DNA of 64,000 bases from Flavobacterium sp. Its GTDB lineage: Bacteria > Bacteroidota > Bacteroidia > Flavobacteriales > Flavobacteriaceae. The notes below the pieces were generated by a model. The model saw only the letters and a list, made by a program, of their open reading frames with translations, was not told where the DNA came from and ran no database searches. This document shows positions 1 to 64,000 of the stretch, piece after piece; position 1 is the stretch's first letter, and each line of letters starts with the position of its first letter. The position numbers were made by a program, and so were the translations under genes. Where the stretch lies: NCBI GenBank assembly GCA_026390995.1, contig JAPLEX010000012.1, positions 1 through 64,000 of the forward strand. Reading direction: 5' to 3'.

Positions 1-281
1 GGGTTTTAGGAGGTGAACCTATTTTGATCGCCGAAAATCACAGGTATTGATTTTTTGTTTCTATTTCATCAAGGAAAAAGAAAAGAAAGATATTTGATTA
101 ACTAATAAACACACACCCAGCCCCTCTCAAGAGGGGAGTTTTGCGAAGTATACTAAGAACGGCTGTTAGCCACGAATGCACGGATTATAAATTACAATGA
201 CGAATCCCGAAGCTTCAGGAGCAAATTCCAATATCCTTCAATGTCACTTCCGAAGACTCCTTCGACAGGATATGCAAGGGC

Positions 282-318
282 ACAAAAAAAGTCGAAACTC
301 GCGTTTCGACTTTTTTGT
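282..318 (-). terminator. Rho-independent terminator downstream of tRNA-Ala
   Basis: Palindrome caaaaaaagtcgaaactcgcgtttcgacttttttgtg with A/T tracts on both sides, directly 3' of the tRNA. Confidence 0.75.
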
Positions 319-391
319 GGAGAATACCGGAATCGAACCGGTTACCTCTTGCCTGCCAGGCAAGCGCTCTAGCCAAGTGAGCTAATCCCCC
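318..391 (-). tRNA. tRNA-Ala (anticodon GGC)
   Basis: Reverse complement GGGGGATTAGCTCACTTGGCTAGAGCGCTTGCCTGGCAGGCAAGAGGTAACCGGTTCGATTCCGGTATTCTCCA folds as a cloverleaf; anticodon loop CTGGCAG. Confidence 0.9.
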
Positions 392-408
392 ATTTGGCTG
401 CAAATATA

Positions 409-2088
409 TTAAAAAGATGTGTTTAACGACAAAGAAACTCCAGAACTTTCTGGAACTTCTCTACAAACTCCCCCCACACATATTAAACCGCCGCGTTGAC
501 GACCATAACTCGCCGCCACACGGGTAGATTTGTACCGCAATGCCGACCCTAAACTATAATAATGGTTGCGCTGGTAAAGCTCATCGTTTCCGTAATTGTA
601 CAAATCGGTAGAAAAAATTGACCACTTGGAATTCACATTATATTCTAACGTTGCGGAAGCCCAATTCTTCTTGTCGGCATTGGCCCACATGTGCTCGGCT
701 ACCCAACGCACCGATTGGTCTTTGCCAAAACGATGAGTAGATTCTAAGGCCACAATGTGTGTTTTAATCACCCCATAGGCAAAATTTTCGGTGATTAACT
801 TTTTATCGTAATACTGGTGAATCCAAGTGAGTTCCGATTGCCAAGTGGGGCTCCATTTTTTGGTAAAATCTACATTAAGATCCGAAAAATATTTTTTGCC
901 AAAGGACAAGAAATCGGTTTTGTAATCTGCAATAGGCGAATAGAAATCTCCGCTCAAGGCATGCCAATTCGAGAAATTAACGGCCATTTTGGTGCCGTAT
1001 TTTCCGCCCATACTGCTGCCTTTTTTAAAGTTGTAAAATAAATCGACTTGTCCGCCTATCTCCCCCGCTTTCCCAATTCCTGCCCCATTTTGCCAAGTAA
1101 CATACACATTGGGTTGGGCTTGGTAGGCATAAATATTGGCCAAATTGCTGTGGTGCTGTTTGGTTAAGCTCGGAATGAAGTTTAAAATTCGGTCGTTATA
1201 CAAATTGCCCTTGGCCAAGCGTTCGCTATAAAAGCCCATGTTTTCCATGCGTCGAAAGGTTCCGTCAATGCCAAATCCCTTTTTAGAATACCCCATATTT
1301 AGTAAAAGTGCATTCCCAGGCTTTACAAAATTTGGTCGTAATTGTTCGGACTGGACAATGGCATCCTCAGATTTTAAATCATATTCAACTGATGAATAAA
1401 AAGAATTGTGAGTAAAATTGATTCTGGTCCCAATCGCATTGGTGAGAGGTGAAAATTTTGGATCTACCAAATTGTCTAGATTTTCGTCTCTAAACACATA
1501 CATCATTCCAAACGACAAATCAGAAGTTTTCATTCTAAAAAAATCAGTGAGTTTTATCTCTAAATCACCCCCAAAAATTGTTCCTTTTGATAATTCAAAA
1601 CCAGTTCTTTGTTCTCCTGCTATGGTTTTAAGAATTATAAAATCTGTAGGCTGATAGATTAGGCGTGCGCCACACAAGGCATTGTTAATCCCTAAGGCAC
1701 GGTCTTCCCAGCTTCTGTACAACAATCCGCTGCCAAATTGTTCGTAGAAATACCCGCCGGTCAGATCAATTTTTTTGCTCTTGAATTGCACAAAATAGGT
1801 GCCCAAATTGGTGTTTTGGTACTTGGGATTATAGTTTAAAAGAGATTGATTTTCATAAGCCTCAACTTGCACACCGGCTGTCCAGTTTTTATACGCTGTA
1901 TTCACAAACAAATAATTGTTGGATCGCAATGGATCTTCCGGATGAATAATGCCTAGGCCTTTGTCGTTAGTATACCACTGCGAATTTGATTCAAAACCAC
2001 CAAATACGCGCACAGGCGATGGGGTTTGCACTTGTGCCGAAATCAAGCCAATAGTGCCCAATAGCAATACCAATAGTATTTTTTTCAT
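409..2088 (-). CDS. Predicted outer-membrane beta-barrel protein (DUF6029-like)
   Basis: 559 aa, N-terminal signal peptide, aromatic/polar alternating strands, C-terminal Phe (LSLNTSF). Confidence 0.65.
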   Translation of the reverse strand: MKKILLVLLLGTIGLISAQVQTPSPVRVFGGFESNSQWYTNDKGLGIIHPEDPLRSNNYLFVNTAYKNWTAGVQVEAYENQSLLNYNPKYQNTNLGTYFVQFKSKKIDLTGGYFYEQFGSGLLYRSWEDRALGINNALCGARLIYQPTDFIILKTIAGEQRTGFELSKGTIFGGDLEIKLTDFFRMKTSDLSFGMMYVFRDENLDNLVDPKFSPLTNAIGTRINFTHNSFYSSVEYDLKSEDAIVQSEQLRPNFVKPGNALLLNMGYSKKGFGIDGTFRRMENMGFYSERLAKGNLYNDRILNFIPSLTKQHHSNLANIYAYQAQPNVYVTWQNGAGIGKAGEIGGQVDLFYNFKKGSSMGGKYGTKMAVNFSNWHALSGDFYSPIADYKTDFLSFGKKYFSDLNVDFTKKWSPTWQSELTWIHQYYDKKLITENFAYGVIKTHIVALESTHRFGKDQSVRWVAEHMWANADKKNWASATLEYNVNSKWSIFSTDLYNYGNDELYQRNHYYSLGSALRYKSTRVAASYGRQRGGLICVGGVCREVPESSGVSLSLNTSF

Positions 2089-2091
2089 CGA

Positions 2092-2568
2092 TTAAAGCGA
2101 TTTCAGTTTTTCGTACAAATCTTTTTCATTTCCGGGAACATAGCCATTTTGGATGTGTACGATTTCGTGGTTTTTTACCACAATGGTATAGGGAATATTT
2201 ACAATGGTCATGGCGCGTTTAAAATCTTGGTTGGTGTCGAGCAACACTTGATAGGTCCATTCTTTTCCGCTTACCAGTGGTTTAACGCGTTTTTGGGTGC
2301 GCGAATCATCAGTAGCAACCGCTATAATTTCGAGGTTTATTGTTTTTTTCCATTCGTCCTGGATGTCGTTCATCTCATCCAACTCCTGAATACAAGGGGT
2401 GCACCAAGTAGCCCAAAACGAAAAAATATACAACTTATCTTTTTCGGCAAAATCGGTAGTTAAGGAAAGGGATTTGCCTTCTGTATTGGGAAGACTGAGA
2501 TTAGGCAATTGTTTTTGTGCAAAAACGGAACTAAAAAGCAACAATAAGGCGAGTTGGATGATCTTCAT
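2092..2568 (-). CDS. TlpA/thioredoxin-like family protein
   Basis: Signal peptide MKIIQLALLLLFSSVFAQ; FWATWCTPCIQEL redox motif; likely start is internal to the ORF given as 2092..2640. Confidence 0.85.
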   Translation of the reverse strand: MKIIQLALLLLFSSVFAQKQLPNLSLPNTEGKSLSLTTDFAEKDKLYIFSFWATWCTPCIQELDEMNDIQDEWKKTINLEIIAVATDDSRTQKRVKPLVSGKEWTYQVLLDTNQDFKRAMTIVNIPYTIVVKNHEIVHIQNGYVPGNEKDLYEKLKSL

Positions 2569-2663
2569 TTTATCTGTATAAGGTATGCAAATAAATAAAT
2601 TATTATGATTACTATAAAATTTTATTTGTTTTATTTGCAATTGAAATTCAATAAAAAGTCCTT

Positions 2664-3515
2664 ATGAAAAATGGTCGATTTCTGCTGCTACTTTTTACAT
2701 TCTTGGTAGCTTTTTCTTGTGGTGATACCGTAGTCAATTACAACCAATTGGTTGACGACAGCGTCGATGCGCCATCTACCAGCGGTTTGTTCAAAAAACA
2801 CGTCTTGATCGAAGATTACACCGGAACCTGGTGTGGGTATTGCGCGCGAGTAGCCTATGCCATTGAACGAGTTTTTGTAGACATTGACCCGTTTGAAAAC
2901 GAATCCGACCGAGCAATTGCGGTGGCTATTCACTCCGGAAACGATCCGTATAATTTTACCAACATACAGCCATTAAAGAACCTAATTTCGCCTAATTCAG
3001 CTTTAGGATTGCCGCAATCGCGACTCAACCGAACCATTGTATGGGAAGAAAACGAAGCCGATCACATCGCACAAGTAAAAAAATTAAGCAGTAATAACTG
3101 CGGCTTGGGGATTGCAATGACTTCAGACGTAGCAGACAACACCATTAATTTGGACGTCAATATCAAATTTGCTGAGAATTATTCCGGTATAAAATTGGTC
3201 GTGTATGTGTTAGAGAATCATCTAATTTACGACCAACGCAACTACACCAATTACTACAACGGACAAAACCCAATTGCAGGATTTGAACACAACCACGTGT
3301 TGCGAAGCAGTTTAACCAATTTATTGGGCGTTGCTTTATCGGGAACTATTTATGGCGCTGAAACCAAAATCTCCTATAGTGTCCCTGTTCCAACCAATGT
3401 GAGTAACTCAAACAACTTGAGTTTTGTGGCTTTTGTGGTCGATGAAAATAACTTGGTAATTAATGCCCGACTCATCGAATCAAATGAAACCCAAGCCTTC
3501 GAGCAAAATCCATAA
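2664..3515 (+). CDS. Omp28-related lipoprotein with thioredoxin-like CxxC
   Basis: Lipobox-like LVAFSCGD; EDYTGTWCGYCARV motif. Confidence 0.7.
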   Translation: MKNGRFLLLLFTFLVAFSCGDTVVNYNQLVDDSVDAPSTSGLFKKHVLIEDYTGTWCGYCARVAYAIERVFVDIDPFENESDRAIAVAIHSGNDPYNFTNIQPLKNLISPNSALGLPQSRLNRTIVWEENEADHIAQVKKLSSNNCGLGIAMTSDVADNTINLDVNIKFAENYSGIKLVVYVLENHLIYDQRNYTNYYNGQNPIAGFEHNHVLRSSLTNLLGVALSGTIYGAETKISYSVPVPTNVSNSNNLSFVAFVVDENNLVINARLIESNETQAFEQNP

Positions 3516-3521
3516 CCCATC

Positions 3522-3548
3522 CAGTCGCTTTCGAGCGGCTTTTTTTAC
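3522..3548 (+). terminator. Rho-independent terminator
   Basis: agtcgctttcgagcggct hairpin followed by a T tract. Confidence 0.6.
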
Positions 3549-3599
3549 GACTCATTTTTCGCAGCTAAAATCCTTACATTTGTAGCAAATTTTTATTCC

Positions 3600-4052
3600 A
3601 TGAGCCGCATACGCATCACCAAACAATTCAATTTTGAAACCGGACACGCCTTATATGGCTACGACGGAAAATGCAAGAATGTGCATGGACACAGCTACAA
3701 ATTATCAGTTACCGTGATTGGCACTCCCATTACCGATCGCAACAACGTGAAATTTGGGATGGTGATTGATTTTACCGATTTAAAAAAAATTGTGAAAGAA
3801 GAAATTGTCGATCAGTTTGATCACGCCACGGTTTTTAATGAAACAACTCCACACGTTTCTTTGGCCAAAGAACTCAGCGACCGCGGACATCATGTTATTT
3901 TGGTTGGTTACCAACCCACCAGCGAAAATATGGTGATTGATTTTGCCGAAAAAATAACAAGGCGTTTGCCCGAAACCATACAATTGCATTCCTTAAAATT
4001 GCAAGAAACAGATTCTTCGTTTGCCGAATGGTTTGCGAGTGACAACCAATAG
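3600..4052 (+). CDS. queD: 6-pyruvoyl tetrahydropterin synthase/6-carboxytetrahydropterin synthase family
   Basis: FETGHALYGYDGKCKNVHGHSYKLSV zinc/active-site signature; 150 aa. Confidence 0.85.
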   Translation: MSRIRITKQFNFETGHALYGYDGKCKNVHGHSYKLSVTVIGTPITDRNNVKFGMVIDFTDLKKIVKEEIVDQFDHATVFNETTPHVSLAKELSDRGHHVILVGYQPTSENMVIDFAEKITRRLPETIQLHSLKLQETDSSFAEWFASDNQ

Positions 4053-4059
4053 ATCTGCC

Positions 4060-4815
4060 ATGTCAACATCTACTTCTAAAAAAATATACTTCGCTTCCGA
4101 CCAACATTTTGGAGCACCCACAGCATCGTTAAGTTATCCGAGGGAGCAAAAATTTGTGCAGTGGTTGGATGAAATCAAAGGCGATGCCGAAGCGATATTT
4201 TTACTGGGTGATTTATTTGATTTTTGGTTTGAATACAAAAAAGTAGTTCCCAAAGGCTTTGTGCGCGTATTGGGCAAATTGGCCGAATTACGCGACCAGG
4301 GCATTCCCATTTATTTCTTTGTGGGCAACCACGATTTGTGGATGAATGATTATTTTGAAACCGAACTTCAAATTCCGGTATACCACGACAATCGTGAATT
4401 TACCTTCTATGATCGTACGTTTTTAATTGGCCACGGCGACGGAAAAGGCCCGGGCGACAAAGGCTACAAGCGCATGAAAAAGCTGTTTATTCACCCTGTT
4501 TCCAAATGGATTTTCCGCTGGCTGCATCCGGATATTGGCGTGCGCTTGGCGCAATATTTATCGGTAAAAAACAAATTGATTTCGGGGGAATCCGACGTGA
4601 AATTTCTGGGCGAAGAAAACGAATGGCTGGTGCAATACGCCAAGCGTAAACTGGAAAGCAAGCACTACAATTATTTTGTATTTGGTCACCGGCATTTGCC
4701 TATGAATATAGAGGTTGGACCCGACTCAAACTACATTAATCTGGGCGACTGGATTGGGTATTTTACCTATGGCGTATTTGACGGACAATCCTTCGAATTA
4801 AAGAAATGGAATTAG
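4060..4815 (+). CDS. lpxH: UDP-2,3-diacylglucosamine diphosphatase
   Basis: Metallophosphatase motifs SDQHFGA, GDLFDFWFEY, GNHD, GHGDG, FGHRH; start taken at ATG 4060. Confidence 0.85.
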   Translation: MSTSTSKKIYFASDQHFGAPTASLSYPREQKFVQWLDEIKGDAEAIFLLGDLFDFWFEYKKVVPKGFVRVLGKLAELRDQGIPIYFFVGNHDLWMNDYFETELQIPVYHDNREFTFYDRTFLIGHGDGKGPGDKGYKRMKKLFIHPVSKWIFRWLHPDIGVRLAQYLSVKNKLISGESDVKFLGEENEWLVQYAKRKLESKHYNYFVFGHRHLPMNIEVGPDSNYINLGDWIGYFTYGVFDGQSFELKKWN

Positions 4816-6077
4816 GCTTCGTTTCCGTCTTTTTCTAAATCCAATTTTCGGAAACTGGGCGAAAAAATAGCCGTTCCACTCACCAAGAGTACAGTCATGC
4901 ACCCTCCAAAAACTACTGCGGGAACGGTGCCCATCAGTCTAGCAGTAAAGCCGCTTTCAAAGGCGCCCAATTCATTAGACGAACCCACAAAAATAGAGTT
5001 CACTGCCGAAACGCGTCCACGCATCGAATCGGGGGTATACAACTGCAATATCGTGGAGCGCAACACCACCGAGATTCCGTCAAAAGCACCACTCAAGCAC
5101 AATAAAACAACCGACATCCAAAACACTGTAGACAAACCAAATCCCACAATACACAGGCCAAAGGCAAAAATGGCAGCGAGTAATTTTAGTCCGGCATTTC
5201 GTGTGAGCGGAATATAGGCAGCAATTAGCATGGTGACAAAAGCGCCAACGGCAGGTGCGGCTCTTAGAATCCCAAACCCGGTTGGGCCTACTTTTAATAT
5301 GTCTTGCGCAAAAATAGGCAACAACGAAACGGCACCGCCAAATAAGACCGCCACCATATCTAAAGACAAGGCGCCCAAGATGGTCTTATTTTGAAAAACA
5401 AACAACAAACCTTCACGCAAACTCTGAAAAATTGGTTCACCTATTTTGGTGTTTAGCACCGGTTGTGTAGGAATTTTGGATAAGGCCAACAGAGCTAAAA
5501 ATGAACAGCATAAAATAAAAAACATAGAACCGTTTACTCCAAACCAATTGATAAATAGTCCCGCAACCGCCGAACCTGTGAAGAACGCCATTTGCCAAAC
5601 CGAGCTGCTCCAGGTTGCTGCATTACTATATAACTTTTTGGGCACTATTAATCCCAAAAACGAAAACAAAGAAGGGCCTATAAATGCACGAACAATTCCC
5701 CCAAAAAATACTAACGTATAAAAACAAATTAAAATGGTATGTGTTGCCAATTGCTTTGCTAAGGGTTCCCAGCTAAGGCAAAATAAAGCCCCCGTGAGCA
5801 CAGAAAAAGCCAAAATACATTTAATTAGTATCCCCTTTTTTTCGTTTTGGTCTACAATATGGCCGGCAAACAAGGCCATGCCAATAGCAGGAATTACTTC
5901 CATGAGCCCAATTAACCCCAAGGACAAGGGATCTTTGGTAAGGCTATATACTTCCCATTCAATGATAATAAATTGCATGGACCAAGCAAATACCATAAAA
6001 AATCGCAGCGCCAAAAAATACAAGAAATGAGTGTTGCGCAAGGCCGCATAGGGATCCTTTACTGATTTTTCTTTCAT
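4812..6077 (-). CDS. MFS transporter
   Basis: 421 aa, about 12 hydrophobic segments, MFS-type loop motifs. Confidence 0.85.
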   Translation of the reverse strand: MKEKSVKDPYAALRNTHFLYFLALRFFMVFAWSMQFIIIEWEVYSLTKDPLSLGLIGLMEVIPAIGMALFAGHIVDQNEKKGILIKCILAFSVLTGALFCLSWEPLAKQLATHTILICFYTLVFFGGIVRAFIGPSLFSFLGLIVPKKLYSNAATWSSSVWQMAFFTGSAVAGLFINWFGVNGSMFFILCCSFLALLALSKIPTQPVLNTKIGEPIFQSLREGLLFVFQNKTILGALSLDMVAVLFGGAVSLLPIFAQDILKVGPTGFGILRAAPAVGAFVTMLIAAYIPLTRNAGLKLLAAIFAFGLCIVGFGLSTVFWMSVVLLCLSGAFDGISVVLRSTILQLYTPDSMRGRVSAVNSIFVGSSNELGAFESGFTARLMGTVPAVVFGGCMTVLLVSGTAIFSPSFRKLDLEKDGNEA

Positions 6078-7765
6078 GCTTGAATATCTTTTATACGGAG
6101 TTGAATGCTCACCGTATTATTCCAATCGTTTTCTTCTAGGCAATAAACTGCCTCAAATGATTGACGTTGGTTCACCAATAAAAGCTTATCGGATAGGCCA
6201 AAACCAATGGCGCCAAATCGTTCTGAATTTCCTTGCACCACTTGCAATTTGAGGTGCGTTTGATCGGCCCCAATCGGCTTGGCATAACCTGTATCACGCA
6301 AGTTTTTCGTTAAAAAAACAGGGGCCAAGTTTTGTGGACCAAAGGGTTCAAATTGCTTTAAAATGCGCATCAATTTGGGGGTGATTTGGGCCAATTCAAT
6401 TTCGGCATCAATTGCAATCTCGGGGGTTTCCATTTCGGTAGGCAAAGTAGTTTGCACTACGTTTTCAAAGGCCTGTTTAAAAGCCGCATAATTCTCCGGT
6501 TTTAGACTCAGTCCGGCAGCATATTTGTGTCCGCCAAATTGCACCAAATGTTCGGCACAAGCCTCGAGCGCTTCATATACATCAAAACCCGGAACCGAGC
6601 GAGCCGAAGCCGCATAGTACTCGCCACTTTGGGTGAAAACCAAGGTAGGACGGTGGTAGGTTTCGATGACGCGTGAAGCCACGATTCCAATGACGCCTTT
6701 GTGCCAATCGGCTTGAAACACCACCGTAGTCGCAGCATTTTCTTCTTGGTTTTGCACAATTTGTGCCAAGGCTTCTTGCGTTATAAACTGGTCTAATACC
6801 TTCCTGTCGGCATTGAATTGCTCAATTTCGGCGGCAAATTGCAGGGCTTGTTCTTGGTCAAATTCGCTGAGTAAGGCCACCGCATAATTGCCGTGTTTGA
6901 TGCGTCCCGCTGCATTAATACGCGGAGCCAAGGTAAATACCACATCGCTTATGGTGTAGATTTTATTTTTTACGTGTTGCAACAAGGCGCGAATTCCCGG
7001 CCTTGGGTTGGTATTCATGACTTGTAAACCCAAGTAGGCCATGGCCCTATTCTCTCCAGTCATGGGCACAATATCAGCGGCGATGGCTGTAGCCACTAAA
7101 TCTAAATACTGCAATAATTCCTCGACGTCTTGGTTTTGATTTTGGGCTAGCGCTTGAATGAGTTTAAAGCCAATTCCACAGCCGCAAAGTTCGTCGTAGG
7201 GATAGGCACAATCGTCGCGTTTGGGGTCTAATACCGCCACTGCTTGGGGAAGTGTTTCTCCCGGACGGTGGTGATCGCATATGATAAAATCAATGCCACG
7301 CTCTTGGGCATAAAATACATGGTCTATCGATTTGATGCCGCAATCGAGGGCAATAATGAGTGTAAAATCATTGTCAACAGCAAAATCAATGCCTTGAAAC
7401 GACACCCCATAGCCTTCAATGTAGCGATCTGGAATATAGGTAGCCACTTGGTCGGTTCTGGTTTTTAAATAGGCTGAAAGCAAGGAAACTGCAGTGGTGC
7501 CATCTACATCATAATCGCCAAAAACCAATATTTTTTCTGACTTGGCCAAGGCTGCTTCAATTCGATTTACGGCCAAATCCATGTCTTTCATTAAAAAGGG
7601 ATCGTGTAAATCGGCAATCGAGGGCCTAAAAAATTGTCGGGCTTGATCAAATGTAGTGATGCTGCGTTGCACCAACAAGTGGGCGGTTAGGGCATCAATT
7701 TGCAAAGATTCTTGAAGGGCTTCTGCTTGAAGCGAGTCGGGTTGAGGTTTAAAAGTCCAGCGCAT
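6074..7765 (-). CDS. recJ: Single-stranded-DNA-specific exonuclease RecJ
   Basis: DHH motifs FGDYDVDGTTAV, DCGIKS, ICDHHRPGE, and GGHKYAAGLSL; true start likely ATG at 7765 (MRWTFKPQPD), so the given ORF over-extends upstream. Confidence 0.9.
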   Translation of the reverse strand: MRWTFKPQPDSLQAEALQESLQIDALTAHLLVQRSITTFDQARQFFRPSIADLHDPFLMKDMDLAVNRIEAALAKSEKILVFGDYDVDGTTAVSLLSAYLKTRTDQVATYIPDRYIEGYGVSFQGIDFAVDNDFTLIIALDCGIKSIDHVFYAQERGIDFIICDHHRPGETLPQAVAVLDPKRDDCAYPYDELCGCGIGFKLIQALAQNQNQDVEELLQYLDLVATAIAADIVPMTGENRAMAYLGLQVMNTNPRPGIRALLQHVKNKIYTISDVVFTLAPRINAAGRIKHGNYAVALLSEFDQEQALQFAAEIEQFNADRKVLDQFITQEALAQIVQNQEENAATTVVFQADWHKGVIGIVASRVIETYHRPTLVFTQSGEYYAASARSVPGFDVYEALEACAEHLVQFGGHKYAAGLSLKPENYAAFKQAFENVVQTTLPTEMETPEIAIDAEIELAQITPKLMRILKQFEPFGPQNLAPVFLTKNLRDTGYAKPIGADQTHLKLQVVQGNSERFGAIGFGLSDKLLLVNQRQSFEAVYCLEENDWNNTVSIQLRIKDIQA

Positions 7766-7885
7766 ACGAAAGTTGTTTGGTGTATAAATTAAGTTTTGAC
7801 GTTCAAATTTAATAAAAAAACGCCGCGCTTTTCTTTTTCCTATTTTTGTTTTCGGGAAAATCATTAACGGTTTGCCCTCCCCAAG

Positions 7886-9508
7886 ATGCAAATAGTAGGA
7901 CAAGTTGTAGACATTCGCAACCGACGGATTTTTTCGGGTGTGGTTACGGTAATCAATGGAAAAATTGATTCCATTGAACCCGCCGAACACGAGGAAACGC
8001 AATACATTCTTCCAGGTTTTATTGACGCCCACATTCACATCGAAAGTTCGTTGTTGGTTCCTAGTGAATTTGCTCCACTGGCTGTGGTGCATGGCACGGT
8101 GGGTACCATTTCTGATCCGCATGAAATAGCCAATGTGTTGGGTGTGGCCGGAGTGGAATTCATGATAGAAAACGGCAAGCAAAGTCCCTTGAAATTTCAT
8201 TTTGGGGCCCCATCCTGTGTGCCTGCTACTGGATTTGAAACGGCAGGTGCCGAAATCAATGCCGATGCCATCCGGGAATTAATGGCCTCTCCCGACATTT
8301 ATTATTTGGCCGAAATGATGAATTATCCGGGCGTGTTGTATAACGATCCCGAAGTACTGCAAAAATTAGAATGGGCCAAACAGTCTGGAAAGCCCCTTGA
8401 TGGACATGCGCCAGGCTTGCGCGGAGTTGACGTAAAAAAATACATCAACGCAGGCATAACTACCGATCACGAGTGCTTTACTTATGAGGAAGCGCAAGAG
8501 AAATTGCAATTGGGCATGAAGGTCATTATTCGCGAAGGAAGTGCAGCCAAAAATTTTGAGGCCTTGATTGATCTGGCCCATGAACATTATGCGCGTATGA
8601 TGTTTTGCTCGGATGACAAACACCCCGACGATTTAATTTTGGGACACATCAATAGTTTATGTGCCCGAGCCGTAGCCAAAGGAGTCGATGTGTTTCAGGT
8701 TTTGCAAATGGCTTGCCTGAATCCGGTGGAGCATTACAAGATGAACGTAGGCACCTTACGCGTAAACGATCCGGCCGATTTTATTGTGGTGGAAGATCTC
8801 ACACAGTTCAACGTAAAAGCTACCTATATCAATGGCGAAATCGTGGCGCAAAATGGACAAGCCCAACTGCCCAAAATTTCGTTTGATACCCCCAATAATT
8901 TCAATTGCTCGCCCAAAACTCCCGCTGATTTTTCGGTGAACAGTACGGCCAAAACCATTCGGGTCATTGAGGCGCTAGAAGGCCAATTAATCACCAACGA
9001 ACTGCATAGGCCGGCTACTATAAAAGCGGGGCAACTGTGCGCCAATCCCGAGGAAGATATCCTCAAAATAGCCGTGGTGAATCGCTATACTGATGCGCCA
9101 GTAGCGGTGGCGTTCATCAAAAATTTTGGGTTGAAATCGGGCGCCATTGCCAGTTCGGTGGCCCACGACTGCCACAACATTGTAGCGGTGGGTGTTACCG
9201 ACGAAGATTTATGTAGAGCCGTTAATCTAGTAATTGCCCAACAAGGCGGATTGTGTGCGGTTTCTGCCGAGCAAGAATTGGTGTTGCCTTTGCCGGTTGC
9301 GGGAATCATGAGTGACCAACATGGGCTACATGTGGCCGAAAAATATCAAGAAATCGATGCGCTAGCCAAGGCCTTAGGAAGTAAATTAAAAGCGCCGTAT
9401 ATGACACTTTCGTTTATGGCTTTGTTGGTGATTCCCGATCTAAAACTCTCAGATAAAGGCTTGTTTAGCGGAAATTCGTTTGCGTTTGTCGACTTGGAAG
9501 TAGACTAA
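7886..9508 (+). CDS. ade: Adenine deaminase
   Basis: [42 protein letters not shown]; 540 aa. Confidence 0.9.
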
Positions 9509-10209
9509 GATTCGGCCGTTTTTTTGGGTTCTTTGGTTTGGGGTTTTCCGCCCACTACTACCACAATTTCGCCTTTGGGGGCTTTGGCTTCAAAATGCTG
9601 CAGGACCTGAGCGGCTGTGCCTCGCACATTTTCTTCGTGCAATTTTGATAATTCGCGCGCTACACTAATTGCTCTTTCTGCTCCAAAATACTGCACAAAT
9701 TCGGCCATGGTTTTCACTAATTTGTGAGGCGAAACATAAAAAATCATCGTGCGGGATTCTTCAGCCAATTGCAAAAAACGAGTTTGTCTCCCCTTTTTTT
9801 CGGGCAAAAATCCTTCAAATACAAATTTATCATTGGGCAAACCGCTGTTCACCAAAGCAGGTACAAATGCGGTAGCCCCAGGCAAACATTCTACTGGAAT
9901 TTGGTTTTCGATACAGGCTCGAGTGAGTAAAAATCCAGGGTCCGAAATTGCGGGAGTCCCGGCATCCGAAATCAAGGCGATGGTTTCTCCGGCTTTCAAT
10001 CGGTTCAGGCAGTTTTCGATGGTTTTGTGCTCGTTGTGCATGTGGTGGCTGTGCATGTGCGTGCCGATGTCAAAATGCTTGAGCAATTTTGCGCTGGTGC
10101 GGGTGTCTTCGGCCAAAATTAAATCGGCTTCCTTGAGCACACGAATGGCACGAAAGGTCATGTCTTCGAGATTGCCAATGGGTGTAGGAACGATATATAA
10201 TTTTGACAT
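9505..10209 (-). CDS. rsmI: 16S rRNA (cytidine(1402)-2'-O)-methyltransferase
   Basis: [51 protein letters not shown]. Confidence 0.9.
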
Positions 10210-10221
10210 GAAAGCTAATGG

Positions 10222-11271
10222 TTATTGAAACTTACGCGCCACCACGTCCAAGAATCGGTCTTCGTATTCGGATTTGCCCTCCCAATTATTGTAATCGGGT
10301 TTTACCATGCTGCTGATAAACTCTTCGGCTTCTTCAAAGGTATGATAGGTTAGGAGTTGTGACAGTACGCGGTTGTAATCTTCGGGGCTGCCGTCAAACA
10401 ATTGATGAATAAAGCCAACACGGTCGTTTAGCCCGATTACAAAGCCTTTTACGGGCACTTCTGTATCCGTTTTTACTTCCATTTTCAAGTCGTCAGAGGA
10501 CAATGAAAAAAGCGGTTTAATCTCTTCTTCTTCGGGTTCTGAAGTAGCTGTAGGCAATTCGAATACTATTTCGGCTTCGTCGTCGAGGGTAAAGAAAGGG
10601 GTTTCTAGTAGGCTTTCTTCCGCCTCATCAATGTGCGTTTCGGCAGGTTCTAGTTCGTTTTCTTGAACTGGCAAAGCTTCCTCAACAGGTTCAGTAACTT
10701 CTTCTTCGGTTAGGGTTGTTTTTACAAATTCGGGCTCGGCATAATCAGCGCCCAATAAATCTTCAAAGGATATTTGTGAAGCGGGAGTTGATTCCGTTTC
10801 CTCAATAGCTGTTTCTGTATTGTCATTTAGGGCAGCTTCAAAAACGATTTCTTCAAACATATCTGCTTCAAAAGTAGATTCCGTCGTGTCTTCTTCGTGT
10901 TGTGCTTGGGCTGCGGCCTCGGTTATTTGAAAAGCATCTGAATCTTCTTCTTTCTCGGATTCGGCCACAAAAGCAGCAATAATTTCAGGATTTTCTTGTT
11001 TCAGGTCCAGTGGAGTTTTGCTTTTTTTGGCGGCTTTTTTTGGCGCAATTACTTCCGTTGTTGCCGGAGCAGCTGCAAAATAGGCTTCCCAATCCATTTG
11101 ACCAATTGTAGGTTTTGCGTCGAGTAGTTGGTTTTCTACAAAGCGCATCACCGCCAATTTTTCGTATAAGTTTTGAGTTTCTTGGAATAAGATCTCCAGA
11201 TCCGATTTGTTTTTTAATTGTAATACGCGGTGGGCAATGCTAATTAATTCGGCTTCCAACTTTTTTTTCAT
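10222..11271 (-). CDS. Hypothetical protein with Glu-rich low-complexity centre
   Basis: 349 aa ORF, structured-looking N and C ends flanking an E/T/A-rich middle. Confidence 0.6.
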   Translation of the reverse strand: MKKKLEAELISIAHRVLQLKNKSDLEILFQETQNLYEKLAVMRFVENQLLDAKPTIGQMDWEAYFAAAPATTEVIAPKKAAKKSKTPLDLKQENPEIIAAFVAESEKEEDSDAFQITEAAAQAQHEEDTTESTFEADMFEEIVFEAALNDNTETAIEETESTPASQISFEDLLGADYAEPEFVKTTLTEEEVTEPVEEALPVQENELEPAETHIDEAEESLLETPFFTLDDEAEIVFELPTATSEPEEEEIKPLFSLSSDDLKMEVKTDTEVPVKGFVIGLNDRVGFIHQLFDGSPEDYNRVLSQLLTYHTFEEAEEFISSMVKPDYNNWEGKSEYEDRFLDVVARKFQ

Positions 11272-11473
11272 CTGCTTGGGATTTTTGGTAGTCTATTTCG
11301 TTTATTTGGATAAAATCACGTTCCTTGCTGCGGGTATTTACAACGGGTATTTCACCGCTGTAACTAAAATTTATTTACTTTTGACAGCGACGTAAAAGTA
11401 ACAAAATTTTATGTCGGTTTGTGTGCCGCTGCGCTAAAAAAATTGAACCCATTTAATGGCCGAATACTAGCAG

Positions 11474-12097
11474 ATGTTTTTAGAAAATACAGTAAATCAT
11501 AAGGAACAATTTGGGTGGATCGAAGTGATCTGTGGCTCGATGTTTTCTGGTAAAACAGAAGAGTTGATTCGCCGATTGAAACGCGCCCAATTTGCCAAAC
11601 AAAAAGTAGAAATTTTCAAGCCTAGCATCGATACGCGCTACCACGATGAAATGGTGGTTTCGCACGATAGCAATGAAATTCGCTCTACACCTGTTCCCGC
11701 AGCGGCCAATATTGCCATTTTGGCTCAAGGATGTGATGTTGTGGGCATAGACGAAGCTCAATTTTTTGATGACGAAATTGTGAAAATTTGTAACGACTTG
11801 GCCAACTCCGGTATCCGGGTAATTGTGGCCGGCCTTGACATGGATTTTAAATGCAACCCGTTTGGCCCCATGCCGGCCTTGATGGCCACCGCAGAATATG
11901 TAACCAAAGTGCATGCCGTATGCACCCGAACGGGCAATTTGGCCCACTACAGTTTCCGGAAAGCAGCGGGCGATAAATTGGTTTTGTTGGGCGAAACAGA
12001 TGAATATGAACCACTGAGTCGTGCTGCCTTTTACCACGCCATGCATACCGAAACCGCTCCAGTTAAATCTACCAAAAAATCTCCTGATACGCCTTGA
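11474..12097 (+). CDS. tdk: Thymidine kinase
   Basis: [20 protein letters not shown]-loop; [20 protein letters not shown]. Confidence 0.92.
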
Positions 12098-14424
12098 TAT
12101 TAGCCAGCTCAACGATAGCAACCGATCTTCAATCTCCTTGGCTCAGCCCGCCGAGTGTTGCTGTGTTTGATGTTATTTCTATTGACAGCCGATCGCTGCA
12201 AAATGGCGCCAACACCTTGTTTTTTGCCCTAGAAGGCAAGCAACACGATGGCCATGCATACATTCCAGACCTGATTGCGCAAGGCGTTTGCCATTTTGTG
12301 GTATCTAAAATACCAACAAATTTACCTCAACAAGTGCATTTTATTGTAGTTGAAAATGTCTTGGTCGCTTTGCAAAAATTGGCTGCCGCTCACCGCAGCC
12401 GATTTTCTATTCCGGTAATTGGCATTACGGGAAGCAACGGAAAAACCATCGTGAAAGAATGGTTATACTATTTGTTGAGCCCCGAATACAGTATTACCAA
12501 AAGTCCTAAAAGTTATAATTCACAGGTGGGTGTTCCGCTTTCGGTATTGGCGCTCCATGCACAAACTACCCTTGGGCTTTTTGAAGCGGGCATTTCAACC
12601 ACAAATGAAATGGCCGTCTTGCAACAAATTATCCAACCCAGTATTGGAATATTCACCCATATCGGACCGGCCCACAACGAAGGATTTGCTTCCATGACCG
12701 AAAAAATAAGTGAAAAACTCAAACTTTTTGCTGCGGCAGCGGTCTTGATTTACAAAAAAAATGGGGAGGTTGACGCGCTACTCCCTGCTCATTTGACTCC
12801 GTTTTGTTGGAGTGAGTCAGATAATTTGGCAAAGGTGTTTGTGCAAAGACATACCGAAGCAGATTATACCAGATTACACCTTCAAACCCAGATAACGCAA
12901 TTGGATTGCCGCATTCCGTTTACCGACGAGGCATCGATTGAAAACGCCATACATTGTGCCTGCACCCTGCTCTATTTAGAGTATGATTCAGCCGAAATTG
13001 CTCAACGTCTGTCTACCCTTTTTCCGGTTGAAATGCGGTTGAAAGTAAAAAACGGCCTCCGCAACAGCACGCTCATTGACGACAGCTACAGCGCCGATTT
13101 GGACTCCTTAAAAATTGCCTTGGATTTTTTGGAACATCGCGTTATTGGCATTGGCAGCAGCATAAACCGCTTTCAATCGCACATCAAAAATTGCAGGGCC
13201 TTTGCATCAACTATCGATTTTTTAAAGCAAATCGATCAATTGGAATGGGGCAACGAAACAATTCTGATCAAAGGAGCTCGCGCTTTTGAATTCGAAAAAA
13301 TTGTAGCTCTGCTCGAAGAAAAGACCCACGAAACGGTCTTGGAAATTAACCTGAATGCCTTGGTGCACAACCTCAATTATTACCGGGCTAAGTTGGCCCC
13401 CACCACCCAATTGATGGTCATGGTCAAAGCCTTTGGCTATGGTAATGGTGGAGTAGAAATTGCCAAATTGCTCGACCACCAAAAAGTAAATTACTTGGGA
13501 GTAGCTTTTGCCGACGAAGCCATTAGCCTCAAACAAGCCGGCGTTCAAACACCAATAATGGTTATGAATCCCGAAAGCACTAGCTTTCCTTCTTTATTAC
13601 AGCATCATTTAGAGCCCGAAATATACAGCCTGAAAGGTCTTCGTGCCTTTATTAAACTAGCCGAAGAACAACAACTCGACTCCTTTCCCATACACCTTAA
13701 ACTCGATACCGGGATGCACCGCTTGGGCTTTACTGCCGAGCAACTTCCAGAAGTAATTGAGGTGCTTACTGCCACCAAAAGTGTGCGCGTGCAAAGTATT
13801 TTATCGCACCTGGCCACCAGCGATGACCTAAGTAATAAAACTTTTGCTTTGCAACAAATAGCCGAATTCAAGTCCCTAAGCGAAGACCTTCAAACCCAAT
13901 TGGGGTATCGAGCAATTTGTCATTTGGCCAATTCATCAGCCATCAGTAATTTTCCCGAAGCCCAATTTGATATGGTGCGCTTGGGCATCGGTTTATATGG
14001 TATTTCCAACAATCCAGCTGAACAACCTGCTTTAGAACAAGTGGGTACACTCAAATCGGTGATTTCCCAAATTCGAACTATCGAAGCGGGCGAAAGTGTG
14101 GGCTATGGCCGCCGATTTATTGCCGATAAACCGCTTAAAATTGCCACCATTCCTATAGGCTATGCCGACGGAATATCCCGCCATTGGGGTAACGGCTTGG
14201 GTTATGTGCTCATTCACAACCAAAAAGCGGCCATCGTGGGCAGCATTTGCATGGACATGCTCATGGTAGACGTGACCGCTATAGTGTGCGAAGAAGGCGA
14301 TCGGGTGCAGCTGTTTGGAGATAGTCCTACAGTGAATGAAATAGCGCAAAAATTAAACACGATTCCGTACGAAATTATTACTGGCATTTCCCAGCGGGTG
14401 AAGCGTATTTTTTATCGCGAATAA
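12094..14424 (+). CDS. murF-alr: Bifunctional UDP-MurNAc-tripeptide:D-Ala-D-Ala ligase / alanine racemase, with an apparent deletion in the MurF C-terminal domain
   Basis: [13 protein letters not shown] (Mur ligase P-loop), [11 protein letters not shown] (Alr PLP lysine), [12 protein letters not shown]; 776 aa. Confidence 0.88.
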
Positions 14425-14511
14425 GGCCAATATTCCCATTGAAATATCCATGAAATTAGATTTTCTGTCTACTTTTGTGCACATAAATTTGATCTTAAAA
14501 AAAGTCTAGTT

Positions 14512-15501
14512 ATGAAAATTGCTGTTGTAGGTGCTACTGGTATGGTAGGCGAAGTAATGCTTCAGGTGTTGGCCGAGCGAAAATTTCCAGTAAGTGAGTT
14601 GATTCCCGTAGCCTCTGAAAAATCAGTAGGCAAAGAATTGGAATTTAACGGAAAAACATACAAAGTGGTAAGCCTAGAAACCGCCGTGGCCATGCAACCG
14701 GACATCGCCCTTTTCTCGGCAGGTGGACAAACGTCGCTCGATTGGGCACCTAAATTTGCTGCTGCAGGAACTACTGTAATTGACAATTCATCGGCCTGGC
14801 GCATGGATCCGACTAAAAAATTAATCGTACCCGAAATTAACGCCGGCGAATTAACGGCAACCGACAAAATTATTGCCAATCCCAACTGCTCGACCATTCA
14901 AATGGTGTTGGTTTTGGCTCCTTTGCATCGCAAATACGGCATCAAACGCGTGATTGTTTCTACCTACCAATCCATTACGGGTACGGGCGTAAAAGCAGTA
15001 CAACAATTGGAAAACGAGTATAAGGGAATTCAAGGCGAAATGGCCTACAAATACCCGATACACCGCAATGCCATCCCCCAGTGTGATGTTTTTGAATCCA
15101 ATGGCTACACCAAAGAAGAAATGAAATTGGTGCGTGAAACCCAAAAAATTATAGGCGACAGTAGCATCGCTGTAACGGCAACTGCCATTCGAATTCCCGT
15201 GGTGGGCGGACACTCGGAAGCCGTAAACGTAGAATTTGCGACCGAGTATGACTTGAACGAACTGCGCGCTTTATTGGCCAAGACGCCTGGAGTACAAGTG
15301 CAAGATGATACTGAAAATTACAGCTACCCGATGCCGCTTTTTGCCCAAGGCAAAGACGAGGTGTTTGTGGGTCGTTTGCGTCGCGACGAAAGCCGAGAAA
15401 AGGCCCTCAATATGTGGATCGTGGCTGATAATTTGCGCAAAGGAGCGGCCACCAATACTATACAAATTGCCGAATACTTGGTCGCACATCAATTAGTATA
15501 A
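14512..15501 (+). CDS. asd: Aspartate-semialdehyde dehydrogenase
   Basis: VGATGMVGEVMLQVL; NPNCSTIQMVLVLAPL; 329 aa. Confidence 0.93.
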   Translation: MKIAVVGATGMVGEVMLQVLAERKFPVSELIPVASEKSVGKELEFNGKTYKVVSLETAVAMQPDIALFSAGGQTSLDWAPKFAAAGTTVIDNSSAWRMDPTKKLIVPEINAGELTATDKIIANPNCSTIQMVLVLAPLHRKYGIKRVIVSTYQSITGTGVKAVQQLENEYKGIQGEMAYKYPIHRNAIPQCDVFESNGYTKEEMKLVRETQKIIGDSSIAVTATAIRIPVVGGHSEAVNVEFATEYDLNELRALLAKTPGVQVQDDTENYSYPMPLFAQGKDEVFVGRLRRDESREKALNMWIVADNLRKGAATNTIQIAEYLVAHQLV

Positions 15502-15502
15502 G

Positions 15503-15847
15503 ATGCAAACAAAAACTTCATGGAAATCAATAGGATTGGGACTGGCGTTTGTCTTTACGCTACTCTTTCCGTCCATTCATGAAGTAGAACATTTTAAAAC
15601 CGAACGGGCGATAGCGGTTTGTATTCATGATCCATCTTCCAACAAAAACGAACTCACACACCAGCACGCAAGCCTAAAAGCCTGTGCAGTTTGTGCGTTT
15701 AGTTTGAGTCCGCTGCAAGTAGCCGAACAAAATTTTTATCCTCAGCCTTCGCTTGCTGTTGCAACCAAAATAACCATTTTTTATTCGGAACATCCTGGAT
15801 TTTTTTCCGGAAGTTTCTATTCGCTTCGCGGACCACCTCGTTGTTAA
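15503..15847 (+). CDS. Small exported His/Cys-containing hypothetical protein upstream of a TonB receptor
   Basis: 114 aa; signal-like N-terminus; HEVEHF, CIHDP, THQHASLKACAVCAF. Confidence 0.6.
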   Translation: MQTKTSWKSIGLGLAFVFTLLFPSIHEVEHFKTERAIAVCIHDPSSNKNELTHQHASLKACAVCAFSLSPLQVAEQNFYPQPSLAVATKITIFYSEHPGFFSGSFYSLRGPPRC

Positions 15848-15897
15848 ATTTTTAGGGCAACAGCCTGTTGCTTTTTTATTAATTTAACTTCTTACCC

Positions 15898-18102
15898 ATG
15901 AAACAACTTATATGCTTCCTATGTTTAGGAATTAGCGTGAGTGCCGTTGCACAAAAACGCCTGTCGGGTATTGTAACCGACAATCAAAACCAAGCCCAAG
16001 CTCAGGTTACTGTGAGCATCCCCGAATTGCACTTGGGCACCCAAACCAACGAACAAGGTCAATTTTATTTTTCGAACCTGCCGGCCACCCAGCTGAATCT
16101 TACCGTGTCAAAACTGGGATTTGAATCGAGCAGCACATTGATAAACACCAAAATCACTTCAACCATTACGATTCAATTGACACCAACTGTATTTGAAATG
16201 GACGAGGTAATTGTCTCGACGGGATTCCGAAAAATCCAATCCCAAAATGTGATGAAGGTCAATCACTTGAGCGTAAAATCCTTACAAAAAAAGGGCGCGC
16301 CAACCCTTATGAGTGCGCTGAGCACCATTCCCGGAGTAGATCAATTGAGCACCGGAACAGCGATTGGCAAACCAGTCATTCGCGGACTCAGTGGCAATCG
16401 AATTTTAGTATACACCCAAGGCGTTCGTTTGGAAAACCAACAATTTGGCGAAGAGCACGGCTTGGACATCAACGAAGCCGGCATAGAAAGTGTCGAAGTA
16501 ATCAAAGGGCCTGCCTCCTTGCTGTATGGCCCAGATGCGATAGGTGGGGTATTGTATTTTAATCCCGAAAAGTTTGCCAAAGCCAATCAAACCGAATGGA
16601 ATTGGTCGGAAAACTATTTCACAAACACCCAAGGCAGTAACCGTTCGCTGGGGTATAAACTCTCTGGCGAAAGCACCCAATTTTTGGTGCGCCTCACCCA
16701 AAACCAGCATGCCGATTACCAAATTCCCTCTGGCGATCGAGTGAAAAATACGCGGTTCCAAGAACTTGATTTTAAAACTGGGGTGGGATTTCGCTCACAC
16801 TTGATGCAAACTGCTTTTCGGTATTCGTTTAATAGAATGTACATCGGAATTCCGGAAGGCGAATACAGCACAACCGTAGGTTTTATCCCCGATTATCCCC
16901 AACAAGAATTGGCCAATCATTTGGGAAGTTGGAATACTACCTGGTATTTGCCTCAAGGTCGCCTCGAAACTGATTTGGGCTATGGCGTGAATTACCGCAG
17001 TGAATTTGAAGATACGACTGTCCCCAATTTGGCCATGAAGCTGGGGACGTTTACCTACAAAGCCGCTTATTTTTTGCCTAAAAAAGGGGAGTTAGAAACC
17101 ATTATTGGGGTGCAAGGACTGAGTCAAAGCAACCAAAATTCGGGTCAAGAATTTTTAATGCCCAATGCCCAAACCCGTGATTTTGGGTTTTTTGGAACCT
17201 GGAATTACAGCTGGAAAAACCAAGTGGTGCAAGCCGGATTGCGCTGGGATCAACGGAATCTTCAAAGTCAAGAACAAGGAAACCCGACTGAAATGGGCTA
17301 TTTTTCGGCCTTGCAAAAAAAATACAGCAGTTGGAACGCGGCACTGGGTTACAAAACCAACCTTAGCGAACCCATTCAACTTCGCCTGAATGTTGCGAGT
17401 GGATTTCGCGCACCCAATTTGGCAGAGCTCACGTCTAATGGCGTTCACGAAGGGTCAAACCGCTATGAAATAGGAAATTCAAATTTACAAACCGAGCAAA
17501 ATGTGCAAACCGACTTGAACCTAGAATACAAAATTTCACACCTGGAGTTTTTTGTAAATGGGTTTTACAACCGCATCAACCACTATATTTATATTGCCCC
17601 AACGGCTATCGATCTAGCCGCGTATGACGTATTTAAATACGAACAAAGCAATGCATTGCTATGGGGTGGTGAAATGGGAATGCACTGGCACCCGCACCCC
17701 TTGGATTGGATGCACTTGGAAAGTTCGTATGAGCAAGTGAACGGAGAAAAAAGTGACGGAGAACCTTTACCGCTTATCCCGGCCAAACGTTGGAACAACA
17801 GTTTACGGGCTGAATTTACAGTTGGTAAATGGCTAAAAGAAGGGTTTAGTACCATAGAAATATCAACGACTTTTCCGCAAAAACAAGTGAGTGCTTTTGA
17901 AACAAGCTCAAAAGGCTATTCCTTAGTTAATTTGGGAATGGGCGGCAGCATTCAACTGGGAAAAACAACGCTGGATTGCAGTTTGAATGCAACCAATGTA
18001 TTGAATGCAACGTACATTCCGCATTTGTCCCGTTTAAAGTCGGATGGGATTCCAAATATGGGGCGGTCGTTAGTCCTGCGGATAAATTTTTCTCTTATCT
18101 AA
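15898..18102 (+). CDS. TonB-dependent receptor with N-terminal carboxypeptidase-regulatory-like domain
   Basis: Signal peptide, LSGIVTDNQNQAQAQVTVSIPELHLGTQTNEQGQF domain, plug motif (ALSTIPGVDQLS...GKPVIRGLSGNRILVYTQGVRLENQQ), C-terminal barrel. Confidence 0.88.
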   Translation: MKQLICFLCLGISVSAVAQKRLSGIVTDNQNQAQAQVTVSIPELHLGTQTNEQGQFYFSNLPATQLNLTVSKLGFESSSTLINTKITSTITIQLTPTVFEMDEVIVSTGFRKIQSQNVMKVNHLSVKSLQKKGAPTLMSALSTIPGVDQLSTGTAIGKPVIRGLSGNRILVYTQGVRLENQQFGEEHGLDINEAGIESVEVIKGPASLLYGPDAIGGVLYFNPEKFAKANQTEWNWSENYFTNTQGSNRSLGYKLSGESTQFLVRLTQNQHADYQIPSGDRVKNTRFQELDFKTGVGFRSHLMQTAFRYSFNRMYIGIPEGEYSTTVGFIPDYPQQELANHLGSWNTTWYLPQGRLETDLGYGVNYRSEFEDTTVPNLAMKLGTFTYKAAYFLPKKGELETIIGVQGLSQSNQNSGQEFLMPNAQTRDFGFFGTWNYSWKNQVVQAGLRWDQRNLQSQEQGNPTEMGYFSALQKKYSSWNAALGYKTNLSEPIQLRLNVASGFRAPNLAELTSNGVHEGSNRYEIGNSNLQTEQNVQTDLNLEYKISHLEFFVNGFYNRINHYIYIAPTAIDLAAYDVFKYEQSNALLWGGEMGMHWHPHPLDWMHLESSYEQVNGEKSDGEPLPLIPAKRWNNSLRAEFTVGKWLKEGFSTIEISTTFPQKQVSAFETSSKGYSLVNLGMGGSIQLGKTTLDCSLNATNVLNATYIPHLSRLKSDGIPNMGRSLVLRINFSLI

Positions 18103-18103
18103 T

Positions 18104-18128
18104 AGAAGCGGCTTCGGCCGCTTTTTTA
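18104..18128 (+). terminator. Rho-independent terminator
   Basis: gaagcggcttcggccgctttttt. Confidence 0.65.
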
Positions 18129-18806
18129 GTACTCCAACTTCCCAACATAACCCATGTGTTTCACGATGCGGGATTTGCGACGGTTGATATAGCCCGACGA
18201 ATTGGTTGCTTTGTATTTGCGTGGATTGGGCAAAATGGCGGCGATACCCGCCGCTTGAATTTTGGTGAGACTGCTGGCATCTTTGCGGTACCAATATTCG
18301 CAAGCCGCTTGGGCACCGTACACGCCATCGCCCATTTCGATGCTATTGAGATAGACTTCCATGATGCGTTCTTTGCCCCAAATTAATTCAATAAGTACGG
18401 TAAAATAGGCTTCGAGTCCTTTGCGCAAATAGCTTCGGCCTTGCCATAAAAACACATTTTTTGCGGTTTGCTGGGAAATCGTACTGCCGCCTTTTAGTTT
18501 TTTGCCTTGTTCGTTGTTTTCCATTGCTTTTTGGATGGCCTCAAAATCAAACCCGTGATGGGTTAAAAAACGTCCGTCTTCGCTTGCAATGACTGCTTTT
18601 TGTAAGTTTCTAGAAATGCGATCCAAGGGTACCCAATTATGACTGCACACCATGTCTTTGCCTTCCATTTTGTTTTCGATGCTGCGCGTGAGCATCAAGG
18701 GCGTATAAAAAACAGGGATGAACTTGAAGACAAGCACCAAGCCCACAGAAATTCCTAGGAACCAGAGGGCCATTTTACTCAAAAAGCGAACGAATTTGTT
18801 TTTCAT
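18126..18806 (-). CDS. mtgA: Monofunctional biosynthetic peptidoglycan transglycosylase
   Basis: VIASEDGRFLTHHGFD, GGSTISQQTAKNVFLW, KERIMEVYLNSIEMGDGVYG. Confidence 0.9.
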   Translation of the reverse strand: MKNKFVRFLSKMALWFLGISVGLVLVFKFIPVFYTPLMLTRSIENKMEGKDMVCSHNWVPLDRISRNLQKAVIASEDGRFLTHHGFDFEAIQKAMENNEQGKKLKGGSTISQQTAKNVFLWQGRSYLRKGLEAYFTVLIELIWGKERIMEVYLNSIEMGDGVYGAQAACEYWYRKDASSLTKIQAAGIAAILPNPRKYKATNSSGYINRRKSRIVKHMGYVGKLEY

Positions 18807-18809
18807 AGA

Positions 18810-19922
18810 TTAGACTAAATCGGCCAACTCGGCCCCAATTAAACTTCCGATGGCAACACCCATACCGCCCAAACGTACTCCGCAAAAGACGCGGTTGGAC
18901 AATTGCTGAACAATCGGTTTTTTGTGAGTGCCCAAGCCCATGATACCACTCCATCTGCGAGCCACTTGCACGGATTGCTGGGGTAAAATTACTTCTTTTA
19001 ACAACTCCTCCAAGCGGTTTTGGATTAAATCAGTTTGGCCCAAATGCGTAGTGGTTTCGCCTTCAAAATCCAGATTTCGTCCACCGCCTAGCAAAATACG
19101 GTTGTCTATGTTTCTAAAATAATAATAGCCCTGATCCAAATGAAAGGTCCCTTTGATGGCCAAGTTGGGAATGGGCTCGGTAACCAACACTTGTGCTCTT
19201 CCGGGTTTTACAGCTACATCCAACAACTGATTGGCAAAGCCGTTGGTGGCAAAAAATAGGTTTTGGGTAACAAATGAAAAGCCAGGCAATTGCACCTCAA
19301 CTTGCGATTCGGTCTCGGTATAGCCCAATACTTCTTGCTGGTTCAAAATGAGGATGTCTTGAGAAATGGTTTTTTTGAGTAAGGCTTGCATCATTTTTCC
19401 GGTGTCAATTTGCGCCTCAAACGGATTAAAAATGAGGTGTTCACAAAGACCATTAAATCCAAATCGGTTGTGGTCTTTGATAAATAAATCTGCCTTAAAA
19501 AATGGACGAAATAACGCGTTGATAAATGGCATTCTAGCTAAGCAATTGTTATAGCTATTTTCATCCGATTGCAAAAACAATTCATAGCCCCCGTGTGGGG
19601 TAAAATCGATAGCGGCATCGCCCAGATTTTTACGGAGTAATTGCAGGCCATTCCAGCGTTTTTGCACCAAGTTAATCACTTCGTCTTCGGAGTGCGAACA
19701 CAAATCATCGAGCAATTCGGAAAGGCTGCCAAAGCAAGCAAAGCCGGCGTTTTTGGTGCTGGCTCCCTCGGGCAAAACACTTTTTTCTAGAACCAAAATT
19801 TTCGCTTGAGGAAAGCGTTCACGCAAGCGCAGTGCCGCATGTAGTCCTACAATGCCACTGCCCACCACGGTATAATCTACCTGCGAAAACCAAGTTTTGT
19901 GTTCCCAATAACTCAAATGCAT
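18810..19922 (-). CDS. FAD-dependent oxidoreductase (DAO family)
   Basis: YTVVGSGIVGLHAALRLRERFP dinucleotide-binding motif; STKNAGFACFGS. Confidence 0.85.
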   Translation of the reverse strand: MHLSYWEHKTWFSQVDYTVVGSGIVGLHAALRLRERFPQAKILVLEKSVLPEGASTKNAGFACFGSLSELLDDLCSHSEDEVINLVQKRWNGLQLLRKNLGDAAIDFTPHGGYELFLQSDENSYNNCLARMPFINALFRPFFKADLFIKDHNRFGFNGLCEHLIFNPFEAQIDTGKMMQALLKKTISQDILILNQQEVLGYTETESQVEVQLPGFSFVTQNLFFATNGFANQLLDVAVKPGRAQVLVTEPIPNLAIKGTFHLDQGYYYFRNIDNRILLGGGRNLDFEGETTTHLGQTDLIQNRLEELLKEVILPQQSVQVARRWSGIMGLGTHKKPIVQQLSNRVFCGVRLGGMGVAIGSLIGAELADLV

Positions 19923-20086
19923 GCCCTAAAATTTGCATAAAAATAAGTTTTATTTGGATTGGATTGGATTTTGAGAAACAAACAACACCTTAATTATTGC
20001 CGTTTATCGATTTTATTCGTTCACACTGCAAATCATTCGCAGTAATTTATATATTTGATACTTGAACTAAATCAATACGTTAACAT

Positions 20087-23000
20087 ATGAAAAAAGTTGT
20101 ACTCACCTTTGCGCTTTTTGCTTCGATTGGAATCGCTCTCGCGCAAACTGGCAAACCCGTTTGGAAATCGACGGTAAAAAACACCCAATCGACTACCCTA
20201 GAAAACAAACAATCTATTGCAAATCCACATTTATTTGCCTTAGATGCTCAAGCGCTTCAACAAGCCTTAGCCAATGCACCGCAGCGTTTTGCTTCGGCTG
20301 CTGCCTCTACCAAAATTGTAAGTTTCCCAACCGTATCGGGTGAATTGGCCCAATACCGTGTGAAAGAATCATCCAACCTCGATCCAGAATTGGCAGCTCG
20401 TTATCCGGAAATTAAATCTTATATCGGGCAAGGTGTTGAAAACCCTGCCGCTACCATTTACTTTAGTGTGTCACCACTTGGTGTGCAAACCATGCTCATC
20501 AACCCAGATAAATCAGCCGAGTTCATTGAGCCGTATACTACCGATTTAACTTCGTATGTGGTATACCGTCGTCAAGACAAAGCGGCCTCTTTAACTCCCT
20601 TTGAGTGTAAAGTAATTGCCGATGCTCCCTCAGATCTTACCTCTTCTACCGCTCGTCCCAATGCTGACGATGCTATAATGCGTACTTTCCGTTTGGCCAT
20701 GTCATGTACGGGAGAATATACCGCCTATTTTGGTGGAACAAAAGCCTTGGCCTTGGCTGCTATTAACAACAGCATGACTCGTGTAAACGGGGTGTTTGAA
20801 TTGGATTTTGGTACACGCATGGTGTTGATTGCTAACACTGATTTGGTGATTTATACTAGCGCTTCAACCGATCCCTATTCTGCTGCATCATCTATGGCAA
20901 GTTGGAATGCCCAGTTGCAATCTACATTGACCTCGGTAATTGGAGAAGCCAACTATGATGTAGGTCATTTATTTGGTGCTTCAGGTGGTGGTGGAAATGC
21001 CGGTTGTATTGGTTGCGTATGCGTGAACGGTTCAAAAGGAAGTGGAATTACTTCTCCTGCTGACGGGATTCCATCGGGAGACAACTTTGATATTGATTAT
21101 GTAGCGCATGAATTGGGTCACCAATTTGGAGCGAACCATACGTTTACAATAAGCAACGAAGGAACTGGCGTACACATGGAGCCAGGTTCAGGATCAACCA
21201 TTATGGGCTATGCTGGTATTACCACTGCCGATGTTCAACCGCATTCGGATCCTTATTTTCATGCGATTAGCATTCAACAAGTAACGAATAATATTAAAGC
21301 CAAAACCTGTTCGGTAAATACTGCTTCTGGTAATTCAGTTCCTACTGCCAGTGCTGGCTTGGATTACACCATACCAAAAAGCACTCCGTTTATGCTTACA
21401 GCTGCTGGAACAGATGCCAACGGCAACGATGTGTTGACTTACAACTGGGAGCAAATGGACAGCCAGACTACTACTGCAGCGCCATCGGCAACCAAAACCA
21501 CTGGGGTGAATTTTAGATCGTACAATTCCTCAACCAACCCTACACGTTACTTCCCTAAATTATCGTCTATTCTCACCGGAGCTACTACAACTGCTGGAAC
21601 AGAATTGAGTGTTGAAGCTTTGTCTTCGGTAGCCAGAACTCTAAACTTTAGAGTTACAGTTCGCGACAACCACGCGGGAGCTCCTGCCAACAACAGCGAC
21701 GATATGATTGTAACGGTAAATGCCACTGCAGGACCTTTTGCCGTGAGCGCACCAAACACAGCCGTATCTTACGTAGGTGGAAGTACACAAACCATTACTT
21801 GGGCTGTTGCGGGAACCACTGCCAACAATGTAAACTGTGCTAATGTGGACATTTTATTGTCAACCAATGGCGGAACAACCTTTACTACGGTATTGGCTGG
21901 AACGCCAAATGACGGAACAGAAGCAGTGGTAATTCCTAATACACCAGGCACAACCAACCGCATTATGGTAAAAGGAAGCAACCATATTTTCTTTGACATT
22001 TCGAATGCCAACTTTACCATTACGCAAGGTTCAACTGATTTTACTGCACCGACTGCACCAACCAATTTGGCCGCTTCGGGAACCACAATCAACAGCACAC
22101 AATTGAGTTGGACGGCTGCTACCGATAACGTTGCAGTAACTGGTTATGACGTGTACCAAGGCGCAACCTTAAAAGCAACTGTAGCTACTACAAGTTATGC
22201 CGTAACGGGATTAACAGCGGCTACGCTTTATAGCTTTAGTGTTAAAGCCAAAGATGCTGCAGGAAATGTTTCAGCAGCAAGTAATACTGTAAGTGTGACT
22301 ACATTATCACCAGCTCCAGATACTACTGCTCCAACAGCTCCAACATTATCTTCTGCTGGCACCACAACAACTTCTACTAACTTGTCATGGACTGGCGCAA
22401 CTGATAACGTAGCGGTAACTGGGTACAATATTTATAAAGATGGTGTTTTGCTTGGCTCAACAACTACAGCTACAATCTTCACGGTAACAGGATTGTCAGC
22501 TGGAACTGCTTATGTGTTTTATGTTCAAGCTAAAGATGCAGCTGGGAATATTTCTCTAGCAAGCAATACAGTTTCTGTTACAACATTAACTCCCGATACA
22601 ACTGCGCCAACAGCTCCTGTATTAAGTGCTTCGGGCACTACATCAGCTGGGACTAATTTATCTTGGAGTGGTGCTACTGATAACGTTGCTGTAACTTCGT
22701 ATGATGTATATCAAAATGGCGTTTTCAAAGCTAATGTTACCACAACAACTTATAGCGTAGCGGGTTTAACAGCCTCTACTGCATATAGCTTCTATGTTAT
22801 TGCTAAAGATGCTGCAGGAAATGTTTCTATAGCTAGTAATACGGTATCTGTTACTACTTTGGCCAACACTATTGCCTACTGTACTTCTCAAGGAACCAGC
22901 ACTGCTGATGAAAGAATAGGGAAAGTGGTTCTTGGAACCATCAGCAACACTTCTACAGGAACAGCAGGATATGAAAATTTTACAGCACTCTCTACTAATT

Positions 23001-23557
23001 TAGTTAGAAGTACCGCAAACACGATTACTGTTACTCCATTTTGGGTGACTACAACCAAGTATAAAGAAGGTTATGCTGTGTTTATAGACTATAATAAAAA
23101 TGGTGTTTTTACCGATGCCGGAGAAACCGTATGGACAAAAGCCGCTTCTACTACCACCCCTGTTTCAGGAACATTTACAGTTCCTGCCACAGCAACTCTT
23201 GGCTCTACAAGAATGAGGGTTTCTATGAAATATAATGCTATTCCAACTTCGTGTGAAACATTATCTTTTGGACAAGTAGAAGATTATACCGTAAACATTA
23301 CTGCAACAGCACGTCAGGAAGACAACACAGCAGTTGAGGTGCTCGTATATCCAAATCCGGTTGAAGGAAACTTCCTAACTGTATCCGAATCAGCTGCAAC
23401 AGCCAACTACCGCATCTTTACTTTAATTGGACAAGAAATTGCCGCTGGAAAAGTAGAAAACAACGAAATCTATGTGGGAAGCTTAACTGCCGGTACCTAT
23501 TTGATTGAGTTTGTGGTAAATGACGAAACAGTCGTTAAACGCATAATCAAAAAATAA
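20087..23557 (+). CDS. Secreted reprolysin-like zinc metallopeptidase with three FN3 domains, a GEVED-type domain and a T9SS C-terminal sorting domain
   Basis: HELGHQFGANHTF (HExxHxxGxxH); three APTAP...SWTAATDNVAVTGY repeats; GQVEDYTVNI; VYPNPVEGN...GTYLIEFVVNDETVVKRIIKK. Confidence 0.9.
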   Translation: MKKVVLTFALFASIGIALAQTGKPVWKSTVKNTQSTTLENKQSIANPHLFALDAQALQQALANAPQRFASAAASTKIVSFPTVSGELAQYRVKESSNLDPELAARYPEIKSYIGQGVENPAATIYFSVSPLGVQTMLINPDKSAEFIEPYTTDLTSYVVYRRQDKAASLTPFECKVIADAPSDLTSSTARPNADDAIMRTFRLAMSCTGEYTAYFGGTKALALAAINNSMTRVNGVFELDFGTRMVLIANTDLVIYTSASTDPYSAASSMASWNAQLQSTLTSVIGEANYDVGHLFGASGGGGNAGCIGCVCVNGSKGSGITSPADGIPSGDNFDIDYVAHELGHQFGANHTFTISNEGTGVHMEPGSGSTIMGYAGITTADVQPHSDPYFHAISIQQVTNNIKAKTCSVNTASGNSVPTASAGLDYTIPKSTPFMLTAAGTDANGNDVLTYNWEQMDSQTTTAAPSATKTTGVNFRSYNSSTNPTRYFPKLSSILTGATTTAGTELSVEALSSVARTLNFRVTVRDNHAGAPANNSDDMIVTVNATAGPFAVSAPNTAVSYVGGSTQTITWAVAGTTANNVNCANVDILLSTNGGTTFTTVLAGTPNDGTEAVVIPNTPGTTNRIMVKGSNHIFFDISNANFTITQGSTDFTAPTAPTNLAASGTTINSTQLSWTAATDNVAVTGYDVYQGATLKATVATTSYAVTGLTAATLYSFSVKAKDAAGNVSAASNTVSVTTLSPAPDTTAPTAPTLSSAGTTTTSTNLSWTGATDNVAVTGYNIYKDGVLLGSTTTATIFTVTGLSAGTAYVFYVQAKDAAGNISLASNTVSVTTLTPDTTAPTAPVLSASGTTSAGTNLSWSGATDNVAVTSYDVYQNGVFKANVTTTTYSVAGLTASTAYSFYVIAKDAAGNVSIASNTVSVTTLANTIAYCTSQGTSTADERIGKVVLGTISNTSTGTAGYENFTALSTNLVRSTANTITVTPFWVTTTKYKEGYAVFIDYNKNGVFTDAGETVWTKAASTTTPVSGTFTVPATATLGSTRMRVSMKYNAIPTSCETLSFGQVEDYTVNITATARQEDNTAVEVLVYPNPVEGNFLTVSESAATANYRIFTLIGQEIAAGKVENNEIYVGSLTAGTYLIEFVVNDETVVKRIIKK
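22036..22863 (+). repeat. Three tandem FN3-encoding repeats
   Basis: Three units of about 270-280 nt each encoding (A)PTAP...ATDNVAVT.Y...AKDAAGN.S.ASNTVSVTTL. Confidence 0.85.
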
Positions 23558-23575
23558 GTAAGATTATTCTTCTTG

Positions 23576-23608
23576 AAAAAGCCATCGAAATTCGATGGCT
23601 TTTTTTTG
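23576..23608 (+). terminator. Rho-independent terminator
   Basis: aaaaagccatcgaaattcgatggcttttttttg. Confidence 0.8.
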
Positions 23609-23644
23609 TAAAAAAGGTACATTTATCGCATCAAAATTTACACT

Positions 23645-25558
23645 ATGAAAAAAATTGGTTTACTAATCGCAATGGTATTAAGCATGACTGCACTGCACGC
23701 ACAACAACCGCTTACCCCCGAATTATTATGGAAATTAGGACGTGTTAGTCCGTTAGGGATTTCAAAAGATGGAACCGCTTTAGTCTACAAAGTAGGATAC
23801 CCATCGTTAGCCGAAAACAAATCGACCTCCAAACTGTTTATCATGCCCATTGAGGGTGGAAAAGCAACCGAGATAAAGGAAACAGCTGCATTTTTGGTTG
23901 ATAAAAATCGTTCTGCCGACGGAAAATACCTGCTGTATAGCGAAGAAGTAAAATTGCAAGCGGTACACGGAAAAGACTTTTATCCCGAACTAGACAAATC
24001 AAACGCACAAGTCTATAATGGATTAGATTACCGCCATTGGGATACGTGGAACGAGGGAAAATACAACCACGTGTTTTATAAAAGTACGGCGACTGGCGAG
24101 CAGGTTGGGATTGACATCTTAAAAGGAGAGCACTACGACAGCCCACAAAAACCGTTTGGTGGTGATGAAGATTTTATTTGGGCTCCCGATGGCAAAAGCA
24201 TCATTTATGTGTGCAAGAAAAAAGAGGGAACTGCCTATGCCGTATCAACCAATACCGATTTTTATCAGTATGATTTGGCCTCAGGCGCAACGGTAAATCT
24301 TACCGAAGGCAATTTGGGTTACGACACCAATCCGAGTTTTTCTCCCCAAGGCAATTTAACGTGGCTACAAATGAAACGCGACGGTTACGAGGCCGATAAA
24401 AACGATTTGGTGGTTCGCGTAAACGAGAAAATGCATCTTAATCTAACCGCCAATTGGGATGGAACCGTGAGCAATTACCTGTGGGCCCCCGACGGAAAAA
24501 GTATTTATTTTACCGCTGCCGTAGATGGAACCATTCAATTGTTTGTGGTGAATTATACGGGACTTACTAAAATGATTCCTACAGTAAAACAACTGACCGA
24601 CGGCCTATTTGATGTACACGACATCGTTGGTTTCTCGGGCTCTAAAATTTTGGTAACCCGCACCGACATGAACCATGCTACCGAGATTTATAGCTACGAG
24701 CTGAAAAAGAAAACTTGGAACCAACTCACGCACGAAAACGACAGCATCTATGCCAATATAGCCCAAAGCAAAACCGAAAAACGCTACGTGACCACTACCG
24801 ATGGGAAGAAAATGTTGGTTTGGGTAATCTTACCGCCCAACTTTGACGCGAGCAAAAAATACCCCACGCTCTTGTATTGCCAAGGTGGACCGCAATCGGC
24901 CTTGACGCAATTTTATTCATTCAGATGGAATTTTCAATTGATGGCCGCCAATGGCTATATCGTGGTAGCACCAAACCGACGCGGAATGCCTGGACATGGC
25001 GTAGCGTGGAACGAGCAAATTAGCGGAGACTGGGGCGGTCAGGTAATGCAAGATTACTTATCGGCGATTGATGATGTAGCCAAAGAACCTTATGTAGACA
25101 AAGCCCGTATGGGCTGTGTGGGGGCAAGTTACGGCGGCTATTCGGCCTTTTATTTGGCTGGTATTCACCAAAACCGATTCAAGTCGTTTATTGCACATGA
25201 CGGCGTGTTTAATACTCAAAGTATGTTTGGCACCACCGAAGAAGTGTTCTTTAACAACTGGGATTTTGGTGGAGCCTATTGGGAGAAAAACAATGCCGTA
25301 GCGCAAAAAACCTACAGCACGTTTAATCCAATAAATTATGTAGACCAATGGAATACGCCTATTCTAATTATTCAGGGTGGAACTGACTTTAGAGTGCCGA
25401 TCGGACAAGCACAAGAGGCCTTTCAAGCGGCTCAGTTGCGCGGGATAAAAAGTAGATTTTTGTATTTCCCAGAAGAAAATCACTGGGTGCTTAAACCGCA
25501 AAATGCCTTGGTTTGGCAACGTGAATTTTACAAATGGTTGAAAGAAACCTTAGAATAG
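23645..25558 (+). CDS. S9 family prolyl oligopeptidase-type peptidase
   Basis: GCVGASYGGYSAFYLAG nucleophile motif; beta-propeller WAPDGKS repeats; signal peptide. Confidence 0.9.
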   Translation: MKKIGLLIAMVLSMTALHAQQPLTPELLWKLGRVSPLGISKDGTALVYKVGYPSLAENKSTSKLFIMPIEGGKATEIKETAAFLVDKNRSADGKYLLYSEEVKLQAVHGKDFYPELDKSNAQVYNGLDYRHWDTWNEGKYNHVFYKSTATGEQVGIDILKGEHYDSPQKPFGGDEDFIWAPDGKSIIYVCKKKEGTAYAVSTNTDFYQYDLASGATVNLTEGNLGYDTNPSFSPQGNLTWLQMKRDGYEADKNDLVVRVNEKMHLNLTANWDGTVSNYLWAPDGKSIYFTAAVDGTIQLFVVNYTGLTKMIPTVKQLTDGLFDVHDIVGFSGSKILVTRTDMNHATEIYSYELKKKTWNQLTHENDSIYANIAQSKTEKRYVTTTDGKKMLVWVILPPNFDASKKYPTLLYCQGGPQSALTQFYSFRWNFQLMAANGYIVVAPNRRGMPGHGVAWNEQISGDWGGQVMQDYLSAIDDVAKEPYVDKARMGCVGASYGGYSAFYLAGIHQNRFKSFIAHDGVFNTQSMFGTTEEVFFNNWDFGGAYWEKNNAVAQKTYSTFNPINYVDQWNTPILIIQGGTDFRVPIGQAQEAFQAAQLRGIKSRFLYFPEENHWVLKPQNALVWQREFYKWLKETLE

Positions 25559-25568
25559 AATGAAAAGA

Positions 25569-25597
25569 AAAACGCCTCATAACTGAGGCGTTTTTTA
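25569..25597. terminator. Bidirectional Rho-independent terminator
   Basis: aaacgcctcataactgaggcgtttttt between convergent genes. Confidence 0.8.
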
Positions 25598-26944
25598 TTA
25601 GTCAGGATCGTTCATTTTAAAACTCTCCATAAATTTTGTGGTGTAATTTCCGGCTACATAATCCGGCTCATCCATCAATTGGCGGTGAAACGGAATGGTG
25701 GTTTTAATTCCTTCAATCACGAACTCGTCTAATGCACGTTTCATTTTACTGATTGCTTCCTCACGGGTTTGTGCCGTGGTGATGAGTTTGGCAATCATTG
25801 AATCGTAATTGGACGGAATAGTATATCCGGCGTAAACGTGCGTATCTAAACGAACACCGTGTCCTCCTGGCGCATGCAAGGTGGTAATTTTACCCGGTGA
25901 AGGTCGAAAATCGTTGTACGGATCTTCGGCATTGATACGGCATTCAATGGCGTGCAAATTGGGGTAGTAATTTTTACCCGAAATCGGCACACCCGCAGCT
26001 ACTAATATTTGTTCGCGAATCAAATCGTAATCAATTACTTGTTCGGTTATGGGGTGCTCAACTTGAATACGCGTATTCATTTCCATGAAGTAGAAATTGC
26101 GGTGTTTGTCTACCAAAAACTCTACTGTACCTGCACCTTCGTATTTGATGAACTCAGCTGCTTTTACCGCAGCTTCGCCCATTTTATTTCGCAATTCATC
26201 GGTCATGAATGGCGAAGGCGTTTCTTCGGTAAGTTTTTGGTGACGACGTTGCACGGAGCAATCGCGTTCTGATAAATGACAGGCTTTGCCATAGGCATCA
26301 CCTACTACTTGAATTTCGATATGTCGGGGTTCTTCGATTAATTTTTCAAGGTACATGCCATCGTTTCCAAAAGCAGCTCCTGCTTCCTGGCGTGCACTTT
26401 CCCATGCTTTCAATAAATCTTCTTCTTTCCACACGGCACGCATTCCTTTTCCTCCACCCCCAGCAGTTGCTTTGAGCATAACAGGATAGCCCATCTCTTT
26501 CGACAATTTGGCCGCTTCTTCATAGGATTCTAAAATTCCTTCAGAACCAGGAACACAAGGTACACCCGCCTCTTTCATCGTGGCTTTGGCAGAAGCCTTA
26601 TCGCCCATTCGATCTATCATCTCGGGTGAAGCACCAATAAATTTAATTCCGTGCTCTTGGCAAATTTTAGAAAATTTTGCATTTTCAGACAAGAAGCCAT
26701 AACCCGGATGAATGGCATCTGCATTGGTGATTTCTGCCGCTGCAATGATGTTGGACATCTTTAAGTAGGACAAATTGCTTGGCGCAGGCCCAATACAAAC
26801 GGCTTCGTCAGCAAACTTTACGTGCAAACTTTCTGCGTCAACAGTAGAGTAAACTGCAACCGTTTTGATACCCATTTCACGACAGGTTCGGATGATGCGC
26901 AGGGCAATCTCTCCTCTGTTGGCAATTAATATTTTTTTAAACAT
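25598..26944 (-). CDS. accC: Acetyl-CoA carboxylase biotin carboxylase subunit
   Basis: [45 protein letters not shown]. Confidence 0.95.
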
Positions 26945-27023
26945 CTCTTTTAAATTTTAAAATTACAAATCCCAAAATCCAATAGTGGAATTTGTATTTT
27001 CATTATTGGAATTTCAAATCAGT

Positions 27024-27506
27024 TTAGGAAGGATCAACCAAGAATAAAGGTTGATCAAATTCTACTGGAGACATATCATCCACTAAAATTTTAAGGATTT
27101 TTCCGGAAACTTCTGATTCGATTTCGTTGAATAATTTCATCGCTTCAATTACGCAAAGCACATCGCCTTTTCCGATGGTACTTCCAACCTCAACAAACAT
27201 CGGTTTGTCTGGTGAAGGTTTTCTGTAGAAAGTTCCAATCATCGGTGATTTTACCGTAATGTAGTTGGCGTTTTCTGCGGCAGGTGCGGCAGCTACAGCT
27301 GCGGCCGGCGCTTGCGGGGCAGCAACAGGAGCTGATGCTGGCAAAGCTTGGGCCATTGGTGCTTGTTGCACATAAGTAATATCCGGAGTATTCCCTTCCA
27401 GCGTAGTTCTGATGGTAATTTTGATGTCACCCGTTTCTAATTTTACTTCGGCAACCCCTGAATTGGATACAAATTTAATCAGGTTTTGAATTTCTTTTAA
27501 ATCCAT
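27024..27506 (-). CDS. accB: Acetyl-CoA carboxylase biotin carboxyl carrier protein
   Basis: CVIEAMKLFNEIESE biotinylation motif; Ala/Pro-rich linker. Confidence 0.95.
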   Translation of the reverse strand: MDLKEIQNLIKFVSNSGVAEVKLETGDIKITIRTTLEGNTPDITYVQQAPMAQALPASAPVAAPQAPAAAVAAAPAAENANYITVKSPMIGTFYRKPSPDKPMFVEVGSTIGKGDVLCVIEAMKLFNEIESEVSGKILKILVDDMSPVEFDQPLFLVDPS

Positions 27507-27529
27507 AATGTGTTGATTTAAGATTAGTT

Positions 27530-28528
27530 TTATTTTTTATCGTAAGCCCATTTTAAATAGATAGATCCCCAAGTAAATCCGCCACCAAACGCAGCAAAAA
27601 TAAGGTTATCTCCTTTTTTAAATTTATGTTCAAAATCACTTAATAACAAAGGCAAAGTAGCCGAGGTTGTGTTTCCGTATTTCTCAATATTAATCAACAC
27701 TTTACTCTCGTCAACGCCCATGCGTGAAGCAGTTGCATCTATAATGCGTCGATTGGCTTGGTGTGCAAGTAACCAATCTACATCATCGTGAGTTAAATTG
27801 TTGCGTTGCATAATTTTTTCGCTCACATCGGCCATCCCAGTTACGGCATATTTAAAAACGGTTTTCCCGTCTTGAAACACATAGTGTTGGCGGTTTTCTA
27901 CCGTTTCGGCTGAGGAAGGCAAAATAGAACCACCCGCATCAATCTTTAAATATTCACGGCCAATTCCGTCGCTGCGCAAAAATTCGTCTTGTAATCCTAA
28001 TCCTTCGTGATTGGGCTCAAACAAAACGGCTCCGGCGCCATCACCAAAAATAATGCAGGTGGCGCGATCGGTATAATCTATAATGGAGGACATTTTATCG
28101 GCCCCAATTAATAAAACTTTTTTGTATCGTCCGGCTTGGATATAGGCGGCGCAAGTAGACATGCCATATAAAAATCCAGAACAGGCCGCTTGTAAATCAA
28201 AGGCAAAGGCATTTACCGCACCAATTTGTGTGGCAACATACACTGCTGTTGCAGCTACAGGCATATCGGGGGTGGTAGTGGCTACAATAACTGCATCAAT
28301 CTCTGCTGGATTGATCCCGCTTTTTCGGATTAAATCTTCGGCCGCTTTGATGGCCAAATAGGAAGTTCCTAATTTATCTCCTTTTAGTATTCTTCGTTCG
28401 CGAATTCCAGTACGTGATGTAATCCATTCGTCGTTGGTTTCAACCAAGGTTTCCAATAATTTATTGGTTAACACAAAGTCAGGAACATACGATCCTACAG
28501 CAGTAATGGCAGCGGTAATTGTACTCAT
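27530..28528 (-). CDS. fabH: Beta-ketoacyl-ACP synthase III
   Basis: DLQAACSGFLYG; WLLAHQANRRIIDA; FAAFGGGFTWGS. Confidence 0.95.
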   Translation of the reverse strand: MSTITAAITAVGSYVPDFVLTNKLLETLVETNDEWITSRTGIRERRILKGDKLGTSYLAIKAAEDLIRKSGINPAEIDAVIVATTTPDMPVAATAVYVATQIGAVNAFAFDLQAACSGFLYGMSTCAAYIQAGRYKKVLLIGADKMSSIIDYTDRATCIIFGDGAGAVLFEPNHEGLGLQDEFLRSDGIGREYLKIDAGGSILPSSAETVENRQHYVFQDGKTVFKYAVTGMADVSEKIMQRNNLTHDDVDWLLAHQANRRIIDATASRMGVDESKVLINIEKYGNTTSATLPLLLSDFEHKFKKGDNLIFAAFGGGFTWGSIYLKWAYDKK

Positions 28529-28643
28529 AAATGGGTGCTATTTCTTCAACAAAGTGACACTTTGATAAAGTGTTTGAAATTACAAAAAAAATTGAAATCA
28601 AATTTGATTTAAACCGGGTAATTTAATTCCTATTATAAACAAC

Positions 28644-28672
28644 AAAAACTCCCACATCGGTGAGAGTTTTTG
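28644..28672 (-). terminator. Rho-independent terminator
   Basis: aaaaactcccacatcggtgagagttttt between rpmF and fabH. Confidence 0.65.
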
Positions 28673-28690
28673 CAGTATTATTTGATTTTA

Positions 28691-28888
28691 TTAAGCAAGC
28701 GCTACAGGTGATTTGTCAATAACCACTTGTCCTCTGTAGTACATTTTACCTTCATGCCAGTAGGCTCTGTGGTATAAATGCGCTTCACCAGTGATGGGGC
28801 AAGTTGCAATTTGAGCAACCGTTGCTTTATAATGTGTTCTTCTTTTATCTCTTCTTGTCTTGGAGATTTTTCTCTTAGGATGTGCCAT
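28691..28888 (-). CDS. rpmF: 50S ribosomal protein L32
   Basis: [22 protein letters not shown]. Confidence 0.95.
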
Positions 28889-28897
28889 TTTACTGTA

Positions 28898-29434
28898 TTA
28901 TTTATCCGTTAATAGTTGCTTTAATTTATCCCAACGCGGGTCTATTGTTTCTTGTTCTTCTGTACTTGGAGCCGAAACCGAGAAGGCTTTTAGGGTGTCG
29001 AGCGCGGGTGTTTGCAAGGTGCCTGACTTAATTCCAGGATGCTCTTTTCTATACGGAATAGAAAGAACAATCATCTCGTAGATGTATTGCGAAACGTCTA
29101 ACTGGTGCTCCCCGTGAGGCAAAATCAATAACTCTTCGTTGTCATCGTTGAATTGTTCCCCAAACTGCACCACCAAATTGATTTTTCCTTTAAGGGGCAA
29201 ATCAAACTCTTCTCCGGTTACATCGCAAGGAACGTGAATGGTTCCGCTGTGTTTGAAGCTGAGTTCTAAAAAACTTGGTTTCTTTTCTAGTACTACTTTT
29301 ACTTTGATGTCTGAACTTTCAAATTCGTGGTAATCAAAGTGGTCAAAGAACGTATTGTTAATCTGGTATTCAAATTGGTGTTTGCCTAACTTTAACCCTA
29401 AAAAAGGGATTAAAAATTCATTTAACTGTTTCAT
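28898..29434 (-). CDS. DUF177 (YceD-like) family protein
   Basis: CDVTGEEFDLPLKGKINLVVQF; immediately upstream of rpmF. Confidence 0.85.
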   Translation of the reverse strand: MKQLNEFLIPFLGLKLGKHQFEYQINNTFFDHFDYHEFESSDIKVKVVLEKKPSFLELSFKHSGTIHVPCDVTGEEFDLPLKGKINLVVQFGEQFNDDNEELLILPHGEHQLDVSQYIYEMIVLSIPYRKEHPGIKSGTLQTPALDTLKAFSVSAPSTEEQETIDPRWDKLKQLLTDK

Positions 29435-29514
29435 TTTGACACCAATTTACCGAACGAATCGGGAGCGCAAAGATATAAATTTATTGTACAATCAAAAATG
29501 TGGCGCGCATTTTT

Positions 29515-30508
29515 TTATCGAATATTTTTTTCTTCTTTTATTTCTCTGATTTTCATCGGATTAGCACTGATTTCGAGATGCTGATTTCGAGAATGAAATA
29601 CGTCAATCGCCAAATACACCGCTTCTTTAAACGAATTGAAATCGGCCACTCCTTTTCCAGCGATATCAAAAGCAGTTCCATGATCGGGAGAGGTTCTTAT
29701 TTTTGAGAGACCTGCGGTGAAATTTACGCCTCTTCCAAACGAAAGCGTCTTAAACGGCACCAAGCCTTGGTCGTGATACATCGCCAAAACCGCATCGTAC
29801 TTTTCATATTGGTTGCTGCCAAAAAACCCGTCGGCCGGGAAAGGTCCGTAGACCAAGGTGCCTTTTTCGGCTATTTTTTTGATGGTAGGCTTGATGATCG
29901 ATTCTTCTTCTTTTCCAATTACCCCATTGTCTCCACTGTGCGGATTGAGCCCCAAGACCGCAATTTTGGGTTTTACTAAACTAAAATCTTGCACCAAGGT
30001 TTTGCGGATGGTTTAGCAAGCCCACGCGCAAACGATCTTGCACCATGAGCATCAAGGCGTTTCCGTCTAATTCTTGAGCCAAATAATCGGTATGTCCTGG
30101 GAATTTAAATTCTTCTGATTGGGCATTAAATTTATTAATAGGCGCCGTAACCAAGACGTCTATTTTACCATCTTTTAAGGCCTTCGTTGCCGCTACAAAA
30201 GACTGGATGCCGAAGCTTCCTCCCCGTTCTGTCGCCTCGCCAAAGGTCAAATCAACACTTTCGCGCCACACATTGAGCACATTGATTTTGCCCACAACCA
30301 CTTGGTCTAGCGTGTCAATTCCGTGAAACATGGCTTCTGTTTCGATCGTTTTTTTGATGAACGACAGCAATTTCACATTGGCAAAAATTACAGGCGTACA
30401 AAGTTCTAACATACGCGTGTCCTCGAATGTTCTTAAAACTACTTCGCTGCCAATCCCGTTTAAATCTCCGATTGAAATTCCAACCAATATATTTTCTGCT
30501 TTTTTCAT
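29515..30508 (-). pseudogene. pdxA: 4-hydroxythreonine-4-phosphate dehydrogenase, split by an internal deletion and frameshift
   Basis: N-part ISIGDLNGIGSEVVLRTF...GHTDYLAQELDGNALMLMVQDRLRVGLL then frame change; C-part KPKIAVLGLNPHSGDNGVIGKEE...RTSPDHGTAFDIAGKG. Confidence 0.85.
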
Positions 30509-30568
30509 GGGTACTACCGGGTATTTATTGCTAATTTTGACGGGCAAATTTAGTAAAATAAAACCACA

Positions 30569-31159
30569 ATGTTCACAGGAATCATAGAAACCCTAGGCAC
30601 GCTAGTCGAAGCAAAGAAAGACCAAGAAAACTTGCATCTCACGGTTCAAACTCCGTTGACAAGCGAATTAAAAATAGACCAAAGTGTGGCCCACAATGGG
30701 GTTTGCCTCACAGTAGTTTCTAAAACCGATACAGCCTATACGGTGACCGCTATTCAAGAAACTTGCCTGAAAACCAATATTGAAACTTGGGCCATAGGCG
30801 ACGCGATCAATTTAGAACGCGCCATGGTATTGGGCGCACGACTGGACGGTCATATTGTGCAAGGCCACGTAGACCAAACTGGAATTTGCACCGAAATTAA
30901 AGAAGCCGACGGGAGCTGGTATTTTAGTTTTGAGTACGACCCTAGCCTACATAATATTACCATCGAAAAAGGATCCATTACGGTAAACGGCGTGAGCCTC
31001 ACGGTAGTGAATTCTAATGCCAATTCCTTTAGCGTGGCCATTATTCCCTACACCTACGAACACACCAATTTTCAAACTTTTAAAGTAGGCACTCAAGTAA
31101 ATTTAGAATTTGACGTGATTGGCAAATACGTGAGTAGATTGCATGGGTTGAGACTTTAG
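30569..31159 (+). CDS. ribE: Riboflavin synthase alpha subunit
   Basis: MFTGIIETLGTL; duplicated lumazine-binding domains (VAHNGVCLTV / ITVNGVSLTV). Confidence 0.93.
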   Translation: MFTGIIETLGTLVEAKKDQENLHLTVQTPLTSELKIDQSVAHNGVCLTVVSKTDTAYTVTAIQETCLKTNIETWAIGDAINLERAMVLGARLDGHIVQGHVDQTGICTEIKEADGSWYFSFEYDPSLHNITIEKGSITVNGVSLTVVNSNANSFSVAIIPYTYEHTNFQTFKVGTQVNLEFDVIGKYVSRLHGLRL

Positions 31160-31192
31160 AAGTTGTCGGTTCAAAAGATTTAAAGATTGAAA

Positions 31193-31495
31193 ATTGAATG
31201 ATTGAAAGATTTCGTCTTGAAGACACCGCTTTGTTCCGAAGTATCCAAATTCTCTGTCTGTTTTTTTTCTTTTTCTCGCAAAGACGCAATCCCGATAAAT
31301 CGGGACGCAAAGGTTTTTGGCGACTTGGCGAGAAACTAAAATCTTTTCATGTAGTTATAAAGAATTTACGTAGAAACGAATTTTATCTCTTTGTAGTAAC
31401 GGATTGCACACGAGCGAAGCGACTGCCGAAGGAAATCCGCGCTATCGGGTTAGATGATTGAAAGATTGAAGAATTGAATGATTGAAAGATTTCGT
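31193..31495. repeat. 23-nt perfect direct repeat (31193-31215 and 31473-31495) within a degenerate intergenic repeat region
   Basis: attgaatgattgaaagatttcgt present twice. Confidence 0.85.
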
Positions 31496-31599
31496 ATTAC
31501 AGCAACAGTTGTGCCCCGAAGTTTTGGTCCCGAAGTGTCGGGATTCAGATTGTCTCTCCTCTTTAAATCGCTCATCTAAAAATATTTGTGCATGTGGCG

Positions 31600-31731
31600 A
31601 AAAGCTAACAGCTGACAGCTAATAGCTCACAGCTGTTCTTAGTATACAACTGAATTTTGGAATTTGGAATTTCAAAAATTGGAATTTTTATAATTCGTGG
31701 CTAAAAGCTAACAGCTAACAGCTGACAGCTA
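31600..31731. repeat. Degenerate agctaacagctgacagct-type tandem repeat clusters
   Basis: agctaacagctgacagctaatagctcacagctg and agctaacagctaacagctgacagct. Confidence 0.75.
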
Positions 31732-31746
31732 CCTGCCCTAAAAACA

Positions 31747-31774
31747 AAAAACTCCGATTTACATCGAAGTTTTT
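31747..31774 (-). terminator. Rho-independent terminator
   Basis: aaaaactccgatttacatcgaagttttt. Confidence 0.6.
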
Positions 31775-32004
31775 CTATTTGAATTGTGTTTGAACACATA
31801 ATAAGCGGTTGCGATTCCTATAAAAAATAACGCCCAAACGCCTTGGTCTATTGGAAGTCCGGGTGGCGGTGGAATACCTGGCGGAGGCGGTCCATTACGG
31901 GCCTCAACAGAGAATACACCACATAGTAGTGTCATCAGTAGGGCAAGTGTATAAGGGGCCTTTTTCATAAGTGTGTAAAAGTAATTAAAAAATTGTTCTT
32001 TCAA
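31759..32004 (-). CDS. Small PID-CTERM-like protein
   Basis: 81 aa; signal peptide, NGPPPPGIPPPPGLPIDQG, C-terminal TM helix and basic tail. Confidence 0.7.
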   Translation of the reverse strand: MKEQFFNYFYTLMKKAPYTLALLMTLLCGVFSVEARNGPPPPGIPPPPGLPIDQGVWALFFIGIATAYYVFKHNSNRKTSM

Positions 32005-32045
32005 AATTTTTTAAAATCTATTTTTAAATTAGTCAAAAACCTAAG

Positions 32046-32075
32046 AAAAAGCCTCACATTTCTGCAAGGCTTTTT
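32046..32075. terminator. Rho-independent terminator
   Basis: aaaaagcctcacatttctgcaaggcttttt. Confidence 0.6.
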
Positions 32076-32080
32076 AGCTG

Positions 32081-32154
32081 TGGTCCCACTTGGGCTCGAA
32101 CCAAGGACCACCTGATTATGAGTCAGGTGCTCTAACCAACTGAGCTATAGGACC
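32081..32154 (-). tRNA. tRNA with CAT anticodon (Met, or Ile2 if lysidine-modified)
   Basis: Reverse complement GGTCCTATAGCTCAGTTGGTTAGAGCACCTGACTCATAATCAGGTGGTCCTTGGTTCGAGCCCAAGTGGGACCA. Confidence 0.9.
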
Positions 32155-32312
32155 GGTTTACTTCAAAGATTTTTATTGGCTTTGAAGTTCTATAAATATA
32201 GCCTAGGCTTTATTTAGAGGCTGCAATATTAGGATAAAAATTCTTGGGTTGCAAACATTTTTTGTATTCCTATCAATATTAAACTAAGGAATTTGCACCG
32301 CCAAAAAACGAT

Positions 32313-32714
32313 TTATTCGATCTCTTGACACAACTCAATTAAGACCCCGTTGGTTGATTTGGGATGTAAAAAAACTACCCATTTATTGTCGGCGCCGCGC
32401 TTGGGCGTTTCGTTGAGTACGACAAATCCTTCCGACTGCAAACGAGCCACTTCGGCTTTTATGTCGGCCACATCAAAGGCAATGTGGTGAATGCCTTCGC
32501 CTTTTTTCTCGATAAATTTGGCAATGGGACTGTCGGGATGTGTGGCCTCGAGCAACTCTATTTTGTTGGGGCCGCTGGCAAAAAAAGAAGTGTTCACGCC
32601 TTCGCTTTCTACTGATTCTTGTTTGTAGGGCGGCGCACCAAACAGTTTTTCGAATACCAGATTGGAAGCGGCCAAATCTTTTACGGCAATGCCAATGTGC
32701 TCAATTTTTCTCAT
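32313..32714 (-). CDS. mce: Methylmalonyl-CoA epimerase / VOC family protein
   Basis: MRKIEHIGIAVKDLAAS; KGEGIHHIAFDVADI; 133 aa. Confidence 0.85.
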   Translation of the reverse strand: MRKIEHIGIAVKDLAASNLVFEKLFGAPPYKQESVESEGVNTSFFASGPNKIELLEATHPDSPIAKFIEKKGEGIHHIAFDVADIKAEVARLQSEGFVVLNETPKRGADNKWVVFLHPKSTNGVLIELCQEIE

Positions 32715-32781
32715 GGAATTTCTTTTGTGTCAAATTTCGCAAACTTTTTGGGATGGATGGCAAAAAAGTGGTTTTTATACA

Positions 32782-32873
32782 CCTGCTAGCCCTGATCGAA
32801 GCGAATAGCCTGTTGCGCCGGCGTTTGGCACAACAGCTAGCAGTGGAGAGCAGGAAGAAGCTCCCAACCAACC
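32782..32873. repeat. Putative REP-like palindromic intergenic element
   Basis: cctgctagccctgatcgaagcgaatagcctgttgcgccggcg...cacaacagctagcagtggagagcaggaagaagctcc, with self-complementary arms. Confidence 0.55.
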
Positions 32874-32933
32874 CCCTCATTATTAATTTTTAATTATTAA
32901 TTATTAATTGAACACATATCGTATTTTTGCGGC

Positions 32934-33326
32934 ATGGAAACAAACAGACAAAAGAAAATAGGCGGCGTAATCCAAAAAGATCTGGTGGATATTTTGCAAG
33001 GTGAAATTCGCAAAAACAGCATTTCAAACTTGGTCATCTCGGTATCCAAAGTGAGCGTAACGACTGATTTGTCTATTGCTACCGTGCACCTCAGTATTTT
33101 CCCGCCCGAAAAAGGTCCCGAAACCTTGGCGGCCATCAAATCCAATTCGGCTTTGATTAAACACGACCTCTCGCAACGCGTGCGTTTGCAATTGCGCAAA
33201 GTGCCCAACTTGCATTTCTTTATTGACGACTCGCTCGATTACATCGAAAAAATTGACCGCGCCTTGTCAGATAAAGAAAATCCTATCGAACACCGCGAAT
33301 TACTGGACCGCCGTAGAAAATTCTAA
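32934..33326 (+). CDS. rbfA: 30S ribosome-binding factor
   Basis: 130 aa; KIGGVIQKDLVDILQGEIRK...VSKVSVTTDLSIATVHLS. Confidence 0.88.
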   Translation: METNRQKKIGGVIQKDLVDILQGEIRKNSISNLVISVSKVSVTTDLSIATVHLSIFPPEKGPETLAAIKSNSALIKHDLSQRVRLQLRKVPNLHFFIDDSLDYIEKIDRALSDKENPIEHRELLDRRRKF

Positions 33327-33327
33327 G

Positions 33328-34524
33328 TTGAGTTTTGCCCTTTACATAGCCAAACGGTATTTGCGAAGTGCCAGCAAAAGCAAAGCGATCAACATCATCA
33401 ATCGCATCGCTTCCCTAGGCATTATTGTGGGTGCAATGGCCTTATTTGTGGTTTTGTCGGTGTTTAGCGGGCTCAAAGAATTTAGTTTGTCATTTAGTTC
33501 GGCCTTTGATCCCGACCTCAAAATAGAAAGTACCCAAGGCAAATGGTTCACCATAAGCCCTGCGCAAGAAAAGCAACTGCACGCCATAAAAGGCCTTACC
33601 TCCCACAGCAAAATTATCGAAGAACGCGTGCTATACCGCTTTGACGGCAAAGAAATGGTCACCTACATTAAAGGTGTCGACACGGGTTTTGGACAGGTAA
33701 TTCCACTTAAAAAATTGCTGTACCAAGGCAATTGGATTTTGCCACAAACCAACGAAGTGGTGGTGGGTTATGGGCTGTGTCAAAAATTGTCTTTGGGCTT
33801 GAATGATTACAATAATCCGTTGGAAGTCTATGTGCCGCGCCCAGGCAAAGGCGCCATTGACAACCCCGACGAGGCCTTCAATAAAACCACCTTGGCTCCT
33901 GTGGGCGTATATGCCATCAGCGAAGATTTGGATAGTAAATATGTATTTGCCTCCTTAGATTTGGTGCAGGCACTACTCGAATACCCACAAAACCGCATCA
34001 GTAGTATCGAGATAAAACTGAGTCCACAAGCCGATGAAGCCAACATTAGCAAAAAAATACAGACTATTTTTCCTCAGGTTCGCGTCAAAAACAGAGCCCA
34101 ACTCAACGACAGTTTGTACAAAATGCTCAACACCGAAAACGTGGCGGTCTACCTCATCTTCACCTTGGTGATTATCATCGCATTGTTTAATCTCATTGGC
34201 GCGCTCATCATGATGATCCTCGACAAGAAAAACAACCTCAAAACCTTATACAATTTGGGCACACCCGTGCGCGATTTGCGTCGCATTTTTTTATGGCAGG
34301 GCTCACTCTTAAGTGTTTTTGGTGGGCTTTTAGGATTGTTGTTGGGCATCTTGTTGGTCTTGATGCAGCAGCAATTTCAGTTCATCATGATTACTCCAAC
34401 CTTGGCCTATCCGGTAGTATTCACGCTAGAAAACGCGGGCATTGTTTTAGCCACAATAAGTGTATTGGGCATATCTGCTTCGTGGATTGCCTCAAGCAGG
34501 ATCAATAAAAAAATGTTCGATTAA
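33328..34524 (+). CDS. LolC/LolE-type ABC transporter permease (FtsX-like)
   Basis: FALYIAKRYLRSASKSKAINIINRIASLGI; four TM pattern; probable TTG start at 33328. Confidence 0.85.
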   Translation: MSFALYIAKRYLRSASKSKAINIINRIASLGIIVGAMALFVVLSVFSGLKEFSLSFSSAFDPDLKIESTQGKWFTISPAQEKQLHAIKGLTSHSKIIEERVLYRFDGKEMVTYIKGVDTGFGQVIPLKKLLYQGNWILPQTNEVVVGYGLCQKLSLGLNDYNNPLEVYVPRPGKGAIDNPDEAFNKTTLAPVGVYAISEDLDSKYVFASLDLVQALLEYPQNRISSIEIKLSPQADEANISKKIQTIFPQVRVKNRAQLNDSLYKMLNTENVAVYLIFTLVIIIALFNLIGALIMMILDKKNNLKTLYNLGTPVRDLRRIFLWQGSLLSVFGGLLGLLLGILLVLMQQQFQFIMITPTLAYPVVFTLENAGIVLATISVLGISASWIASSRINKKMFD

Positions 34525-34527
34525 GTT

Positions 34528-34612
34528 GGGGAGTGCCCCTGCGGGTCGCGTCTTTCGCGGTATCTTTTGTGCGCTAGAGCGACACAAAAGGATGCTGCTT
34601 CACCCGCTCACT
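34528..34612. repeat. Putative intergenic repeat element between convergent genes
   Basis: gtgcccctgcgggtcgcgtctttcgcggtatcttttgtgcgctagagcgacacaaaaggat; inverted repeat atcttttgtg/cacaaaaggat. Confidence 0.5.
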
Positions 34613-34615
34613 CGC

Positions 34616-35605
34616 CTACAACACCAAATCGCGATACGTATCGGCCGCGCGATTCAACAAACCAAATAACACTTCTGGATTGTCTTCGGTAACCAACTGC
34701 GATCTAATATCTTTAAAGTTGGGAATTCCCTTAAAGTAATTGGTATAATGACGTCGGGTTTCTACAATACCCAGGCGTTCGCCTTTCCATTCCATGGCCC
34801 AACTCAAATGGTTTTTGGCTGCCTCCACCCGATCGGCCATGGTAGGTTTGGGCAAATGCTCGCCGGTGGCCATGTAGTGTTTGATTTCATTAAAAATCCA
34901 AGGATAGCCTATGGCGGCACGGCCTATCATGATGCCGTCTACGCCGTATTTGTTTTTGTATTCCAATGCTTTTTCGGGTGAATCTACATCGCCGTTTCCA
35001 AAAATGGGCATGGTAATGCGCGGATTGTTTTTCACCCGGGCAATGTGCGACCAATCGGCTTCGCCTTTGTAGAGTTGCGCGCGCGTTCGGCCGTGTATCG
35101 ACAAGGCTTGCACGCCAATGTCTTGCAAACGCTCAGCCACCTCGTCGATGTTAATAGAGTTTTCGTCCCAACCCAAACGCGTTTTTACGGTAACCGGCAA
35201 GTTGGTGCCTTTGATCACGGCTTGGGTGAGTCTCACCATCAAATCGACGTCTTTGAGTACCGCAGCACCGGCGCCTTTGCAGACTACTTTTTTTACCGGA
35301 CAACCAAAATTGATGTCGATGATATCGGGTTTTACGGTGGTCACAATTTTGGACGACAAGCCCATCGCCTCTTCGTCACCCCCAAAAATCTGGATTCCCA
35401 CCGGCCGTTCGTAATCAAAAATGTCTAGTTTTTGACGGCTTTTGATGGCGTCGCGAATGAGCCCCTCGGAGGAAATAAATTCGCTAAACATCAAATCGGC
35501 GCCATGGGTTTTGCACAGTCGTCGAAACGGCGGATCGCTCACGTCTTCCATGGGTGCCAAAAGCAGCGGAAAATCGGGGAGTTCTATGGGGCCAATTTTA
35601 ATCAT
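34616..35605 (-). CDS. dusB: tRNA-dihydrouridine synthase
   Basis: LLAPMEDVSDPPFRRLCKTHGADLMFSEF; DINFGCPVKKV; GIMIGRAAIGYPWIF; start taken as MIKIGPIELPDF. Confidence 0.9.
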   Translation of the reverse strand: MIKIGPIELPDFPLLLAPMEDVSDPPFRRLCKTHGADLMFSEFISSEGLIRDAIKSRQKLDIFDYERPVGIQIFGGDEEAMGLSSKIVTTVKPDIIDINFGCPVKKVVCKGAGAAVLKDVDLMVRLTQAVIKGTNLPVTVKTRLGWDENSINIDEVAERLQDIGVQALSIHGRTRAQLYKGEADWSHIARVKNNPRITMPIFGNGDVDSPEKALEYKNKYGVDGIMIGRAAIGYPWIFNEIKHYMATGEHLPKPTMADRVEAAKNHLSWAMEWKGERLGIVETRRHYTNYFKGIPNFKDIRSQLVTEDNPEVLFGLLNRAADTYRDLVL

Positions 35606-35802
35606 CGTTGAAATTTGGGCCAAAATTACACTTTTTTGTCGGTTTGTTTTGGGCTGTGGGAAAACCAAATTATTAATGAAAAGTTTGCTTTATATTTGCA
35701 GCTCAAATGCAAAAGGGATTGCAGCAAATTGCCGCGCAATGCGAAAAGCCCGACCCGAAATGAAAGGCAGGGATTTGCCCAAAATAACACACGCATACAC
35801 TC

Positions 35803-37599
35803 ATGAAACACATTCGAAATTTTTGCATTATTGCCCATATTGATCACGGAAAAAGCACCTTGGCCGATCGTTTGCTTGGCGCCACGCAAACCGTAACGGC
35901 CCGCGAAGAAAAAGCCCAATTGCTCGACAACATGGACTTGGAACGCGAGCGCGGAATCACCATCAAAAGTCATGCGATTCAGATGGAATATACCTACAAA
36001 GGGGAAGAATATATTTTGAACCTCATTGATACTCCCGGGCACGTCGATTTTTCGTACGAAGTGTCCCGTTCTATTGCTGCCTGTGAAGGGGCGCTACTCA
36101 TAGTAGATGCCGCCCAAAGCATTCAGGCGCAAACGATCTCAAATTTGTATTTGGCCTTAGAAAATGACTTGGAAATTATTCCGGTTTTGAACAAGGTTGA
36201 TTTGCCCAGCGCCAATCCCGAAGAAGTGAGCGACGACATCATTGATTTGTTGGGCTGTAAACTAGAAGACATTATCCATGCCTCGGGGAAAACCGGGTTT
36301 GGAGTAGAAAATATATTGGCCGCCATTATTGAAAAAATTCCGGCGCCAAAAGGCGACACGCAAGAGCCCTTGCAAGCCTTGATTTTTGATTCGCATTACA
36401 ATCCGTTTCGCGGAATTGAGGTGATTTTTCGCGTAAAAAACGGAGAAATTAGAAAAGGACAAAAAATAAAATTCATGGCCACCGGCAACGAGTACTTTGC
36501 CGACGAAGTAGGGACCTTGAAACTCAATCAGGTACCCAAAACAATGATTGGTGCGGGCGATGTGGGCTATTTAATCTCGGGCATCAAAGAAGCCAAAGAA
36601 GTAAAAGTGGGCGACACCATTACCGATGCAAAAACGCCTACCACCAATATGATTACCGGGTTTGAAGACGTAAAGCCTATGGTATTTGCCGGAATTTATC
36701 CGGTAGATACCGAAGATTACGAAGAACTGCGCAACTCGATGGAGAAACTGCAACTCAACGACGCTTCTTTGGTGTTTACCGCCGAGAGTTCGGCTGCGCT
36801 GGGCTTTGGGTTCCGCTGTGGATTCTTGGGCATGTTGCACATGGAAATCATCCAAGAACGTCTGGAACGCGAATTCAACATGACCGTAATTACGACGGTG
36901 CCCAACGTATCGTATTTGGCCTACACCAAAAAAGAACCCGAGAACGGTTTTGTAGTAAACAACCCCTCCGACTTGCCTGAGCCTTCGCGTTTGGATCGCG
37001 TGGAAGAACCTTATATTAAAGCTACCATCATTACCAAAGCCGATTTTGTGGGCAATGTGATGTCGTTGTGTATCGAAAAAAGAGGCTTGATCACCAACCA
37101 AACCTACCTCACAACCGAGCGCGTGGAATTGAATTTTGACATGCCGCTGGCTGAAATTGTATTTGATTTTTACGACCGATTAAAAACGGTTTCCAAAGGT
37201 TACGCCTCGTTTGATTATTCGCCCATTGGCATGCGTGCCTCCAAATTGGTGAAACTCGATGTGCTGCTCAACGCCCAATCGGTTGATGCGCTTTCGGCTT
37301 TGATTCACGAAGACAACGCCTACAACATCGGGAAAAAAATGTGCGAAAAACTGCGCGAATTGATTCCTAGACAACAATTTGATATTCCGATTCAAGCTGC
37401 AATTGGCGCCAAAATTATTGCCCGCGAAACCATCAAAGCCTTGCGCAAAGACGTAACGGCCAAGTGTTATGGCGGAGATATTTCGCGTAAACGAAAACTG
37501 CTCGAAAAACAGAAAAAAGGAAAAAAACGCATGCGCCAAGTGGGGAATGTAGAAATTCCGCAAGAAGCATTTATGGCCGTTTTGAAATTGAATGACTAA
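35803..37599 (+). CDS. lepA: Elongation factor 4
   Basis: [37 protein letters not shown]; 598 aa. Confidence 0.96.
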
Positions 37600-37619
37600 G
37601 GTTTTTACCATACACTCCC

Positions 37620-38669
37620 ATGCTAGAAGATAAATCACCGGCACGCACCAGCCTTTCTCAATTGGGCGAATTTGGCTTAATAGATCACTTGACGAATCAG
37701 TTTGAAATTACCCAAGCTTCGACACTCAAAGGCATTGGCGATGACGCGGCCGTGTTGGATTTTGCCGACAAAAAAGCAGTTGTTTCGACCGATTTACTCA
37801 TTGAAGGCGTGCATTTTGATTTGGCTTATATGCCCCTCAAACACCTGGGCTACAAAGCCGTGGTGGTGAATGTTTCTGACATTTGTGCCATGAATGCCAA
37901 GCCAACCCAAATTACTGTTTCGGTGGCGGTTTCCAACCGATTTCCGTTGGAGGCCTTGGAAGAATTGTTTGCCGGAATTAACTTGGCGGCTAAAACGTAT
38001 AAAGTAGACGTGATTGGTGGAGACACCACTTCGTCACAAAAAGGATTAATCATAAGCATCACTGCTATTGGCGAAGCTTCAACCGAAGAATTGGTGTATA
38101 GAAACGGCGCCAAAGTAAATGATTTATTGGTGGTGAGTGGTGATTTGGGTGCGGCCTATATGGGCTTGCAAGTATTGGAACGCGAGAAACAAGTGTTTCA
38201 GGTGAACCCCAATTCCCAACCCGATTTAGAAGCTTATTCTTACCTCATCGAACGCCAACTGAAGCCCGAAGCAAGAACCGACGTGCGCACTTTGTTGCAT
38301 GCGTTAGAAATAAAACCTACTTCGATGATTGATATCTCGGACGGATTGTCGAGCGAGATTTTGCATTTGTGCAAACAATCGGAGGTGGGCTGTAATTTGT
38401 ATGAAGATAAATTGCCGCTAGATCCGCAGTTGATCTCGGTTTGCGAGGAATTTCAGTTGGACAGCACTACGGTGGCCATCAATGGTGGCGAAGACTACGA
38501 ACTGCTTTTCACTGTGGGCATGGACGATTTTGATAAACTAAAAGGCAATCCCAATTTTACCATAATTGGTCATATGGTTGAGGCCGCCGAAGGCATGCAC
38601 CTCATAACCAGAGCCAACACAAAAATGCAATTAAAAGCGAGAGGCTGGAACGCCTTGACTGAAGAATAA
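37620..38669 (+). CDS. thiL: Thiamine-monophosphate kinase
   Basis: GIGDDAAVLDF; VIGGDTTSSQKG; MIDISDGLSSE; INGGEDYELLFTV. Confidence 0.93.
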   Translation: MLEDKSPARTSLSQLGEFGLIDHLTNQFEITQASTLKGIGDDAAVLDFADKKAVVSTDLLIEGVHFDLAYMPLKHLGYKAVVVNVSDICAMNAKPTQITVSVAVSNRFPLEALEELFAGINLAAKTYKVDVIGGDTTSSQKGLIISITAIGEASTEELVYRNGAKVNDLLVVSGDLGAAYMGLQVLEREKQVFQVNPNSQPDLEAYSYLIERQLKPEARTDVRTLLHALEIKPTSMIDISDGLSSEILHLCKQSEVGCNLYEDKLPLDPQLISVCEEFQLDSTTVAINGGEDYELLFTVGMDDFDKLKGNPNFTIIGHMVEAAEGMHLITRANTKMQLKARGWNALTEE

Positions 38670-38670
38670 C

Positions 38671-39342
38671 TTAAATAACCCCTTTGTTTTTGGCTTCTTG
38701 CACCAATTCGGAATGAGTAGCTTGAGGGATGTCAAGTACCGCTTTTAAATTTGTTAATCGTTTTTCTATTACTGCATCTGCCAGAGGCACAAATTGAGCT
38801 AGATCGGCGGTGGGTACTCCTTTTGACAAATGAAACAACAATTGTTTGTCAAACACATCTACTTCATTAGAATCAAACGGAATTTGACTCACCAATTTCA
38901 CAACGGTTTGGCTGTAGTAATTTTCGTCTTTTAGAATTTTATCAAAAGCCAATAACAATTCATCAAAGGTCAAATCGTTTTTGATAACCAGCCCATTGGG
39001 GTTGATGTTTTTGATGATGGTGTTTATTTTGAGCATCTCCGAATGCATGGTGAGCAAAATGATTTTACAAGCCGGCAGGCGCTCTTTGACCAACAAGGCC
39101 AAATCTTCTCCAGAGCTGATCCCTTTTTCTTCGTAGGTGGGCATGCTCAAATCAAAAAAGGCAATGTCAAATTGTGCATTATCTTCGTTGATAATAGCCT
39201 CATAGCCTGTTTTACAGTCTTTGGCTTGGGTGACAGTAAATTCGTATAACCCCTTGGTATTGTAGCCTTTAATCGCATTTTTATACGCCTCTATGATAAA
39301 AGGATGGTCGTCAACCATTAATACACGAACCAATTGTGCCAT
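38671..39342 (-). CDS. Response regulator (REC + divergent C-terminal HTH), RR1
   Basis: VLMVDDHPFIIEAYKNAI; AFFDLSMP; C-terminal LSKGVPTADLAQFVPLADAVIEKRLTNLKAVL. Confidence 0.85.
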   Translation of the reverse strand: MAQLVRVLMVDDHPFIIEAYKNAIKGYNTKGLYEFTVTQAKDCKTGYEAIINEDNAQFDIAFFDLSMPTYEEKGISSGEDLALLVKERLPACKIILLTMHSEMLKINTIIKNINPNGLVIKNDLTFDELLLAFDKILKDENYYSQTVVKLVSQIPFDSNEVDVFDKQLLFHLSKGVPTADLAQFVPLADAVIEKRLTNLKAVLDIPQATHSELVQEAKNKGVI

Positions 39343-39355
39343 AATTTTCTAGTTA

Positions 39356-41295
39356 TTAATCTTGATACGGAACAAACAATTTAAGGGTAGTTCCTATTCC
39401 TTTTTGCGATTCTAGTAAGACCGTTCCATTGCATAAGGCAGTGCGGCTGTAAATGTTTTGCAAACCTATTCCTTTTTTCTTTTTGTTTAACAAAAATCCT
39501 ACCCCATCGTCAAATATTTCCAATTTAATTCCGCCTTCTATGGCCAAAAAATTAATGATAATCGATTGAGCCCGCGCGTGTTTATTGGTGTTGTGGACCG
39601 CTTCTTGAACAATTCTATATAAGTGAATTTTAACCCCCCCGGTAAGTAGATCCCAATTTATATTGCTGTCAAATTCCAAGAAATTTCGAGTTTTAGTTGC
39701 TTCAAATTGATCCTCCATAAAGGCGCTAATCACCTTGACAAAACTCACCGATTTGGCAAATACTTCTTTGTTTAAATCGTGCGATATGTTACGAATTTCT
39801 TTCTCAACATCTTGAATACCGTCAATCAGGATTTTTGATTTTTGCACGTTTTCTGACGTGGGTTGATTGTGCAAAGAATCCAGGTTCATTCGGGTAGAAG
39901 CCAGCCGGTTGAGCACCCCATCATGCAGGTCTTTGGATATGCGTTCTTTTTCGTTGTTGCGCGCCGAATCAATTTTGTTTTGTTGAGCTAACAACAAGTT
40001 ATAAATTTCTTCGTTGGCTTTTTGTTGCACTTGCTGCAAGCGAAATTCTTTTTGCTTCAACAATTGTTTGCCTATTACAAATAGCAATAGAGCGATGATA
40101 AATATGGCCAAACAAACCCATACGACAATGAAATATTGCTCTTCGACTTCTTCTTTTTCTTTGGTTATTTCATCGGTTTCGAAGGCAATTTTGGCAAATT
40201 TATTGCGGGTTTGTCGCTCCATATTTTGCATGCTGTCCGACAAGGAAATATACTGGCTGCTGTATTTTAGGGCTTTTTCAGGATTAATTTTTATCAGTTT
40301 TTTCAAGCACTGGAAAAGTCTTTTACCGCGGTATAATAGTAAGAAAGGTAAAGGCGGTTGAAGTTTTTGCCCTGATCTATGTTAAATTGATTCCTTATAT
40401 TTTGAGCATATATTAATGAAACGTCTATTGAGTTTAGATTCCCTTGTTTCAATTTAGAAATACATTCGTTTTCAATTAATTTACAATATATATATGGATA
40501 AGATGTTTTTATGCCTTTCAAACAAATTCCTTTTTTATAATAATTTATTGCCTTTTTGAAGTTGCCAATCGAGTAATAATTATATCCAATATTATTATAA
40601 CATGTTGATAAATCTGAATTATCAAACTTATTTCTATTAGAAAATATGATTTTTTTTGCTTTAAAGTGATAAGAAAATGATTTTGAAAAATCATACAACT
40701 CATTTGAATTGACTCCTAAAAAAGAAAAAATTAAAAATTGATCTTCAATAAATTTATTTTGTTTTGCGATTTTGAGGGCTTCAATCAAGGAATTTTCACT
40801 TCCCAGATAATCATTTATAAAAAATTGAACCTGTGCTTTGTCTTGATATATTAAACATAATTGTTTATAATCATTTATTTTTTTAAATAACTTTTCGGCT
40901 TTTAAATAATAATAAAAAGCTGAATCATTATTGCTTTTGTTTTCAAAATAAATTCCATTATATCTTGTACAAAGACCTATTTGTCTAATGTCCTTAGAAA
41001 TTAATGCTCTTTGAAAAGCAACTTTATTTGATTTTTTGAAACCCTCTAATTCATTTAATACAATAAAATTATATGATAGCTTAATCAATCTATCTCTGTT
41101 AATTGAATCATTTTTTTGATCTAATAAAAGAGTATATAATTTTCGACTAATTAATATTCTTTTATTATAAGTGATACTTTTATTTGTTGCATTTTCTAAT
41201 AGAATATCTATTTTTTCTTGATCTACATCTCTTTTATTTTTGTTTACACATCCAAAAAATAAAATGAGTGTTATTCCTATCCAAATATACTTCAT
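39356..41295 (-). pseudogene. TPR lipoprotein-histidine kinase (HK1), apparently split by a small deletion and frameshift
   Basis: Two adjacent ORFs (40303-41295 TPR/lipoprotein; 39356-40306 TM + HisKA_3-type RISKDLHDGVLNRLASTRMNLDSL + HATPase) that align consecutively to the intact paralog at 42038-44071. Confidence 0.75.
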
Positions 41296-41375
41296 GGGTA
41301 ATGGCTTTACGTTGAGCTAAAGTAAAATTGCGATGTCGCAGTAAAATGCAGAAAATATGCAGTAAACGTTAAAAT

Positions 41376-42038
41376 TTATATTAATCCGCGGTTGGTTGCT
41401 TCTCGAATAATGTCTTCGTCAGTACCTTTTACAATATTAAAAAAGTCTTTGATTTGGGCTTTTCGTTTGTCAACTGCACTAAGTGATATGCCTAAATGCG
41501 ACGGGATGTTCTTGGTTTTAATCCCTTTAGAAAGCAGTGAGACAATGCGGCGATCTATGGAATCTAACGCATCGTTTTGAACGGCCACTTCCTTGATGGC
41601 ATTTCGAACGGTTTGGCTGTAATAAACCTCCCCTTGCCGAACTCTATCCACGGCCAAAATAAACTCCTCCGATTTAAAATCACTTTTAATCATCAGGCCA
41701 TCCGGATTTACTTTTTTGACGATATTATACAATATAAATGCTTCCAAATGAGAAGTGGAAATCAATATTTTTGTCTGTGGGAAATGTTTTTGAATTAAAA
41801 AAGCCAGGTCTTCTCCCGATTCGATTCGTTGGGGCGTATAGGCGGGCAATCCAATATCCAAAACAACGAGATCATATACTTTGTTTGATTGAAAAAGCTT
41901 TTCATACCCCGATTCACTGCTGTAGGCCACGTACACTTCTAGCTGATCTTCGGTGTATTTTTCTTTCAAAATACTTTTATACCCCTCAATTATTGTAGGG
42001 TGATCGTCAATAAATAAAATTTGTAAGGCCCTTTCCAT
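41376..42038 (-). CDS. Response regulator (REC + LuxR-like C-terminal domain), RR2
   Basis: ILFIDDHPTIIEGYKSIL; LVVLDIGLPAY; LLSKGIKTKNIPSHLGISLSAVDKRKAQIKDFF. Confidence 0.87.
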   Translation of the reverse strand: MERALQILFIDDHPTIIEGYKSILKEKYTEDQLEVYVAYSSESGYEKLFQSNKVYDLVVLDIGLPAYTPQRIESGEDLAFLIQKHFPQTKILISTSHLEAFILYNIVKKVNPDGLMIKSDFKSEEFILAVDRVRQGEVYYSQTVRNAIKEVAVQNDALDSIDRRIVSLLSKGIKTKNIPSHLGISLSAVDKRKAQIKDFFNIVKGTDEDIIREATNRGLI

Positions 42039-44071
42039 TAGTGATCCGCTTTTTGTTCAAATAATGGCAATTTGATTTGGATGGTTGTTCCTGATCCTTT
42101 TTGAGAACTCACATCAAGTTGTCCGTTACATTCGGTAGTTCTTGAAATCATGTTTTGTAATCCAATTCCTTTTTTCTTGGATTTCACATCAAACCCAATT
42201 CCGTTATCGGCTACGCTAAAATAAATCCAATCTTCTTTTAATTCAAACAAAATGTCGATTTTTGACGCATTGGCATATTTGTTACAGTTTTGCAACGACT
42301 CTTGCAGCATGCGATACAAATTGATTTTCATGGTATTGGCAATTTGATCCCATTTTATTTTCTCGTCTATAGTGCACGTTACAACGGGACTAAATGCGTT
42401 TTTTTGTTCTTCGACCAAATTGTTTACAATGGCCACAAAATTATTAATCAACACATATTTCTCTCGGTTCAAATCATGGGAGATTTCCCGAATATCCTGC
42501 TCAATATTTTTGAGTTCATTGAGGTAGTTAAATCGATTGGCAATCGCTTCTTCGTCGGTAAAACGGTTTAAACTATCCAGATTTAACCGGGCGCCAAACA
42601 ACCTGCCCAACACCCCGTCATGCAACTCTTGTGCAATTCGTTTTTTCTCTTTTTCGCGGCTTTCTTCAATCGTGGCTTGCTGAGAAATCATCAAATTATA
42701 GATGTCCTCATTGGCTTTTTGTTGTTGTTGTTTTAATACCAATTCGCGATTTTTGGCTCGTTGTGTTCGAATCACAAACAACAACAAGCCTACAAACAAG
42801 GTGCCCACAAAAAAGTATAACAAGCTTCGATTTTGTTCGGCTAATTTGTCTTTTTCCAGTATTATTTCGTCGGTTTCAAACGCAATTCGCGCAAATTTAT
42901 CTTTTGATTTACGCTCTTCCAGTTGTATACTGTCGCTGATTTTGATGTACTCTTTGGAATATTTAGCTGAATTTATATGTTCAACTAGAGAAAGTTGTTT
43001 GAGAGATGTAAGTAAATCTTGAGGTATTTTAGTTTTTTTCGCAAGAAGAAGAGCTTCATTTGCTTGTTTTTGTGCTGCTAGAGTATCCATATTACTTAAA
43101 TAATACTCTGACAAATGCAACTTACTTAAAATTACTCTTGAGGTTAACTTTAAACTATCTCGTATTTGTAATGATTTGAAAAATAAATTAAGGCAGTTTG
43201 GATTATTTGATGTTTTGAATCTTGAATATGCGACATTATCTAATAGCGTTGCATATAGACTCGGCTTAAACTCTGGTGTTTTTTTATTTTGAAGGGCAAT
43301 TTCAAATTCAATAATTGCTTTATTATAATCCTCGTTATTTTGATAGCAGTTACCAATATTATTTCTTGATATTTCATTTAAGAAAAATTCTTTATTTAAT
43401 TCGTTTTTAATAGAAACATCTAAAGCTTTTCTGTGATACTCAATTGCTTTAATATAATTTTGTTTTCCAAAAGATGCTATGCCAAGATTAGTATATGAAT
43501 CGTACTGGCCTAAATAGTCATTAACAAGTCTAAAACTTTTAAGTGCTTTCGCAGCATAATATTCCGCGCCTAAAAAGTCATTAATATTTAATTGAATTGT
43601 AGATTTATTTAAATAAATACTTGGAAGAATTTTTGAGTTTAAATTATTATTTAATAGTCTTTCAGCTTTGGAATAAAAGTAAAAAGCACTATCTAAAATA
43701 TCATTGTTGTAACAACGTTCACCTGAATAAAAAAAACAAAGCGCAATAGTTGTAGTGTCTTTTGATTTAATTGAATTCTCAAGAAAGTAGTTATTAATGT
43801 CCTTTAAATTTTCCCAATCACTTTGCTCCAAATAAAATCTTTGCGCTTTTAGTAAATATGATTTATTCTTAAGAGAATAATTATTATTCTTTATTAGTTT
43901 AAAATATTTTTTGTAGTTATTGCTGACTCTATCATTAGTTAGAGTGTCGTTATCTATTTTGTTTTGTAAATTATCTATTATCTCTTTACTGACATTAGCT
44001 TTTTTTTCAGTCTGGTTTGTACAGCTAATTAAGAATGTAATTAAAGTAACTAATAAAACTTTCTTTTTCAA
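42038..44071 (-). CDS. TPR-containing lipoprotein sensor histidine kinase (HK2)
   Basis: Lipobox LISCTNQ; TPR-like helical pairs; TM LLYFFVGTLFVGLLLFVI; RIAQELHDGVLGRLFGARLNLDSL; NGIGFD...KGIGLQNM...GSGTTIQI. Confidence 0.88.
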   Translation of the reverse strand: MKKKVLLVTLITFLISCTNQTEKKANVSKEIIDNLQNKIDNDTLTNDRVSNNYKKYFKLIKNNNYSLKNKSYLLKAQRFYLEQSDWENLKDINNYFLENSIKSKDTTTIALCFFYSGERCYNNDILDSAFYFYSKAERLLNNNLNSKILPSIYLNKSTIQLNINDFLGAEYYAAKALKSFRLVNDYLGQYDSYTNLGIASFGKQNYIKAIEYHRKALDVSIKNELNKEFFLNEISRNNIGNCYQNNEDYNKAIIEFEIALQNKKTPEFKPSLYATLLDNVAYSRFKTSNNPNCLNLFFKSLQIRDSLKLTSRVILSKLHLSEYYLSNMDTLAAQKQANEALLLAKKTKIPQDLLTSLKQLSLVEHINSAKYSKEYIKISDSIQLEERKSKDKFARIAFETDEIILEKDKLAEQNRSLLYFFVGTLFVGLLLFVIRTQRAKNRELVLKQQQQKANEDIYNLMISQQATIEESREKEKKRIAQELHDGVLGRLFGARLNLDSLNRFTDEEAIANRFNYLNELKNIEQDIREISHDLNREKYVLINNFVAIVNNLVEEQKNAFSPVVTCTIDEKIKWDQIANTMKINLYRMLQESLQNCNKYANASKIDILFELKEDWIYFSVADNGIGFDVKSKKKGIGLQNMISRTTECNGQLDVSSQKGSGTTIQIKLPLFEQKADH

Positions 44072-44100
44072 TTAGTTTTTATTAAAGCGATTTAAAATAA

Positions 44101-44130
44101 ACAAAAAAAACCCGATAGATATCTATCGGG
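44101..44130 (-). terminator. Rho-independent terminator 3' of the repeat-peptide gene
   Basis: cccgatagatatctatcggg with T tract on the minus strand (plus strand acaaaaaaaa). Confidence 0.8.
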
Positions 44131-44159
44131 CAATATAAAAAAAATTTATTTTTTTATTA

Positions 44160-44435
44160 CTATAAATTACTTTCGATTTCAACAATTCTTCTGCTTCCGC
44201 GTGATTCTTGTCCACCTATGTCAGTAATTCTTCTGCTTCCGCGTGATTCTTGTCCACCTATTTCAGTAATTTCGGAGATTCTTCTACTTCCGCGTGATTC
44301 TTGTCCGCCTATTTCAGAAATGTCGGTGATTCTTCTACTTCCGCGTGATTCTTGTCCCCCAATCTCTGGACTGGTGAACGAGGTTAAGATCATCATCAAT
44401 GAAAACAATCCTAATGTTAATACTGTTTTTTTCAT
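44160..44435 (-). CDS. Small exported protein with four GGQESRGSRRI repeats
   Basis: 91 aa; signal peptide MKKTVLTLGLFSLMMILTSFTS; own terminator; four perfect 11-aa repeats. Confidence 0.8.
   Translation of the reverse strand: MKKTVLTLGLFSLMMILTSFTSPEIGGQESRGSRRITDISEIGGQESRGSRRISEITEIGGQESRGSRRITDIGGQESRGSRRIVEIESNL
44184..44360 (-). repeat. Four 33-nt in-frame repeats (44184-44216, 44226-44258, 44277-44309, 44328-44360)
   Basis: aattcttctgcttccgcgtgattcttgtccacc; copies 1 and 2 identical, copies 3 and 4 differ at about three positions, spaced 42/51/51 nt. Confidence 0.95.
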
Positions 44436-44608
44436 AATTTGAGACTTTTATTTTTGTGTGTTTTATTTCGTGTTTCATGTAAATCGTCAGTGATTCACGG
44501 TGTAAAACTAGATAGCATGTCTCTTGAAATCTACTGTTTTCGGGCGTTTATGGTAGATGGTGCCCGTTTGGTAGTGAATGATAGCCAAATCTGAGTAGAT
44601 GGCGTTTT

Positions 44609-45502
44609 TTAGATTTCTAAATAATTGCCATTGGTAATTGCGGCAATAATTCCGTCTATGTTTTCCTTATAGGACTTGGAAAACGGCAATTTGGTAGTGG
44701 TGTTTTTAATGTAGCATACCGAATTTCCGGTGTGAATGCGCGACACATAATCTACATTGACAATATAGCTGTTGTGTATGCGCACAAAAGGATTGGTAAG
44801 CACGCTCTCGAAGTGTTTGAGCGTTTTAAATGCGGTAATCATCTCTCCGGTATTCAAGTGAATGTCGGTAGAATTGTTGTCGGCTTGCAAATAACAAATG
44901 TCGCGGGCTTCTATAAAGCGGTAATCGCCGTAGGATTTCACGCAGATGATCAAGGGTTTTTCTTGGGCCAACGAAAGTCCAGGAATGGCTTCAATGATTT
45001 TGGCTGAGGCTGTATTTTGAGAATCCAATGACTCCGTTGCTGGAGGCGACGAAATAATCTCAGGTTCTACCACCTCTATCGCTGTGCGGGATGTTTTGGG
45101 TTGTGTAAAAAGCCGAGGATTATCAAACACAAACTTCTCGTACTTTAAAATTGTTTTTCTGAGCTCGTTTACATCTATGGGTTTTAGCAAATAATCTAAC
45201 ACCTCATACTTCATGGCTTCGTAGGCCAGGTTTTGAGTTTTGGTGATTACTATGATCTCTGGAACGATGCGCAAATACCGATGCAATTCGTTGATGAGTT
45301 GCAGCGACAAATTACTTTTTTTGTCTTCTGGAGCAATCTCTAAAAACACCAATTGAGGCGTGTGCTCTAAAATTACATTCACCGCTTCGGAATAATTGGT
45401 AGCCGAACCTAAAAAAACAAGCTGCTGAAAATGACTGGCGATAGCCATCACATTTTCAATACTTTCGGGCTGGTCGTCCACGATGATGAAAGTATGCTTC
45501 AT
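44609..45502 (-). CDS. LytTR-family regulator with atypical receiver domain
   Basis: REC-like FIIVDDQPESIENV...LVFLEIAPEDK...VITKT...LLKPI; LytTR YLQADNNSTDIHLNTGE...FVRIHNSYIVNVDYV. Confidence 0.88.
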   Translation of the reverse strand: MKHTFIIVDDQPESIENVMAIASHFQQLVFLGSATNYSEAVNVILEHTPQLVFLEIAPEDKKSNLSLQLINELHRYLRIVPEIIVITKTQNLAYEAMKYEVLDYLLKPIDVNELRKTILKYEKFVFDNPRLFTQPKTSRTAIEVVEPEIISSPPATESLDSQNTASAKIIEAIPGLSLAQEKPLIICVKSYGDYRFIEARDICYLQADNNSTDIHLNTGEMITAFKTLKHFESVLTNPFVRIHNSYIVNVDYVSRIHTGNSVCYIKNTTTKLPFSKSYKENIDGIIAAITNGNYLEI

Positions 45503-45649
45503 TTGCTTGTTGCCTAAGCTTTATCAACAAAACAGACCTAGGCAAGTGCTAAATTAGACCTTTAGCCAACGGGAAATGCGGGACTTATACACAAGAAATT
45601 CAATAATTATTAACAATTAAAGAGCAAAATTATAGTCTATTTATCATAA

Positions 45650-45682
45650 AAAATGGCTCCCTTTTCGGAGAGCCATCGCTTT
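45650..45682 (-). terminator. Rho-independent terminator for glyS
   Basis: atggctcccttttcggagagccat with A-rich flank (T tract on the minus strand). Confidence 0.65.
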
Positions 45683-45695
45683 ACTTTTTTTATAC

Positions 45696-47261
45696 TTATT
45701 TTGCTTTGAGTAACCAATTTTTCATGGAAACTTCATTTTCAATTATTCCTTTTAGTTCGGTGATGGCCACGCGGTCTTGCTTCATGCTGTCTCGGTGACG
45801 AATGGTAACCGTTTTGTCTTCTAAGGTTTGGTGGTCTACTGTTATGCAAAAGGGAGTCCCTAGTGCGTCCTGGCGTCTATAACGACGACCCACGGCATCT
45901 TTTTCGTCATAGGTTACAGGGAAGTTCCATTTGAGATCTTCAATGATTTCATGGGCCAATTCGGGCAAACCGTCTTTTTTTACCAAGGGCAAAACGGCCG
46001 CTTTGGTAGGCGCCAATACCGAAGGCAATTGCAACACCGTGCGGGTTGATCCATCTTCTAACACTTCTTCTTTTAAAGCAGTGGCAAAAACAGCCAAGAA
46101 CATGCGGTCTAAGCCAACGGAGGTTTCTACCACATACGGCGTGTAATTTTGGTTGAGTTCGGCATCAAAATACTGCATTTTCCGGCCTGAAAATTGTTCG
46201 TGTGCCTTTAAATCAAAATCGGTGCGGGAATGAATCCCTTCTAATTCTTTGAAGCCAAACGGAAAATTAAATTCAATATCGGCTGCGGCGTTGGCATAAT
46301 GGGCTAATTTTTCGTGGTCGTGAAAACGGTAATTTTCTTGACCCAAGCCCAAGGATAAGTGCCAATTTAATCGCGTGGTTTTCCAATATTCGTACCACTT
46401 CATCTCTTCGCCAGGACGCACAAAAAATTGCATTTCCATTTGCTCAAATTCGCGCATTCTAAAAATAAACTGACGCGCTACGATTTCATTTCTAAAGGCC
46501 TTTCCGGTTTGCGCAATACCAAATGGAATCTTCATTCGACCTGATTTTTGCACATTCAAAAAGTTGACAAAAATTCCCTGCGCTGTTTCAGGACGCAAGT
46601 ACAAGTCCATCGCGCTGTCGGCGGAAGCCCCCAATTTGGTGCCAAACATCAAATTAAACTGACGCACCTCGGTCCAATTGCGGGATCCGGTTTCGGGATC
46701 GGCTATTTCGAGCTCTTCGATGAGGGCTTTTACGTCTTCCAAATCTCCGTTGCCTAAGGATTGTCCCATGCGGGCTAGAATCTCTCTTTCCTTAGAAAGG
46801 TATTCCATCACGCGGGGATTGGTGGTTTTGTATTGTTCTTCGTCAAAGCTGACGCCAAAACGCTCGCGAGCTTTTTCGATTTCTTTCTTGGCTTTGAGAT
46901 TCAATTTTTCGGCGTAGTCTTCAATCAAGACGTCGGCGCGGTATCTTTTTTTAGAATCTTTGTTGTCAATCAACGGATCGTTAAACGCATCTACGTGACC
47001 CGAAGCTTTCCAAGTAGTGGGGTGCATAAAAATGGCGGCATCGATTCCCACCACATTTTCATTGAGCAACACCATACTGTCCCACATTTGCACCATGGCG
47101 CGCCACCAATATTCGCGGATGTTTTTCTTTAACTCTACTCCATTTTGTGCGTAATCGTATACTGCACTCAGTCCGTCATAAATTTCGCTCGACGGAAAAA
47201 TAAATCCGTATTCTTTTGCGTGCGAAACGACGTTTTTAAATAAATCTTCTTGTTTTGCCAT
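45696..47261 (-). CDS. glyS: Glycine--tRNA ligase (class II, alpha2 type)
   Basis: YGFIFPSSEIYDGLSAVYDYAQNGVELK; RPETAQGIFVNF; FRMREFEQMEMQFF; start taken at MAKQEDLF. Confidence 0.93.
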   Translation of the reverse strand: MAKQEDLFKNVVSHAKEYGFIFPSSEIYDGLSAVYDYAQNGVELKKNIREYWWRAMVQMWDSMVLLNENVVGIDAAIFMHPTTWKASGHVDAFNDPLIDNKDSKKRYRADVLIEDYAEKLNLKAKKEIEKARERFGVSFDEEQYKTTNPRVMEYLSKEREILARMGQSLGNGDLEDVKALIEELEIADPETGSRNWTEVRQFNLMFGTKLGASADSAMDLYLRPETAQGIFVNFLNVQKSGRMKIPFGIAQTGKAFRNEIVARQFIFRMREFEQMEMQFFVRPGEEMKWYEYWKTTRLNWHLSLGLGQENYRFHDHEKLAHYANAAADIEFNFPFGFKELEGIHSRTDFDLKAHEQFSGRKMQYFDAELNQNYTPYVVETSVGLDRMFLAVFATALKEEVLEDGSTRTVLQLPSVLAPTKAAVLPLVKKDGLPELAHEIIEDLKWNFPVTYDEKDAVGRRYRRQDALGTPFCITVDHQTLEDKTVTIRHRDSMKQDRVAITELKGIIENEVSMKNWLLKAK

Positions 47262-47355
47262 GCTGCAAAAATATAAAAAGGAATGAGATGGATTAAAATA
47301 AAAACACATCTAATTCGGGTTTTTTTATACTTTTAAGGTTCTAATTATACGCCTT

Positions 47356-48039
47356 ATGTTTGAATCGATTGTAAACCTGTTTTTTCCTAAAATTTGCGCG
47401 GGCTGTCACCGCCTCTTATTGCCACAAGAAGACCTTATTTGCGCCCTTTGTCGGCATCAACTGCCACAAACCCTTCACCACAAAATTCCCAACAACGAAG
47501 CCCTTCAAAAGTTTTACGGCAAAGTCCCCGTAGAATTTGCCTCGGCTTTTCTGTACTACCACAAAAAGGGAATTGTGCAAGAGCTTATACAGAATCTAAA
47601 ATACAAAAAGCAACCGCTGATAGGGCAGTGTTTAGGAGTGTGGTATGCTCACGAACTGCAAGAAACTATCAAATCGCAGGGTTTCGACTTAGTAATTCCG
47701 GTGCCCTTGCACGCCAAACGATTGCGAGAACGCGGTTACAACCAAGTGGCCGAATTTGGCAAGGCATTGGCCAGCACATTTGCCATTCCGTATGACGATC
47801 AGTTGTTGTACAGAAACACCTATTCCAAAACGCAAACCAAAAAAAACTTGTTGTCGCGTACCGCAATGATAAGCAACACAAGATTTGAGGTTCAGCCCCA
47901 AAACAAGCATGAAAACCTGCATTTTTTGTTGGTTGACGATGTACTCACCACCGGCTCCACACTCGAAGCCTGTGCCCTTGCTTTACTGAAAATTCCCGGC
48001 GCAAAAGTATCGGTGGTGTGCATGGCCATCTCGGCCTAA
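47356..48039 (+). CDS. ComF family protein (phosphoribosyltransferase-like)
   Basis: N-terminal CAGCHRLL...CALCRHQLP zinc-finger-like; PVPLHAKRLRERGYNQ; LLVDDVLTTGST. Confidence 0.9.
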   Translation: MFESIVNLFFPKICAGCHRLLLPQEDLICALCRHQLPQTLHHKIPNNEALQKFYGKVPVEFASAFLYYHKKGIVQELIQNLKYKKQPLIGQCLGVWYAHELQETIKSQGFDLVIPVPLHAKRLRERGYNQVAEFGKALASTFAIPYDDQLLYRNTYSKTQTKKNLLSRTAMISNTRFEVQPQNKHENLHFLLVDDVLTTGSTLEACALALLKIPGAKVSVVCMAISA

Positions 48040-48111
48040 TTATGGAAGATTTGGAGGAAATGTTTTCTTGGCAGCATTTAAAATCGTTATTTTGCGGAGC
48101 GATTTAATCCT

Positions 48112-49746
48112 GTGTATATGTGTAGTAAAACCCGTGTGATCTTGCTCTTTGTTGTTTTGGCGCTCAGCAGTTGTGCCAAGCGAGGCTCAATTTCTGGCGG
48201 TTTGAAAGATACCTTGGCTCCGGTGCTTAAAATTTGTTTGCCAAAAAATTATACGACCAATTTTAACGCCAAAACCGTACAGTTTACGTTTGACGAATAC
48301 GTGAAATTGAAAAATGTCAACAAGCAACTCATCATTTCGCCGCCACTCAAATACCAACCTGAAATTACCCCAACTACCGCCAGTAAAACTATTACCCTTA
48401 AAATAAAAGACACCTTAGCGCCCAATACCACCTACAGTTTTAATTTTGGCGAAAGTATTCAAGACAACAACGAAGGCAATCCGTTGCGGCAATTTAAATT
48501 TTTGTGCTCTACCGGAAGTTATATCGATTCCCTTTCGATTAAAGGCACAATCGCCGATGCGCACGACAAAAAAACCGATCATTTTGTTTCGGTCATGTTG
48601 TATGAAGCCAATGAAAAATACACGGATTCCATTATTTTCAAAGAAAATCCGCGCTACGTAACCAACACGCTTGATAGCGCCACCACCTTTCAGTTAGATC
48701 ACCTGAAGGCCGGTAAATACCTGTTGGTTGCAGTAAAAGACCAAAACAACAACTACCGTTTCAACCCCAAAGAAGACAAAATTGGGTTTAGTAGACACTT
48801 CATTACGGTGCCAAACGATAGTGTTTTTAACCTCAACTTATTTAAAGAAGTAGCAGCCAACAAAACCGTAAAACCCACGCAAGCCTCAGCCAATCGTTTG
48901 TTGTTGGGCTACGAAGGTGAGCCAAGCCAAATGAAAGTGACTGTGGCAAAAGCAGGTGAAAACTACCCAGTACTCCTTACCAAATTTCCGAAAAAAGATT
49001 CTATTCAGGTTTGGCATAAGCCCATCAAATGGCCCAGTAAAACCAAAGAAGAAAAAGCCAAAATAGATTCAGTTGCCGTTGCCATTGCCAATGGAAAAGA
49101 CTTGCAAAACTTCGTGGTAAAACTCAAAGGACTGAAAGTTGATTCGTTGGCTGTAAAACCGGTGTTTAGCGGTGTTTTGCCCTTGAAAAATGAATTTGAA
49201 CTGGAAACAACTACCCCTATTATAAAATGGGATGAATCCAAAATGAGCATCAAACGAAAAGATTCTTCGTTGGTCGCTTTTACGGTGGTCAATGACAGTT
49301 GGAACCAAAAATTGAGCCTTGCTTTTGCCAAAGAGCCACTCGAAAAATACAAAATTCAATTCTTGCCTGGTGCCTTGACCGATTTTATGGAGCAAACGAA
49401 TGACACCTTAGTCTATAAAATTGAAACCAAAAACACTTCCGAATACGGAAATTTACAGTTGAATTTCACCAATGCCAAGCGTTTTCCTTTATTAATTGAA
49501 CTCCTAGGTAAATCGGGGGAAGTACTGGAACAGGCGGTAATGGAGAGCCCACAGCCCTTGTCCTTTGTCTTGATACAACCCGAAAAATACACCCTGCGCG
49601 TTGTCTATGACGACAACCTTAACAAAATGTGGGATGCGGGAAATTTCTTGGCCAAAAGACAATCCGAAGAGGTGTTTTATTTTCCCAAAGAAATTGACGT
49701 GCGCGCCAATTGGGATGTTGAACAAACGGTTAATCTTCAACCGTAA
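48112..49746 (+). CDS. Ig-like (Big_5-type) domain-containing lipoprotein
   Basis: Lipobox LSSCAKRGSISGGLKDTLAPVL; VQFTFDEYVKLKNVNKQLIISPPL. Confidence 0.75.
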   Translation: MYMCSKTRVILLFVVLALSSCAKRGSISGGLKDTLAPVLKICLPKNYTTNFNAKTVQFTFDEYVKLKNVNKQLIISPPLKYQPEITPTTASKTITLKIKDTLAPNTTYSFNFGESIQDNNEGNPLRQFKFLCSTGSYIDSLSIKGTIADAHDKKTDHFVSVMLYEANEKYTDSIIFKENPRYVTNTLDSATTFQLDHLKAGKYLLVAVKDQNNNYRFNPKEDKIGFSRHFITVPNDSVFNLNLFKEVAANKTVKPTQASANRLLLGYEGEPSQMKVTVAKAGENYPVLLTKFPKKDSIQVWHKPIKWPSKTKEEKAKIDSVAVAIANGKDLQNFVVKLKGLKVDSLAVKPVFSGVLPLKNEFELETTTPIIKWDESKMSIKRKDSSLVAFTVVNDSWNQKLSLAFAKEPLEKYKIQFLPGALTDFMEQTNDTLVYKIETKNTSEYGNLQLNFTNAKRFPLLIELLGKSGEVLEQAVMESPQPLSFVLIQPEKYTLRVVYDDNLNKMWDAGNFLAKRQSEEVFYFPKEIDVRANWDVEQTVNLQP

Positions 49747-50512
49747 AGCGATCTTGGTCTGCTAAAAACGCAAAGCGCGTCCTGAACTCAAGCAGTTCTT
49801 TTTTATTGATTTCTACCACAGCCACTTCTGCTTTAGATCCCGAATCGTGCAGCAAATTACCTGCAAAATCAATGGCATGCGAATGGCCCGGATAGTCCAA
49901 GTCATTGGCGTCCATTCCAATGCGGTTGACGCCCACTACATAACAACAATTTTCGATGGCGCGGGCTTTGAGCAATGCATCCCAGGCGTTTATTCTAGGT
50001 GAAGGCCAATTGGCCACATACAGTAAGACATCATACGATGCAGTATTCCTTGAAAATACCGGAAAACGCAAATCATAACAGATGAGCGGGCAAATTTTAA
50101 ATCCTTTATACTCAATGATTAATTTATCCCTTCCGGCGGTATACACTTTATCTTCTCCAGCCAAGGTGAACAAGTGTCGTTTATCATAGGTTTTCCAGTC
50201 GCCATCTGGAAATACAAAAACCAAGCGATTGTAAAAAGCACCATTTTCTTCAATCACCAAACTGCCGATAATCGCGCAGTTGTTGGCTTTCGCCAAATCT
50301 TGTAGCCAAGCTATTGTATCGCCATGCATGGTTTCTGCAACCGCTTTGGCGTTCATGGTAAAGCCTGTAGAAAATAGTTCGGGCAGCACAATCAGATCTA
50401 CAGCCGTTGAGATTTCAGCTATTTTTTGGCCTATCCGTTCCCGATTTACAACTGGATTTTCCCATTCTAAGTCGGTTTGGATCCAAGCGATGGTTAATGT
50501 ATCCGAATGCAT
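49730..50512 (-). CDS. Carbon-nitrogen hydrolase (omega-amidase-like)
   Basis: LIVLPELFSTGFTM; YDKRHLF; ICYDLRFPVFSRN. Confidence 0.85.
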   Translation of the reverse strand: MHSDTLTIAWIQTDLEWENPVVNRERIGQKIAEISTAVDLIVLPELFSTGFTMNAKAVAETMHGDTIAWLQDLAKANNCAIIGSLVIEENGAFYNRLVFVFPDGDWKTYDKRHLFTLAGEDKVYTAGRDKLIIEYKGFKICPLICYDLRFPVFSRNTASYDVLLYVANWPSPRINAWDALLKARAIENCCYVVGVNRIGMDANDLDYPGHSHAIDFAGNLLHDSGSKAEVAVVEINKKELLEFRTRFAFLADQDRFTVED

Positions 50513-50518
50513 AGCAGT

Positions 50519-53383
50519 TTAATCGATTTGAATTTCGTCAATAAAAATAAAGGCGTCCCCGCCTGCTCCTTGGTGCCAACTGGGCAGCACGCCAAAATTA
50601 TGCGCCACCACTTTTACGTAGCGCGCGGTCATGCCCGGGAATTGCGTGCCAGTAAAATTCAAAATAGTCGTTTGTTCGGTCTGGGGATCCAACGAATTGT
50701 CCACCGTTCTAAATAAAGTAAAATGTACATTATCTTCTGAAATCAGGTAATCAACGGTGGTGGGCATCAAAATCCAAGAGCGCATGTCTTGCAAAAAGCG
50801 CACACTTATTTGAGTAATCGTTTTGCTTTGCAACATATCAACAGTGGCTTCAAAATCTTGAGATTGGTAGCCTTGCCAGTCACCTTTACGCCAGTTTTCG
50901 GCACCCAAAATACCATCCAACAATCCATCGGGTCCGCCGGCATGGTATTGCGGATTGTAGGTTGATTTGATTTGGATGCCATAGTTGTTGGGCTTTTTGA
51001 AAAAATGAGCGTCAACCGTAGCGCTTTGATTGGCTTTGTTTTTGGAAAATGCTTGAATCGTCGACGTTTTTGAAATGGTAAGCGGTTGGGTATATAGGAA
51101 TGACACACCTGCAATTTTTGGTTCGTCTTTTGTTGTAATCGAATAAAAAATGTCATCAGTCGGGTTTTGTGCAAGCAATTCTATGGTCAAACGATCTTTA
51201 AACGCTTTACTCGCCGCTTGAATGACAGGAACTGGCAAAAGGGATGCTACTTTTGGTGTTTCATCCTTTGAAACCAGTTGAGTCTGTGCCGAACTTCTGC
51301 TTTGAATCAATTGCTCTTTTAATTTATTTCCTGCCAAAAAAATGCTATTCGGTTTCCCATTGACTCGTTGTTTTTTGTAATCCACCAGCGTTTGATTGGT
51401 CTCGTCTTTTATTTTAATGTTAGTAAATAAAGGAGTTATACTTTCCCATTTGTCTTCCCCTGGTGTAACTGCGTATATACCCATTGCACTCAACACATAC
51501 CAGGCGCTCATTTGACCACAATCTTCATTGCCTATCAAACCGTCGGGAGTGTTTTTGTAGAAATTATTTAAAATGTACTTTACTTTTTTCTCTGTTTTTT
51601 CAGGTTTGCCTACATAATTGTACAAATAGGCCATGTGGTGACTGGGCTCATTTCCGTGGGCGTATTGCCCAATTAATCCAGTGACATCGGCCTGTTCTCG
51701 GCCGGTAGTTTTGGATGCACTTTCAAAGAGTTCGTCGAGTTTGGTTTCAAATTTTGCTGCCCCGCCGTAGGCTTCAATCATCCCAGGAATATCTTGTGGG
51801 ACGAAAAACGAATATTGCCAGCTGTTGCCTTCGGTAAAATTATTGTTGATCTCCCGCGGATCAAAAGGATTGTTCCAACCTCCGTTTTTCTTGGGGTGCA
51901 TGAAACTCAATTTATTATCAAACACGTTCTTCCAACTTTGAGACCGTTTCATGAAATAATCATAGTCTTCTTGTTTGTTTACGATTAGCGCCATTTGGGC
52001 AATGCACCAATCGTCGTAGGCATATTCGAGGGTTTTGGACACGCTTTCGTGCTCGTCGTCCATCGAGATAAAACCTTGTTTTTTGTAGGCTTCCAATCCC
52101 AAATGATCCAACATGGCGCTGTGTTTGGCGGCTTCAAATGCTTTTGTATAATCAAAACCTGTGATGCCTTTGGTCATGGCATCGGCTAGTACCGAAACCG
52201 AATGGTAGCCAATCATACAATCGGTTTCATTCGAGGCCAATTCCCAAACCGGCAATCGACCGCCTTGCTCGTATTGAGCCAAAAAAGTATTGATGAAATC
52301 GGCGGTGCGTTTTTTATCGATCAAGGTATACAAGGGATGTGCCGCCCGAAAGGTATCCCAAAGCGAAAACACCGAATAATAATCAAAGCCTTCAGCCCGG
52401 TGAATGGCATTGTCTCTGCCGCGGTAACTGCCGTCTACATCTTGTGCAATATTGGGCTGCATCATGGTGTGATACAAAGCTGTATAAAAAATGGCCGATT
52501 CGTTTTGGTTGGCGGTTGTGACTTCAATTTTTGACAATTCCTTGTCCCAAAGGGCTGCCGCGTCTTGGCGCACTTTTTCAAAATCCCACTTCTTAATTTC
52601 AGTACTGTTGCGTTTTGCGCCTTCAAAACTGGTGGGGGAAAGCGAGACTTTCATTAGGATTTTTTCGCCTTTTTGAACTTGTTTTGAAAAACTCATGGCC
52701 ACTTTTGTGCCAGAATATTCGTTGCTTTCACTTATTGAATTGGCGGTATATTTGGACACGAGCAAAGGTGTATTAAATTCGATTCGGGCAAACACATATT
52801 GGTCTTTGGCCCAGGCTTCACTTCTGCGCAGCACTTCGATGGTTTTGTCGTCAATGATTTTTATTCTCCCTTCGAGTAATTTATCGCGGTGATTCAAATC
52901 CAGAATAATGTTGGCTTGTCCGGCTTCAGTAAAGGTATATTCATGAAATCCTACTCGGGTTGATGCGGTCAATCGCGCCTGGATGTTGTGCTTGTCGAGT
53001 TTTACAGCATAATAGCCCGCTGAAGCTTTTTCATTGGCATGCGAAAAGGAAGAAGAATAGACCTTGTGATCCAACGAAGGCTCGGCCATAGTAGGCATGA
53101 GCATGATATCGCCAAAATCAGAGCAGCCCGTACCATTGAGGTGGGTGTGCGAAAATCCATAGATCACCGAATCCGAATAATGGTAACCCGAACAGCCGTC
53201 CCAACTGCCGTCAATGCGGGTATCGGGCGACAATTGCACCATGCCAAAAGGGACTGTTGCGCCCGGAAAGGTATGGCCGTGTCCGCCAGTTCCGATAAAG
53301 GGATTCACATATTGGCTAAGCGATTGCGCAGTTGCCGAAACTGCAAATACCAAAAGTGCGAGCGCGTACAATCTTTTTTTCAT
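50519..53383 (-). CDS. GH92 family alpha-mannosidase-like protein
   Basis: YVNPFIGTGGHGHTFPGATVPFGMVQLSPDT; GNEPSHHMAYLYNYVGKP; GNEDCGQMSAWYVLSAMG. Confidence 0.92.
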   Translation of the reverse strand: MKKRLYALALLVFAVSATAQSLSQYVNPFIGTGGHGHTFPGATVPFGMVQLSPDTRIDGSWDGCSGYHYSDSVIYGFSHTHLNGTGCSDFGDIMLMPTMAEPSLDHKVYSSSFSHANEKASAGYYAVKLDKHNIQARLTASTRVGFHEYTFTEAGQANIILDLNHRDKLLEGRIKIIDDKTIEVLRRSEAWAKDQYVFARIEFNTPLLVSKYTANSISESNEYSGTKVAMSFSKQVQKGEKILMKVSLSPTSFEGAKRNSTEIKKWDFEKVRQDAAALWDKELSKIEVTTANQNESAIFYTALYHTMMQPNIAQDVDGSYRGRDNAIHRAEGFDYYSVFSLWDTFRAAHPLYTLIDKKRTADFINTFLAQYEQGGRLPVWELASNETDCMIGYHSVSVLADAMTKGITGFDYTKAFEAAKHSAMLDHLGLEAYKKQGFISMDDEHESVSKTLEYAYDDWCIAQMALIVNKQEDYDYFMKRSQSWKNVFDNKLSFMHPKKNGGWNNPFDPREINNNFTEGNSWQYSFFVPQDIPGMIEAYGGAAKFETKLDELFESASKTTGREQADVTGLIGQYAHGNEPSHHMAYLYNYVGKPEKTEKKVKYILNNFYKNTPDGLIGNEDCGQMSAWYVLSAMGIYAVTPGEDKWESITPLFTNIKIKDETNQTLVDYKKQRVNGKPNSIFLAGNKLKEQLIQSRSSAQTQLVSKDETPKVASLLPVPVIQAASKAFKDRLTIELLAQNPTDDIFYSITTKDEPKIAGVSFLYTQPLTISKTSTIQAFSKNKANQSATVDAHFFKKPNNYGIQIKSTYNPQYHAGGPDGLLDGILGAENWRKGDWQGYQSQDFEATVDMLQSKTITQISVRFLQDMRSWILMPTTVDYLISEDNVHFTLFRTVDNSLDPQTEQTTILNFTGTQFPGMTARYVKVVAHNFGVLPSWHQGAGGDAFIFIDEIQID

Positions 53384-53396
53384 AGTGCTAAGCGTA

Positions 53397-54233
53397 TTAT
53401 TTTAATTCCAGTTGTACAAAAACCGGAAGGTGATCGGAGGGATAATGATTGTTGATGGCGTCACTCAACACCGCATATTTTTTTACCGCAAAACCCGATT
53501 TGGACACAAAAACATAATCAATCAATTGAGTCACCGGCTTGTCATGAGCAAAACCATTAAAGGTGCCTGCTGGACCAAAGGGCCTGGTTTGCGAAAAATC
53601 GCGGGCATCGTTGAGGCTATTTTTTAGGTTTTGAATGCGCAAGTGGTTGGGTGTCGTATTAAAATCGCCCATCAGAATAACGGGGTAATTTGCCGTGTTG
53701 ACTGCCTTAATTTTGGTTAAAATCAAGTCAAGGCCTTTAGTTCTCGCTTCTTCTCCCAGGTGATCGAGGTGTGTGTTAAATACCCAAAAACGTTTTCCGG
53801 AAGGTAAATCGGTAAATAAACCAAACGTACACACGCGCAAGCACGCGGCATCCCATCCTTTGGAGATGAGTTCGGGAGTTGGAGACAACCAAAAAGTAGT
53901 TTCGTGTTGAACGGTAAATCGGCTGGATTGGTAAAAAATAGATGACGCTTCGCCTTGGTTTTCGCCTTCTCTGCCAATGCCAATGTGTTTGTATGCTGGC
54001 AAAGCCAATTGGATGTCTACCACCTGCTGCGGCAAGGCTTCTTGTATGCCAAAAATGGAGGGCGCGTAGTAGGCCAGTTGATCGGTTAAAAAATGGTTTC
54101 GGTGGTTCCAATCGTTATCGGCATCTGAGGCCACATCCAAGCGAATGTTATAGGTCATGACGGCCAAATCTTGCGCTTGGGCACTATTGCCTAAAAGCAG
54201 AACAAGTAGCAGAACGTAACCTATATTTTTCAT
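53397..54233 (-). CDS. Secreted endonuclease/exonuclease/phosphatase family protein
   Basis: MTYNIRLD; GIQEAL; NTHLDHLG; MGDFNTTP; YPSDHLPVFVQL. Confidence 0.9.
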   Translation of the reverse strand: MKNIGYVLLLVLLLGNSAQAQDLAVMTYNIRLDVASDADNDWNHRNHFLTDQLAYYAPSIFGIQEALPQQVVDIQLALPAYKHIGIGREGENQGEASSIFYQSSRFTVQHETTFWLSPTPELISKGWDAACLRVCTFGLFTDLPSGKRFWVFNTHLDHLGEEARTKGLDLILTKIKAVNTANYPVILMGDFNTTPNHLRIQNLKNSLNDARDFSQTRPFGPAGTFNGFAHDKPVTQLIDYVFVSKSGFAVKKYAVLSDAINNHYPSDHLPVFVQLELK

Positions 54234-54288
54234 GTGTGTGCAATCAAATTAACGTCTTGTAAATATAATGGATTTGGCTTTACCAAAT

Positions 54289-54319
54289 AAAAAAACGCAT
54301 CCGGTTGGGGATGCGTTTG
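54289..54319 (-). terminator. Rho-independent terminator 3' of sdhB
   Basis: aaaaaacgcatccggttggggatgcgttt. Confidence 0.6.
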
Positions 54320-54340
54320 TGCTATGCTTTAGAACTTGAA

Positions 54341-55102
54341 TTAAATGATACTGGCTTTCAAATACTCGCGGTTCATACGGGCAATGTTCTCTAATGAAAT
54401 TCCTTTTGGACATTCAATTTCGCAAGCGCCGGTGTTGGTACAGTTTCCAAATCCTTCTTCGTCCATTTGACGTACCATATTAAGAACACGGTTGGTAGCT
54501 TCCACTTTTCCTTGTGGCAACAACGCATATTGCGATACTTTGGCTCCTACAAACAACATGGCTGACCCGTTTTTACAGGTGGCTACACAAGCCCCACATC
54601 CAATACAAGCCGCCGCTTCAAACGCTTTGTCTGCATCGTTTTTTGGAATAGGCGTGGCGTTGGCATCAATGGTTCTGCCAGAAGTATTTACCGATACAAA
54701 TCCTCCTGCTTGTTGGATTCGATCGAATGCGCTTCGGTCAACCATTAAGTCTTTTACTACTGGAAAAGCACGGCTTCTCCAAGGCTCTACAAAAATGGTG
54801 TCGCCGTCTTTAAACATACGCATGTGCAATTGACAGGTAGTAATTCCGGTATCTGGACCGTGCGCTCTTCCGTTGATGAACAACGAACACATGCCGCAAA
54901 TTCCTTCACGACAATCGTGGTCAAAAGCGATGGGTTCTTTTTGTTCGTTGATCAATTGTTCGTTCAATTGATCCAACATTTCTAAAAATGAACTGGCAGT
55001 AGAAACATTGTCTAATTTGTATGTTTCCATTTTCCCTTTCGCTTGCGCGTTTTTTTGACGCCAAATTTTAAGGGTAATATTGATATTTTTTGCTGCACTC
55101 AT
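54341..55102 (-). CDS. sdhB: Succinate dehydrogenase/fumarate reductase iron-sulfur subunit
   Basis: [48 protein letters not shown]. Confidence 0.95.
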
Positions 55103-55119
55103 GTTTGATTAAATTTAGC

Positions 55120-55564
55120 CAATAGCCATTAGGCAATAGGCATTAATGTACTTTATGTTTTACTCGATTCTATTTTAGTTATAAATGAATTTATCATTTT
55201 GCTTTCTTCAATAATTTGATTCATTAAGTTGGCAAATAATTTTTCATTCTTAATCAATTTTAGTTTTTCGGCAAGAATCAACTGTGTTTCTAATTCAAAT
55301 AACGAGCCCCTTGCAATAGTTATAAAATAAATATAACTCTGAGTTGAATTTCTACCGTACCCTTCCGCAATATTTGAAGGAATTGACAATGCAGCTCTTT
55401 TTAACTGACTGGTCAGGGCATATCGCTCTTCTTTTGGAAACTCTTCAGTTAACTCATACACATTAACGACAATGTTTATTCCTTTTTGCCAAATTAATAG
55501 ATCTTTATATGACTTAATTTCAATCATCTACTATTGCCTTTTACCTATTGCCTAATGGCTATTG
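55120..55564. repeat. Perfect 21-bp inverted repeat (55120-55140 / 55544-55564) flanking a four-helix-bundle ORF
   Basis: caatagccattaggcaatagg and its exact reverse complement cctattgcctaatggctattg. Confidence 0.92.
55153..55527 (-). CDS. Four helix bundle protein (S23 / 23S rRNA-intervening-sequence-associated family)
   Basis: SYKDLLIWQKGINIVVNVYELTEEFPKEERYALTSQLKRAALSIPSNIAEGYGR signature. Confidence 0.93.
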   Translation of the reverse strand: MIEIKSYKDLLIWQKGINIVVNVYELTEEFPKEERYALTSQLKRAALSIPSNIAEGYGRNSTQSYIYFITIARGSLFELETQLILAEKLKLIKNEKLFANLMNQIIEESKMINSFITKIESSKT

Positions 55565-55584
55565 CCTAATGCCTAACGCCTATT

Positions 55585-57594
55585 TTATTTATAATTTCTC
55601 GCTGCTATTTTGATAAATTCATAATCCAATGCTTCTTTGTGTAACACCTCATTGTTGATGTCATCGCCTTGGTATTCCCAAGCGCCTACAAATTTGAAGT
55701 TTTCGTCGTCACGCAAGGTTTCGCCTTCTGCATCTTGGTACTCTTCGCGGAAGTGTCCTCCACACGATTCGTTTCTTTGTAAAGCATCCTTTGCCATCAA
55801 TTGGCCCAAATCAATAAAATCAGCCACACGAAGAGCTTTTTCCAATTCTTGGTTTACCTCGTCGGCACTTCCTGGAACGTATACGTCTTTGAAAAATTCT
55901 TCTTTCAAGGCGGCAATTTCGGCGATGGCTTCTTTTAATCCCGCTTCGTTTCGACCCATTCCTACTTTGTTCCACATGATGCGGCCCAAGCGTTTATGGA
56001 AGTGATCCACTGATTTTGATCCTTTGTTGGATATAAACTTTTCTATGGTTGCTTTTACGCGGTTTTCTGCTTCAGCAAATTCAGGCGAATCAGTCGAAAT
56101 TTTTCCGGTACGAATGTCGTCTGCCAAATAATTAGAAATGGTATAAGGCAACACAAAATACCCGTCAGCCAACCCTTGCATCAAAGCAGAGGCGCCCAAA
56201 CGGTTGGCTCCATGGTCAGAGAAATTGGCTTCTCCTGCCACAAAACAGCCCGGAATAGTAGATTGTAAATTGTAATCCACCCAAACGCCTCCCATGGTAT
56301 AGTGCACCGCAGGATAGATTTTCATTGGGGTTTCATAGGGATTTTCGTCGGTAATTTTTTGGTACATGGTAAACAAGTTGCCATATTTCTCTTTCAACCA
56401 CTGTTTCCCTAAAGCAGTAATTTCTTCGGGAGTTGGGTGGTGATTTCCTTTGGCATAGGCCGCTTGTTTTCCTTTGTTTTGGATCTCGGTAGAGAAATCC
56501 AAATACACGCCTTCATTGGTGTCATTGGCTTCAATTCCATGACCTGCGTCACACACTTCCTTGGCGGCTCTCGATGAAATATCTCGTGGCGCAAGGTTTC
56601 CATAAGAAGGATATTTACGCTCTAAATAATAATCTCTGTCTTCTTCTTTAATATCAGTCGGTTTTAATTTTCCTGCACGAATGGCTTCGGCATCTTCTTT
56701 TTTCTTGGGTACCCAAATACGACCAGAATTTCGAAGGGACTCCGACATCAAGGTCAATTTGGCTTGATTGGTTCCGTGAACCGGAATACAGGTGGGGTGA
56801 ATTTGAACATAACACGGATTGGCAAAAGCTGCTCCTTGTTTGTGTACTTTCCAACCTGCGGTCACGTTACTTCCCATCGCATTAGTGGACAAGAAATACA
56901 CGTTTCCGTATCCGCCAGAAGCAATCACCACGGCATGTGCCGAGTGACGCTCCAATTCTCCAGTCACTAAATTACGGGCGATAATTCCACGGGCTTTGCC
57001 GTCAACTTTTACCAAATCCAACATTTCGTGGCGAGTAAACATCTCTACGCGTCCCAATCCAACTTGTCTTGATAAGGCAGAGTAAGCGCCCAACAACAAC
57101 TGTTGACCGGTTTGTCCTGCAGCATAAAATGTACGTTGTACTTGAGTTCCGCCAAACGAACGGTTGTCTAACAATCCGCCGTAATCGCGGGCAAAGGGAA
57201 CGCCTTGTGCCACACATTGGTCAATGATGTTTCCGGAAACTTCGGCCAAACGGTGTACGTTGGCTTCACGGGCACGGTAATCGCCACCTTTAATGGTATC
57301 GTAAAACAAGCGGTAGGTACTGTCGCCGTCGTTTTGGTAATTTTTTGCAGCATTGATTCCTCCTTGTGCCGCAATAGAATGGGCACGTCTGGGCGAATCT
57401 TGGAAACAAAATGCTTTTACGTTGTAGCCCATTTCACCCAAAGAAGCAGCAGCCGAAGCGCCTGCTAATCCTGTTCCTACGACAATGATGTCAATTTTAG
57501 GACGGTTATTTGGAGCAACCAATTTAAGATGATCCTTATGAGAAGTCCATTTTTCTGATAAAGGACCTTGGGGTATTTTTGAATCTAATATCAT
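55585..57594 (-). CDS. sdhA: Succinate dehydrogenase/fumarate reductase flavoprotein subunit
   Basis: [61 protein letters not shown]. Confidence 0.95.
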
Positions 57595-57605
57595 ACTCGG
57601 AACAA

Positions 57606-58268
57606 TTACTGATTAAAAAAATGAAACAACGCGATAAACACAAATCCAAAAGGCACTAAGATGGCAAAGGCGTAGCCTAATTTTTGAATGGATTTAGAAT
57701 AGCGGTTGTTGAATCCTACTGATTGAAACGACGAGGCAAATCCGTGCCACAAATGCACCGAAAGCAACACAAAGCATACGCTGTAAATACCCACTCGAGT
57801 TGGGTTTTGGAACTTGGCCACCAACTCTGTGTAATAACGATCGGCTTCTACAGGTGCGTGTTCAATGTATTTATAAGTCATTTCATGTACCCAAAAATCA
57901 TAAAAATGCAAGCCCAAGAAAGCCAAAACGACTATCCCAGAAATAATCATGTTGCGAGAAGCCCAAGAAGCATTGGCGGAGCCGTTATACTTGGCATAGG
58001 ATTGCGGTCGTGCACTTCGGTTTTTTAATTCCAACACAAAACCCATCACAAAGTGAAACACAACACCAGCTACTAAGATGGGTTGCATTAAAAATTGAAT
58101 GACTGGATTATATCCCATAAAATGAGACATTTCGTTGAAGGTTGAAACACTAAAAACCGACATCAAATTGATGAAGAAATGCAGAGATAAAAAAGAAAGT
58201 AAGAAAAGTCCCGAAAGAGCCATGGCGACTTTTTTTCCGATGGAGGACTGTACTATCGTATTTGCCAT
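57606..58268 (-). CDS. sdhC: Succinate dehydrogenase cytochrome b subunit
   Basis: 220 aa, five hydrophobic helices, heme-type His residues, upstream of sdhA. Confidence 0.9.
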
Positions 58269-58440
58269 AAGATATGTATGAATTGTTTAAAAAAATCAGA
58301 CAAAAATACAGCTTATTGCAAACAACTACAACCCTTTTAATCTAATTTATAATGATTTTAAAATGTTGATTTGTTTTAAAAAAAGGCGCTGAAAAACAAA
58401 CTGTTACAGCTTTTTTTCAGTAAAATAAAATGCGAAAAAA

Positions 58441-59319
58441 TCAATAGGTTTTCACCACATCCTCGTCAATGACCAAAATAAAATCGGCTTTTGATAAATT
58501 TTCGGGCGCCAATGCATTCAAATCGGCTTGTGTAACGGTAGAAATGGTAATTATTTTGAGTTCGGGAAGTGCCCGTTTCAAATAGAAGCCAATTCCTTCA
58601 AAATTATCGCTGTGATAGGAGCCGTTGTAATGCAAGAATACGCCTTTTTCGGGCAAACGTTTAGCAATGAAATGAGCCATAGTGGCGTCTTTGATTGCTT
58701 GTGCTTTGGGTAGATTTTCTCCGCCATGACCACCCATTTCGGCCAACATATTGGCATATCCGGGCAAATTGGCATCATAAAAAATAGGCAAAGGCGCCAT
58801 CCAAGTTTTTTCCTGTTCGGTCAATTCGAGTAAAACCTCCAAACCTTTTTTGTAAACCAAACTGGCGTATTTTCTGGGGACATTGGTTGCTATAAATGGC
58901 AACGATTTTTCCTTGGCCCAATCGACCAAGGGCTTGTAATCGGTTTTGTAATTGGGCCACAAACGGGCCGTGCTGTCTAGTTCTTTTTGGGTGATTTTAT
59001 TAGCTAAATAGGCATTGAGTTGCAACTGGTTGTCGGCTTCAAACATTTCGGCACCTAAAGTCAAGGAGGTTTTAGTCGCTATATCTTTGGCCAACTCGAG
59101 TTCTAACCAATGCACCACCGAATTGTCGTGGTATTCGCCAAACAAAACCACTTCGCTCTTGGCGGCCTGGCGCAACAGTTTGGCATACGTCGTTTTTTGG
59201 CCCGTTTTGGTAAAAACCGCGTAGGGCGATTTCTCCTGGGCAATCAACAAACAAGTGCTCCATAAACAAACAAATAACAAACGCATAGAAAGTAGTTTTA
59301 AGGAAGCTAATTTATGCAA
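58441..59319 (-). CDS. ChaN-family (DUF399) protein
   Basis: VVLFGEYHDNSVVHWLELELAKDI; LGAEMFEADNQLQLNAYL; KAQAIKDATMAHFI. Confidence 0.85.
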   Translation of the reverse strand: MHKLASLKLLSMRLLFVCLWSTCLLIAQEKSPYAVFTKTGQKTTYAKLLRQAAKSEVVLFGEYHDNSVVHWLELELAKDIATKTSLTLGAEMFEADNQLQLNAYLANKITQKELDSTARLWPNYKTDYKPLVDWAKEKSLPFIATNVPRKYASLVYKKGLEVLLELTEQEKTWMAPLPIFYDANLPGYANMLAEMGGHGGENLPKAQAIKDATMAHFIAKRLPEKGVFLHYNGSYHSDNFEGIGFYLKRALPELKIITISTVTQADLNALAPENLSKADFILVIDEDVVKTY

Positions 59320-59476
59320 TTATTGTGGGCCATCTTGGGGTGTGATTTAAGAATTTGATAAAATAGGTAGGCCTATTTTTAGAATTTAATAAAAATGCAG
59401 AAATCCCTTGATTTCATTGACAATTGCGCTAAAAATAAATTGGTTAATTGTAGATTTACTGCTTAAAATTTGCTCC

Positions 59477-60838
59477 ATGAATCCAGGAATTGATGCCCTA
59501 GCCTTTGATGTAGCGCCGCTGCATTTGCCGATTGCAAGCCTTGCGTCCCAACGCAATATTGAAGCCGAAAAACTAGAAAAAGGATTGGGCTTACTCAAAA
59601 TGACCTTACCCGATGTGTACCAAGATCCGGTGGTTTTTGGCGCCAATGCCTTGACCAAACTAATTGCACAAAACGAGATTAATTTATCGGAAGTGGCGCG
59701 CATTTATGTGGGCACCGAAAGCAGCATTGATAGCTCCAAACCCATCGCTTCGTTTTTGATTCAATTGATGGAGCAAAAATTTGGAGAAGATTGCCTGTCC
59801 CATTGCGACGTGGTTGATTTTACTTTTGCCTGTATTGGCGGTGTCGATGCGATGCAAAACTGCTTGGATTTTGTGCGAATGAACCCCGATCAAAAAACCA
59901 TTGTGGTAACCACGGACATCGCCAAATACGATTTAGAATCAACAGGAGAATATACCCAAGGTGCTGGAGCGACAGCTTTATTAATTTCGACTAATCCCCG
60001 CATCATTTCATTTGATGCCAATTGGGCTACGAGCAGCAAAGGTGTCTTTGATTTTTTTAAGCCCTACCGCAGCCTCAGCAAAAAAGAAATTACCGGCCAC
60101 GACCAAAACGAACCTTGGTTGGGGCAACTCGAAGCCGAGATCGAAATTCACAAAGATCAACCAGTTTTTGACGGACAATATTCAAACCAATGTTACATGG
60201 ACCGCACCAAAGCGGCTTATTTTACCTTCAAATCCAAAGCGGGAATTTCAGATTCTTTGTATAACAGTTGGTCGCAAATCATCATGCATTTGCCTTATGC
60301 CTTTCAAGGCCGCAGAATGTTGAGTGAAATTTATGCCTTAGATGCAAGCGAACCGCTATTATCCGGAACTGAATCGGGAGCCGATTACCAAAATAAACTC
60401 AAAGAAGTGAGCAAATCAGAGGCTTACAAACAATTTGTTACTGAAAAATTGCAAGATGTCGAGCAAGCTTCTTCGATCATAGGCAACTTATACACGGGCT
60501 CCATTTTTATGGGATTGCTCTCGGCGCTTACGCAAGCCCAGCTTCGAGGTGATGAAATTAGCGGGCAAAAATTTGGCTTTATGGCCTACGGCAGCGGCTC
60601 CAAATCAAAAGTGTTTGAAGGGGTAATTCAAACTGGATGGCAGGCGCAAATTGAAAAGTCGCAGCTCTTTACCGTATTGGCCAACAGCCAAGAATTAGAG
60701 TTTGACACCTACGAAAAATTGCACAAAAAAGAACAAAAAATAGCCGTTCGCGAGCCCAAACACGAATGGATATTGGACCATATTGAAGCCAAAATTCCTC
60801 ACCTCATGGGTGCGCGATATTACAAATGGATTGATTAG
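59477..60838 (+). CDS. Hydroxymethylglutaryl-CoA synthase family protein
   Basis: IYVGTESSIDSSKPIASFL; DFTFACIGGVDAMQNCLDFV; ATALLISTNPRI. Confidence 0.88.
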   Translation: MNPGIDALAFDVAPLHLPIASLASQRNIEAEKLEKGLGLLKMTLPDVYQDPVVFGANALTKLIAQNEINLSEVARIYVGTESSIDSSKPIASFLIQLMEQKFGEDCLSHCDVVDFTFACIGGVDAMQNCLDFVRMNPDQKTIVVTTDIAKYDLESTGEYTQGAGATALLISTNPRIISFDANWATSSKGVFDFFKPYRSLSKKEITGHDQNEPWLGQLEAEIEIHKDQPVFDGQYSNQCYMDRTKAAYFTFKSKAGISDSLYNSWSQIIMHLPYAFQGRRMLSEIYALDASEPLLSGTESGADYQNKLKEVSKSEAYKQFVTEKLQDVEQASSIIGNLYTGSIFMGLLSALTQAQLRGDEISGQKFGFMAYGSGSKSKVFEGVIQTGWQAQIEKSQLFTVLANSQELEFDTYEKLHKKEQKIAVREPKHEWILDHIEAKIPHLMGARYYKWID

Positions 60839-60863
60839 ATTTGTGGTCTAATTTGTATTCCAT

Positions 60864-62156
60864 ATGAAATACCATCAACTAGACCGTCAGTTATTTATAA
60901 AAAACCGCGCCAAATTTACGGCCCAAATGAAGCCCAACAGTGTAGCGGTGTTCAACTCCAACGACATTTATCCGGTTTCGGCCGACAGTACCTTGCCTTT
61001 TGCTCAACACCGCGATATTTTTTACTTATCGGGCGTGGATCAAGAAGAAAGTATTCTTTTATTGTTTCCCGACGCACCTTATGCGCATCAAAAAGAAATC
61101 CTGTTTTTAAAAGAAACCAGCGCGCACATTGCCGTATGGGAAGGAGAGAAATTGACCAAAGAAAAAGCATTCGAAGTTTCGGGTGTAAAAACGGTGTATT
61201 GGTTGCAGGATTTCGAGAAAATCTTGTTTGAGTTGATGACCTACTGTGACACGATTTATGTGAACACCAACGAGCATTACCGCCAATCGGTGACCACCGA
61301 AACAAGAGAAGCCCGCTTTGTGAAGTGGTGGAAAGCCCAATATCCGGCACACCAAGTAGCCAAAAGCAACCCGATTTTGCAATACATTCGTTCCGTCAAA
61401 GAGCAAGAAGAAATAGCTTTGATACAGCAGGCCTGTGACATTACTAATAAAGGCTTCCGTCGCTTATTGCCGTTTGTAAAACCCGGCGTAATGGAGTACG
61501 AAATCGAAGCCGAATTGATACACGAATTTGTGCGCAATCGCTCCAAAGGATTTGCCTACACCCCCATTATTGCTTCGGGAAATAATGCCAATGTGTTGCA
61601 TTATATCGAGAACAACCAAGCGTGTAAAGCGGGTGATTTGTTGTTGCTCGATGTAGCCGCCGAATACGCCAATTATTCGAGTGACATGACCCGTACCATT
61701 CCGGTTTCGGGCACATTTACGCCCCGTCAAAAAGCGGTGTACAATGCCGTTTTACGCGTAAAAAATGAGGCGACCAAACTTTTGGTTCCAGGAGAATTCT
61801 GGAAAAACTACCACCTCGAAGTGGGTAAAATCATGACGTCCGAATTACTCGGCTTAGGTCTGATTGACAAAGCCGACGTGCAAAACGAAAATCCCGATTG
61901 GCCAGCCTATAAAAAATATTTCATGCACGGCACTTCGCACCACATGGGCTTAGATACCCATGATTACGGTTTGTTGCACAAGCCTATCGAAGCCAATATG
62001 GTATTTACCGTTGAGCCCGGCATCTACATTCCTGCCGAAGGTTTTGGCATCCGATTGGAAGACAATGTGGTGGTGCAAGCGCAAGGCGAACCGTTCAATT
62101 TGATGCGCGACATTCCTATTGAAGTAGACGAAATTGAAAGCCTCATGCAAGGCTAA
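60864..62156 (+). CDS. Aminopeptidase P (M24 family)
   Basis: LLLDVAAEYANYSSDMTRTIPVSG; HGTSHHMGLDTHD; VFTVEPGIYIPAEGFGIRLEDN. Confidence 0.92.
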   Translation: MKYHQLDRQLFIKNRAKFTAQMKPNSVAVFNSNDIYPVSADSTLPFAQHRDIFYLSGVDQEESILLLFPDAPYAHQKEILFLKETSAHIAVWEGEKLTKEKAFEVSGVKTVYWLQDFEKILFELMTYCDTIYVNTNEHYRQSVTTETREARFVKWWKAQYPAHQVAKSNPILQYIRSVKEQEEIALIQQACDITNKGFRRLLPFVKPGVMEYEIEAELIHEFVRNRSKGFAYTPIIASGNNANVLHYIENNQACKAGDLLLLDVAAEYANYSSDMTRTIPVSGTFTPRQKAVYNAVLRVKNEATKLLVPGEFWKNYHLEVGKIMTSELLGLGLIDKADVQNENPDWPAYKKYFMHGTSHHMGLDTHDYGLLHKPIEANMVFTVEPGIYIPAEGFGIRLEDNVVVQAQGEPFNLMRDIPIEVDEIESLMQG

Positions 62157-62176
62157 AATCTTGACTTTTATATACA

Positions 62177-62207
62177 AAACGACTTGCTTTGGTGAGTCGT
62201 TTTTTTA
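62177..62207 (+). terminator. Rho-independent terminator
   Basis: aaaacgacttgctttggtgagtcgttttttt. Confidence 0.7.
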
Positions 62208-62212
62208 ATTTT

Positions 62213-63007
62213 ATGACGCCAACTACCTCCTCCTTTTTCTATAAAAACACCTCCATTTCCTATACCGATTCGGGCAAAGGAAGTGCGTTGGTTTTGCTGC
62301 ATGGATTTTTGGAAAACCAAGGCATGTGGGCCGACCTAATTACTGTTTATACCCGAAAATACAGAGTGATTACACTCGATTTATTGGGGCACGGCAACAG
62401 CGGTTGCTTGGGTTATGTGCACAGCATGGAAGATCAAGCCGATTTGGTACACGAATTGTTGGCGCAGTTGCGCATCAGAAAAGCAATTGTAGTAGGCCAT
62501 TCTATGGGAGGCTATGTGGCCTTGGCTTTGGCCGAAGCCTATCCCGAATGCATCAAAGGAATGGTGTTGCTCAATTCGACTGCCCGTGCCGATTCGGTCG
62601 AGCGCAAACTGAATCGCAATCGAGCGGTGAAAGCGGTCAAAAAAGACCATCAATTGTTTATCAATCTTTCTATAGCCAATTTGTTTAGCGAAACAAACCG
62701 GGAGCGATTGGTTTCTGCAATTGAACGAATTAAAAAAGAGGCTTTAAAAACCCCCTTGCAGGGCATAATTGCGGCACTCGAAGGCATGAAAATCAGGAAA
62801 GACCGGGAAGTATTGTTGCATTTTTCCCCGTTTCCGATGCTACTCATTTTGGGTACGCAAGATCCGGTATTGCCTTTTGAAACCACCAAAGACCAGGTGG
62901 AACTAAGCCAAACCCAGTTGGTGCATTTTGAAGGCGGACACATGAGTCACCTAGAAAATCCTGCGGAACTGGCCGCCGCTTTGGCTGCGTTTTTTAAAAC
63001 TGTTTAG
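62213..63007 (+). CDS. Alpha/beta hydrolase
   Basis: LVLLHGFLENQGMW; VVGHSMGGYVALALAE; C-terminal FEGGHMSHLENP. Confidence 0.9.
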   Translation: MTPTTSSFFYKNTSISYTDSGKGSALVLLHGFLENQGMWADLITVYTRKYRVITLDLLGHGNSGCLGYVHSMEDQADLVHELLAQLRIRKAIVVGHSMGGYVALALAEAYPECIKGMVLLNSTARADSVERKLNRNRAVKAVKKDHQLFINLSIANLFSETNRERLVSAIERIKKEALKTPLQGIIAALEGMKIRKDREVLLHFSPFPMLLILGTQDPVLPFETTKDQVELSQTQLVHFEGGHMSHLENPAELAAALAAFFKTV

Positions 63008-64000
63008 GCTTTTTTCTCTGTGAAAGGAATTTCGGGGTCAAACATTTCCACCAACAATAACACAATTTGCTCTACAAACTCATCCAATTGTGCTTGCTGG
63101 ATTTGTGTTGTGCTGCCTTGATCTGTCTTGGTTGTAAATGGCATAAACCCTTCTTTTAGATTTTTGAAAGAGATAATCCCCGCTTCCAGTTGAGGTTCGG
63201 TAAACGAAGCCGAATACATATAGGCATAGGCCAATACCTGAATAATTTTATCGTTGGCAATGTCTTCCGTGAGGCCTTTCCAAGTTTTAAGCACCAAGCT
63301 TTTCTTTTCGACTTTTCCGGTTTTGTAATCAATAATACGCACGATACCATTGCGCGATTCTACCCGATCTACGTTTCCGCTTAGCACCACATCATAAGGC
63401 AAACTGGGATGCGAAAGGGTGCGGGATAATTTGGTTTCTAAGGCCAATATTTGTACTGCATCGCCTTTTTTGAGTTGGACCAATTCGTAGGTTAAAAAAT
63501 TATGGACGTTGCGTTTGGCTACTTCAAACGCCAACAAGTTGCGCCCTTTTTTAATTTCGCCTTCTTTATATACCGCTTTAAACTGTTTGGTCACTACGGC
63601 TTCGATTTGCGAAAAACAAGCATTTACCTCATGTTCAGACAAAAATTTACCCACAAACGGCGTGTACAATTCAAATAGACTCTCGTGTATGATGGTGCCT
63701 AACGTATTTAAGGCAACCGTCTCTTCTACTTCTTCGGTTTCTCGAATGCGCAGAATTTTTTGAAAGTAAAAGGCAATCGGATTTCGGATATAGCTGCTAA
63801 ATGACGAAGGCGAAAATCCGGCTTTGGCAATTTCTTGTAACCTTACCAGTACAGCCGCAGATTTAGGAATAAGCTGAAGAGCAATAGGGCTTGTGGGCAC
63901 CAACGGGTTGTGAATTTCTTTGGTGAAAACATGAGATGCAGGTCGTTCTACGTCCATTTGCGTGATGAAACGACTCATTTCTCCCGCATCGAGCCCTTCG
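63004..64000 (-). CDS. PD-(D/E)XK nuclease family protein (AddB-like C-terminus), partial at window edge
   Basis: LSGNVDRVESRNGIVRIIDYKTGKVEKK nuclease motif; frame stays open to the window edge (EGLDAGEMSRF). Confidence 0.82.
   Translation of the reverse strand, partial: EGLDAGEMSRFITQMDVERPASHVFTKEIHNPLVPTSPIALQLIPKSAAVLVRLQEIAKAGFSPSSFSSYIRNPIAFYFQKILRIRETEEVEETVALNTLGTIIHESLFELYTPFVGKFLSEHEVNACFSQIEAVVTKQFKAVYKEGEIKKGRNLLAFEVAKRNVHNFLTYELVQLKKGDAVQILALETKLSRTLSHPSLPYDVVLSGNVDRVESRNGIVRIIDYKTGKVEKKSLVLKTWKGLTEDIANDKIIQVLAYAYMYSASFTEPQLEAGIISFKNLKEGFMPFTTKTDQGSTTQIQQAQLDEFVEQIVLLLVEMFDPEIPFTEKKA

Follow-up and report, generated by a model that had tools for sequence, protein, structure and literature searches.

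The 91-aa open reading frame (ORF) examined here, from Flavobacterium sp., is best explained as a precursor carrying several copies of a short signalling peptide (~12-14 aa), the ligand of the TPR histidine kinase encoded beside it, and we hold this reading with reasonable, though far from complete, confidence. The precursor-kinase pair is probably pheromone-like, with an extracytoplasmic TPR domain in the kinase. The elements read from the sequence are a conserved leader, identical units under purifying selection, a fixed locus, and a conserved putative operator, promoter and terminator; export, processing, binding and output are what we infer. The ORF lies in a stretch of 64,000 nucleotides (contig JAPLEX010000012.1, positions 1 to 64,000; hereafter the window), where it comprises the following features:

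44160..44435, minus strand: repeat-peptide precursor, 91 aa (homologs and pN/pS)
44370..44435, minus strand: N-terminal hydrophobic leader, residues 1-22 (homolog alignments; helix 3-19 in the AlphaFold2 model)
44184..44363, minus strand: four IGGQESRGSRRI units with short linkers TDISE / SEITE / TD (DNA repeats and translation)

A first-pass annotation, made from the letters alone, had described an exported 91-aa ORF with this leader and these repeats, and we found it at 44160-44435 on the minus strand; the four DNA copies, with start-to-start spacings of 42, 51 and 51 nt, could likewise be reproduced. The units, described there as four identical 11-mers, are indeed identical, but the identical stretch (IGGQESRGSRRI) is 12 aa long rather than 11. 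Pairwise differences among the four 36-nt units of the window precursor amount to 16 synonymous and 0 nonsynonymous, and E or D immediately precedes every IGGQESRGSRRI copy. The leader, KK followed by a hydrophobic stretch, is judged from its sequence to be Sec type I-like, lacks a lipobox Cys, and is the best-conserved part of the precursor in alignments across species. In the AlphaFold2 model the leader is helical and the remainder disordered (pLDDT 45). The concern that the opposite-strand ORF (44218-44442, plus strand) might be the real gene was checked, and this candidate was rejected: an antisense ATG ORF of at least 60 aa is present in just 17 of 114 homologous loci, the median length being 20 aa. 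One antisense frame is likewise repeat-identical, because third positions coincide, and the strand call therefore rests on leader conservation and on the locus. Chance is ruled out, as leader, repeats and locus are all found again in over 100 non-identical loci. Elsewhere in the window, 7-8 nt tandem repeats (AAAGATTG, GCTAACA, CCTAATG) occur at 31174-31731 and 55531-55584; these are unrelated to the precursor locus.

In an initial search of 100 relatives, 36 genomes yielded a precursor match; almost all of them belong to the same genus. A profile built from 15 precursor sequences matched 287 of 400 Flavobacterium genomes at E<=0.1, some of these matches being weak, and outside the genus it gave borderline matches only, within the order. 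From a scan of GTDB genomes 80 precursor loci were retained, all belonging to Flavobacterium or to unclassified Flavobacteriaceae/Bacteroidetes MAGs, and the named relatives that carry the precursor are Flavobacterium. No relatives of the precursor were found among phages, plasmids and viral contigs (IMG/VR), searches of Pfam and NCBIfam gave no credible match to it, and an Rfam search of 36-50 kb of the window gave no match. One homolog matched NF038205 ('LOFI repeat') at 26.7 bits, against a cut-off of 25, over a stretch of 12 residues; this was taken as chance.

Most homologs consist of a common leader (MKKxILTIGLFSLVMVLTSFTTPE) and 2-6 units, the sequence of which varies by species, for example LVGGGSAGGNKKVD x4, IIGGNATGGNMKLD x6, IGGRSSQGEFA x6 and NIDGGSRQIKTD x4. 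Within genes, 55 of 93 arrays are fully identical in protein, and comparison of the units over these 93 arrays gave a pS of 0.387 and a pN of 0.022 (ratio 0.056), with third codon positions taking 1885 of the 2237 unit differences. This low pN/pS indicates that unit identity is kept by selection on the peptide and not just by recent duplication, so that purifying selection acts on the identical units within each gene. The repeat is not clear (single or degenerate unit) in 21 of 114 homologs, and single-copy forms with one C-terminal unit are found at four loci (L078, L175, L177 and L180).

The precursor is flanked in the window by the following genes:

44609..45502, minus strand: LytTR-type regulator, in whose receiver Glu replaces the phospho-acceptor Asp (domain search, homolog alignment)
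42038..44071, minus strand: sensor kinase with lipobox-type N-terminus, TPR sensor, TM, HisKA_3 and HATPase_c, and a TTG start
41376..42038, minus strand: NarL/LuxR-type response regulator, acceptor Asp invariant
39356..41295, minus strand: second TPR kinase, split near 40306 and followed by a regulator at 38671-39342

As the annotation had stated, the TPR sensor kinase is the next gene after the precursor on the same strand (42038-44071). The order LytTR regulator, precursor, TPR kinase, NarL-type regulator characterises 114 non-identical loci. The LytTR regulator lies directly upstream of the precursor in 112 of the 114, the remaining two carrying another TPR kinase there, and the NarL-type regulator is present in 109. 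The proposed check on homologs, of copy number and of kinase proximity, showed that the former varies (2-6) and that the kinase adjoins in 112 of 112 loci with enough sequence. The His of the kinase and the Asp of the NarL-type regulator never vary (106/106), and a lipobox-like N-terminus occurs in 94 of 106 kinases. The LytTR receiver has Glu (FLEI) at the acceptor position in 104 of 106 homologs and is thus a conserved pseudo-receiver; the LytTR protein is therefore probably phosphorylation-independent. The second TPR kinase, which has no precursor of its own, shows a ~22-codon deletion and a frameshift when compared with L066, the closest relative, where the gene is intact; it is either a pseudogene or an assembly error.

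The regular presence of the kinase bears on a further rival, which takes in the alternatives named in the annotation: the repeats may serve a structural role, make up an adhesin or amyloid, or act as a sacrificial substrate for proteases. Such a role would suit a repetitive, exported protein with low-complexity linkers, but it accords poorly with the predicted disorder, the shortness and low copy number (2-6), the existence of single-copy homologs and a kinase that always adjoins; neither the amyloid/surface nor the sacrificial-substrate version found any support, and we consider this rival very improbable.

Candidate signals for the expression of the precursor gene were recognised on both of its sides:

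44544..44601, minus strand: three direct repeats of 16 bp each with an exact 21-bp period (CATCTACTCAGATTTG, CATTCACTACCAAACG, CATCTACCATAAACGC), putative LytTR operator
44502..44510, minus strand: promoter -7-like element TAGTTTTAC, with TAnnTTT unchanged throughout the alignment
44102..44131, minus strand: intrinsic terminator (CCCGATAGATATCTATCGGG and a T run) between precursor and kinase

The gap between LytTR gene and precursor, which holds the three direct repeats and the promoter, is of near-constant length (median 176 nt). Conservation of the direct repeats and of TAnnTTT is seen over 108 loci, and both loci without an adjacent LytTR gene retain recognisable direct repeats. The flavobacterial -7 consensus is TAnnTTTG (PMC9723704), and many LytTR targets consist of 9-bp direct repeats with 12 bp between them, often starting with ACC (PMC6193735). 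Spacing at the precursor locus has this LytTR-type 21-bp period upstream of the promoter, the operator role being putative. The hairpin and T run between precursor and kinase are also conserved, and most species additionally possess a promoter-like TATTTTTG. In the window's own genome the joint box1-box2 pattern has a single occurrence, and a genome-wide search there for a second operator site found none, so that no regulon was identified.

How the units might be released was judged from the same family comparison. The annotation had proposed the dibasic RR as a processing site, a suggestion that had to be abandoned: RR sits inside the unit and is unconserved, the same position reading MK, VK, KT or SQ in homologous units, and alpha-factor-like dibasic processing is therefore unlikely. 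What recurs instead is an acidic residue at the unit ends. Of 114 precursor proteins, 101 have D or E as their C-terminal residue, and D and E replace each other at unit ends, which read TD/SE/TD/VE in the window and VE/VE/FE/IE in its relative L066. Cleavage at these acidic boundaries may free the units; no candidate processing protease was identified.

The N-terminal ~390 residues of the kinase are confidently predicted to form a TPR superhelix (AlphaFold2; pLDDT 88.5, pTM 0.86), and this sensor domain has Pfam TPR matches. The top Foldseek matches among solved structures are the eukaryotic LGN/Pins TPRs, which bind linear peptides, and further matches include the Bacillus pheromone receptors RapI, Rap-phi3T and NprR. 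Since the TPR is a generic fold, this structural likeness shows capability and not ligand identity. Over 85 loci, unit distance correlated with TPR-domain distance when kinase, regulator and LytTR distances were given (partial r 0.34, p 0.001, the Mantel p-values being liberal for related species), and showed no positive correlation with the kinase domain or the NarL-type regulator. LytTR distance correlates with unit distance too (partial r 0.31), so that part of the covariation is due to linkage or shared ancestry. In a profile along the kinase, partial correlations are close to zero for residues 1-40 and 81-120, reach their maximum over residues 161-280 (0.29, 0.35, 0.28) and are about zero in the catalytic domain. 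Linkage as the sole cause is partly disfavoured, the kinase N-terminus nearest to the precursor having an r of 0.06 and the peak being central; such a profile is not what mere linkage with the precursor gene would produce.

This covariation also has to be set against the idea that the units act as secreted antagonists, either bacteriocin-like or as RiPP cores, whose production is all that the kinase and regulators control. RiPPs likewise show multicopy cores and diversity between species, and one homolog gave a weak Pfam match to a bacteriocin leader (E 0.0087). However, the units covary with the sensor domain, and the neighbours seen to recur are the genes for LytTR, kinase and regulator, with no enzyme for maturation, no transporter and no immunity gene among them. 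As regards a multi-core RiPP (graspetide-like), the interval profiled systematically, from the LytTR to the NarL-type regulator gene, showed no maturation enzyme. We give this idea only a slim chance.

The position just upstream of the kinase, here termed the slot, is also occupied where the repeats are absent. For kinases gathered across the order by kinase similarity alone, 33 loci were fetched, and in these other Flavobacteriaceae 27 of 33 kinases have just upstream a small ORF (34-134 aa) predicted to be exported, versus 0 of 71 other genes to which the same scoring was applied. In Flavobacterium loci an exported small ORF precedes 57 of 85 kinases versus 7 of 468 other genes, but these loci were picked via the precursor, so that only the former comparison is unbiased; a crude signal predictor underlies the slot enrichment. 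Distant TPR kinases outside the order, elsewhere in the class, have no exported small ORF upstream, and the slot therefore appears specific to this kinase clade. Several repeat-negative Flavobacterium have a lipoprotein-like peptide of 53-62 aa with a variable C-terminal end in the slot (DNGDVELPKPPTATGK, DNGNRDLPKPPQRV), another (L205) has a single-unit form, LKTGGTLNNAGAKKRD, and in some of the repeat-negative loci the upstream repeats look similar by eye. Some genomes (e.g. G182, G510, G528, G613) encode a pair of kinases from this clade, and a separate peptide gene accompanies each.

The slot peptides of other genera are unrelated to the Flavobacterium repeats. Some are themselves repetitive (ATDDDEVGEPQPSNGEV x5 in L220, CDDCAHDSDDRETLA x6 in L222 and SPDGDDIPDIET x3 in L227); repeat amplification arose independently in these three loci, and the slot predates the repeats. 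The exported protein of L222 (3030-3401), with its six CDDCAHDSDDRETLA repeats, is Cys/His/Asp-rich and could bind metal. In L234 and L235, three small lipoprotein genes that share a C-terminus (VETDPVIIPKKD or VETDPIIIPKKD) stand in tandem upstream of the kinase, which is preceded by a fourth gene ending in PILIIKND; this is amplification at the level of genes and not within them. In L232, L243 and L251, peptides of 35-48 aa without signal peptide, with IKFPGG or similar and a Gly/Asp-rich tail, precede TPR kinases, resembling double-glycine leader peptides.

In other genera, 21 of 27 slot peptides are lipoproteins, which would be membrane-anchored and are not obviously diffusible. This favours the main rival to a pheromone, namely that the repeat protein does not leave the envelope (periplasm or membrane) and acts there on the kinase as ligand or inhibitor. 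The system would then work cell-autonomously, as with CpxP-like accessory proteins, to sense the state of the envelope or of proteases, and the repeats would provide avidity. The lipobox-type N-terminus of the kinase likewise places its TPR domain within the envelope, and a Sec leader by itself delivers a protein no further than the periplasm. Yet the units diverge strongly among species and are identical within genes, as specificity signals would be, and an avidity domain leaves the single-copy C-terminal forms (L078, L175, L177, L180) unexplained. We regard envelope confinement as unlikely, if worth serious attention.

As to the multicopy signal precursor, the annotation's view of an exported protein tied to a TPR kinase is well supported by selection on the identical units, near-invariant synteny and the slot across genera, and has lost dibasic processing. 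In the mechanism that we propose, the LytTR protein would drive precursor transcription via the three 21-bp-spaced repeats, the precursor would be exported by Sec, and cleavage at acidic boundaries would release the units. The freed peptide would then bind outside the cytoplasm to the TPR superhelix, on its concave side, and the kinase would phosphorylate the NarL-type regulator. As the peptide would be species-specific, self/kin (density) sensing is its likely use.

Several known systems share parts of this arrangement. In RRNPP quorum-sensing systems (Rap-Phr, NprR-NprX, PlcR-PapR) a small Sec-exported precursor is also encoded beside a TPR receptor, and the predicted TPR fold of the kinase matches RapI, Rap-phi3T and NprR. 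However, RRNPP receptors are cytosolic, usually with HTH or cytosolic targets, and read re-imported peptides, whereas the Flavobacterium TPR domain precedes a TM and HisKA_3/HATPase and has a lipobox-like N-terminus, the precursor is usually multicopy and the host is Gram-negative. Similarly, the Gram-positive peptide-kinase quorum-sensing systems Agr, Com and Sil encode a peptide precursor at the same locus as a histidine kinase and a LytTR regulator. By contrast, the Flavobacterium sensor is a TPR and not a polytopic HPK10, its kinase is of HisKA_3 type with a NarL-type partner, no dedicated peptide exporter/processor gene was seen in the locus, and, unlike in Agr/Com, the LytTR receiver is without acceptor Asp (Glu in 104/106). 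Yeast alpha-factor shares a signal peptide followed by tandem units that are uniform within a gene and variable between species, but the Flavobacterium precursor has no conserved dibasic (KR) spacer and its units end in acidic residues. Finally, LytTR Regulatory Systems (PMC6193735) likewise have a LytTR regulator and, ahead of a promoter, direct repeats of 21-bp period (9 bp + 12 bp); unlike there, the Flavobacterium partner is not their defining membrane protein, the repeats are three, and the target appears to be the precursor gene. All components thus have analogues (RRNPP, Agr/Com, multicopy precursors), yet each of these fails on one defining feature.

A literature search, with subscription papers mostly outside its scope, returned no prior description of the precursor family or system. 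To our knowledge no peptide-pheromone system has been described in Bacteroidota, and that search returned none either. The chances are about even that we are dealing with a peptide pheromone system of Flavobacteriaceae at large, with extracytoplasmic TPR domains on the kinases as receptors, a small exported precursor for each kinase, and repeatedly evolving arrays whose unit is the species signal. In most Flavobacterium species a small exported repeat precursor is always found beside the same kinase, which suggests an undescribed form of Gram-negative peptide signalling. If this is true, Flavobacterium would possess a species-specific peptide code with the receptor next door in most genomes, and ligand, receptor and output would be directly testable in genetically tractable strains. 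The precursor-kinase loci form a natural data set for the coevolution of ligand and receptor and for the origin of multicopy precursors.
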